DNA of 64,000 bases, taken from positions 13,401,926 to 13,465,925 of the forward strand of contig NC_072802.1 in NCBI RefSeq assembly GCF_028583425.1, given 5' to 3'. The number at the start of each line of letters is the position of its first letter. Position 1 is the first letter of the stretch. Positions 1 to 64,000 of the stretch are shown in pieces. This DNA comes from Eublepharis macularius. Its lineage: Eukaryota; Chordata; Lepidosauria; Squamata; Eublepharidae. Made by a program: the position numbers and the translations under genes. A model generated the notes under the pieces. That model did no database searches. It was not told the DNA's origin and was given only the letters and a program-made list of their open reading frames with translations.

Positions 1-44
1 TTGAACTTGCTGAACCATTGCTGGGTTTTATCAGCTTGGTGGTG

Positions 45-240
45 GACAGTGCTGTCCAGTCATAGCCAATTTATGGCAACCCTTGCTGGCGTTTCCAAGA
101 CAACAGAATAACAGAGGTGGTTTGCCCTTGTCTGCCTCTGCATAGCAACCCTGGTTTTCCTTGAAGATTTTCCATCCAATTACTAACCAAGGCTGACCCT
201 GCTTAGCTTCCAAGATCTGACGAGATCAGGCTTGCCCGGG
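45..240 (-). repeat. 5S-rRNA-derived SINE (5S-Sauria type)
   Basis: On the minus strand the head resembles the internal promoter part of 5S rRNA (GAAGCTAAGCAGGGTC followed by a TTGGTTAGTAATTGGATGG-like stretch). The tail has the squamate-type 'GGTTGCCATAAATTGG...GACTGG' ending. A second copy lies at 34770-34985. This SINE class is known from lizards and supports a squamate source. The boundaries are approximate. Confidence 0.7.
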
Positions 241-597
241 CTATCCGGGTAAGGGTGTCATCTGTATACTGATGACATTTCACTCTAAATCTCCAGACAA
301 CCTCTTCCAGGGGTCACATGTAGATATTAAACATGGATGGAACCCTACTGCTTCCCCATTTTTGTGGGCAGGCATTGTTTTGTAAACAAGGCAAAGGACA
401 GGGTAGAGTCACCGAAGTTATAAAGCAGTGCTGTAGCTAAAGGACATCCTGCCCTCTATTAATTAATTTTCAAAGTTCTGTAGCCTTTTGTAGGTGAAAT
501 ACTCAAATGCTTCAATCTGGCAAGAAAGATCTGTGTGTATTGTCAGCCGATGTGAATTGCCCATGTGGGTGTGCCTCTGGAAGCATATATCGATCAG
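241..597. other. No recognisable feature
   Basis: No coding potential or known repeat was recognised here. It is ordinary AT-moderate intergenic DNA. Confidence 0.5.
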
Positions 598-812
598 GGA
601 TGCCACTCTCCAGGTGGTAGCTGGAAATCTCCCAGAATTACAATGATCTCCAGGCCAGAGATCAGTTCCCCTGAGAAAATAGCTGCTTTGGAGACTGGAC
701 TGTATGGCATTATACCCCACTGAACTCTCTCCTCACCCCCAAACCTGTCCTTTCCAGGATCCACCCCAGAAAATCTCCAGGAATTTCTCAACTTGGACCT
801 GGCAACCCTAAT
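598..812 (+). mobile_element. MITE family N (about 215 bp, 'gccaac...ctccagg' type)
   Basis: The right end reads CCTGGCAACCCTA and the left end carries the matching CTCCAGGTGG stretch, so the termini are roughly inverted. The body contains the family signatures GATCAGTTCCCCTG and AATCTCCAGGAATTTC. Related copies lie at 35262-35720 (reversed), 38812-39357, 47728-47946 and the right edge of the window. It is non-autonomous, with no ORF. The superfamily is not proven from this copy. Confidence 0.6.
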
Positions 813-1984
813 ATCCATCTGCATCTAAACCCCAGTGAACAGATTGGACGTCTATTTATGTGAAGCACATGAGCAGCACCCAGGATCACTAGGCGTGCAG
901 CTATATCAGGGATAAGGATTTTATTATATATGAGTTACTTTATTCATTGTACTCACAATAAAGGATGTCTGATGAGTGATAAAACATTTATTTATATGGT
1001 TAGAAGAGGGATGTATGCGTGGGGGTGGGTATAATAGTGGGGAAGCAGAATCATTATTCTGAATAATTAAAATAGGCAGCAAGGATATACCTGAACAAAA
1101 GTGAGGTTGTTTTATTAGTGCCCGATAGATTATCACTTTATTTTAAAATGTCAAAAACAATCCCTTCAACCTGAACTAGACTGCCCACTAGACTGAACTA
1201 ATTTTACCTTGGCCTCTTTGAAGAGGTGAGAAGTTTGGCCTATGTTCTGTATAAGGGGTACCTACTACAGTTTCTTATAATCTGGGCACAGAAAGTGAGT
1301 TGATCCTTTTTTCCTTTCACTTAAATTTCCCCATTACAAAACAATTTTCCCCCATATGTGAGATTATTTAAGATTTTTAGGCATAAAATATGTCCAGAAC
1401 AATTCTCATCATTACAGCACAATCCTAAGGAGAGTTACTCTAGGCTAAGTCCATTGAAATGGAGTTGCCATGACTTGGTTGCGACTCAATGACGTATTTT
1501 TCTTCTTCTTACTAAACCAAAATAGACTTCACAGCGCAAGCCATGAATCAATCTCCCCATTAAAAAAAAAAGTAAATAGTAGTTGTAAGAGGCTACAAAA
1601 TGGCAGGGGTGAGCTCAACCATTTCCCCTCAGAATTGTTTAGTCAAAACTGCCCTCCCAAGCTGGAAAGCAGCTTGGAGAAGACAAAATTATTTCTCTCA
1701 CAAATGCATACTCCACCACTGCCCTGATCACATTCAAAGGGTTGGGTTTGGGTTTTTTTGCCTATTTACCTACATTTTTTAAAAAATCATCAGGCAGTGA
1801 CACACATTTGCCACATCATGTCCAAAATGTATTCTGAGCTAAAGGCTACTCTTATTTTCTTAGGAAGGTGAGCAGTCACACTGAAATGCAGCAAGAGCTG
1901 CCCTGGCATATTTTGTTTCCAGTTTGGCCCTAAATCAAAGTTAGATATATATAAGTAATTTAAGTTTTAAAATAATTTAATTTC
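813..1984. other. No recognisable feature
   Basis: This is AT-rich DNA without a convincing ORF or a repeat I can name. Confidence 0.5.
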
Positions 1985-2195
1985 AAGTAGATAGCTGCGT
2001 TGGTCTGTGGTAGAACAGCAGGATTTGAGTCCAGTGGCATCTTAGAAACCAACAAGATTTGCAGAGTATAAGCTTTCAAGAGTCCAAAGCTTCCTTTTTC
2101 AAAGAGCTTTTAAGAGCTTTGACTCTTGAAACCTTACACCCTGCAAATCTTGTTGGTCTCTAAGGTACTATTGGACTCAAATCCTACCGTAAACA
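1985..2195. mobile_element. PLE tail, head-to-head fold-back (old)
   Basis: The left half carries GAGTCCAGTGGCATCTTAG and AACCAACAAGATTTGCAG. The right half carries their reverse complements (CTGCAAATCTTGTTGG, CTCTAAGGTACTATTGGACT). The unit is therefore an inverted pair of the 3' tail of a Penelope-like element, with its centre near 2095-2115. The arms have diverged, so the insertion is older than the one at 17665-20471. Confidence 0.6.
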
Positions 2196-2814
2196 AGTTT
2201 ATATCTCTTCATCTTTAACTCTATTTTCAATTACAACCAGCTCCTTAATGTGAACTGAAGAGCACTTTGGATCTCCGGGGGGGGGAAGGGGGGGACATGA
2301 AAACCTTCACTGGAGACGAATTATTCGAAGTGTGATTTCTCATGATTCAGTATACAAACGAACGACTTTTCTGACTCTTGAATAGTCTTTTAAAAACCTT
2401 CTCCATCAATAAACAAGGAACAACTTATTGTTTGATGAGAAATGACTTTAATTTATTAACTATTTAATTTCCCTCTCAGTCACAGAGCTGGAAACGTTGC
2501 CCGCCAAACGTCCCTCAGAACGCCGCTGCGAGTGGCGGGAAAGCTGCCCCGTTATTTTGTCTGAGGGGAGCACAACCTCCGAGGGGCGTGGCCACGGCGG
2601 CCGGGACCGCTTCGTGGAACCCAAGGCGCCTCATGCAACGTGGAAGCGCTCCCAGCCGCGGCCCCGCCCCTCGCCTCGCGCTCTAGAGCAGCGGGCGGCT
2701 GGGGCGGTTGATTCAGTGGACGCTTCGCCTCCAACGGTCGCCCGCGCGCTGACGAGTTGTTTACTTCTTCGGCCGCTCCACCCCTCCACCTCCCTTCGGC
2801 CCTCGCGCTCTACG

Positions 2815-3370
2815 ATTGGCTCTTGTTTGGGCCAATCGCGGGGCCTCACAGGTCATCAAACCTGGATAGGGGTTCGGGCGTGCCAGGAAGAGGGGAGGGG
2901 AAGGGGGGAATAGACCAGCTCCTTAAAAAAAAAAAGGAGCTGCTGTGGAACCCCCTTCCCGTCTCTCCGTAACGGCGATTGGGCAAGTCTGTAGGTGCTT
3001 TAAGCGTTCATTGGGACATTGCCCTGCTAATCATATTAATCTCCCCTCCCGGCCTTTTTTTAAAACGGTCTAATCTCGACTCACGCATGGAAGGTTCCCG
3101 CCTACGCCTCGCGTATCTTTTTGTGTGTGAAGCCGTGATTGGACTACATGCAAGACCCTCCTCCCCCCTCCCGCTTTACTATCTCTTTCACATACACACA
3201 CACACACACAAACGAAGATATCTCACTCCCCTTTGAGGAATATTAATTACTTTCGCCTTTCATTGGTTAAGCGGGATGTCGGTCAAACACGACGAGGAAC
3301 GAGCCCACCCGCCAACCCCGAGGCGGGCATGGATTGGTCCACTGGGGAAACGACCTTCGCGTCCCATTGG
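2815..3370. promoter_or_regulatory. Cluster of eight CCAAT/ATTGG (NF-Y-type) boxes
   Basis: ATTGG occurs at 2815, 2978, 3010, 3138, 3262, 3333 and 3366, and CCAAT at 2832. The first two form an inverted pair, CGATTGGC...GCCAATCG. Two pairs are spaced 32-33 bp apart (2978/3010 and 3333/3366). The cluster lies 450-1000 bp upstream of the IRS4 start codon, within the CpG island. NF-Y binding is inferred. Confidence 0.6.
3190..3210. repeat. (CA)n microsatellite
   Basis: A short uninterrupted CA run lies within the IRS4 upstream region. Confidence 0.9.
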
Positions 3371-3823
3371 CCTGTCGCGCCGGCTCCTCCATTCTTAGAC
3401 TTTACTCTCCACACACGGCCCCGCCCCTCAGCGGACGACGCGCCGCCTCGACTCCCTCCTCTCCCCCGCCCGCCGAGCGTCACGTGATGTTTTCGCCGTG
3501 GTGCCGCCGCGGCTGCCTGTGTGAGTGAGTGAGAGAGCGAGAGCCGCGCGGAGCCGAGGGCGGGCGGGCAAGCGGGCGAGAGCGGGACAGCCCGGCGCGC
3601 TCTGGCCGGCGGCGAGGGGGTGGCGCGCGGTCCGCCGGCCGGTCTGCGGCGGCCCGGCCGGCTGCCTCCCGGGAGGCTCCGCTCTCCTTCAGGCGCCAGC
3701 GCCGGCCCGGCGCCGAGAGAGTCCTGCGGCCACCCATGTCCAGCCGGGCCTGGAAGACCCTTCCGTTGTGAGGACGGCTTTCCCGCCTCGCAGGGCCCCC
3801 GGACCCTGCCCTGGGCCCCCAAG

Positions 3824-6800
3824 ATGGCGAGTGGGACGCTTCACCCGGGCGGGGAAGGTGACTGCCCGGCGCTGGACGAGAAGAACGAGGCTGCGACCAC
3901 CCCGACCGCCGGCGGAGGAGGCGCCAGCCAGGGGGGCAACGCTGCGTCCAGGCTTGCTGCCGGTGCACCTGCGGAGGAGGACCAGGAGCCGGCCGAGAGC
4001 TCCCCCTGCCCTCCCCCTCCTCAGCCTTCACATCCTCTGATGCTCCTGCTCAGGAGATCCCCCAGCACCTCCCTCTGCCTGGTCCAGGAGGAAGAGGCTG
4101 CCTTGCCCGTGGCAGTGCCTGTGGGACGGGGCGGGCCCGCCTCCTCTGGCCGAGGGGGCCCTTCTGTGCCTTCTGGACGGGGAGCCCCCCCTGCTCCATC
4201 AGTCGGTGTCACCACTGCATCCTTGGGAGACGACGTGAGGAAATGTGGCTACCTGCGGAAGCAGAAACACGGCCACAAGCGCTACTTCGTGCTGCGGGAG
4301 GAAACTCACCTGCTTGGCCCGGCCAGGTTGGAATACTACGACAGTGAGAAGAAGTTCAAGAGCAGCTTGAGGGCTGCAGCGGCTGGGAATGTGGCCCTCT
4401 GCTGCCCCCCTCCCAAACGGGTCATCCCTCTGTACCAGTGCTTCACCGTCAGCAGGAGGGCAGATGCCAAGCACAAACACATCATTGCCCTGTATACCAA
4501 GGATGAGTATTTTGCCATGGTGGCTGAGAATGAGGCAGAGCAGGAGGGCTGGTACCAGGCAATCAGTGAGCTTATGAGTCAGAGCAAGAGGGGGTTCGTG
4601 GAGCAGGACGACCAAGCAGATCAGCTGCTAGATGACGATGATGAGCATTATGGGACTGCTCTTAAACCGGGCACTGTGTTCAAGGAAGTCTGGCAAGTCA
4701 ATGTGAAGCCCAAGGGGCTTGGGCAGACAAAGAACTTGACTGGGGTGTACAGACTGTGCCTCTCTAGTAAGGCCATCCACCTTGTCAAACTGAATACTGA
4801 GGTACCTTCTGTCCACTTGCAGCTCATGAACATCCGTCGATGTGGGCATTCAGAAAATTTCTTCTTCATAGAGGTGGGCAGGTCTGCATCCATTGGGCCA
4901 GGGGAGCTGTGGATGCAGGTGGATGATTCAGTGGTTGCTCAGAACATGCACGAAACGTTTCTAGAAACCATGAAAGCTTTGAAAGCCTTTTCTGAGTTCA
5001 GACCTCGCAGCAAGAGCCAGTCATCTGGTGGTGGGAGCAGCACCAACCCCATTTCATTCATCACTACCAGGAGACACCTTGGCAACCTGCCACCCAGTCA
5101 GACTGGCTTACAGAGACGATCCAGAACTGAGAGTGTTACTGGGGGGACCCCTCCCACCACCAAGAGCAGTAGTGCTTATCGATTCAGAACTTCTAGTGAA
5201 GGGGAGGGTACGATGACCAGACCATTTAGGTCAGTGACTGGGAGTCTGATTCATTTGAATACTGCACGGATGAATTTAGGGCGGCAAGAAGGGAGTGGCC
5301 GATATGTTAGAGCAGCATTTAGCTCTTCCTACCATGCCAGGTCTGCCTCTCTGCCAGTATCGCATTTCCCTTCCACCACCAGCCCCATCAGCGTTTCTTC
5401 AAGTAGTGGCCATGGATCTGCTTCAGATACTCTTGTAAGGCCTTCTAGTTCATCTGTCTGTGGTTCCCCGAGTGATGGAGGCTTTATCTCTTCAGATGAA
5501 TATGGTTCCAGCCCTGGAGACTTCCGATACTTCCGTGTGAGGAGTAATACTCCAGATTCCTTGGGTAATACGCCACCCATTAGAGAGGAAAACTGTTTAA
5601 GTGAATACATGTCCATGAGCAAACAGCAACTGGATAATAGCTCAAGAGATGATTTCCGGGAGGCTGAAAAATGCATTAGAAAAAGAACTTACTCTTTAAC
5701 AAAACCTGTTTCTACACCAGTGCAACAGAAAACAACCCAAACTGCAGCGTCTTTAGATGAGGATTCTGTCGGGAGCCACGGACATTTGCCTTGTTCTGAA
5801 TCGCCAAAACTTAAAGATAGTCCTGATCCAGAGTATGGAGAGTCTGCCCTTGATTCTGCATGTAATCAAAACAGGAATAAAGCCAGAGACGATGGCTACA
5901 TGCCAATGATGCCGGGAGTTGCATCTTCTCTTGCAAGCAGCAATGATTATCTGCCAATGACTCCTAAAACTGCATCAGTTCCAAAACAGATAAACAATTC
6001 TTGGTCATCATCTCAGGCTGACTCCAGAGGGTACATGATGATGTTTCCTAGGGCTATCTCTTCACCTGTACGAAGCCCTTTAACTGGATTTAATTCTAAA
6101 AGTGGAACTGACAAGCTGGCAAATAATGAGTATATGGATATGTCACCTGGAAATTCATCTGTTCCAAAGCCATCAAATGATTCAAATTATATGCATACCA
6201 GTGCTAGTTCAAAAGGGTTTGGCTCTTATTTTTCCCTCCCAAGAAGCTTTAAGACTCTATCGGGACAAAATGGTGAACATAATGAATATGTTCCAATGTC
6301 ATCACCTGGGAAACTACTGTACAGTGGATCTGAAAATGGTAAAAACGCTAGTAGTGAAATTCTGACTAATGGTCTTTCCAAGTCATCTATCATAAAAGCT
6401 TCAGATGAAGGCCTTGCACAGAACAGAGTTACCAGGCCTACAAGACTTCCACTGGGTACTAGAGGTAGTAACACTATACCAAGAATGTATGATCGTACAA
6501 TTCCACTTGAGCCATCAAGTCCTGGTGAATATATAAATATAGACTTTGGTGAAAAAGCAAGTAATACACCATACTCTTTATCTGCAGAAGGATCTCCATC
6601 ATCTCTTGGCTCCAGTAGTGACCACAGGCAGTCTCCACTTTCTGACTACATGAGTGTTGATCTTGATGTTCAGTCACCAAAAGCAGCAAAAGAACTATCT
6701 AGTTCCTTAACAGATATTTCTGTTTATGCCAGCTCGAGTATCCCTAGAAACCAGCCTGATTCAGATTATGCTAGGCTCTCATTTGGTGCTGCTTGTATTA

Positions 6801-7399
6801 GTGCAGCAAGTGGTAGGATTGATGACTACACTGAGATGACCTTCAACATGGCAGCAACACCACCTGGACCATTTGCCACAGAAAGCAAAAATGGCTTGAA
6901 GATGGATAGTCCTCCTTCCATAGTTAATCGATTGTGCATTGTTGACCAATATGCTGGTAACAGTGATTTCTCTGTTCCTAGCCCTGAACTTCCAGTGGTC
7001 CCTAAAGTCATTCGTGCTGACCCACAAGGAAGGAGGCGGCATAGCTCTGAAACATTTTCTTCTGCTGGCACTGTTACCACTTCCTCTTCTTTCTTTACTG
7101 ACAGCAGTAAAAGACACAGCTCTGCCTCTTTTGACAATGTGTGGTTGAAACCTGAAGAACACATTTCAGATGGCCATGAAAGCAAGATGTCCAGAGATAC
7201 TTCAACTGGATTTCAGAATGGCTTAAATTATATAGCTCTGAATTTACGAGAGAATTCTCTAAACTGTGAGCAGAGCCCTAGCACACCGAATTGTCACCTC
7301 TCAAACGGTACTTTGAATCTGGAAAGTGGAGTATATGTAAGCATAGACTTCAGCAGATCAGATGGTCTCAAATGCAACACTGCAAGAAAAGGTTTGTAA
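3824..7399 (+). CDS. IRS4: Insulin receptor substrate 4 (main coding exon)
   Basis: This is a docking protein that links insulin/IGF-type receptors to PI3-kinase and GRB2 at the inner membrane. ATG at 3824 (AAGATGG context, product starting MASG as in mammalian IRS4) is the first ATG in this frame; codons upstream to 3620 have no ATG. The PH domain is about residues 136-252 (CGYLRKQKHGHKRYFVL...EYFAMVAENEAEQEGWY). The PTB domain is about 285-390 (VWQVNVKPKGLG, RRCGHSENFFFIEVGRS, GELWMQVDD). The tail is Ser-rich with YXXM PI3K sites at Y595, Y692, Y709, Y737, Y770, Y822 and Y1002, a GRB2-type EYINIDF at Y903, and SHP2-type tyrosines at Y1136 and Y1171. YMMMFPR and SYFSLP are shared with IRS4. 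Read through, it is 1191 aa ending RKGL. If spliced at 7391|7392 to 29251 it is 1190 aa ending RKD. Human IRS4 is 1257 aa. The convergent COL4A5 neighbour supports IRS4 over IRS2. Confidence 0.93.
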   Translation: MASGTLHPGGEGDCPALDEKNEAATTPTAGGGGASQGGNAASRLAAGAPAEEDQEPAESSPCPPPPQPSHPLMLLLRRSPSTSLCLVQEEEAALPVAVPVGRGGPASSGRGGPSVPSGRGAPPAPSVGVTTASLGDDVRKCGYLRKQKHGHKRYFVLREETHLLGPARLEYYDSEKKFKSSLRAAAAGNVALCCPPPKRVIPLYQCFTVSRRADAKHKHIIALYTKDEYFAMVAENEAEQEGWYQAISELMSQSKRGFVEQDDQADQLLDDDDEHYGTALKPGTVFKEVWQVNVKPKGLGQTKNLTGVYRLCLSSKAIHLVKLNTEVPSVHLQLMNIRRCGHSENFFFIEVGRSASIGPGELWMQVDDSVVAQNMHETFLETMKALKAFSEFRPRSKSQSSGGGSSTNPISFITTRRHLGNLPPSQTGLQRRSRTESVTGGTPPTTKSSSAYRFRTSSEGEGTMTRPFRSVTGSLIHLNTARMNLGRQEGSGRYVRAAFSSSYHARSASLPVSHFPSTTSPISVSSSSGHGSASDTLVRPSSSSVCGSPSDGGFISSDEYGSSPGDFRYFRVRSNTPDSLGNTPPIREENCLSEYMSMSKQQLDNSSRDDFREAEKCIRKRTYSLTKPVSTPVQQKTTQTAASLDEDSVGSHGHLPCSESPKLKDSPDPEYGESALDSACNQNRNKARDDGYMPMMPGVASSLASSNDYLPMTPKTASVPKQINNSWSSSQADSRGYMMMFPRAISSPVRSPLTGFNSKSGTDKLANNEYMDMSPGNSSVPKPSNDSNYMHTSASSKGFGSYFSLPRSFKTLSGQNGEHNEYVPMSSPGKLLYSGSENGKNASSEILTNGLSKSSIIKASDEGLAQNRVTRPTRLPLGTRGSNTIPRMYDRTIPLEPSSPGEYINIDFGEKASNTPYSLSAEGSPSSLGSSSDHRQSPLSDYMSVDLDVQSPKAAKELSSSLTDISVYASSSIPRNQPDSDYARLSFGAACISAASGRIDDYTEMTFNMAATPPGPFATESKNGLKMDSPPSIVNRLCIVDQYAGNSDFSVPSPELPVVPKVIRADPQGRRRHSSETFSSAGTVTTSSSFFTDSSKRHSSASFDNVWLKPEEHISDGHESKMSRDTSTGFQNGLNYIALNLRENSLNCEQSPSTPNCHLSNGTLNLESGVYVSIDFSRSDGLKCNTARKGL
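7388..7397 (+). promoter_or_regulatory. IRS4: Splice donor inside the last codons of IRS4
   Basis: The sequence AAAAG|GTTTGT, with the cut after 7391, has G at +1 and +5 and T at +2 and +6. It interrupts a codon after its first base. Joined to the acceptor at 29250/29251 it gives GAC then TGA, so the C-terminus would be RKD-stop. Confidence 0.6.
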
Positions 7400-7615
7400 C
7401 TTTTAGAACTGCAACTTCAGACCCAAGAGTCTGGCTGTAGTTAACTTACTTCTGTTTTAATTCGGATATTTTTGCATGCTGATTGGGACTTGTCAAAATG
7501 CCGTTATTGGTTTGGGAGCTACAGTAATGGGGCTATTTATGTGTCTGAATAGTTGTAGGTCATGTTTACTTTTGCAGTTTTATCAACTTTGGGGGCCATG
7601 CCCCTTCAGTATTGT

Positions 7616-7621
7616 AATAAA
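7616..7621 (+). terminator. IRS4: Candidate intronic poly(A) signal (short IRS4 transcript)
   Basis: AATAAA lies 217 bp after the in-frame stop at 7397-7399. It could end an unspliced transcript encoding the RKGL C-terminus. Confidence 0.4.
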
Positions 7622-7699
7622 GGGAAGTAGTTATAGCTATTCTCCCAGAGACCGCCATTTATTTGAACCTGGAGACATTAAGCATTATTAAAGGGTTGG

Positions 7700-10600
7700 G
7701 ATTTTGTCTATGATGCAAGTTTTAGATATTTTCAGCAAAAATCTTTCATTTAATTTTATTTCAAATTCCTGGGCAATGAAACTTCTTGTTCTTACCGTAA
7801 CAGTCAACCTCCTTGCTTTCTTCTGCAGTATAGAGTCATGTTTATATCCATATCAAACTCATGTACAGAATGACATCAGACATGCTGAACAACTTAATCC
7901 AGCATCTTTACATGGAATTCTTATGTAATTTTTAAAACATAATTATGAAGAGTGACACATATATATTACCTTGAACTAGATCTGCATTATAAATCTAATC
8001 TGTTTTTATGCTGGATTAATTGTCACCCTGAGATTTCTGGGAGCTATAGATTGTGAGGAGACTAGAGTTCTCAGAACATCACCAGCTGATACACCTTTCT
8101 CTCCTTCCTGCCTTATTCCTAGGGGAGGGAGCAGCTATGTCTTATATTTCTAAGGTAGTCAGTAATACTGTGGAACACTTGAATCCATGTTCTCATTAGT
8201 GTTTTGAAGTTTTCGGTTTAGCTTTCAGATGCATTTTCTGTCCCTAGAAAAGGGTTTCCGCTTGGGGTAACATGGTATTAAATTCTGCTGCAAATGAAGA
8301 ATGATACAAGAATTATTAAGGCTTTTATTGTTGTGTTGAAGTGATCAAAACATTCTGCAATATTGTTTAGTGCTCTGGATTTGTGTGTCAACCTTTTAAT
8401 ATCCAGTTCTTCCTCTTATATGAAGAGGTGTCTCCAGATGCACAATCCATCCCTCTTGTCTTATTTCTTAGAGATCTTTTTCCCCCCTCTTAAAACAGTA
8501 AGAGTAAACTCAGTTTACCAATCTTATTACTTAAATTACTGTTTCAGGAAAGACAAACTGCTTAGCTACTGTTTTATATTAGTATTTATTCCTCTTATGG
8601 GCCAGTCATGTATTACAACACCCACATTCTTGCTTCTCCAATTGACTTATCCCTTAAAATGTGGATGTGCCAAAAAAAAAATTACTGGACTCTGATGAAT
8701 TGGCTGAGATACTGATTCAGGGCTTCTAGGTACGCTTTACCTGTCTGAATCTGTTTGTAAGCTTGTAATAGGTTCCATGAGTTCTGATCCTTTTGGAATG
8801 TAATTTTGGAAAAAAGAAAGCTAAGTTAACCTGTATGCACTGCTTAAGGCTTTTGAAAAGTATGTGTGGTTGTGTGTGTGTTTAAATCCCCGTGTAACAA
8901 TGCAACAGTTCTCAGAAGTGCTTGTCTAAATTATTTAATAAGAATCAATGTTTTCCTTTTTAAGTTAAGTTTTAATTTAAGTTTCCTTAGTTTAGCAAAG
9001 TTAAGTAGTGAAGATCTGTACTGATTTTTGACTTCTGAAGTTTTAGATTTGTGCTTTGCTCAATATAGTTATCTAATGAAAGTCAAATGGGACAAACAGT
9101 TTTACTTTATAGTGCTAATTGTATTACTTTTTTAAAACCTTGGACACTGTTTTTAACTACCTTTACCTATCAGCATTGCTGTTCAAGCTGAAACAGGATT
9201 GATACAAAAGACATGCATTTGATAGCATTTTGCATATAACTAACTTGCTGAATTTGATTACTTTTTGGTCAAAGTTCATCCTGTGGAAAAAGTTTTAAAA
9301 GTGAGCAAGAAGAATCAGTTGATATCGTTGCTCAGTTCCAAAATGTTAATTGTTCAAAACCTTTTAATAATTTTACCATCTATATAAGACAGTTTGCTAT
9401 ATATTCTGTCATAATCCTAGGCAGAGTAATCCATGCTTAACTTGAGTGACTCTGTGCTGGGTAGTTACTAATGTGTTCATTATTTTCATCTGCCTTTTGT
9501 AGCTAATCATTACAGTAAAAGAAAACCTATTCCCAGGGGTCAAGAAGTGCCTTAGTAGTTGAAAGTTATGAAGAACTTTTGAACCCTAGAAGTAGAGATT
9601 TGGAGCCAGTCTCTCTTTTTCATGCTGGCTCTATCAAGTGGGACAGCTGGAGGTGGAGACCTAGTGAAATTCAGCATGTCAGAATAAGGCATCTCCTGCG
9701 CTGACACTGTTGCTCTCTGCCATACACATCTGCAGGCCTGGGAAGGGGCACGCACAGTGGCACTCCCAGCCCCTACACAAGCTGCTTTGGCTATTCTGCA
9801 AAATTTTGTTATTAAATTATATACATTAGAAGTGTCCCTAGAAGGTGAGCCTAGAAGGTGTCATATAAGGGACATTATTCACCTTACTACATTATGATAA
9901 AGGCTGTCCTTGCAAAAGAAGTAACGTGCTTGAATAATTCTGTACTTTTTATTTGCCTGTTGTGTGAAGCACTCTTCACTTGTTTCAAGTCAATCTTCTG
10001 TTTTAAGAATCTCATTTGAAAAAGTTCCAGGAAGGTTTACAGGTGGAAATCACTGACATTAGAGAGGAATGAAATGAGGAAGGGGAACTGTGATCCGAAG
10101 CATCTCAGATGTGTTGCTGAGATATAGAGCATGCTTGAATTTACACACTTGGGCTTGAAATTCTGAACAGAAGCTTGATTTTCAGGTCATTCTTGTGGAA
10201 CTCATCTTCATTCTCTTTGCCAGTCCACATTACCGTCTCATAATTGTTTTTGAAACAAGTACTACTTTTACGCTATGGTTCAGAGTTCCATAAGACTTGT
10301 TCGAGTGAAAATCTTACAGTTGGCTCTGTAATACTATTAACACAAAACGCAGTTCTTAGGACTCCTAAAGTTTAATTATTAGATGCCAGGGTCCCCTCTA
10401 TGGACAGTTGTCTTCACCTGTATGGAGTTCCATTTGGGTTTAGATGGTGGTTCTGTAGCTGTTCCAGACATTTTATGAATGGGAGAAGTCTGTAGTGGTA
10501 CTTCACATGACTGCAAAGTCTGTAGTGGTACTTCATATTATTGCAGCTGCATAATAAAACAATGCAGGTTCTATGGCAAATTGAATCTGACTTCCTTGGG

Positions 10601-13600
10601 GTCTACCTAAATATTGGGTTGGTTCTTGCCAAAGGCTTCTGCAGCTGAAAATGATTTCTCTTTGTGGAATGTTATTTTCTCATGTCCATCTGCAGCCCAA
10701 AATGTCTCTTGAAATGCTGATCCTAGGGGATAGGTTGCCCCCTACAACAACTTGGAGGGAGGAGCAGATCTGCCAATGGAAATTCTCCATGGGTTGCTAA
10801 TAAGCTTTGCAAAAACATGGTTGCTTTAGTTATTCACCTGGAACTCTGCAGGAGGGGAAGCAGCTTTGGGGAGAAGCAGCTGTGGGAAAGCATTAGACAG
10901 AAAAAGAGTTCAGCATCCTCCCGTCTTCCTACTGCTTCTCAGTTCTAATGGGCCCTTTCTCCTATAGCAGCTTTTCTGTAATGCAGGTGGCTGATAGAAT
11001 TTTATTGTGTGGATTTGCATGTAAGGTTTAGTTAGGCCCTTGTGTATAAGCTGAAGTGGTTTAGTTTCACTTTATGCATCACTGATGCAAAGTTTTCAAG
11101 CTCATCAACTTCCGAAATGTTTGACTTTTGTCCATATTGTTTTACCTAAACGAATGAGCTTCCAAAAAATGTTCAGTGGAGAATGGAAAGGAGTGTATAA
11201 AAACATCTTAATACTTTTAGAATCTGATTCAGATTCTTCACAAATGTAAATGAAGATCATCTGTTTAAAAAACCCCTGAAAGTTAACCCTCTAATTATGT
11301 ATTACTTAAGAATCTAAAAATAGATTAGTATTAAGGCTGTGGAAATGTACAGGAGGAGGGGAGGACGACAGCAGAGTTCATTACTCTTAAATATAGTAGC
11401 AAAATCATCTAATCGTTAATTTTCATATTTCTTTTAGAAGTGATAGGAGATCATACATACGTCCAGTATAGTCATATAAGCATGTCCTGCATACAGTCTG
11501 ACTCACACGAAGGGCTGTTCAGCTGTGCTCTAGTGATTCAGTGTTATGTACAAATGCTGTGTTTGTACCTTATGCTACTGTGAACCACCTTTTGGACTTC
11601 TCTCCTGTTTCCTGTATAAGCAAGCAGCAACAGTCATTGTCTTGACCTGAACTGCACCTCTGCCTGTGAATGCTAGTTGTCACTTCGCCTGCAACTTTAG
11701 CATCCACTCAACAGTAACCCATTACTATTACCAGTTACTCAACAGTAACATTTACCCAATGTGAAAGTAAATTGATTCTGGGTTTTTTAAAAAAAAGGTT
11801 GCATTATGTTGTAGGAGGGTTGACTTAAGTTAAAGCTTTCTCAAGTAGATTTGAGAATGGTGATGCTGATCTAAGATTCTTGTAGTTAGTGTTCAGGCAT
11901 GTAGCATTCTTTAAACTGATCATACTGCTTGCATTCTGCACTGCAGAGGCTAAGAACAGAACCTGTTAACTTTTTATTGATGCTGGTAATGGGTGTTAGA
12001 AGATTCAGCACACTGCTTGAGGGGATGCCGCGTCATTCCTTGCTTAGTTGACATTCCTTTTTTGCTGCTTAAGAAGAGGCGCAGATGGGTTTCTGTACAT
12101 TGAGGCTTTGTTGGAACTATTTAGGCAGCTACCTGCTAAGACTGTTATTTTGTAGCCTGGTATGTTTGTCTACCTGAATTTATTAGAGCTTTACTGTAGG
12201 TAGAGGTTACTGCCGGATTGTGGCCTTTATGATGTGAACATAACTGAAGACTGTGGAAAAAATGGTCAGTTTTGGGTAGGAGATCTCAGATTAGGGTAGG
12301 AGATCTCAGAAATTGCAGGAGTTATAAAACCAGAATAAGCAAATTATTGGGAGACTGGCTTTTTTTTAAATTGAGTTCCTGTAATGACAACTAAACGACA
12401 TGGCAGCTGTAAGCACAGTACATCCTACTTAGGGATTGATCAGAAGCAAGAGAATGTTCATCCTACTTCAAGTCAGGCATTGAAAATCCTACTTCAAGTC
12501 AGACCTTCTAGGAACTACCTCAAAAATTTAGGAGCCATTCTCATTTTTCAGTCTTCATAGTTTTGTATATTTACCAACATATTTTCTTATATTAGATACC
12601 ACAGTGAAATTTTTAGGCACCGTAGCAAGCTGGTGCCTGGGATTTGTCGAGACTTGCTTTAAGTGATAGGATATCTCATCTTCATAAATCTAGTAATAAT
12701 TCTCTGTTGAAAAAGAGAAGGGGAAGAGTATTCTTTAACATTTGAAGGGGTGGAAAGCAGGGCTGACCTGAAGGAAAAGTTCTGTTCCTTTGATGGAGGC
12801 TTAATGGGATGTTGTATACCTCTATCCTATGAAATTTTTCAGCTGCCCTCTGTGAAAGGGACAGGATGTACTTCTCCAGGCCTGTTGGCTATCCTAATTG
12901 TTAACACCCTGAGAGCAGTCCTAATTTATATAACTTATCTGTGGATTTCCAGGGTCAGGCTTGTACCCAGTAACCTATATTTTCTTTTGGCTTGCTGAAC
13001 TTAGAATTAAGAACTTTTATGAGGAAAGTTCTGCAATCAAACTTTATTTTGAAATAGCTTGGTAAGGAGTATGAAGGTATCAGCTGGGATCTTATTATAA
13101 ATGGGCTAAAGTTTTAGAAGAGTTGCAAAATCTTCCTTTGTGGCAGGGAGCATGGGGGAAGAAGGCGGGAGAGGAAGGACGAATCTTTGCTGCTGTTCGT
13201 CTTAAAACTAGTGACACATCCTTAAATGGGCTGTATGACCCACAGAACTGCCTTCTCAGCCCACCCTGCAAATTGCTGCTTCTTTTTTAAAAATTTTGGT
13301 CGCATGTAGGTAGCATCTTTGGTCACATGCAGCATTAGGCATCTTGAAGGCAACGTAATGAGCACCTTCACACTGTACATGCTGGAACAGAAATGTTTTG
13401 GTTTTGTGGAACAAAATGGCTTTTGCTGGATTGAGGGAGAGGCAGCAAATACTTGATTCATTGGGTCATTAAAGCTGCTTGCTTTCTCATGGCAAGGCTA
13501 CTTCGCCTTAAACAGATGTGTGAGCAGAGGAAATCCAGCAGGTGGAGCTTGTTTTCATTGTGGGGAAAGTACAAAAGTCCTCTCAAAATAGTCAATTCCA

Positions 13601-16059
13601 AGAACTCAGTGTTGCTGCATTTTGAAAAAGGAGAGAGAATAGCTGCTTACCTGCTTGCCTGAACTGTGACCCAGTTCCAGAATTAACAGACAAATTTGAT
13701 CTCACCTGCTTGTTCTTTAAAACGAAAACATGTATAGTCTTTGCCCAGATATATGGTTTTCAATAAGCAGGACATTTTTAACGTAGAGTGACATTCAAAC
13801 TCGATCATTGCTTACCTTTTAGGACAGCCTCTTGTTGTATTTGTTGATGTGTCTTTCAGTGAGGGTCAGAATGGAATGTGAGTATGCAAAGGACCTGGGG
13901 CCAATGGCAGTACAAGTCACCAAAGAGGAACTTGGTAGCCAAACTGAAACTAGCTTTAGTTGAAACAAATCTAATGAGTGGCTATAGGGGAAGCTATAGG
14001 CAGGATTTGTCCTGTTCTGCAATTTCATGCAAGTGCAGACAAGCAGCCAGCTGCATTTCGCATTCTGGAAAAAAAACCCCTAGTTTCTATCATGGATGCG
14101 TAGTTGAAACTTTGCAGTTTGATCTAACCATGCCTCATTTGGAACTCTAGCAAAAGTTCCATACCAGAGGCAGGTTCACTTTGACAAATGAGAGCAGTTG
14201 GCCAGTTATTCTTGAGCCCCGTTATCTGGTCTGTTCTCTAGCAGGACAGACTAAGGCAGTGAGGGGAAAGGGTGACTTGCTGTCATGGGAAACATATGTG
14301 GATAGGGACATCATCCAGTCAGATGGTTCCTGCCAAATGGAACCATCCCATTTGGCATGTCTATTGCTGTTTCAGGTTTTATACCAATAATTGCATCGTC
14401 ACAGTAATAGAGGGCCTGGGAGTATTTGTTTCTGTATAAACATGGGTTCTGGTTGCCTGAGCTGTTCCATTGTCTGGGCTGTGCATGTGCTAGGCAAACA
14501 AAGAGGCTTTATTTCTACCTGCTGAAGGCAGGAGGGAGGGAAATGAAGCCAGCAGTAATCTGGACCCCTTCACACATGTTACGGAGATTCAGTCCTCCTC
14601 CACTGCTTGCAGGTAGGCATTCAGACAGTGCCATAACAAGCATCTTAACTCTGGGGCTTTCAGCCTTTCTCCCCCCAGCCAAGCTGGCTTCTGCTAGCAG
14701 AGTCGGGCTGTGAGACATGCTGAGCACCAAGGGATGGCTGTATGTGATGGCGAACTCTATTTGCTTGCATACTGTACTTCTGTTTAGAAATGTTCATCCT
14801 CCCCACTGCCTCTTGAGTAATCTGGGGAAAGGTGGAGGAGAGCCTGCTTATACCAGCTCACACCCCCTCCTTGCGTCCACTCTACAAATGAGTATTTTAA
14901 TTTCCTCCAGAATGGGAGATGCTTTCTTGTATCTGCCTGAAATTTGGCTGGAAGAATCTATTGGGTCACAAGTGCATCCCCTTAATTACCACCCAATTAG
15001 CGGGCAGGGAGGAGAACTTACAAGTGGAAAAGGCTATTGGATTGAGTTCCTAGCATGACTTGCTTTTATTCTGGTAAGGAATCTTTTTTTTCAAATGACC
15101 TGAATCCAACACCACTTTTATATACCCCTAGTTTCTAGTCCTTGTGAATGGGAAGACGGGGTTTAAATTGTATAGGTGATGCTGCATGTCTTCCAGTACT
15201 TTTCACTCCCTTCCACCTTACTCCCCCAATAGTAGAAGCAGAATGAGTTATGCAAATAAAGGGGAATGTTGCTGTGTACGTAATTGTAGTTGTACTTCAA
15301 AATTTCATTTAATTTTTTGATATCCTTCCATACTTATTGAGTCTAATATTCGTTCTGTCTTTAACCCCTCCCCAGATTCCCTTGTTTTCCATTCCACCCT
15401 TTATGCCCTGCCTTTGTGGTTTAAGTACCCACTAAACTGTACTTCCCATACTTGTCTTCATCCCCATACTACCTTGGCTTCTTGCATTTTTCAGCCTTGG
15501 ATTCTCTTCTCTCCCCTTTTCATGATGTTTAGCGGCTCCTGGAAGTCTTGCCCTGGTCAGTTTCTCTTGCCTGAACTCAAAAGCCCTTAAAATATATCAT
15601 ACCCTAGGCTATTAAATGTTTTCTGGATGCTGTTAAAAAGCATTGTTAGGAGCAAGTTTGCAGATAACTTTTCCAGATAGCTATAACTAGAGACTGACTT
15701 TTTCCAAGGTTCTAGTAAAAAGTAGGTCAGCAAGGGGAAAATTCTAGTTACCCAGAATGACCACGCAGTCGTATTATCTGTGCCTTGGATACTGTTATAA
15801 TACATAATTATAGAAATCAGAATGAAGAGTGATTCAATTAGGCCAGGAACAAATCTGAGTAAAAACTCATTGGGATGATCTGGTCAGTCTTCTATGCAGG
15901 GATTGCTCTCATGAAGCCACCCTGTGAATGCAACTCTTTGTATGAAACTCTGCTTTCTGCATGGGATGTGGCAGAGAACTAGGTTGTACTCATTACATTT
16001 AACAGTATAAGTTACCTGTTAAATGTATAACACCTGTTAAATATAAATCACCTGTATAC
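7700..16059. other. Long stretch with no recognisable gene or repeat
   Basis: This is AT-rich, low-CpG DNA with only short chance ORFs. Small local duplications are visible at 10486-10545, 12265-12312 and 12458-12505. It looks like slowly changing unique intron DNA, unlike the repeat-packed 32-49 kb zone. Confidence 0.5.
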
Positions 16060-16262
16060 TGAATCAAATCATTGGACCATTAAAGGTCAGCATTGTCTAC
16101 TTAGTTGGTCAGCAGCTATCTGGAGTCTCAGGTGGAAGTCTTTCTCATTACTCACTCCCTGATCTTTTTAACTGAAGATGCTGGGAATTGACCGTGGGAT
16201 GTTTTGCATGCAAAGCAAGTGATCTACCCTGAGCCAGGGCCCCTTCCCTAAAATCCTTCTCA
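16060..16262 (-). repeat. tRNA-derived squamate SINE
   Basis: The minus strand has a box-like head (GGGGCCCTGGCTCAGGGTAG, then CTTTGCATGCAAAACATCCC) followed by a conserved tail containing GAGACTCCAGATAGCTGCTG. Related copies lie at 51150-51430 and 54728-54850. It is intermediate in age, with clear mismatches to the other copies. Confidence 0.6.
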
Positions 16263-17664
16263 TTCAGATATGAGAATCCAGTTAATTAATGAAAGTGCTC
16301 TTTGACATGGCTTACATTGATGGAATACTTGACAGTCAGCAATTCAGTGTTTTCTTGAGGTGCTAGTCATGTGCAGAGTGCCTTAAAATCCTTAATTCAT
16401 CCTCATACTTTTACTGTTACACGATTCCTATTTTAGAGTGCTTAGAGCGATTTATCTGCCAGGTAATGACAGTTCCTTGTATGCATACATGTCTTCGAAG
16501 GCTAGCTGCCGCTTCTGCAAGGTCAGGGACTGGGAAGGTGTTGTTCCTAGCAGAGAGAAGCCGGTGGGCCTGAGGAGGGTGCTTAACCCTTCCATCACTT
16601 GTTGCTTCCCCCTCCTCTTCCCCTGACCTGGAGAAGAGTTTTGATAGGGAAAGCATCAGGCAAACCAAAGGTTAAGCAGCCACCTCTCGCCTGCCACTTC
16701 TGTGGGGGAAGTCACACCCTCTTGGCCCCATGTTGCCTTGGAGAAGTACTGAGCAGGTTTTGAAGGAATGGAAGTATGGTGGAAGTAGAAGAACTTTTTG
16801 CCCTGCAGCCGCCAGTGGAGTTCCATCTATTGGACTGCAGTGACAGCAGGAGAGTAACTGCTTCAGTAGGGCTGCTAAATATTTCACTATTTTGATACTA
16901 AGTGCAGAGCAGGTGTTGCTGTAGAGACAAGCAAGCTAGGCATTTCGATATATACTGGGAGGGATGGAATGTTGCTGGTGGTGTCGCGCAAGGGTTTCCA
17001 CCATAATGTGTGTACTTGCTGTCACTGGAGCTAGATAAATACTGGAACGGAGGAGGGGAGATGGGATGGGATTTTGATCAGTTGGTTGAACTGTGGACTG
17101 AGGACGTGACAGTCTTACCTTGGCCATTGATCAATAACAAATTGCAGCAGAACATTTTAAGGGGACAACAAGGCGGCGGCAGCAGCAGCAGCAAGACAGA
17201 CAAGGTAGGCGAGGGCATTTGCTGTAGTATCATATAGTCGCTCTGCATCGAGAGTAATAACTGCTTGGTGGGCCTGGGCTGTCTCTGGCTGTCTCTGGCT
17301 CTGCCTGTGCAGTCCTTTGCCTGCTGCAATGAATTTGCCATATTTTCCCTCTATGCACAGATTATCTCCTCTTTGGATCAAGTTGGGAGCCACTAGGTTA
17401 ATAATGATACTGAGGTGTCTGAAGTACAGTGGATGTGTGTTTCCGTGGATGTTGGTTAGTGATTCTGAAGTAAGGTTCTTAAAGGGTCCTGAGTAGCCGG
17501 TTGGAAGAGACGTGCTTCTGTTTGGGGAGGCTCCTGTTTCAGTGCAGTAAAGTGGGAGTCTGTACGGTATAATGCAGAACGTATGCATGATTCCTCTTGT
17601 CTTTGATTTTTCTTGGGGGGAGGGGAGGCAGGAAATAATGGAGATCAAGCACAGTTTGACTAGG
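16263..17664. other. No gene recognised; short CAG/GGC run
   Basis: There is a small trinucleotide run (GGCGGCAGCAGCAGCAGCA) at about 17172-17190. Otherwise no coding region or known repeat was recognised. Confidence 0.45.
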
Positions 17665-17677
17665 CATTCTCATGAAT
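17665..17677. repeat. Left 13-bp target-site duplication of the PLE palindrome
   Basis: CATTCTCATGAAT, identical to 20459-20471. Its last two bases overlap the outer end of the left arm. Confidence 0.8.
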
Positions 17678-17728
17678 GGTTGTTGGGGGTTTTCCGGGCT
17701 GTATTGCCGTGGTCTTGGCATTGTAGTT

Positions 17729-17769
17729 CCTGACGTTTCGCCAGCAGCTGTGGCTGGCATCTTCAGAGG
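17729..17769 (-). ncRNA. Minimal hammerhead ribozyme candidate in PLE tail (left arm)
   Basis: This is the exact mirror of 20334-20374: CUGAAGA at 17766-17760, GAAAC, then GUC ending at 17732 on the minus strand. The palindrome therefore holds two convergent copies of the same ribozyme motif. Confidence 0.6.
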
Positions 17770-17837
17770 TGTAGCACCAAAAGACAGAGATCTCTCAGTG
17801 TCACAGTGTGGAAAAGATGTAGGTCATTTGTATCTAC

Positions 17838-19060
17838 TCAGGAGGGGTGGGGTTGAGCTGAGTCATTCTGTAAGAGTTTCCCAGGGTGTGGAATGCTAAT
17901 GGCGGGAGGCTTCATTGTATCCTGAGGAGGTTCTTTTGCATATGGATTGGGGCTTGATGTGCTAATCTTCTCTGCAGGGCTATTGTCGGGTGTGGAGTGT
18001 TTTGTTGGCCTGGTGTTTTTCAGAACTGGAGCCCATGCTCTGTTCATTCTTAAGGTTTCTTCTTTCCTGTTGAAGTTTTGCTTATGCTTGTGAATTTCAA
18101 TGGCTTCCCTGTGCAGTCTGACAAAGTAGTTGGAAGTGTTGTCCAGTATTTTGGTGTCCTGGAATAAGATACTGTGCCCTGTTTGAGTTAGGCTATGTTC
18201 AGCCACTGCTGATTTTTCAGGTTGTCCAAGTCTGCAGTGTCTTTCATGTTCTTTTATTCTTGTCTGGATGCTCCGCTTTGTGGTCCCGATGTAAACTTGT
18301 CCACAGCTGCCGGGTATACGGTATACTCCTGCAGAGGTGAGGGGGTCTCTGCTGTCTTTTGCTGATCGTAGCATCTGTTGTATTTTTCGGGTGGGTCTGA
18401 ATACTGCTTGAAGGTTATGCTTTTTCATAAGCTTTCCCATCTGATCAGTAATTCCTTTGATATATGGCAAAAACACTTTTCCTGTAGGTGACTGTTTTTC
18501 CTTGGTTGTTTGATTCATCCTGGGTTTGATTGCTCTTCGGATTTCATTTCTGGAGTAGCCATTTGCCTGAAGTGCGTGGTTTAGATGATTAATTTCCTCA
18601 TTGAGAAAGCGCGGCTCACATATCCGTCTTGCACGATCCACTAATGTTTTCATTATGCCTCTTTTCTGTCGGGGGTGGTGGTTGGAGTTTTTGTGTAAGT
18701 ACCGATCAGTGTGAGTTGGTTTCCTGTAGACCTTGTGACCTAACTGAAAGTTTGCTTTGCGGATGACCAAGGTATCCAGGAATGAGAGTTTTCCCTCACT
18801 TTCTTTCTCCATTGTGAATTGTATGTTCAGGTGGATGTTGTTGAGATGATTCAAAAACTCCATCAATTCTTCCTCCCCATGGCTCCAAATGATGAATGTA
18901 TCATCCACAAACCGGAACCATACACTGGGTTTGTGGGGTGCTGATTCTAGAGCTGTTTTTTCAAAATGTTCCATGTAGAAGTTTGCTATAACTGGGCTGA
19001 GTGGGCTCCCCATGGCCACCCCATCCATCTGTTCATAGAATTCGTTGTCCCATTGGAAGT
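17838..19060 (-). CDS. PLE polyprotein fragment, left arm (RT C-terminal half plus GIY-YIG nuclease)
   Basis: The open frame of 396 codons from 19028 continues upstream in frame to the arm junction (FQWDNEFYEQ). RT motif B is GVAMGSPLSPVIANFYM. Motif C is RFVDDTFIIWS, with the catalytic DD present. The thumb and linker follow, then a GIY-YIG endonuclease with GVYRIPGSCGQVYIGTTKRS near residue 235 and HERHCRLGQ downstream. The N-terminal half of the RT is absent, so the copy is 5'-truncated. This arm reads Gly where the right arm reads the first Cys of CSCGQVYIG, a position usually Cys in PLE nucleases. PLEs insert by target-primed reverse transcription and are related to telomerase. The truncation makes this copy non-autonomous. 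Confidence 0.88.
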
Positions 19061-20265
19061 AATTCTATGAACAGATGGATGGGGTGGCCATGGGGAGCCC
19101 ACTCAGCCCAGTTATAGCAAACTTCTACATGGAACATTTTGAAAAAACAGCTCTAGAATCAGCACCCCACAAACCCAGTGTATGGTTCCGGTTTGTGGAT
19201 GATACATTCATCATTTGGAGCCATGGGGAGGAAGAATTGATGGAGTTTTTGAATCATCTCAACAACATCCACCTGAACATACAATTCACAATGGAGAAAG
19301 AAAGTGAGGGAAAACTCTCATTCCTGGATACCTTGGTCATCCGCAAAGCAAACTTTCAGTTAGGTCACAAGGTCTACAGGAAACCAACTCACACTGATCG
19401 GTACTTACACAAAAACTCCAACCACCACCCCCGACAGAAAAGAGGCATAATGAAAACATTAGTGGATCGTGCAAGACGGATATGTGAGCCGCGCTTTCTC
19501 AATGAGGAAATTAATCATCTAAACCACGCACTTCAGGCAAATGGCTACTCCAGAAATGAAATCCGAAGAGCAATCAAACCCAGGATGAATCAAACAACCA
19601 AGGAAAAACAGTCACCTACAGGAAAAGTGTTTTTGCCATATATCAAAGGAATTACTGATCAGATGGGAAAGCTTATGAAAAAGCATAACCTTCAAGCAGT
19701 ATTCAGACCCACCCGAAAAATACAACAGATGCTACGATCAGCAAAAGACAGCAGAGACCCCCTCACCTCTGCAGGAGTATACCGTATACCCTGCAGCTGT
19801 GGACAAGTTTACATCGGGACCACAAAGCGGAGCATCCAGACAAGAATAAAAGAACATGAAAGACACTGCAGACTTGGACAACCTGAAAAATCAGCAGTGG
19901 CTGAACATAGCCTAACTCAAACAGGGCACAGTATCTTATTCCAGGACACCAAAATACTGGACAACACTTCCAACTACTTTGTCAGACTGCACAGGGAAGC
20001 CATTGAAATTCACAAGCATAAGCAAAACTTCAACAGGAAAGAAGAAACCTTAAGAATGAACAGAGCATGGGCTCCAGTTCTGAAAAACACCAGGCCAACA
20101 AAACACTCCACACCCGACAATAGCCCTGCAGAGAAGATTAGCACATCAAGCCCCAATCCATATGCAAAAGAACCTCCTCAGGATACAATGAAGCCTCCCG
20201 CCATTAGCATTCCACACCCTGGGAAACTCTTACAGAATGACTCAGCTCAACCCCACCCCTCCTGA
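19061..20265 (+). CDS. PLE polyprotein fragment, right arm (RT C-terminal half plus GIY-YIG nuclease)
   Basis: This is a mirror copy of the left-arm ORF. The frame is open from the junction (EFYEQMDG) through 396 codons to the stop. It carries RT motif B (GVAMGSPLSPVIANFYM), the FVDDTFII catalytic box, and a GIY-YIG module with intact CSCGQVYIGTTKRS. The last 60 or so residues are Asn/Thr/Pro-rich (PTKHSTPDNSPAEK). It lacks the fingers and part of the palm of the RT. The two arms would transcribe into one RNA able to fold on itself over about 1.37 kb. Confidence 0.88.
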
Positions 20266-20333
20266 GTAGATACAAATGACCTACATCTTTTCCACACTGT
20301 GACACTGAGAGATCTCTGTCTTTTGGTGCTACA

Positions 20334-20374
20334 CCTCTGAAGATGCCAGCCACAGCTGCTGGCGAAACGTCAGG
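20334..20374 (+). ncRNA. Minimal hammerhead ribozyme candidate in PLE tail (right arm)
   Basis: CTGAAGA at 20337-20343 fits the CUGANGA core. Stem II is GCCAGC (20345-20350) with GCTGGC (20358-20363). GAAA follows at 20364-20367, then the two-base loop CG, then UC, with cleavage predicted after 20371. Stem I is CCT (20334-20336) with AGG (20372-20374), possibly extended further out by TTGG/CCAA. Hammerheads with very short stem III have been reported in Penelope-like elements, often acting as dimers. Confidence 0.65.
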
Positions 20375-20458
20375 AACTACAATGCCAAGACCACGGCAAT
20401 ACAGCCCGGAAAACCCCCAACAACCATCGTTCTCCGGCCGTGAAAGCCTTCGACAATA

Positions 20459-20471
20459 CATTCTCATGAAT
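20459..20471. repeat. Right 13-bp target-site duplication of the PLE palindrome
   Basis: CATTCTCATGAAT, identical to 17665-17677. It follows the 3' tail ending CTTCGACAATA. Confidence 0.8.
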
Positions 20472-21509
20472 CTCTCGTGACTTCCTGTGAAAATGGAGCA
20501 TACTTTTCGGAGACTGGCTCCATGTACCAAACATGGGATATTTTTTTTGTTTGTTTGTTTGGTTTTTTAAAAAAAATAAAAAAAATTGTTAAAAAAAACA
20601 TGGGATATTCACAAACAACTCGTTTGTACAAATAATTCAGACATTTGAACTAGTCCTTTGGTTGAATTAATGATCAGGTCCATCAGATCCATATAAGAAG
20701 GCTGCAACACTGCCTTAGGGTCGATGACAGTAATTTGTGCCTTTGTGTGGTTCTTTGCAGTTGGTAGCCCTCTGACATTTTATGGAAAATGGATTATAAA
20801 TGGTTGTGGGTATGGGGTAGAATCTTTAATGCATGGCAGCTGCCCAGTTCTTGAGGGAGTTGGTCATGATGTTGAGTGCATATGTCATCCTTTACAGTTC
20901 AATACCTGGGGCATTGCCTCCTTCCATATATACTGTTGTTGTCTCCAAAAAGATGACCAGTGGGATACTCCTTGATTTTTCACAGGCTGCTTCATTCGCT
21001 AATTATTTGACAGTTGGAGCCTGTGCACTCTAAGGAAGCCCTTGATTTTGGGGGCTGGCTTTTGTAGGCCAGAGTGAAGTGAATGTAGGCAGAAAAGGTG
21101 GCTGGTGCTGAAACTGGTCTCTGTTTTCTTATATGGGTGTGTGCACAGTATATGCTCTTTAAAAATGCTGTAGCCCACCCTGAGATGAGACTTAAGCGGT
21201 TTTACGCTCGACAGCAGCCTGCCTACATGTGCATCTTGGCTGACATCTCTGCATATGCATCCTTTGGTGGTGGTTCAGCATAATCTCAAAGTGCTTGTGT
21301 GAGATTGTGGTCAAGTAAGAACCAGATCTTAAAGAGAGGTGAGAATTTAAGAACAGACTAGGTTTGGTGGCGACAGTACCTTCTTGTTGACCAGAGAGAT
21401 GCAGTCTGTCTGGTGCACAGGGAATTTATGATTACTAAGGAGTGGTGGTGCAATGTTGCTCTCCTTTTTTTGCATTGCTTCCTTGCAATGAAGCAAAATT
21501 CAGCATCTG
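20472..21509. other. No gene recognised (DNA between PLE and L2 LINE)
   Basis: There are T-rich and A-rich runs near 20540-20600. No ORF beyond chance length and no named repeat. Confidence 0.45.
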
Positions 21510-22371
21510 TGTCTCCCTTGGCTGCTGCTGCCAAGGGAGCTGCTTCCATCAAGGGCTGGGCTTTCCATCTGCCCAGCCCCGCCCCTTGTTGCTCCAGCGT
21601 ACAAAGGTTGTTGTAGCCTGCACTGCTGCTGCTGCTGCTGCCAAGGGAGCTGCTTCCATCAAGGGCTGGGCTTTCCATCTGCCTGGCCCCGCCCCTTGTT
21701 GCTCCAGCCTACAAAGGTTGTTGTAGCCTGCACTGCTGCTGCTGCTGCTGCTGCCAAGGGAGCTGCTTCCATCAAGGGCTGGGCTTTCCATCTGCCCGGC
21801 CCCGCCCCTTGTTGCTCCAGCCTACAAAGGTTGTTGTAGCCTGCACTGCTGCTGCTGCCGCTGCTGCCAAGGGAGCTGCTTCCATCAAGGGCTGGGCTTT
21901 CCATCTGCCTGGCCCCGCCCCTTGTTGCTCCAGCCTACAAAGGTTGTTGTAGCCTGCACTGCTGCTGCTGCTGCTGCTGCCAAGGGAGCTGCTTCCATCA
22001 AGGGCTGGGCTTTCCATCTGCCCGGCCCCACCCCTTGTTGCTCCAGCCTACAAAGGTTATTGTAGCCTGCACTGCTGCTGCTGCCAAGGGAGCTGCTTCC
22101 ATCAAGGGCTGGGCTTTCCATCTGCCCGGCCCCGCCCCTTGTTGCTCCAGCCTACAAAGGTTGTTGTAGCCTGCACTGCTGCTGCTGCTGCTGCTGCCAA
22201 GGGAGCTGCTTCCATCAAGGGCTGGGCTTTCCATCTGCCCGGCCCCACCCCTTGTTGCTCCAGCCTACAAAGGTTGTTGTAGCCTGCACTGCTGCTGCTG
22301 CCAAGGGAGCTGCTTCCATCAAGGGCTGGGCTTTCCATCTGCCCGGCCCCGCCCCTTGTTGCTCCAGCCTA
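21510..22371 (+). repeat. Eight tandem promoter-like monomers with (CTG)n at the LINE 5' end
   Basis: The motif CCAAGGGAGCTGCTTCC starts at 21531, 21641, 21754, 21867, 21980, 22084, 22197 and 22301, giving periods of 110, 113, 113, 113, 104, 113 and 104 bp. Length differences are multiples of three and lie in the CTG run preceding each copy. Each monomer carries a GC box in the stretch GGCCCC(G/A)CCCC. The array abuts the LINE leader in the sense orientation, as promoter monomers do in rodent L1 5' UTRs. The promoter role is inferred. Confidence 0.75.
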
Positions 22372-22551
22372 TAAGACTGCTGCTAGGGGACTGCTCGCCT
22401 TGTTACTGTTTATTGTTTTTATACTATGTGTGTTAGTTACTGTAGTCTATGTTGTTAATTTGGTAGGGTATTGGGGTTTTGTGTATGTTTGATAGCTTAG
22501 TCTGTGATAGTTGGTGGGCTGTTGATTTTGTGAGGGTGGTGGGTTAGCACT
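22372..22551 (+). promoter_or_regulatory. Unique 5' leader of the L2 LINE
   Basis: Single-copy sequence of 180 bp between the last monomer and the first ATG of the long ORF. It holds no ORF1; the element appears to have a single ORF. Confidence 0.5.
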
Positions 22552-25506
22552 ATGTTCATTGGTGAGGAGGCCGGCTTGGGGTCGGGGATCCCAGTGATCC
22601 GGGGACGCGGGAGGTATGGTGGTGGGAGCAGATTATGGAAGGGAAGGGCATTGAGACATGGTAGGGCTCGGTGCCCTTCCAATCTGCGTCCCATCCCAAG
22701 ATATACCTGTTGTGGGGCTAGGATATTAAACCACTCTCCGACACTGGCACTGTGCAATGCCAGATCCATAAATAATAAGACCAAAACGCTGCAAGATTAT
22801 CTTGCAGCATTGAATGTGGACCTGGCTTGCGTGACCGAGACATGGGTGAGGGAGGGCGAGACGGTCGCTTTGAAAGAACTAGCCCCCCCAGGTTATACGG
22901 TCCTCCACCAGTCCTGGACAAGTGGTCGGGGGGGAGGCGTGGCTTTGCTCATTCGGGAGTCTTTCTCCTTCAGACCACTCCCCACCCCAAAAATTACTGG
23001 CATTGATTGTGTGGGCCTAGTGTTGGACGCCGAGGAGAGGTTGGCAATATGCGTGGTGTACCGACCGCCTACTGCACCTGCATCTTCCCTGTCTGGTCTC
23101 TTGGAGGCGGTGGCCAGCTGGGCCTTGGAATTCCCGAAACTTTTGGTTCTCGGGGATTTCAACGTCCATGCTGACGACGATGCCTCCATGCAGGCCATTG
23201 ACCTGGTGTCCTCCATGGCGGCCCTAGGACTCTCCCAGTTTGTTTCGGCTCCCACGCATCAAGCAGGTCACACGCTGGATTTGATTTTTGGGGCAGGGAT
23301 GATGGTGGTCCTGGATGCCTATGATGCAGTGCCATGGTCAGATCACTTTGTTCTGAAGGCTCGTCTGAGCATGCTGCTCCTTTCCCGGGTGGGCGGTGAG
23401 CGGATTTACGCTCGCCCGCGGAGGCTTATGGATCCAATTGGTTTCCAGGCGGCTCTGCGGGATCCGATGTCCCCTGGCAGTACGTTAGATGAGCTGGTGG
23501 ATGATTGGCATGGCCGTCTTTCCGAAGCCATCGACGCTATTGCCCCCTGCCGTCCTCTCCGAGCCCGCAAACGGGTAGCTCCTTGGTTTACCGAGGAGCT
23601 TCGCCAGATGAAGCGGTCTCTGAGACGACTAGAGCGAGTGTGGAGGCGGGGGCGCGACGAAGAGGCAAGAACATCTTATAGGACGTTTATGAAAGCCTAT
23701 GAGGTGGCAGTGAAAGCAGCAAAGAGGGATTTCTTTGCTGCTTCCATTGCATCCGCTAGCTCATGCCCAGCTCAATTATTTCAAACAGTTCGGTCCTTGG
23801 TCTCCCTCTCTCAGGGAGACCACCAAATTCTTAATTCAACTATTGGCTGCGAGGCTTTTGCGAGCTATTTTGCGGGTAAAACCTTGTCCCTTCGCCGTGG
23901 CCTGCCACCCACTGTTGATACAGTAAGGGAACTGGAGACCCCTTGGCCGTCTTCTGGGTCCGTATTAGACCATTTCAGCCTGCTCTCTCAGGACGATGTT
24001 GACAGGATCCTGCAGGGGATGAGGCCAACCACCTGTCCTCTGGACCCCTGCCCATCCTGGCTGGTGGAGGCCAGCTCAGAGGAGCTACGGGATCATCTGG
24101 AGGACATTGTTAACATCTCCCTGAGCTCTGGGGTTTTTCCAGGAGTGTTAAAGGAGGCGGTAGTGCGGCCCCTCCTGAAAAAACCATCTTTGGACCCCAC
24201 CGACCCGTCCAGTTACCGCCCAGTGTCGAACCTCCCGTTCCTGGGCAAGGTGATTGAGCGGGCGGTGGCGGTACAACTGCAGGAATTCCTGAATGATGCT
24301 CTAGTCCTGGACCCATTCCAGTCTGGCTTCCGTCCTGGCCATGGGACGGAGACAGCCTTGGTTGCCCTCACAGACGACCTTCGCAGGCATCTGGATCGAG
24401 GCGGGTCAGCGCTGCTTGTGTTACTTGATCTCACAGCAGCGTTTGACACGGTTGACTATGATTTGTTGGCCAGCCGCCTTGCCGACGTGGGGATTAGGGG
24501 GACAGTCTTACAGTGGCTGGTCTCCTTTCTCCAGGGTCGGGGACAGAGGGTGGCGCTCGGGGGAGATCTATCGGCCCGTCACCCTTTGGTGTGCGGGGTT
24601 CCCCAAGGGGCGATACTCTCCCCAATGTTATTTAACATCTATATGCGCCCCCTCGCCCAGTTGGTGCGGAGGTTTGGGCTGGGTTGTCATCAATACGCGG
24701 ATGACACCCAACTTTTTCTGTTGATGGACGGCCGGCCAGACACGGCCCCAGACAATCTGGCCAGAGCTTTGGAGGCTGTGACGGCATGGTTGAAACAGAG
24801 CAGGCTGAAATTGAACCCAGTGAAGACGGAGGTCCTGCAGCTGGGACGGGGGCTGCCAGATGTTGGGATCCAGCTCCCTGCCCTGGATGGGACACCACTG
24901 GCAACTTTGCCAGTGGTAAAGAGTCTGGGTGTGTTCCTGGATGCCAAGTCTGCATTTTTCCATCTTCGTCAGATCAGGCAACTTGCCCCCTACCTGACGC
25001 CCCAGGACCTGGCTACAGTGATCCATGCAACGGTCACCTCCAGGCTAGATTACTGTAACTCACTCTACGCTGGGCTACCCCTGGGCCTGATCCGGAAACT
25101 ACAACTGGTCCAGAATGCGGCGGCACGGGTCCTGACTGGTATACCTTACCAGTCACACATCACACCTGTCCTGCGCCAGCTGCACTGGCTTCCAGTTGAA
25201 TTCCGAATCAGGTTCAAAGTGTTGGTTCTTACCTTTAAAGCCCTGAGTGGGTTGGGACCAGCATATCTTCGGGACCGCCTCTCCCTGTACGTTCCCCGGA
25301 GATCGCTCCGATCAGCGAATAAATATTTACTTGTGGTCCCCGGCCCTAAGGAAGCCCGCCTGGCTTCAACCAGGGCCAGGGCTTTTTCAGTCCTGGCCCC
25401 AGCCTGGTGGAACGCTCTGTCAATGGAAACCCGGGCCCAGCGGGACATATTATCGTTCCGCCGGGCCTGTAAGACAGAGCTGTTCCGCCAGGCGTTTGGT
25501 GATTGA
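22552..25506 (+). CDS. L2-clade LINE ORF: AP endonuclease plus reverse transcriptase
   Basis: The 984-residue protein has no internal stop. The apurinic-type endonuclease spans about residues 62-270: LALCNARSINNKT at 65, TETWV, LGDFNVHADD around 201, and SDHF at 263-266, the terminal catalytic His motif. The reverse transcriptase spans about 530-800: SYRPVSNLPFLGKVIERAV, QSGFRPGHGTETAL, LDLTAAFDTVDYDLL near 630, GVPQGAILSPMLFNIYM, and the catalytic QYADDTQLFL with Y715. The C-terminal region (LDYCNSLYAGLP, VQNAAARVLTGIPYQSH, ITPVLRQLHWLPV) is typical of the L2 clade. Start choice: the first ATG after the monomer array. The intact catalytic motifs suggest a recently active source. It sits in the IRS4 intron in the sense direction. 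Confidence 0.9.
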   Translation: MFIGEEAGLGSGIPVIRGRGRYGGGSRLWKGRALRHGRARCPSNLRPIPRYTCCGARILNHSPTLALCNARSINNKTKTLQDYLAALNVDLACVTETWVREGETVALKELAPPGYTVLHQSWTSGRGGGVALLIRESFSFRPLPTPKITGIDCVGLVLDAEERLAICVVYRPPTAPASSLSGLLEAVASWALEFPKLLVLGDFNVHADDDASMQAIDLVSSMAALGLSQFVSAPTHQAGHTLDLIFGAGMMVVLDAYDAVPWSDHFVLKARLSMLLLSRVGGERIYARPRRLMDPIGFQAALRDPMSPGSTLDELVDDWHGRLSEAIDAIAPCRPLRARKRVAPWFTEELRQMKRSLRRLERVWRRGRDEEARTSYRTFMKAYEVAVKAAKRDFFAASIASASSCPAQLFQTVRSLVSLSQGDHQILNSTIGCEAFASYFAGKTLSLRRGLPPTVDTVRELETPWPSSGSVLDHFSLLSQDDVDRILQGMRPTTCPLDPCPSWLVEASSEELRDHLEDIVNISLSSGVFPGVLKEAVVRPLLKKPSLDPTDPSSYRPVSNLPFLGKVIERAVAVQLQEFLNDALVLDPFQSGFRPGHGTETALVALTDDLRRHLDRGGSALLVLLDLTAAFDTVDYDLLASRLADVGIRGTVLQWLVSFLQGRGQRVALGGDLSARHPLVCGVPQGAILSPMLFNIYMRPLAQLVRRFGLGCHQYADDTQLFLLMDGRPDTAPDNLARALEAVTAWLKQSRLKLNPVKTEVLQLGRGLPDVGIQLPALDGTPLATLPVVKSLGVFLDAKSAFFHLRQIRQLAPYLTPQDLATVIHATVTSRLDYCNSLYAGLPLGLIRKLQLVQNAAARVLTGIPYQSHITPVLRQLHWLPVEFRIRFKVLVLTFKALSGLGPAYLRDRLSLYVPRRSLRSANKYLLVVPGPKEARLASTRARAFSVLAPAWWNALSMETRAQRDILSFRRACKTELFRQAFGD

Positions 25507-25693
25507 AGGGGGCGGTGCCATGTCGGCCTCCCACCTTTGGGGTGGGGAAGGTTCTCCCCACCACTGCACCTTGTTAATTTGTTTTATTATTTGTATATTG
25601 ATTTTAGTTTTTGTTTTTATCAATTTTAACTGTTCACCGCCCAGAGCCCCTGGGATGGGCAGTATATAAATTGAATAAATAAATAAATAAATA
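25507..25693 (+). repeat. L2 LINE 3' UTR and tail
   Basis: The short UTR ends CAGTATATAAATTGAATAAA followed by repeated AAAT units. A short tandem-repeat tail rather than poly(A) is usual for L2/CR1-group LINEs. Confidence 0.75.
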
Positions 25694-27619
25694 AAAAGGA
25701 AGCTATTCATCTCCTTGTCCATTGGCATAAGTCTCTCTGTGTCATTGCTGACAGCCTGCCATGAAAACTGACACTTGGGAATCATTACCAAATGAGGGGG
25801 CTCTAAGGGTTTCACTATACTATAACTGAAGGTGCAGAAACATCTGCAGCTTGGTAGCCATTCCTTTTTTATATTTGACATTCCATTTTCTTGTGACTGC
25901 AATAGCAGAGGCAAGTGCTCCAGAAAAACTTCTGCTGAGCTGTGGTTATAAAGTCTAGAAAGTGGCTTTTTCTAATAGGCTACACTGGGATTTTTAGGAA
26001 GATAACATCTCTGGCCTGTGCTACATTCTGCAGTTTCTCTGGAATTCTGGAACACACACAGCCCTGTCTGTTGCAATGCCGGACCCTGCTCTTAGGAAGC
26101 TGCAGGTATGGTGAGGTGAAATGCTCCCAAGGTGCTTGGACAAGTGAGCAAGCCTGACCTGCAAGCCTCGAGCCCTCCGGCTTTCTAGTGTAAGGAAATT
26201 CCCTGGGCGGGTCTCCCTGAAATTAGTTCCTTTAACCAGAGCTGGGTAGTGGTACAGTGGCTGTTATAGTAGCCTAGTATCCCTTGAGTCATTTGTTTAA
26301 AACTCACTCTTAACACAGTGGCCAAAGTTCCTAGGCCAAGTAAAATGTAATTGCTGTATATGCATTTTACTAAAAATATGACAAATTGCATTGGATATGC
26401 ATTTGTGGTATAAAAAATAAAATTATATTAGGGGCTAAGTTTGAAGAAGGACATAATAAAAAAAGGGCATGGTGCTTTAATAAGGTTGTAAAAATGCTGA
26501 TGATTTTTTTTAAGCCATAACTCCTGTGTTCCAGTTTGCTTACAAGGAAATCCTACTCCCAGTAAGTGTGCTTAAGCACACCATTTTGGCAATTAATGTA
26601 TTAACAGAATTTGTAGTTTACTAACAAGAAGTCCATCACGATGACAAGTGGGGCGGATGTTGAGGGGCAGACTGCCTTCCCTTGTGGGATCCATTTCTGT
26701 GAAGACCGGACTGTCCGCTGTCTGTGGTGGAGGGCAGAGTTCACCATGGTTTTAGCAGTGTTCTTTAGAGCACAGGACTGGAATGACAGCCGTTCATTTG
26801 TACAGGAAGAAGTAAAGAGACGTCACAGGAGTGGGAGACAGAATTGCTTGCTTCTTGTAGTGGCTCCAGCCGTTGGGAATCAAGCCTGTTTCTATCTGAT
26901 GATTCACACCCTCGGTTCATGATCATGCTAGAAATGCTGGGGAGGGGGTGGGATGAAAGGGATGTCTTTGCCCATGTTGACTGATGGACAGTTTGAAGTG
27001 TGAGTCTCTGGTAGCGAGAGAAGTTGCCTGTTTAGTTCGCTTGCGGAGTTCTTGGAACTGATTACAGTCTTTGGTAACTATTTTGTTACACTCTACATTG
27101 GGATTATTTATAGCAACTGTACAACACTTTTAAAAAGTATAAACCTTTAAAGAATTGATGTGCATTTAATGTAATGAATTTTGTCAGCATTCCATGAGGA
27201 AATACTGTGGACAGCAGGGAGCTTGCAGTTAATACCAAAGTCAGGTAGCGCTCATTTTATATATTAAGCAGGTTAATGGAAAAACCGGAAGGAGAGAAGA
27301 ACCCAATTCACTTCTTCCCATACAGTTTTAACTGCCCTCCTTTGATCTGTTAATTGCAGAGCTGTAGTACCATTTACTGCTTATAAAGAGGCATCATTAT
27401 AATTAAGTTGTGCGAGGGAAATTTTTTAGTGTAATTGTGTACATTTTGCTACTCCAAAGGCATAGTCCTGTCTAAGCATATGTACAAAAACAATCTTAGA
27501 GCACTCTTAACCAGGGCAAGATAGTGAACGTATTAACAGCACAAAATACTGTTTGCTGTGATAGGAAAAAATATGATCACAATTTTTCTAACTCTTCCTC
27601 CAAGGAGCTCCAAGTGTTT
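25694..27619. other. No gene recognised
   Basis: Continuation of the IRS4 intron. Only short chance ORFs and no named repeat. Confidence 0.45.
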
Positions 27620-27790
27620 TAATGGTTCTCTACTCCTGTATTTTATTCTCACAACAGCCCTCTGAGGTAGGTTAGGCAGTGACTGGCCCGGCATCATCCA
27701 TTGGGCTTTATGATAGAGGAAGGATTTGAACCTAGGTTTCCTCAGTTCTCAATGACCACTCTATTTGTTGCACTGCACTGGCTGTCAGAA
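27620..27790 (-). repeat. Old MIR/tRNA-type SINE
   Basis: Minus-strand family marks: the plus strand shows CTCACAACAGCCCTCTGAGG and GATTTGAACCTAGG (a B-box-like GTTCAAATC on the minus strand). The copy is well diverged. Confidence 0.6.
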
Positions 27791-29250
27791 ACTCAAGGGA
27801 TTTTATTAAAGGACTATACTTCAGTGTTAGCATCTGTGTGTCTAGTATTTAAGCTGGCATAATGATAGAGGTTGTCTGAATAATGTGGCTATTTAAGAAA
27901 AATGGAGTCTTTAAAAAAATATAGCCATTGCATGGAGACCACTTAGTTCCCCAGTAGCATCTGGCCCCACCAAGTGAGTTGTTGGCAAGTAGAGCCCACC
28001 AGACAAAACAGACATTTTATCTCTACCACTTCTTGTTTACCTGTGATACCATGAATAAAATGTCCCAGTCCTCAAGGTGAGCTGTTGTACATGAACAACT
28101 TGTCATATGGTTCATATGGTGGGCATGTCCACCATATGTGTTTATCTTGTAATTTTAATGTTAACATAGCTTTAAAAAAAACTTCAAACCATCTAACCAG
28201 TTGAACTTGTTATGTAATACACAACATGGAGTTCCTGATGTGTTTTTTGAACAGAGCAAGTAGGGGTTTCAGTTTGAAAGAGTTGAGGAACTGAAGTTTT
28301 CCTCTTTTGCAACATGGTTCCTAGTCAGATCTGAATTACAGCAATGTTTTTGTGGCTGCTATAAACTTGGTCAAGAATGTTGCTGTAAGACCAGCACCAT
28401 GTCTTGACCTTTATGCTACCCTTTGGGGAAGGAATCTTCATCAAACTGCTGCTATGACCGTTGCTATGACCCCCAGACCATAATTGATAAGAGTCCAGGT
28501 GCTAGATAATAGGACTGAGTCACAATGATGTTTCCACACATTTTGTCTGAAGTTTTGATCCCTGTGCTCTGGGCTTGATGAACATTCTTGCGTTTATGCT
28601 ACCTTCAGGGGAACCATCACTCTGTCAGGCTAACTCCATTGCTTTGCTCTTTTGTAGCTGATATTGTACAAAGAAGGGGTCAGAGGGAGAAGTCTCTCAA
28701 GATGCTAGATTATTCAGAACTATAAGGGATACGGAGTTGTAGTTTCTTCACTGGTGATTCTTCCCCTTGTGGAACATTGTAACCCATAATCTGTTCTTGA
28801 AACAATATGAATGTGCTAAGAGCCTGGTAGAAATCAATTAAGAAGAAAAGTATTCAATATACAAGCCTTGGGATAGATTAGGCAACCGTGCAAGGCTCCA
28901 GGTCCTATGCCACGTGCCATTCCTATATTGCTGCATCTTGCAGAACGGTTCATAACCTCACCCTCCCATTTTGTGTTCCTGAATGGGATCTAGAAATCAG
29001 GTCTTTGCCTCAGAGGGCCATGGTATGTAGTTCACGTGCTACTGTAAATTTGATAGGCTGGACGATACCGTGAAGAAGAAGAGTAAGCTCACTCTTTGGG
29101 TCAGAAAATAATTAGGCGTAAAGACAGTTGGTCTTGTGGTAAGAATAACTGGGTAACTTCTACGAATGCCATGCATTCTGTAAACCATATACAATAAGCC
29201 AAGCTGGTCTTTTTCTGTTCTTGCACTAAAATATTTTTTTTTCCCTCCAG
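27791..29250. other. No gene recognised (3' end of IRS4 intron)
   Basis: Unique-looking DNA ending in the pyrimidine tract and AG at 29250. Confidence 0.45.
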
Positions 29251-31715
29251 ACTGATGGCATTACCATGGAAACCATTGTGAGAAGAGCAGGCTTTCCAGC
29301 TGGTATATCCATAACTGTGTGGTGCTTTTGGAAGCAGAGCCCATCTTCAGCCATCTCTATTCACTTCCACCAGCACGGACATGGACATGCTTCATTGGAA
29401 TGATTTTTCACCGAGTGGCTGTTGAGTCTACAGTCGTGCTAATTTGAATGAACACTTTGTCATAGATGAGCCTTGACAGAAGTTTCTCCCCACCCCTCCC
29501 CACCCCTGAGCATATTTGTCTGGGTAACAATGTGAATGCTGGAGTGGAAATGATGACAGCTTCCTGTACTACTTCTGCTCTTTCCCCACCAGTTTCTGTT
29601 TTGAGAAGTCATCAGTTGGTGTCTGAAAAATCAATCTAATATGGGTTTTGCTTTTCTGGTACTTGAAATGATTGCTTACATGTTATATAAATGATTTAGA
29701 ATTATTATTTGGAGAACAGTTCTAAAATCCACTGGGAGAGGATGGGAAGAATAGCTTAAGGCTGTGAACCTATGATCCTAAGCATACTTATTTGCAAGTC
29801 TCAAGAGAATCAATTTAGGCTTGCAGCCTCTGGTCTGAATGGTAAATTCCAGTGCTCACAGCCTTTCCTGTCACCTAATCAGGAGACTGAGAGGATCTGT
29901 TTGCCCCCTCTGTATTGCCCTCTCGCCCGCTCTCCCCCCCCCCCCCCGTGCATGCTCTCTTTGGTGCCTGCCCTTTTTGTCTTGCGCCTGCTGCAAGAGA
30001 AGATCATTTTATTTACCTTCTTCCTGTCTGGGCAAAGGAAGGAGAGACACTTCTCTGCTCCCGTCTAGCCCTCAGCAGTTAAACAGCCGTCTTTTCAGAG
30101 TAGTTCTGTTGAATAATAAGCTGATGCTTTACAATTGTAGCAGCAACTGCTCAGAAACAGAAGGGGGGATAATGACTTCTTGTTTTCTTTCCCAGAGAAA
30201 CCATAAAGTAAGCAAAATGCACAAATCTTGCATGAGAGGAAGCCCACTGAATTCAGAGGAGCGTATTTGCAACTAAATCCTCAATGGATTCGGCCGTAAC
30301 AAGTTCCTCTAAAGCCCTCGCCCACTACCCGGCTGTCTGTGACTCCCTCCTCCCAGGCTGCAAGATACGCCTGCTTCATGGCGAGGCTTCGTCGCTGCAG
30401 GCGCAAGACAATATAAGATTTGGGCTTCAAGGACCAGGAATGGGACTTAAGTGACTTCTTTTTTAAAAAATGTCCTTTATGGTACAGAAATTTTTGGAGC
30501 CTATATCATCTTCCCCCTTTTTTTAAAAAAAAGATCTTGTCTGCTCAAATCAAAGATTTGTTACTGAGCATATCTGGAATTAGTAGAACTAAAAATGGTT
30601 ATATCTGATTAAAGTTAAGTTTCCTGTTACATCTTGTAGTAATTTGTTAATTATACATTTTGCTTAAGATTTTTTAAGTTCAAATGAAAAATGCAGACTC
30701 TGTATATTACCCCTGCATTATAATGTTGATGGCCTAGAGAGCCTTTGTAGAGAGAATCCCTTAATCTTAAACTTAACCATTTTCCCTTTTATTTGGAGCC
30801 ACTTTTTTGATATTCAGAAATAGGGGGGAAATCCATAACTAATCATGTCCTATAATTATGCCTAATAAGAGGGTGACACTTTCTTTCTAGAGGATGTTTA
30901 TAATTGGAAATTGTAGGCAGAGTCTAGGTACCTCACTTTGTGGGTTTATGTCATTAAAGAGCAAGACACTAGTCGGTACACAAGTTGGTACATGTAGTAT
31001 ATACTAATCTTTAGAAGCACTGATAATGGAAAGGGTTGAAAGCGGTACGCAAATCCTCAGGCACCACACAGCTGGTATTCCTCTACAGTGTGTATTGTAC
31101 AAGTGTTGAGCGAGGGTTGCCTCACTTTTTAACACCTGACCTTTTCAAAATACTAGACAAGTTTGTATAACAAATTAGACCCTGCTGTCAGTTTTGATGT
31201 TGATTACTGTGTAATGGAATCTCTTTTTGGCTAGTCTTAATGTTCATGTCACACAACGTATCGGTAACTTTTTGCAAATGTAGTTGGTATCCATGAGGTT
31301 ATGCAGTGCCCGGTAATCCGAATGGAGAAGCTGCTGCAGAGTTTAAAAGCACAGACGAGTAGTTCTTGAATCTAGAAAAGCAAGGTTTTCAAGAATACAA
31401 TTAACTAGTTGCTGCTAAACAGGTTTTAACTTTTTTTAAAGAGCGAGAGACCACTTTTCTAGACCACAAAACTGTCTTGCCATATACGTTTTGTTTGGAC
31501 TCTGTAAATTAACAATGCAATAGGTACTGCCTTTAAAAAAAAAGCTTTACATCTTTTTATTTGAAAAATGAAATTTGTGTGATAGTTCACAAGATAAATT
31601 GAAGGGGGGAAAGGTTAGTAAGGGTTACATACTTTACATATTAGATTCTGAGGCTGAGGAGGTACAATATACAGCACTGATTTTGCAAATGCCGAATAAA
31701 ATAAGCAAATGGGTA
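29251..31715 (+). other. IRS4: Predicted IRS4 exon 2: last half-codon, stop and 3' UTR
   Basis: The exon would begin AC-TGA. With the G from 7391 this makes GAC (Asp) and then the stop TGA at 29253-29255; everything downstream is 3' UTR. The acceptor has about 15 pyrimidines before CAG. Candidate poly(A) signals are ATTAAA at 30608 and AATAAA at 31695, and the end given assumes the latter. The interval has no interspersed repeat I can name, unlike its flanks, which fits a retained UTR. A longer UTR reaching about 32300 is possible. Confidence 0.45.
31695..31700 (+). terminator. IRS4: Candidate IRS4 distal poly(A) signal
   Basis: AATAAA on the plus strand, the only canonical hexamer seen between the predicted acceptor and the next repeat block. 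Confidence 0.35.
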
Positions 31716-32394
31716 ACCTCAACTCTACTGGTACAAATACTAACAGGCACAGCATAAGAAATATGCAATTTCTTTATCTTAGTTTACAGCAACTAACTTA
31801 TTCAGTATTGTGCTGGAAGGCCGTTTTCCAACTATGTAAAACATATCACTCTGTGGGCAATCTTCCAGCCACCCGTTTATGCTGCTGTATAGTACGGAAA
31901 AAACAAACAAACAATGATGGAACAATGTTTGTCCTGTAAATTTAATTTGATATAGGACAGTTATTGTCTGTACAAACTAAAGCATATATGGTTGAAACTG
32001 TTCATTATATTTGCTATTTCTGCTTCAATGATCTGTTTAAAAGTTTGAGCTGATTGATCCGGCTGTGTCTTCCATTGTAAATATTGTTACATTGTTTTTC
32101 ATGGTAAAACGCAGCACATTTGCAATTTGGGGAGACTGGCTTGAAGCTCTGTATAGTGTTTATATTTATCTCAATTGGCTTTCCATAGAGCTACTTGCAG
32201 TAAATGTGTTCATGGTAGTTGTGTGTGTGTGTCTTCCTTTAAAACTGCTCGCTATGATGTGAGGGTTTGTTACATCCCCGTAATGCTAAAAGTGGGCTTA
32301 AATTTCCATTTGCTTAAGGAAGAGAGTTTATATCTTGCCTTTCTGCTTTTGAAAAGCACTCAAGGTGGCTTTTAACAGTTAGCAAGCATGTGTG
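31716..32394. other. Possible continuation of IRS4 3' UTR; no other feature
   Basis: T-rich, with a TG run at about 32219-32231. No repeat until the SINE-like block at 32395. Confidence 0.35.
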
Positions 32395-32580
32395 TTATGT
32401 GCTGTCAAGTCACTTCCAACTCACAGCAACCCTATGAATGAAAGGCCTATCTCTGACAGACATGCTCAACTCTTGCAAACTGGAGGGTGTGGTTTCCTTT
32501 ATTGGGTCAAGTGATCACATTTTGGGTCTTCCTCTTTTCCTACTGGCTTCAGCTTCTCCTAGTATTGACTTTTCCAGTGA
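32395..32580 (+). repeat. SINE-like fragment
   Basis: TGCTGTCAAGTCACTTCCAA and CTCACAGCAACCCTATGAAT are the usual squamate SINE/LINE-tail signature. The copy is diverged. Confidence 0.5.
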
Positions 32581-32680
32581 GTATAATACCCTCAAGCAGT
32601 TGGTGAAGAGGGGAGAGCCACTAGGAAAGTTAAATCAAAAAGAGTCCAGTAGCACCTTTAAGACTAACCAACTTTATTGT

Positions 32681-32722
32681 AGCATACGCTTTCGAGAATC
32701 ACAGTTCTCTTCGTCAGATGCA
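32681..32722 (-). ncRNA. Hammerhead-like core in PLE tail
   Basis: Minus strand: GCAT, CTGACGA (32717-32711), stem II GAGAA/TTCTC, GAAA, then GCGTATGC. The family form elsewhere (around 40182-40193) reads GAAAGCTTATGC, which gives the same two-base-loop layout, with GCAT/ATGC as stem I. This copy has G for the expected U before the cleavage base. Confidence 0.45.
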
Positions 32723-32839
32723 TGGAGGGCAAGAAGAAACTGGTCAGATATAGAGGAGGGGAGGGAGGAGTAGATGCAAACAGCTCTCAAACAGCTCCTT
32801 CTGATATGGAGATCAGTTTGCTTCTGTAAAGGAAATCAG

Positions 32840-33190
32840 TTACTTTTGATAATGAGATAACCATTCATAGTCCCTATTCAGTCCCAGCTTGACAGAGTCA
32901 AATTTACATATGAATTCCAATTGAGCAGCTTCCCATTGGATTCTATTTTTGAAATGTTTCTGTTGAACTACAGCGACCTTTAAGTCCTTGATGGAATGTC
33001 CTGGTAGACTGAAGTGTTCTCCCACTGGTTTCTGGACGTTGCCATTTCGAATGTCAGATTTGTGTCCATTTATTCTTTTGCGCAGAGGTTGGCTGGTTTG
33101 TCCAATGTACAGAGCAGATGGACATTGTCGGCACATGAGGAACATCGTGCCAAGCTCCTGGAATGACAGTGTCTTCCTGGCGCGATTTTG
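32840..33190 (-). CDS. PLE GIY-YIG endonuclease fragment
   Basis: It reads TMFLMCRQCPSALYIGQTSQ, then LRKRINGHKSDIRN and PVGEHFSLPGHS. This matches the GIY-YIG nuclease at the C-terminus of PLE proteins, with the Cys pair before YIG and the downstream Arg and His. The open frame continues to 33250 only because it runs into the inverted stub, so those N-terminal residues (MPSSRDD...) are not native. The frame stops at 32840 after EWLSHYQK. The RT part is missing. Confidence 0.75.
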   Translation of the reverse strand, partial: QNRARKTLSFQELGTMFLMCRQCPSALYIGQTSQPLRKRINGHKSDIRNGNVQKPVGEHFSLPGHSIKDLKVAVVQQKHFKNRIQWEAAQLEFICKFDSVKLGLNRDYEWLSHYQK

Positions 33191-33257
33191 CTTGAGAACT
33201 TCCTGGCGAAATCGCGCTAGGAAGACGCTGTCGTCCCGGGAGCTTGGCACGATGTTC

Positions 33258-34769
33258 TGTGGCCGGTAAGCAGTGTAAAAATGGCCCCCGTCGCAAAAGC
33301 AACTAGCAGCTTAACGGAGGGAATAAAAAGTCCATATTCTGTAAGAGGTTATGGACTTAAAAAAAATTCTTTTAAGGCCCAATTAAAAGCACAATCCAGT
33401 AAACTCAGGAAATAGTGAAAGGTCAGTTTTGCAAAAGTTTCCCCCCTGTTGATCAAGCACATAAATGGACCATCTTGATTTTGTTTTTTCCCTCTTACAA
33501 TTAAAGCTTAACCATCAAGAAATCAAAATGGTTGGTTATTCTGTGTGCATTCTGGGTGAAGCAGACCAGCCCCGGCCAGCTCCCCTTTCGCTGGGCCTCA
33601 TGTTATAGCAAACAGCATATGTTGAGAAGAGAAGAAAACAAAACAGCGCTGCTTGGCCCCGGCAGAAAGCCATACTGGCAGTCAATAAACAAGGGCTGTT
33701 ATCCCAGCCCTGTCAAGGGCTGTTGCAACATTTTGAACTGAATAATTGCTGTAGTGGTCTCTGCTGTGAAAGAGTTCATTGGACCTGAGCTCTGGTTCAG
33801 ACACTTGTCGCCTGGTTCAGAGTTCATTGGTTTTGAGCGTGCAATAGACAAAAATTCTGAGCACCGCAATAGCTGCAAGTTCTCCCAACTTCCACGACTG
33901 CATAACGGCCAGCTGAGCAGCTCCTGGTTTGGAAACAGGCTGCCAAGATCCAGGATTCGTTATGGCAAAGTCCCTGAGTTTGAATGAAGGGGCTAATTGA
34001 GGAGAAATGCATCTTAATTAGCATTTGATCATAGTAAACTTTACAGGTCACCCTTTGTAGGCCACAACCCCTTACGTCCTTACCAGAGCAAGGGGCTGTG
34101 CTGCAGCGCATGTTACTCAGCAGTCAAACAGCCAAAAGAGCTATTTCAAGGTCCTCTGACCCCTAACACACACACTGCCCTTCACCCTAAGCCAGCGTCT
34201 GAAGCATTTTAACAGTTATGCTGGCAAGCGACCCGTCTGGCTTTTCCACATTTCTAAAAACAAACAAGATGCCATTAAATACCACCAGTGTCTTTTACCT
34301 CTCTTCTCTCCCCATTATAATGAGCCTGAGACCTGTAAATACCAGTCACCTTCCCCAGGAACGGTGGGTGGCTTTCCTCGCCTCCCTTACAGAGTTGTTT
34401 TCACAAGGATAAGATGGAGGAGGGAAAATTGAAGTTGGGTTCCCACTGGAGAGAGAAGCGAGATACAAAAAAAAAAAGAATTGAATAAACGGAACCAAAA
34501 AAATACAGCGCTTGCTCTTGGGGGAGGGAATCTATTCCTAGTCAAAAGTAAAGAAAAGGGAATTTATTTCCCTTTGAAATTTTTTATAGTCAAAAATTAA
34601 AAATATTTTGTAGAGGGATGGTTTCTAGTAAGACATCTCTTCAACGTAAGGGAGGAGTTCTCTGAGGTGTGCTCCACCCCACCCCAGTGGTCTGGGTCCT
34701 CAGCACCAATGTGGAGTTGCACAGAGATTCAATTCACCTGGATTTATCTCCCTCAAAAAAGAGGTGGCG
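33258..34769. other. No gene recognised
   Basis: Mixed composition with short chance ORFs only. Confidence 0.45.
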
Positions 34770-34985
34770 GCAGAGAGTGCCCTCAAGTCATGACTGACTT
34801 ATGGCAACCCCTGGTGGGATTTTCGTGACAAGAGACCAATAGAGGTGGTTTGCCATTGCCCGCCTCTGCAGCCCTGGTCTCGTTGGAGGTCTCCCATTCA
34901 ATTACTAACCAAGGCCGACCCTGCTTAGCTTCTGAGGTCTGATGAGATTAGGCTCACCTGGGTATTCTGGTCAGGGCCAAAAAAG
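34770..34985 (-). repeat. 5S-rRNA-derived SINE (second copy)
   Basis: The minus strand reads GAAGCTAAGCAGGGTCGGCC and TTGGTTAGTAATTGAATGGG, a close match to the 3' half of 5S rRNA. The tail reads GGTTGCCATAAGTCAGTCAT. It is better preserved than the copy at 45-240. Confidence 0.75.
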
Positions 34986-35261
34986 GGGGCCAAAAATGCA
35001 AATGGTCAATCAAGCCACCTACTACATCAGGGCACTGAACACTGGTCTGCCCCCAAAGCAGGGCCCATTCTCCTGGGTCTACAGATCCTCAGATTGCTTC
35101 CCCAAGACTTCCCACCTGCGATTGTTCCTCTAGAGATGCCAAGGATTGGCCCCCGGAGAGTGCATTCGAGAGACCTCAACCCTTTCCTCCATGCCATTCC
35201 TCTACCCCACGACTCGTTATAGCTGCCTGCCCTCCTGGCTGAATTTGTGAACCATGGATGC

Positions 35262-35720
35262 GGCTAGGGTCGCCAGCTCTGTGGGGACATTCCTGGAGAT
35301 TTGGGGGTGGAGTAGGGCTGCCAACTCCCGCATGGGAAATTCCTGGAGCTTGAGGGGCAATGCCTGGGTAGGGGGGGATTTGGAGAGGGATTTCATCTGG
35401 AATGGTGAGCTCCCCCTCCTTGGCAGTTTTCAAGAAGAGGCTGGATGAATACTTGTCAGAGATGCTTTAGGCTGATCCTGCACTGGGCAGGGGGTTGGAC
35501 TAGATGGTCTGTATGGCCCCTTCCAACTCTATGATTCTATGGTCTAGAGCACACTCTCTGAAGTGGCTTTTTTCTCCAGGGGAACTGATCTGGGTAGTCT
35601 GGAGAGCAGTTGTAATTGTGGAAGAACTCCAGGCCCCACTGGCAACCCTAGGGTGGAGCTGGGGGGAGGTAGGGTCTGGGAAGGGACTTCCATGGGGTGT
35701 AATGCCATAGAGTCTGCCCT
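35262..35720 (-). mobile_element. MITE family N, reversed pieces split by a CR1 fragment
   Basis: 35262-35404 and 35541-35720 read in reverse relative to 598-812 (GGGTCGCCAGCTCT, ATTCCTGGAGATTTGGGGG, then GGGGAACTGATCTG and CCACTGGCAACCCTAGGG). Two overlapping copies may be present. Confidence 0.5.
35405..35540 (+). mobile_element. CR1 LINE 3' end
   Basis: Contains AAGAGGCTGGATGAATACTT, GGGGTTGGACTAGATGG and CCTTCCAACTCTATGATTCT, the hallmark 3' terminus of CR1 with its ATTCTATG end. It is heavily 5'-truncated, as most CR1 copies are. Confidence 0.85.
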
Positions 35721-36689
35721 CCAAAGCAGCCATTTTTTCAAGTGGAAAAAAATTGTCATTGTTCTCAGATTCAAGGCAGATACAGCTGATTTCAAAGAAA
35801 TTTCAATACACAGGCATCTCTCATCTAGGGGACTGGGAGGACTGGCTGCTGGCACAGTACTCCGGGTACAGTACTTCAGGTAATGGGGGTGGGTGGGATT
35901 GTTCCTGGCCATGCTGATCCTAAGAGGGACTGTGGCAGGTGGCGGAATCTACACTGTGGCTTCCTGGTCTGAGTACAGACATCTCCCAAGGCAATGCATA
36001 ATTGATTCTCCTTGAGATAGGATCCACGCTCACAGGTGTGCAGCACCGTACCCAACAGAGAACTGCTGCCTAGGACAAACCCTCTTAGTTCTACTCCTGA
36101 GCTCCAGAGGTCTTGATTCTACAAAGCCTTTTAGGTCCATTCAGACAATACAAGGCTCTTAGTATTGGGTAAATTGGCAGATAACCAAAAGAGCCCCATG
36201 TGATAGATGTTTATCTTGTATTACCAAAGTGGTAATTTTTCACCTGCTGATGTTTTGGGCGTTTAACCTTCAGTTAAACAAACTCACTTATTTGGCATGG
36301 GTACAGTTGGCAGAGGTGCCTGGGAAGGGGTGTGTGTGCCAGTTTACTGGCAGGATCCACTCAATTCCCTTCATCCTTTGCCTCTTTGGTGATTTTTTTC
36401 ACACCTGTCCTGCATCCACATACATTCCTTCCCCTTATCAGCCTCAAAGTGCAAAGCTTTTCTTCCTGTTCCTAAAACACCTTGTTGGATAGGATACGTA
36501 GCGCTGTTTTAAGTCATAAGAGCAGACTTTTGATTTAAGCAGAGGTTTTGATTTAAGTTTATGGCACCTCAAAGTTTAGACCACATTCATTTGACAACTC
36601 TAAAAAACATACAAGCTTGCATTTACTGACACTATGTAATGTCTTGAGCCTCAATGACAAAGGTGGGCTATAATAATGTAAAGTAAGTA
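35721..36689. other. No gene recognised
   Basis: No coding or named repeat content seen. Confidence 0.45.
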
Positions 36690-36900
36690 AATAAATATAG
36701 CCCATTTCATGTGTTTCAAACACTTCACAACCATCCTCTTAGGAATCTTCACAACATCCTTGCAAGGTAGCTCAGTATAATGATTTTCACATTCCAGATG
36801 AACGGAGCCTGAGAGAGAGGCTGCCCTAGTGAGCGTGCAGCCAAGAAGATATTCGAACCTGGGACTTGGGAGCCGTCATCCATTACCCTCTGCAATCTTT
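36690..36900 (-). repeat. Old MIR/tRNA-type SINE
   Basis: The plus strand shows TATTCGAACCTGGGACTTGG (a reversed B box) and CTTCACAACATCCTTGCAAG, as in other reversed copies in the window. Confidence 0.55.
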
Positions 36901-37689
36901 CCAAACAGAAAATTTGAATAACGTTTTTTAAAAACCCTCTTTTGGTGTTTCAGATTTGTGGGGGGGGGGGGGGTTCCCACGGGGGTTTTCAAAACTTCAG
37001 GGCCTCCAAGGCAATCTTAGAGCTTTTCCCTGAGCCAGAACAGGGCCTCAGCTGTAAATGGGGAATGCATCACACGGAAGCAAAAGTGGAGAATTTCAGG
37101 CCTAGGAGTACAAGCTTCCCCCAAATGGCTCCTCTTGAAAGAGAGTTTCTTACAGCTCATGTGGTTCTGTGACTCATGCTGTTAGAATGCAGGCTAGGAA
37201 ATACCATACACTTTAAATAACAAAGTGTATCTGTGTACACATTTAGTGGTGGGACTGCTCAAAGCTGCAGTTTGCCTTGGGCTTTTCTGCTCGCCCAGCT
37301 TGTAGCGTCTTCCTCTTTGCAAGGGGGCAGGGATGGAATTTTTTTTCAGGTTGGACAATTCTGTTGGGAATTCCCCCCCCCCTCTCGTTTTCAAAGTAAA
37401 CACGTTCTCTCTTTGGCCTTGCTAGTGCAGGAGTAGCAAAAGGAATGGAAAATTTTCAAACACATCAAGTCTTAAAAGCCTTTTGAATTTTTAAAAAAAC
37501 CTCCAATATCTTCTAAAATGTGGCAATATTTCACCAATGTTGATCTCGGAAAACTTCAGCTACAACTTAATTACGCTGAACAAAGTAACAAATCTCAGTC
37601 TAGGCCCGCAGAGCGCCGAAGTGCTTTGCCTTCGCTTTTCGCATAGCTGCCATCAAGGCCCCCGAACAAGCAGCACCAGAGCCGGCTTC
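36901..37689. other. No gene recognised; poly-G run
   Basis: A run of about 15 G lies near 36958-36973 and C-rich and T-rich tracts near 37340-37385. Otherwise unremarkable. Confidence 0.45.
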
Positions 37690-37821
37690 GCGAGGTATAA
37701 CATCATCCTAGTACACTGGTTAGATTGCTGAACAAAGATGTGAAAGGTCTGGGTTCCAATCCTCACTCAGCGGCGAAGCTTATTGGGTGACCTGAGGCTA
37801 GTCGTGCACTACCCACCTCAC
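37690..37821 (+). repeat. tRNA-type SINE head
   Basis: TACACTGGTTAGATTGCTGA (A-box-like) and GGGTTCCAATCC (B-box-like), then GGGTGACCTGAGGCTAGTCG, as in the squamate tRNA-derived SINE. It is cut off by the MITE that follows. Confidence 0.6.
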
Positions 37822-38029
37822 ATGGGCCGTTTCCACGCGGCTCCCCACTGCTCGTAACAACCCGGAAGATCGCGCAAAAAACACAGAAGATCACGTTTTC
37901 TCACGTGAGATTTGCGTGATGTCACGTGACGTTGCACAAATCTCGCACGAGAAAACGCAATCTTCCACGTTTTTTGCACGATCTTCCAGGTTGTTACGAG
38001 CAGCAGGGAGCCGTGTGGAAACGGCCCAT
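37822..38029. mobile_element. Palindromic MITE with ATGGGCCGTTTCCAC termini
   Basis: Both ends read ATGGGCCGTTTCCAC when oriented inward, and the inverted similarity runs through the whole 208 bp (AACAACC...GGTTGTT, GAAGATC...GATCTTC). No ORF. The superfamily was not assigned because no clear target duplication was seen. Confidence 0.65.
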
Positions 38030-38194
38030 TGTTATTGTAAGGACAGAGTGAGAAGGGAGGAATTCTGTCTGCCACCCTGGGCTCCATGGAGAAATAGTCA
38101 ATTAAAATAAATAAATAAATAAACAAACAAACAGGCTACTAGATGTCAAACTGGGGCAGCAACTTCTCCCTTTCGCTTCTTGCTTTTGACTCCA

Positions 38195-38430
38195 TCAGAT
38201 TTATTTATTTACTTATAGCCTTCATTCTTCTCAATAGGGACCCCCCCCCCTAAGCATCTTACAACATCATTCTCCGTTCTTTTGTTACATCTTCACAACT
38301 ACGCTGTGAAGTAGGCTAGCCTGAGAGTGTGTAGCTGGCCCTGCTGAAGAAGCTTCTACAGCGAGTGGGGGATTCGAACCTGGGACTTCCAGATCCTAGT
38401 TAATTCTCTAACCCCTACGCCACACTGCTG
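38195..38430 (-). repeat. tRNA-type squamate SINE
   Basis: The plus strand has ATTTATTTATTTACTTATAG (tail), TGTGAAGTAGGCTAGCCTGA, GGATTCGAACCTGGG (reversed B box) and TCTCTAACCCCTACGCCACA (reversed A box). It is nearly full length. Confidence 0.7.
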
Positions 38431-38811
38431 CTGTCTTCACACACATTGGAGGATGCACTTTCAGTGGACTTTAGCAATCGCTTGCAACTGGATTTTCCAG
38501 TGTGGAAAAGGGAAACCCGCGCACCATCACTGAAGAGCCTTGGACACGTGTGAAAGCAATTCCACTTGCCCCCGCCCCCCCCTCTATATATAGTTTCGCA
38601 GAGAGGAGAAAGGCCTTGAATGTGGAGGGCTGACATCCTGATCCCCACAGAGGTCTAGTGGCTCACCCCAGTAGGAAAGCTGCTGCTCCCGCCACTCTCC
38701 TCTCAGGGCAACTGGCAGGAGAGGGTTGATGCCTCAACACTGACCCGGGACATCATTCTGAGTTGGTCCCGGTTGTCTTTTTGCAGGGGTGACAGGGGGA
38801 TGGGTGAGGAT

Positions 38812-39357
38812 AAGGTTGCCAACCTCCAGGTGGGCCCTGGAGAGCTCCCTGTATTCCAGCTGATCTCCACACTACACAGATCAGTTCCCTGGGAGGCAGG
38901 GCTTTTTTTCTGGGAAATGAAGGGGTGGAACTCAGGACCGCACAATGATGTCACTTTGGGTCAGCTGGAACAAGGGGGGAGTTTTTTAAAGTTTAAATTG
39001 CCCTTGGCGAAAATGGTCACATGGCCGGTGGCCCCACCCCGATCTCCAGGCAGAGGGGAGTTTAGATTGCCCTCCGCACCACTCCAGCGGTGCGGAGGGC
39101 AATCTCAACTCCCCTCTGTCTGGAGATCAGGGGGCGGGGCCACCGGCCATGTGACCATTTTCAAGAGGTGCTGGAACTCCGTTCCACCACGTTCCAGCTG
39201 AAAAAAAGCCCTGCCTGGGAGAAAATGGCAGCTTTGGAGGATGGACTGTATGGCATTAGGCCCTGCTGAGCTCTCTCACCTCCCCAAATTTCACCGTCCC
39301 CAGGTTTCACCCCCAAATCTCCAGGAATTTCCCAACCTGGAGTTGACAACTCTTGGC
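38812..39357 (+). mobile_element. MITE family N interrupted by a hAT-type MITE
   Basis: The left part (38812-38895) begins AGGTTGCCAACCTCCAGGTG. The right part (39222-39357) ends CCCAACCTGGAGTTGACAAC. Between them sits the element at 38896-39213 with the 8-bp repeat CCTGGGAG on both sides. Confidence 0.75.
38896..39213. mobile_element. hAT-type MITE family H, copy 1 (nested)
   Basis: Termini are CAGGGCTTTTTTTCTGG and its inverse (CAGCTGAAAAAAAGCCCTG). The 8-bp target duplication CCTGGGAG lies at 38888-38895 and 39214-39221, and one extra G follows the left copy. The inner part is a fold-back (TGCCCTCCGCACC / GGTGCGGAGGGCA). An 8-bp duplication with CAGGG ends fits the hAT superfamily. Confidence 0.75.
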
Positions 39358-39509
39358 AAGGAGGTGGGAGTCTCGAGGGTAGGACGTTTTCAGAGCAACT
39401 CTCCCCTTACATACTCCCATATCCAAGTGCCGAATGGAAAGCTCAGGACATGCCCTTCGGAGAGCCTTTCCAACAATGCTGAATGGTATTCCAAGGCTTT
39501 TCCACAGGA

Positions 39510-39705
39510 GTCCGCTGCGTTAGTCTGTAGTTGCAAAATAGTAGAGTCCAGTAGCACCTTTAAGACTAACCTACTTTACTGTAGCACAAGCTTTTGAGAA
39601 CCACTGCTCTCTTTGTCAGATGCATCTGACGAAGAGAGCTGTGGTTCTTGTAAGCTCACGCTACAATAAAGTTGGTTAGTCTTAAAGGTGCTACTGGACT
39701 CTTTA
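39510..39705. mobile_element. PLE tail, head-to-head fold-back
   Basis: 39543-39702 is an inverted repeat (AGAGTCCAGTAGCACCTTTA ... TAAAGGTGCTACTGGACTCT). Its centre is at GATGCATC, next to a CTGACGA core at 39626. 3' tails point outward. Confidence 0.75.
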
Positions 39706-40080
39706 TTGTTATTCCAGAACCTTTTGCCGCTCCTGGGTTTCTCGGTCCCTGTCAAGACTAGCAGGAGAAGGCAGATCCACACAGCGCTCATAAATTATGC
39801 CAGTTTGTTTTTACTGCAGATTTCCAAACTGCTGGTATTCAGATTAGGAAACTGTTCCAAGACCTCCGTCTACCTGCTAACGGTCCTGCAGTTTTCCTGC
39901 AAGCGGCACAAACACCAGGCAACGGGAACGCAATCCGAGCGTCCTATACTGGTGCTCTCCAGCCTCGTGCATAATTCCCTTTGCAGCTGCTGCCATCGTG
40001 TGGTTTTCACTAGTAATCGCATCTTCAAGTTTTTCAAAAATAAGTCCTAATAGCCTCACAGGACCTTTTTACCGGACCAA

Positions 40081-40160
40081 CCAGGGCCGGATCTACGGTT
40101 GCCAGCGCCCAGGGCAACCCAAGTCCAGCCTTCCCCCGCATGTGAGCGCTCCTGGCACAG
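40081..40160 (+). mobile_element. Left end of a hAT-type MITE (family G)
   Basis: CAGGGCCGGATCTACGGTTGCC resembles the left end of 41788-42495. The remainder is missing or replaced by the PLE tail that follows. Confidence 0.5.
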
Positions 40161-40320
40161 CTCTCTTTGTCAGATGCAAGTTTATTGTAGCATAAGCTTT
40201 CAAGAGTTACAGCTCTCTGTGGTTCTTGAAAGCTGTGGTTCTCGAAAGCTTGGTTAGTCTTAAAGGTGCTACTGGACTCTACTATTTTGTGACTACAGAC
40301 TAACATGGCTAACTCCTCTG
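40160..40320. mobile_element. PLE tail with short fold-back
   Basis: The left part reads TTTATTGTAGCATAAGCTTT (reversed tail). The right part reads GGTTAGTCTTAAAGGTGCTA (forward tail) and ends CTAACATGGCTAACTCCTC. The hammerhead-like element GAAAGCTTATGC appears on the minus strand. Confidence 0.6.
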
Positions 40321-40359
40321 GATTGTTATTATTGTTACATATCTCTTTAGTTGTCAGTA

Positions 40360-40824
40360 TGTCAGATGCGCCCTGCTTATCTGCCATGTACGTTTATTGC
40401 ACTTTGTGTTACATTCTGGGCCTCTGGGCCTCTGAGAATGTGTGGAGGAATATCTGTGTAGCTGGGTAACTGTGTAGCTGTGAATCGCTTATCTTGCAGG
40501 TGGCTACTTTCACTTTCTCAGCTGGCATGGGCAAGTGTCCTTGAAGTGCCGGTTGGAGCCATATCTCCCTGAAACATGGAAAGAGCTCATCCTCCTCTTC
40601 CCCTCCCCCCTATCCCATCCAACCTTCTAGACCCTGCATGCCTTAAATTCTAACGATCCTTGTCCCAGGCCGGGAATCTTGCCCTATAACAAACATTGCT
40701 TTCCCCCTTCCTGTCACTTCTGCCAATGCTGTAGTCTGAGCACACTGATACTGATGGATCTCTAATAAAGAAACTTTAACTGGATTCTTGGAGTGTCTAC
40801 AGTGAAGTATCTGGAGATCTAACT
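40360..40824 (+). repeat. Left LTR of the Gypsy fossil
   Basis: Matches 43923-44348 along its length. It contains AATAAAGAAACTTTAACTGG near its 3' end, probably the LTR polyadenylation region. Confidence 0.8.
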
Positions 40825-41278
40825 GGCATGGCCTGACATTTTGGCATTTGGACACCCCGATGAAAATCGCAAATTTATTGTGCAGGTGGATGCGAGTGAT
40901 GTAGTGACTGGGGGAGGGGGTCATATTGCAAGAGGATGAGAATGGGAGATTACACCCTTGTGCTTACGTCTCAAAAAAAATTTCTGATGCACAGTGCCAC
41001 TGGGTGGTGTGGGATAAAGAGGCTTCTGCCATCAAATTGGCGTTAAGCACATGGAGGCATTGGCTAGAAGGGGCCAAGGGGCCTGTCGAGGTGTGGACAG
41101 ATCATAAGTATCTCGAGGCTTTACATACTCCCTGCAGGTTAGGGGCTAAACAACTGCGATGGGCTGAATTTTTCTCCAAGTTCAACTTTATGTTAAAACA
41201 TCTCCCAGGCAAATTCAATTTCCTTGTGGATGCCTTATCACGCCTACATCAACATGATAGCCAAAGGGAGGAAGTGGT

Positions 41279-41716
41279 CAGGGCCAGCACCACCATTGAG
41301 GCAGTGAGGCTGGCACCATGGGCACCGAAGGGGCTGCCAGAGGGGGTGCCGGCAGTGGAGGCATGCACCACGGAGCTGGCATGCCTGGCCTGCAGCTGCT
41401 GCAGCTGGCCAGCCCAGCCTTGTGCCGCCGCCACCGCTGCTGCCGCTGCAACCAACACACCACCGGCCAGGTGCAGCAGCCACGGGCCAGGCACGGCAGG
41501 CATTTGGGGCAGCATACGGAACTTCCCCAGCCAGCTGTTGTGCCCAACTGGGTGTGTCGGCAGCTTCTGCACACCATCCCAGCCACCCGCTGGCCAGTGG
41601 GGCTGGCTTGCTGCATGATGACATCATCACATAGTCGGGGGGGCATGCACATACGCACTATGTACGTGCGCACATAGGGGCAGCCACGGGCACTAGAAAC
41701 CCTGGCACCGCCCCTG
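41279..41716. mobile_element. hAT-type MITE (family G) inserted in the Gypsy fossil
   Basis: Ends are CAGGGCCAGCACC and CACCGCCCCTG, flanked by the 8-bp direct repeat GAAGTGGT (41271-41278 and 41717-41724). GC-rich, 438 bp, with no transposase. Confidence 0.8.
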
Positions 41717-41787
41717 GAAGTGGTGGATAGAATCTGATGCACCCAGTTGGGTGGGGTGGTTACCACTCGAGTCACAGAGCTCTAAAG

Positions 41788-42495
41788 CACGGCCGGATCT
41801 AGGGTTGCTGGCACCTGGAGCAACCCCAGTGTGACCCTTTGCATGCGTGCACCATGTGTGCATGTGCTCCCAGTGCTGTGTGATGACGTCATTTTGATGA
41901 CATCATCACGCAGGGTGAAGCGGCAGCGCACGAGGCTGGGAAGCCGCCTGTGCCATTCACCTCCCTGCAGGCGAATGGCGCGGGCGGCCTCACAGCCCCC
42001 AGCACTGCCTTTTGCCTGTCCTGCAGGACAGGGGGTGCACGGCAAGCCGGCCGCCCCCTGTCCCGCGGGATGGGCAAAAGGCAGCGCGGGGGGCTGCGAG
42101 GCCGCCCGCGCTGCCTTTTTCCTGCGCTGCAGGACAGGGAGCACACGACAAGTTGACCGCCCCCTGTCCTGCGGGGCGGACGAAAGGCAGCACGGGGGGC
42201 TGTGAGGCCGCCCGCACCATTCACCTGCCCTGCAGGACCAGGGGCGGCCGGCTGCCCCCAGTCCTGCGGGGCAGGCGAATGGTGCAGGGGGCTGCGCTGC
42301 CTTTTGCCTGCCCTGCAGGACAGGGAGCGGGTGGCAAGCTGACCGCCCCCTGTCCCTTGGGTGGACGAAAGGCAGCACGGGGGGCTGCGAGGCTGCCCAC
42401 GCTGCCGCCTGCACGCTCTGGCAGCTGCTCCCGGCGCCCCCTCCCTGGCAGCGCCGGGGGCAGACTACCCCCCTGCCCCCCTCGATCTGGCCCTG
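41788..42495. mobile_element. hAT-type MITE (family G, long form) inserted in the Gypsy fossil
   Basis: Ends are CACGGCCGGATCTAG and CGATCTGGCCCTG, flanked by the 8-bp direct repeat CTCTAAAG (41780-41787 and 42496-42503). The 708-bp body is very GC-rich and built of alternating inverted subrepeats around CCCCCTGTCC(T/C)GC and GGGGCTGCGAGGC. The long open frames here are composition artefacts. Confidence 0.8.
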
Positions 42496-43922
42496 CTCTA
42501 AAGCTACCCCTAAACCCATTGAGTGGGAGAAAGGGGTAAAGGAGAAGGTGGAAAAAAGGAGATGCCACCCCCAAGGGAGAACTGGTACAGGACATGCATG
42601 GGATTTGGTACCGAAAGGGTGAACTGTATGTCCCAGGCAGTCTGAGAGGCGAGGAAGTGTAAAAAACCTGTCATGACGCAAAATTAGCAGGACACTTCGG
42701 TTATGTAAAGACTTTGCATCTAATACAGAGACAATTCTGGTGGCCAAATGTGAGACAGGATATCTCCCAATATGTATCTACGTGCCAGGTGTGTCTGATG
42801 GGAAGGGGGGGGAACCCCCAGGACTTTTGCAGCCATTGAAAACCCCCTCCCAGCCGTGGGCGACAGTCTCGATGGACTTTATCACCGATGTTCCCTCCTC
42901 CAAAGGGATGTCTGTAATTTTGGTAGTGGTGGACCTATTTTCAAAGCAGGCTCACTTTATCCCCTGCTCAAAGATCCCGACTGCAAAGAAACTAGACAAT
43001 TTGTTCGTGCAGCATGTAGTCCGATTACACTCATTTCCAGAGAAAGTGATTTCCGACAGGGGAAGACAGTTTGTTGCCAAGTTCTGGTGGGAGCTCTTGC
43101 AAGTAGCAAGGATTGAGCAGGGGCTCAGCTCCGTCTATCATCCCAAGACCGACGGGCAAACTGAAAGGGTTAATCAAGTGCTGGAATAATTCCTAAGATG
43201 CTATGTTAATTACCAACAAGATAACTGGACAGACTTTTTGATTTTTGCCAAATATTGTTATAACAATGCAGTACATACTTCTACTGGGGCCTCTCCCTTT
43301 ATGGTAGCTCATGGTTATGAGGGGAAGGCCATGCCATTTGCTCAAAGTTCACCAGGAGCTCCCCCAGGAGATTTGAGAGACTGGTGGTCCAGATTAATAG
43401 CTCAATGGGAAGTGATTTAAAAAAACCCTGGACAAAGCAAAAGAGGATTAAGAAAGACAGGCAGACAAAAAAAGATCTGACCCATGGAAATTACAAGTAG
43501 GAGACTATGCGTATATATCCACCAAGAACCTGTGGGGGGAGCAACCAAGTAAAAAGCTTGGGTGGAAATTCCTAGGTGAGGGTGATCAATGAAATAACTG
43601 TGGAGGTGAAACTACCAAAAAAATTGAAAAATGTCCACCCTGTATTTCATTTCAGCCTCCTGAAGAAAGCACACCCGCCCCGGATAAATGGCATCTTTAA
43701 CTAGGGTCCCCCCCAGATTGTGAATGGACAACCACAGTATGAAGACATTTTGGACTCTAAATTGAAACGAGGTGTTTTACCTGATTCAATGGGTACACTT
43801 TTATAAAAGTAATGTGGAATGGGTAAGAGCTACTGATGTTAATGCCCCCAAATTAGTAAGCAGATTTTACTCAGAAAAACCAGGTCCACTGTGAGGGGAG
43901 GGGCATCTTGGGAGGGGCACTA

Positions 43923-44348
43923 TGTCAGATGCACCCTGCTTATCTGCCATGTATGTCTATTATTCACTGTACTCTGGGACTCTGAGAATGTGTAAAGAAC
44001 TATCTGTGTAACTGTCTGATTATGTAGCCAATAGTAGCTTATCTTTGCAAGTGGCTGCTTTCACTTTCTCGACTGGCATGGGAAAGTGTCCTTGGAATGC
44101 CGGCTGGAGCCGTATCTCCCTGAGTCATGAAATGAGCTCATCCTTGTCTTCCCCTTCCCTACCCCCTCCAACCTCCTAGGCCCTGCACGCCTAAATGCTA
44201 TCCTGCCCTATAACTAACATTGCTTTCCCCCTTTCTGTCACTTCTGCCAATGCTGTAGTCTGAGCGCACTGATACTGATGGATCTCTAATAAAGAAACTT
44301 TAACTGGACTCTTGGAGTGTCTACAGTGAAGTATCTGGGGATCTAACT
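43923..44348 (+). repeat. Right LTR of the Gypsy fossil
   Basis: Direct repeat of 40360-40824, preceded by the purine-rich GAGGGGAGGGGC stretch at about 43894-43905. Confidence 0.8.
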
Positions 44349-44627
44349 GTTGTATTATAATGTGCTCTACATTTTCAGATAAGCCTTGTGGGTTGATGGT
44401 TTTAATTGATCTGTAGAGTTCTCAAGAATATGAATAGAATGAATTCAGGTGCCTAGAGTTATAAGATTAAGAGCGACTGGTAAGATTAATTGGTTGTACA
44501 TTGTTTTGGGTTATGTGTTCAAAGACTTTTCAGCAGACTTGATGTTACCTGATTTAAAAAGACAGAAAGGTGAAAAGCAGATCTTGTGTGTGCATGCTGT
44601 TAAGTTGCTTCTAACTTATGGTCATAG

Positions 44628-44832
44628 ATCCAGAGGAGTTAGCCTTGTTAGTCTGTAGCTGCAAAATAGTAAAGAGTCCAGTCGCACCTTTAAGACTAAC
44701 CAACTTTATTGTAGCGTAAGCTTTTGAGAACCGCAGCTCTCTTGCATCTGACAGAGAGCTGTGATTCTTTAAAGTTTATGCTACACTAAAGTTGTTTAGT
44801 TTTAAAGGTGCTACTGGACTCTTTACTATTAA
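44628..44832. mobile_element. PLE tail, head-to-head fold-back
   Basis: 44665-44830 is an inverted repeat (AATAGTAAAGAGTCCAG ... CTGGACTCTTTACTATT) centred near 44747. The outer left part has the family end GAGGAGTTAGCCTTGTTAGT. Confidence 0.75.
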
Positions 44833-44934
44833 CTACTTCCAAAACATTTTATCATTGACAACCTTGCTCAGTCTTGCAAACTGAAGGTCGTAGCCATAGC
44901 ATTAAAAAAAAATCTGTTTTCCAGCTTTTTATAT

Positions 44935-45150
44935 TGTAAAGGCAGTGTGTGTAGTGGTTAGAGTTCTGCAGATCTAGGAGCCTCTAGGTTCAAATCCCTA
45001 CTCTACTATGACGCTTGCTGGGTAATGTAGGCCAGGCCCACACTCTCAGCCTAACCTGCCTTATGGAGTTGTGAAGATAAAATGGAGGAGAGAATGAGCT
45101 AAGCCCCTTTGGGTCCTCCCTGGAGAAGGAGCAGAGTACAAATGAAGAAA
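44935..45150 (+). repeat. tRNA-derived squamate SINE, nearly full length
   Basis: A box in GTGTAGTGGTTAGAGTTCTG and B box in AGGTTCAAATCCCTACTC, then TCAGCCTAACCTGCCTTATG, TTGTGAAGATAAAATGGAGG and a CTTTGGGTCCTCC tail. RNA polymerase III type. Confidence 0.8.
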
Positions 45151-45169
45151 ACAATTAAAAGAAAATATA

Positions 45170-45305
45170 GCATGGAATAAGCTGAAATTGTGTGACTGGA
45201 CCAAGGTCAACCAACAAGCTTTCGTGGGAGAGGGGAGATTCCAAGCTGGGTCTGCCAAGTCCTAGTCTGGTGTAATTCTAACCACTACACCACACTGACT
45301 CTCCT
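45170..45305 (-). repeat. tRNA-derived SINE, partial
   Basis: The plus strand shows GTAATTCTAACCACTACACC (reversed A box) and GATTCCAAGCTGGG (reversed, weak B box). Confidence 0.6.
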
Positions 45306-45529
45306 GCGGAGGGTGTAACTCTGCTTAGAGCTGCAATGTAAATAAGGCAGCTCCATTTCTGTCCCCAAAGCAACTTGTGCCCCATAACCCTACTCAGTCC
45401 AAAATATATGTGATGCCAAGGGGTGCAGCTTAAATCACCAAGAGAAAGCAATTAGGGACTAGCTACTTGTACATTCCAAATGATAGTTCTTGCTATCTCT
45501 TGTTACCTTACTGTAGCCTATTCTACTGT

Positions 45530-45775
45530 GGCCAGAAGCAGTCTGCAGTGTGGTACCTTAGAGACCAACAAAATTTTCATGGTGTAAGCTTTTGAGTCAG
45601 GGCCAAGCTACAAGTGATGAATGACACTTGAACGGCAAGTGTATTCCTTCCTGTTCACTTGCTCTCCACTTGCCCTCCACTCAATCCACTTGCCATTCAA
45701 GTGTCATTCGTCACTTGTAGCTTGGCCCACAGACCTCCTTTCTTCAGACATGAGACAGATACAGCCTGTGGCTCT
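45530..45775. mobile_element. PLE tail split by a small MITE
   Basis: The left part GTACCTTAGAGACCAACAAA...GCTTTTGAGTCA continues after the MITE as CAGACCTCCTTTCTTCAGAC, which is the expected tail order. Confidence 0.55.
45600..45728. mobile_element. Small MITE with GGGCCAAGCTACAAGTGA termini
   Basis: 129 bp with long inverted ends (GGGCCAAGCTACAAGTGATG / CGTCACTTGTAGCTTGGCCC) and a second inverted block, GACACTTGAA/TTCAAGTGTC. It sits inside a PLE tail. The target duplication is unclear. Confidence 0.7.
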
Positions 45776-45889
45776 ATCCTGGAAGGTGGATCATCCAGCT
45801 AAAGTTTTCGAGGCCATGGGAAAGATAAAAGGAAAGGTAAAGGGAGGGGATCTTCCCATTTTTCTTAACAGAAGGGAGTTTCAAGAATT

Positions 45890-46990
45890 TATTTATTTAT
45901 CAGTCAATCAGATTCTTACCCCTCCTTTCTGTCCTCATACCAAGGTGGGTAACAAATTAAAACATACAAATTAAAACCTCATCCTTAAAAAACAGCACGT
46001 AAATACATCATTAAAACAATAAAAAACAGAATTTAAATGAATACAAAAGATTTTTTAAAAACTCTTAAAACATTGGGGAGGGAGAAGGGATCGTGGAGGG
46101 AATGCCAAGCGACGTAAAATGTCTTCACTCGCTGGTGGAAGACATCAAAAGAAGGGAACAGGCAAATCTCCCTGTGCAGAGAGCTCCAGCGTATTGGTGC
46201 CACTACTGAGAAGTCCCTCTCCCCGGTTGCCACACACCTACACTCAGAATGCCAGGGTACCTGAAGCAGGACCTCCAGAGATGACCATAGTGGTCAGGTA
46301 GGTTCATAAGGGAGTAGATGGTTCTTCTGGTATGTTGGTCCCAGACTATATAGGCCTTTAAGTGTCAGCAACAGCGCCTTGAATTGTGCCCTGAAACAAA
46401 TAGGGAGCCAGTGCAGATGAGAGAGATGGGCCGCAGGACCCACTCCAGTCAATATCCTGCTTGCAGCATTCTGCACCAATTGAGATAGTTCAAGATGGGT
46501 AGCGGTGTTAGTCTGCTTGTAGTAGTAGAAAAAAGCAAAAGTCCCGTAGCACCTATAAGACCCACAAAATTTGTGTAGCAGTAGACAAGAGCCAGAGTCC
46601 AGTAGCACCTACAAGACTAACAACATTTGTGGTAGGGTATGAGCTTTTGTGAGCCACAGCTCACTTCTTCAGATGACTCACAAACCTCATACCCTCCCAC
46701 AAATTTTGTTAATCTTATAGGTGATACTGAATTCTTGCCCTTTTCTACAGCACCAGTTGAGGTTTCCAAACACTTTTCAAGGGCAGTCTCATGTAGAGGG
46801 CGTTAGAGTAATCTAATCTAGACGCAAACGAGGCATGTACCACTATGGCCAGATCTTTTCTGCCTTGGAAAAGCCAACCAGTCAAAGCTGGTAAAGGCAC
46901 CCTTCGCCACAGCTGACACCTCCTTATCCAGCTGTAGGCCTGGGTCCAAGAGCACTGGGCACTGGGTCCAAACGATGGACCTGTTACTTC
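45890..46990 (-). mobile_element. L2-type LINE remnant, 3' region
   Basis: Minus-strand 46480-46290 encodes LVQNAASRILTG, LHWLPICFRAQFKALLLTLK and SLGPTY, the C-terminal segment seen intact in the 22552-25506 LINE. The remnant has no start and is broken by the PLE at 46491-46745. A recurrent squamate repeat of related type continues to about 46990 and beyond the MITE to 47390. Confidence 0.65.
46491..46745. mobile_element. PLE tail, fold-back inserted in an L2 remnant
   Basis: AGTCCAGTAGCACCTACAAG ... ATTTGTGGTAGGGTATGAGC is followed by the inverted CTCATACCCTCCCACAAAT. The minus strand at 46672-46636 reads CTGAAGA, GTGAGC/GCTCAC and AAAAGCTC, a hammerhead-like core with one changed base (AAAA for GAAA). 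Confidence 0.65.
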
Positions 46991-47004
46991 ATGGGGAGTA
47001 CAAT

Positions 47005-47264
47005 CAGGGCTTTTTTTCAGCAGGAACGCAGTGGAACGGAGTTCTGGAACCTCTTGAAAATGGTCACATGGCTGGTGGCCCCGCCCCCTGATCTCCAGAC
47101 AGAGGGGAGTTGAGATTGCCCTCCGCGCCGCTCAGCGGCATGGAGGGCAATCTCAACTCCCCTCTGTCTGGAGATCAGGGGGCGGGGCCACCGGCCATGT
47201 GACCATTTTCTCGGCGGGCAACCCACGGAGTTCCGCCACCTCTTTCCCCAGAAAAAAAGCCCTG
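47005..47264. mobile_element. hAT-type MITE family H, copy 2
   Basis: Perfect 8-bp target duplication AGTACAAT (46997-47004 and 47265-47272). Ends are CAGGGCTTTTTTTC. The body folds back over most of its length (ACAGAGGGGAGTTGAGATTG and its inverse). 260 bp. Confidence 0.85.
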
Positions 47265-47394
47265 AGTACAATCCTGTCCAGAACAGGTGACACCTTCTAT
47301 CCCAGCTCAGACCTTTTGCTCGCCAGCAGCACTTCTGTCTTCTCAGGATTAAGCTTCACCTGCATCCACTCCAGAACTATGCAAATGAACCGGA

Positions 47395-47485
47395 GCCCTG
47401 GAGCACCATAAAGACGAACACTTTTTTATTCTACATATAAACGTTCTGTGGCATAAGTCCACTTCCTTAGATGCATGAAGTAGAT
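47395..47485 (+). mobile_element. Diverged PLE-tail fragment
   Basis: GAGCACCATAAAGACGAACA and TTCTGTGGCATAAGTCCACT keep the order of the PLE tail. Weak match. Confidence 0.4.
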
Positions 47486-47727
47486 CCTCTACTGGCAGAC
47501 ATACACGTACAGTTATGGAGGGGAAATGTTATAAACATCAGTCAAATGCCATGAAATATAAGAGTATAACACTATGATGAAAAAATGCAAATATATCAAG
47601 AAAAGTACAACACAGAAGGATGGTTCCTCCTGCCCCAGGGTTTTGCCTGAAGGTATTTGTCCACTCATGGAAAGATTCCTTTTTCATATGAGGAAGTCTC
47701 CATTTGCTCCTGGAAGACCACTCTTTG

Positions 47728-47946
47728 GAGCCACTAGGGCTGCCAGTCTCCAGATAATGGCTAGAGATCTCCCAGAATTACAAGTAATCTTCAAACTAAA
47801 CAGACCAGTTCTCCTGGAGGAAAACAGCTGCTCTGAAGGGTGGACTCCACAGAATTATATCCTGCTGAGGTCCCCCCTCCCCAAATTCTTCTCTCGCCAG
47901 GGTCCCAAATCCCCAAGAATTTCCCAGCCTTGAGTTGGCAACCGTA
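47728..47946 (+). mobile_element. MITE family N
   Basis: GGCTGCCAGTCTCCAG at the left and CCTTGAGTTGGCAACC at the right, with the internal GAGATCTCCCAGAATTACAA family signature. Confidence 0.65.
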
Positions 47947-49071
47947 GGTCCCACTCACAGACTCTCCTTAAGTTCAACTACCGTCTTTCCTTCTTTCATT
48001 TTCTTCTGTTAATTTCTTAGACTTTGGATGCAGGAAAAGTCATACAGCCATATCAATTCATGTAAAATAAAATAAAAAAGAACAAAACATTTGTAATATC
48101 ATGTATTAGGGCCAACCAAATTGACGCTAAATGTTGTACAAGCTTTCCGTTTCAACAGAGCTCTTTGTCAGCCTAGACATTAAAAATTGGGTGGAAGGGA
48201 GGAGAGCAGATTTTTCAGGCCATGATGTTTAAGATCAGATCTTGCACACATCCTCGAGCAGGCAATTTGCTTCACTTTGTTGCAAGCATGGAGTCACCTC
48301 ACCGCATTTTCTCTGGGAAGCTACATTCAGCTGCGTCATCCATCTTTCACTGAAATATAGAAGCTGCCCAAGTCCATCCAAAATCCATGACCTTTCTCCT
48401 CTTTTTCCAGTCTGGTTTGATCCTAATGGGAAACTGGTTTCCCCCAAAGCAGATGTCTCTAATGGGCCCCCAGTGATTTTCTGGTCTCCTTCCTGCAGTG
48501 ACAAACCATGGTTGCAGTAATGTCTGAGCCAAGCCTATACCTTGGCTGTGGCTGATACTGGCATCCAGTTTCTTAAGGAGTCCAATTAACCTACCAGTCC
48601 TTCACGGTTATTCTTTTTCCTCATGCACTGCAAGCACTCCTACTATTAGGGCCAGATCATAGAAAAGATTACTCTCAGCGCTCTTATATATCCTGAATAG
48701 GTATCAACCTGGCCCATATTGTGAGTCCACCTTCAGGTTCTCACTAGTGAATCTATTTTCCTTGACCCAAACAAAGGGTAGTGTTGGGATTTCTTTGGAT
48801 CTCAATAGGAAAATGAGGTGGTAGAATGTTGTGTGTGTGTGCACGTGCGTGTGAGAAAGAGGGAGAGAGAGTTATTGGAGAGGGAGGCAGGTCTTGGTTT
48901 CCCGGCATCACTTTTAGCTTAGCCTTGAGAAGCTGTAGATTGGGCTGAATTAACGGACGAGAAGGATCTGGCCATGGCAATGGTGGGTTGATTGTAATGG
49001 AGAACTGGGTTTTGTCGGTCTTCTCGAGGTGGATCCTCCCAACCACTGTGTTGAGCCACAAACAATTCTAG
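47947..49071. other. No gene recognised; PLE-like scrap and TG run
   Basis: 48110-48180 resembles a PLE tail (CTAAATGTTGTACAAGC, then AGAGCTCTTTGTCAG). A TG/CG-rich run lies at 48825-48855. Nothing coding. Confidence 0.4.
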
Positions 49072-49317
49072 CAGGGCTTTTTTTCTGGGGAAAGAGGTGG
49101 TGGAACTCAGTGGGTTGCCCTCGGAGAAAATGGTCACATGGCTGGTGGCCCCGCCCCCTGATCTCCAGACAGAGGGGAGTTGAGATTGCCCTCCGCGCCG
49201 CTGGCAATCTCAACTCCCCTCTGTCTGGAGATCAGGGGGCGGGGCCACCGGCCATGTGACCATTTTCAAGAGGTTCCGGAACTCGTTCCACCGTGTTCCA
49301 GCCGAAAAAAAGCCCTG
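49072..49317. mobile_element. hAT-type MITE family H, copy 3
   Basis: CAGGGCTTTTTTTCTGGGG at the left and the inverse GCCGAAAAAAAGCCCTG at the right. The arms GTCACATGGC...GCCATGTGAC enclose a near-perfect stem of roughly 60 bp per side. No clear target duplication remains. Confidence 0.75.
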
Positions 49318-49723
49318 CATAATAGGTTGTGTTCCCTGCTGAAGTCAGTATTATATTGTTAGGCTAAGACTTCGACTGCTGATTTGCCCATCAAGCGTGG
49401 TTTAGGACTGCGGGCCTTTGACCTGACTACACTTTTTTGGAAGTCTTTGTTTTTTAAGGTTTTGTTAAGGATTTTTGGGTCTTTGAGAAGGCCCCAAAAC
49501 AGCAACTGCAGGGGAAGGCGGGGGGGGGGGGGGCGACACCGAGCCAAGGACTTGTACAGAGGAAAAATCTTTTCCCCGGATGGGAAGAGAGAATGCCTGC
49601 TACCCCCACTTCCTTACAAATCACTCTCTTCCTTGACGACCTTGCCCTGGTGAAAAGTGGGTCCAACTCACACCTGTACAAAAAGTTTTCTTCAGTTACC
49701 ATAAGAGACTTTATATAAGAAGT
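49318..49723. other. No gene recognised; G-run
   Basis: A G-rich run lies at about 49517-49533. This is the intergenic strip downstream of the COL4A5 3' UTR. Confidence 0.4.
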
Positions 49724-49823
49724 AAAACTTTTATTCATTAGAAAAAAATGGCTGACTTGTGAGGAATATGCTACATAAAAATGCTGCTCTTAAGAAAACG
49801 CTCAATTTTTCACCAGTTTTCAC

Positions 49824-50955
49824 TTTATTTCAGTCAAAAGGATTTTCAAAGTGTACAGCTATTCTGGATAAAATACTTGATAAAATTTCTGGACAAAAAT
49901 GTGAATTTTGTGTGTGGGAGTATGAATAATATCTATGGTGTTTGTGTCATCTGTGTTTTTTCCCACAGGGTACTTTCTGAACCAACAGAGTTATTATGAT
50001 GTGAATTAATATGACTTTTGTCTTCCTTATAAAAGAATGTAGGATATGGTAGAGCATTTCAAATATTTCACAGAATATGCAAAAATAAAACCTTTCAAAA
50101 CGTTTTTGGTTTTTCTGAAGGACAAAGTAAAATTATCAGTTGTGTGCCATACAATATAAACATTAACAACCTGCCTCAAATTAGCTACAGCATCATTGTA
50201 CATTTTCCAAATACGTTGCGACGGGACTTGGCGCAGAAAACAAACATTAAAATGTGGCAGTAGTTTGTCGAGAGGGAGGGAGGGAGGGAGTTTGCCCTGC
50301 TGTCTATTGGCTATACAATATTGCTGCCTACTGTAAGTGGTACTTTATGCTTTTATATATATATTTATATATATATATATATTTATTTATTTATATATAG
50401 TTTTTTTCCTTTGTGGAGACAGTGATTTTAGGCTGGTTTGTGTCTAAATGACTGAGAAGTCAAAAACTAAAAGAAAATGTGTTTACACAATATACACATT
50501 TCATTACTTACAAAGAAAAAAAAACAAGCTTAAACATTCCATATTAAAAACTGGGGACACAGTAGAGTTAGTAGCACCATGAAGAAAGGCACCTCTGAAC
50601 GGTCACCACGTCGTCTGAATCATCACAGTGCATCGCGGCTTCTTTTCTCGTGGGTGGGGTTTTCCCCCCAAGTGCCGTCTTGGCACAGGGAGAGAGAAGT
50701 GGCAACTTCACCTTCTGATCCGTCGTGGCCCTCAAGCATCTCCAACACTGTCAAGGGGTCGAGTTCCCTTGACAACGAGGCACCAGAAGACTGCTGTCGG
50801 GATGGCACTTGGGAGAGGTACACCGGAATCTGCATTGTCTGGATTTTTTCTCAGTTTTAGTTCTTTTTCATTTCTGCACAATAGCACCATTATTATAGCG
50901 GAAGGACAGTGCACCAAAAAAATATTTCTCAGTGGTTTCAAAAGTCTCCGAGGCA
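49824..50955 (-). other. COL4A5: COL4A5 3' UTR (predicted extent)
   Basis: Runs from the stop codon at 50956 to a minus-strand AATAAA (plus strand TTTATT at 49824-49829). A second AATAAA lies at 49730-49735. The stretch lacks interspersed repeats apart from AT and GGGA runs, as expected for a conserved UTR. The end is a guess between the two signals. Confidence 0.5.
50352..50398. repeat. AT microsatellite in COL4A5 3' UTR
   Basis: TATATA/TTTA-rich run; nearby (GGGA)n at about 50270-50290. Confidence 0.8.
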
Positions 50956-62874
<11,919 letters not shown>

Positions 62875-63935
62875 CTAGGACAACACAATGGCAGTGATTA
62901 CTTTTATCCACAAAATGGCATGCTCAGCAGCACAGAAGCCGGCTGGGGCAGCTCCTCGTGAGCAAGGCCAAGGAGACCTCAGCTGGGGATGGCTCGCATT
63001 CAACCCCACTCTGCCAGCGAGGCAAGGAAGCCAAGAAGGGATTAGTGGTAGGAGGGAAACACCTGAGGGGAGGCACAGCTGGGCCGTCAGGAGAGGGAAC
63101 AAGCCTAGAAGGAGGGCAGGGCGGGGAAAGGAAGCCCTATATAAGGTGGCTAGGAAGAGCTCTGGGGTGGTGGGTGTGAGTAAGGGGTGATGGGGTGGGA
63201 GCAGAGCAGTGAGAGAGTGGAGGCTTGGAGGAGAGTTCTGGAAGGAGGAGATGAAGGAGGACGCAGAGGGTAAGCAGGCCAGGTTGAGCAGGCCAGCGAG
63301 TGGACTGAGAGGGAGTCTGGGTGATGTATACCGCCCCTCCTTCCACAGAGCAGGGTCCTGCAGTATCTCTGGCGCCCCTCTGATGCCAGGGCCGGCCCAG
63401 CTGGGGCCCCGCCCAGAGGTGGCAGCGACAAGCCCTGACATCCAGTGCCACAGCCTGCAAACCGAAGGGCATGTTCAGCACCTTCAGCAACATTTCAAAG
63501 GTCCCCAGGCTGTGCCTCTTAGGTTTTCCAATGCGGCCAGTCCCGTAATGGCTTCCACTGACCCAGCTGGAAACGCCTTAACTGAAACTTACTCCCTTAT
63601 GTGAATTTTTAGCATGCCTTTAAAAGCTTATTCCCCATAACAGTCAGAATATGAGATGCTACCAAAAGTCACAGTCCATGTGCTCAGAGCACATGCCACA
63701 GCAGATTGCAACCTTCAATTCTATTCAACGCAGAGCTCATCCCCACATTCTTCCCTCTTTCGGTGTGTATGTTTTATGGTTGTCGCTGGTAGCGGTTGGT
63801 CAACTGGTTATTGGGCTGATAGGTAAGAAGAGCATTTATCTCCCCACCTCTTTGCTTCACCCTTCCCCAGTGCCCTGGACATTTTTTTCAAGCAGCATCT
63901 ATATGCCTTACCTGAGGCAATGCATCAGCACAGGT
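62875..63935. other. COL4A5 intron, no exon recognised
   Basis: 63000-63430 is G-rich on the plus strand with long chance frames, but no Gly-X-Y run or splice-bounded exon was found on the minus strand. Confidence 0.45.
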
Positions 63936-64000
63936 TTGCCAGCCTCTGGGTGGTGGCTGGAGATCTCCCGGAATTACAACTGATCTCCAGGACACAGAGA
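63936..64000 (+). mobile_element. MITE family N, cut by the window edge
   Basis: TTTGCCAGCCTCTGGGTGGT, GGAGATCTCCCGGAATTACA and ACTGATCTCCAGGACACAGA are the left third of the family. Confidence 0.65.

What the first reader, a model, noticed from the sequence alone, without database searches (positions are those of the whole stretch)
17665..20471. A Penelope-like element inserted as a 2.8-kb head-to-head palindrome with one target duplication
The two arms are 1367 bp each, equal in length and nearly identical. They are joined directly at their truncated 5' ends with 3' ends outward, and the 13-bp repeat CATTCTCATGAAT flanks the whole unit. Two independent insertions would not share one target duplication. 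L1-style twin priming inverts part of one copy but does not duplicate it. The simplest inference is bilateral target priming: each strand of a staggered break primed its own RNA template from the 3' end, and the two cDNAs joined head to head.
Basis: partly seen in the sequence, partly recalled or inferred. Interest (0 to 1): 0.85.

Follow-up and report, generated by a model that had tools for sequence, protein, structure and literature searches.

The report
Palindromic Penelope-like retrotransposon insertion
A jumping gene of the Penelope kind landed here as two mirror-image copies in one event, and most copies of its family that could be fully resolved in a sample from this genome look the same way, which suggests that both ends of the broken chromosome were used to copy its RNA.

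Summary
The palindrome is real: 1367-bp arms with one difference, an 18-nt central offset, one 13-bp target duplication around the whole. Each arm carries a 5'-truncated PLE frame. The junction is unique in the 2.24-Gb genome, but the architecture is usual for the family: about 50,300 PLE 3' ends, about 25,900 with the tail. In a tail-anchored sample, 47 of 47 head-to-head insertions with both outer ends resolved have exactly one tail. Arm lengths co-vary (25 of 42 within 15 nt; 10.0 expected). The no-tail arm is longer by 6 nt or more in 15 of 42, and 12 of 42 centres have 0-2 nt of spacer; both fit poorly with published self-priming (PMC3846280). In vitro, an Anolis PLE protein cleaves and extends both strands and starts at two sites that bound the tail (PMC11167929). 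Best reading: both 3' ends of a staggered break prime cDNA, one per start site, probably on one RNA, and the cDNA ends are joined. The structure is known; I found no published statement of this mechanism in the searches made.

The parts
17665..17677 (.). left copy of the target site duplication CATTCTCATGAAT (its last AT is shared with the element end)
   Evidence: exact repeat, only two copies in the window
17676..19062 (-). left arm: 5'-truncated PLE copy without tail, sense on the - strand, reference positions 444-1834
17841..19064 (-). open frame of the left arm, 408 codons: partial reverse transcriptase plus weak GIY-YIG-type (T5orf172) match
   Evidence: RVT_1 1.3e-07; T5orf172 0.02, below its cut-off
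18311..18311 (-). the only difference between the arms (partner 19792); makes Gly of a Cys codon in the left arm
   Evidence: translations
19043..19060 (-). 18-nt single-copy centre; belongs to the longer, left arm
   Evidence: upstream sequence of another copy, L035
19061..19062 (.). 2-nt overlap (AA) where the two arms meet
   Evidence: comparison with L035, which reads CAGTTACTTCC there; overlap 2
19061..20427 (+). right arm: 5'-truncated PLE copy, sense on the + strand, from reference position 464
19063..20262 (+). open frame of the right arm, 400 codons: partial reverse transcriptase plus weak GIY-YIG-type match
   Evidence: RVT_1 4.9e-07; T5orf172 0.066, below its cut-off
20428..20458 (+). 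31-nt tail, present on this arm only
   Evidence: (about 25,900 ends with this tail in the genome)
20459..20471 (.). right copy of the target site duplication

Best explanation
This is a single insertion of a GIY-YIG-type Penelope-like element. The element's enzyme cut both target strands with a stagger of about 10-13 nt, leaving 3' overhangs. Each overhang primed reverse transcription of the sense RNA at one of two adjacent internal start sites: one cDNA began at site 1 (no tail, left arm) and one at site 2, 31 nt further 3' (tail, right arm). Both ran to nearly the same 5' limit, most simply because they copied the same 5'-truncated RNA. The two cDNA 3' ends were then joined head to head over a 2-nt overlap by an end-joining repair process, and filling in the gaps made the single target duplication. 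Shown here: anatomy, single duplication, one-tail rule in the resolved sample, coupled arm lengths, junction statistics. Shown in print for a relative in vitro: cutting and extension of both strands, and two internal start sites. Inferred: the staggered ends as the primer pair, use of one RNA, and the joining step.
For: Architecture and duplication. One tail per insertion: 47 of 47 tail-anchored head-to-head insertions with both outer ends resolved (42; L030, L044, L049, L052, L060 by eye); 5 of 5 resolved among 12 distinct stretches chosen by 3' end without looking at tails, three of the five having been picked as close inverted pairs; genome counts 25,908 tail ends of 50,320 ends, 0.515 (the patterns differ in length). 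No-tail ends at 1832-1840 in 40 of 42, i.e. a fixed start; the filter only required 1812 or more and removed no row. Arms co-vary: within 15 nt in 25 of 42 against 10.0 in shuffles, none of 20,000 shuffles reaching it; with 10 insertions of shared or recurrent junction dropped, 21 of 32 against 8.3. No-tail arm longer by 6 nt or more in 15 of 42, so the tail arm cannot be its sole template. Central spacer 0-2 nt in 12 of 42, 14 of 47 and 30 of 50, too tight for one strand to fold on itself directly. Overlap at the 19 filler-free joins of 42 averages 1.68 against 0.63 expected; filler in the other 23, some of it copied element sequence by eye. Private junction once in each arm of L044 and nowhere else. 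Window arms differ at 1 of 1358 aligned sites; the nearest other sampled arm at 7. Tail-to-tail arrangement nearly absent: 5 places for one of the two main end variants, against 2,645 and 613 for two narrow head-to-head classes. The Anolis protein cleaves and extends both strands; the tail is the stretch between its two start sites (PMC11167929).
Against: No biochemistry on this family. In PMC11167929 start-site choice did not differ between strands, which does not by itself predict strictly one start of each kind. Fifteen of 42 insertions differ by more than 25 nt between arms, and inside the cluster of ends at 1695-1730 the correlation is weak (n 16, rho 0.35, p 0.18), so coupling is not complete. 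Arm identity adds little: closer than the best other insertion in only 5 of 43, equal or closer in 24. At least one head-to-head junction exists in about 990 copies and another in 25, so some palindromes seem to have been multiplied as palindromes; that does not apply to the window but shows a second route. The sample is tail-anchored and from one 14-Mb part of one contig; 18 of 67 tail-bearing rows were single-arm by score (5) or unresolved (13). Thirteen of 42 have no central perfect palindrome at all. Zero-spacer centres could also come from a trimmed hairpin.
Confidence: 0.7

Rival explanations
1. Self-priming: one cDNA folds back on its own 3' end and copies itself, giving a hairpin that is opened and replicated (the explanation proposed for A. 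vaga Penelope, there on an antisense template).
For: Near-equal arms and palindromic centres follow directly; proposed in PMC3846280. Sequence differences between arms are low.
Against: A no-tail first strand cannot template the tail, and a tail first strand cannot give a longer no-tail arm, yet the no-tail arm is longer by 6 nt or more in 15 of 42 and by 20 in the window. The window's central 18 nt belong to the no-tail arm. Spacers of 0-2 nt need loop trimming. The copy would have to stop at start site 1 nearly every time (40 of 42 at 1832-1840).
Confidence: 0.1
2. Hybrid: both target strands prime, but one cDNA is long and is copied back by fold-back or by annealing to the other, short cDNA, so that the body of one arm is DNA-templated.
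For: Explains tail asymmetry, coupled lengths and the private junction shared by both arms of L044.
Against: 0-2 nt spacers in a part; strongly unequal arms such as L035 (1 against 1254) and L024 (649 against 1677) would need fold-back loops of about 1 kb or more; in L049 each arm has sequence the other lacks, unless one later suffered a deletion.
Confidence: 0.15
3. The RNA template was itself palindromic, transcribed from an older head-to-head copy, and was reverse transcribed once.
For: One junction is present about 990 times and another 25 times, so palindromic units seem to have been multiplied in this genome.
Against: The window junction occurs once in the genome at up to 2 mismatches; there are 41 distinct texts among 47 junctions typed from the listing.
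Confidence: 0.03
4. Assembly artefact or a later inverted duplication of an ordinary insertion.
For: Palindromes are classic artefacts of long-read chimeras (recalled).
Against: Arms stop inside a target duplication with different flanks, differ at one base, and carry a tail on one side only; many similar insertions with varied junctions; orientation bias.
Confidence: 0.02

Closest known systems
Penelope elements of Adineta vaga, e.g. Pen2a_Av (PMC3846280; passages and the Discussion section seen)
   Different: Pen2a has a full-length ORF between direct pLTRs plus an adjacent inverted pLTR; here there are two long truncated arms of nearly equal length. Self-priming was inferred there; the family data here favour priming from both strands.
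PAc, the Poseidon PLE of Anolis carolinensis (PMC11167929; outline and the whole main-text section seen)
   Same: EN+ PLE; a tail that equals the stretch between two reverse-transcription start sites; protein cleaves and extends both strands of a target.
   Different: No sequence of PAc was available, so kinship at family level was not tested. The text read does not derive head-to-head insertions or a one-tail rule.
L1 twin priming (recalled, not looked up)
   Same: Both strands of one target break prime on the element RNA.
   Different: Twin priming splits one copy into an inverted and a direct part; here the same part is present twice.

Membership tests
GIY-YIG-bearing Penelope-like elements (EN+ PLEs) | reverse transcriptase domain | tested here: met
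   RVT_1 in both arms, 1.3e-07 and 4.9e-07, C-terminal part only because of 5' truncation; a PLE-type RT as against other RTs was not tested
GIY-YIG-bearing Penelope-like elements (EN+ PLEs) | C-terminal GIY-YIG endonuclease | tested here: inconclusive
   T5orf172 (a GIY-YIG-type family, recalled) at 0.02 and 0.066, below its cut-off; the frame reads GVYRIPCSCGQVYIG, which resembles the motif (recalled)
GIY-YIG-bearing Penelope-like elements (EN+ PLEs) | one single open frame holding RT then EN | tested here: inconclusive
   the RT match and the weak EN-type match lie in one frame of 408 and 400 codons, in that order; the EN part is not secure and the N-terminal part is missing by truncation
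GIY-YIG-bearing Penelope-like elements (EN+ PLEs) | short target duplication | tested here: met
   13 bp here; 33 of 43 rows, the window included, share 12-15 nt exactly, element-end overlap included
GIY-YIG-bearing Penelope-like elements (EN+ PLEs) | optional 30-40 bp tail at one 3' end | tested here: met
   31 nt at 20428-20458; 25,908 tail ends in the genome
GIY-YIG-bearing Penelope-like elements (EN+ PLEs) | tandem or pLTR organisation | tested here: met
   for the family, not the window copy: in L052 and L044 the sequence runs past the tail into further element sequence and then into a second copy of the 3' region
GIY-YIG-bearing Penelope-like elements (EN+ PLEs) | hammerhead ribozyme motif near the pLTR-ORF junction (reported in many PLEs, not strictly defining) | tested here: inconclusive
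   no hammerhead model among the matches at E up to 1 in 17000-21200 (no positive control); a CTGANGA-hairpin-GAAAC core (consensus recalled) lies in both arms, 17735-17766 - and 20337-20368 +, but the bare pattern is weak: 3 matches in the window against 1.13 by chance
Penelope/Poseidon clade within PLEs | phylogenetic placement of the RT | not tested
   no reference PLE proteins were on hand; solved structures gave three distant RT matches only

The most novel reading that the evidence does not exclude
EN+ PLEs insert by an obligatorily paired reaction: both 3' ends of one staggered break copy the same RNA molecule, one from each of two start sites 31 nt apart, and the two cDNA ends are sealed by end joining, so that a palindrome with one tail is the regular product and not an accident. 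The optional tail noted in earlier PLE work would then be the signature of which strand used which start.
Probability: 0.45. Interest if true: 0.75.

Novelty: new member of a known kind. Interest (0 to 1): 0.55.

Why it matters
How PLEs insert is an open question: PMC11167929 says that second-strand synthesis, repair and further steps are yet to be validated, and PMC3846280 offers self-priming. A genome with tens of thousands of PLE ends, a large share of them in head-to-head insertions, lets the rival routes be told apart by counting.

Tried and rejected
Rfam search of 17000-21200 gave eight matches, all to microRNA-precursor models that fit a long hairpin; none reached its gathering score. 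A DNA search of the own genome with the 3' end found nothing, although the window itself should match; the tool skips very common words, and the pattern search then found about 25,900, so that empty answer meant nothing. A simple fold-back was my first favourite because an AATT at the centre looked like a 4-nt priming site; comparison with another copy showed that only AA is shared and that the longer arm lacks the tail, so I dropped it. L052 and L069, which first looked two-tailed, run past one of the two tails into further element sequence; L052 is then an ordinary one-tail insertion and L069 stays unresolved. L013/L014/L023, L010/L016 and L001/L002 are copies of one another (same flanks or same structure); one of each was kept. 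No flank is shared among the 42 counted. Searches for a published account of bilateral priming in PLEs listed none in the held library; Craig et al. 2021 is not held and the older subscription papers did not appear in the listings, so absence from print is not claimed beyond these searches.

Full report
Observation. The region 17665-20471 holds an inverted repeat of 1367 nt per arm (17676-19042 and 19061-20427) with an 18-nt centre. Aligned arm to arm, there is one mismatch. The 13-mer CATTCTCATGAAT occurs at 17665 and 20459 and nowhere else in the window. The two arms carry open frames of 408 and 400 codons whose products match the C-terminal part of RVT_1 and, weakly and below the cut-off, the T5orf172 family. 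What it missed is an asymmetry at the outer ends: the right arm continues for 31 nt (20428-20458) before the target duplication; the left arm does not.

Host and abundance. The tail with its boundary (41 nt, up to 2 mismatches) occurs 13,004 + 12,904 times; the reversed control 0. The 3' end without the tail requirement (31 places, up to 2 mismatches) occurs 25,172 + 25,148 times; control 0. The ratio is 0.515, close to what is expected if an insertion has two 3' ends and one tail, though the two patterns differ in length and single-arm insertions exist.

Sample. I examined 70 fetched loci (L001-L070), the first places listed, all from about 1.3 to 15.2 Mb of one contig, by BLAST against one genomic copy (L035) extended by the window's 3' end. 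After removing four duplicates (L002, L014, L016, L023), the loci that had been fetched again with more flank (L011, L019, L026, L027) and the window, there were 67 rows for tail-bearing ends. Of these 67, 42 were complete head-to-head insertions with a partner arm reaching position 1812 or beyond and a target duplication by my score; none of the 42 partners reaches the tail, and the position filter removed no row. Twenty-five rows did not pass. Five loci among them (L030, L044, L049, L052, L060; seven rows) were resolved by eye as head-to-head with one tail and a duplication; five rows were single-arm with a duplication score of 9 or more, not checked by eye (L012, L021, L037 second copy, L051, L068); 13 rows stayed unresolved. 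Thus 47 of 47 head-to-head insertions with both outer ends resolved have exactly one tail. A second set of 16 short stretches was chosen from the listing by 3' end without looking at tails (three of them because two ends lay close together and inverted); 12 are distinct after removing copies. Five were resolved as head-to-head (L072, L073, L074, L077, L086) and all five have one tail; seven were not resolved, among them one tail-bearing and one tail-less end with no partner seen in the stretch.

Arm ends. The tail-less arm ends at reference positions 1832-1840 in 40 of 42 (others 1812, 1829), so it starts at a nearly fixed place. At the tail end the duplication begins 1-4 nt after CAATA in 31 of 43 rows, the window included. 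PMC11167929 (whole main-text section seen) reports for the Anolis element two adjacent internal start sites of reverse transcription whose spacing is the tail, cleavage of both target strands, and extension of both. The two outer ends of each palindrome therefore look like one start at each site.

Arm lengths. Let T and N be the inner ends of tail arm and no-tail arm. They differ by at most 15 nt in 25 of 42; shuffling partners gives 10.0 on average, and none of 20,000 shuffles reached 25. Many ends fall at 1695-1730, which alone makes some agreement; outside that cluster 11 of 26 agree, against 3.8, while inside it the correlation is not significant (n 16, rho 0.35, p 0.18). Dropping ten insertions whose junctions I know or suspect to be shared or recurrent (L008, L013, L020, L029, L039, L054, L061, L065, L066, L067) leaves 21 of 32 against 8.3, and 7 of 16 against 1.7 outside the cluster. 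Against strict coupling, 15 of 42 differ by more than 25 nt. The no-tail arm is the longer by at least 6 nt in 15 of 42, the tail arm in 9. In the window the no-tail arm is longer by 20.

What this says about fold-back. If one cDNA folded back and copied itself, the copy cannot contain what the template lacks. A tail-bearing second arm cannot be copied from a tail-less first arm, and a longer no-tail arm cannot be copied from a shorter tail arm. So simple self-priming (proposed in PMC3846280, Discussion section seen) fails for those 15 and for the window. Central spacers of 0-2 nt, in 12 of 42 (29 of the 42 have a central perfect palindrome), 14 of 47 typed junctions of one class and 30 of 50 of another, are too short for a hairpin unless it was trimmed. 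The second class contains the same junction text repeatedly, so those 50 are not all independent. A hybrid in which both strands prime and one arm is then copied from DNA remains possible.

Joining. The 19 filler-free joins of 42 overlap by 1.68 nt on average against 0.63 for random pairs (0.0006 of resamples as high; one value of 9 sits in a natural palindrome of the element); 23 of 42 joins have filler, several of it copied from nearby element sequence by eye. I read this as end joining of two 3' cDNA ends, of the kind attributed to polymerase theta (recalled; inference). The window join has a 2-nt overlap and no filler.

One RNA? Arms of one insertion differ less than arms of different insertions on average (38 of 43 rows; pooled 0.0117 within), but later gene conversion could do this, and short arms carry little information: strictly closer than the best other insertion in only 5 of 43, equal or closer in 24. 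Stronger is L044: its internal deletion junction occurs exactly twice in the genome at up to 1 mismatch, once in each arm of that insertion. That requires one template carrying the deletion, either one RNA or one cDNA copied by the other arm. In L049 each arm has sequence the other lacks, which speaks against copying between arms unless a later deletion is to blame. I put one shared RNA as likely, not shown.

Palindromic templates. The window junction is unique at up to 2 mismatches. But the junction of L066 and L067 occurs 490 + 500 times at up to 1 mismatch (control 1) and that of L039 25 times, at different places, so palindromes seem at times to have been multiplied as such; recurrence of the same join cannot be excluded for the second. 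How their left ends come to lie again at start site 1 is unexplained.

Orientation. Two narrow head-to-head classes have 2,645 and 613 exact places; the tail-to-tail arrangement with a gap of up to 30 nt has 5, tested for one of the two main end variants.

What is known and what is not. Head-to-head PLE insertions, one target duplication, palindromic junctions and a 31-bp tail on one inverted pLTR are in PMC3846280 (passages and Discussion seen). Inverted pLTRs and 3' extensions are mentioned in PMC8969392 (passages). So the structure is of a known kind. I found no statement of a one-tail rule or of bilateral priming for PLEs in the listings of searches or in the texts seen; the library lacks most subscription papers. 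The passages seen of PMC12910113 and PMC7599744 do not bear on the point.

Verdict.

Noticed in passing
L066, L067; genome-wide: A head-to-head PLE junction with a fixed filler occurs about 990 times: apparently a palindromic PLE derivative that multiplies as a unit, with ends again at start site 1 and tail.
   Followed up: partly
window 17735-17766 - and 20337-20368 +: A hammerhead-ribozyme-like core (CTGANGA, a GCCAGC/GCTGGC hairpin, GAAAC; consensus recalled) in both arms; no Rfam hammerhead match.
   Followed up: partly
window 3533-7399 +: Open frame of 1288 codons with PH and IRS-type PTB domains: an insulin-receptor-substrate-like gene in one exon.
   Followed up: no
window 21521-25506 +: A 990-codon frame with endonuclease and reverse transcriptase domains (LINE type), preceded by 7.7 copies of a 113-bp tandem repeat that may be its 5' region.
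   Followed up: no
window 40908-41618 +: Remnant frame with an RNase H domain of LTR-retrotransposon type.
   Followed up: no
L069 (about 1818) and L070 (about 185), C1 about 15.19-15.20 Mb: The same unusual junction (569 against 1784 with one extra base) appears in opposite orientation about 8.5 kb apart; perhaps a second-generation palindrome or a later inversion.
   Followed up: no
L030, L060: Insertions with repeated copies of a short stretch from position 1706 on between the arms, back and forth in L060, like template switching before sealing.
   Followed up: no
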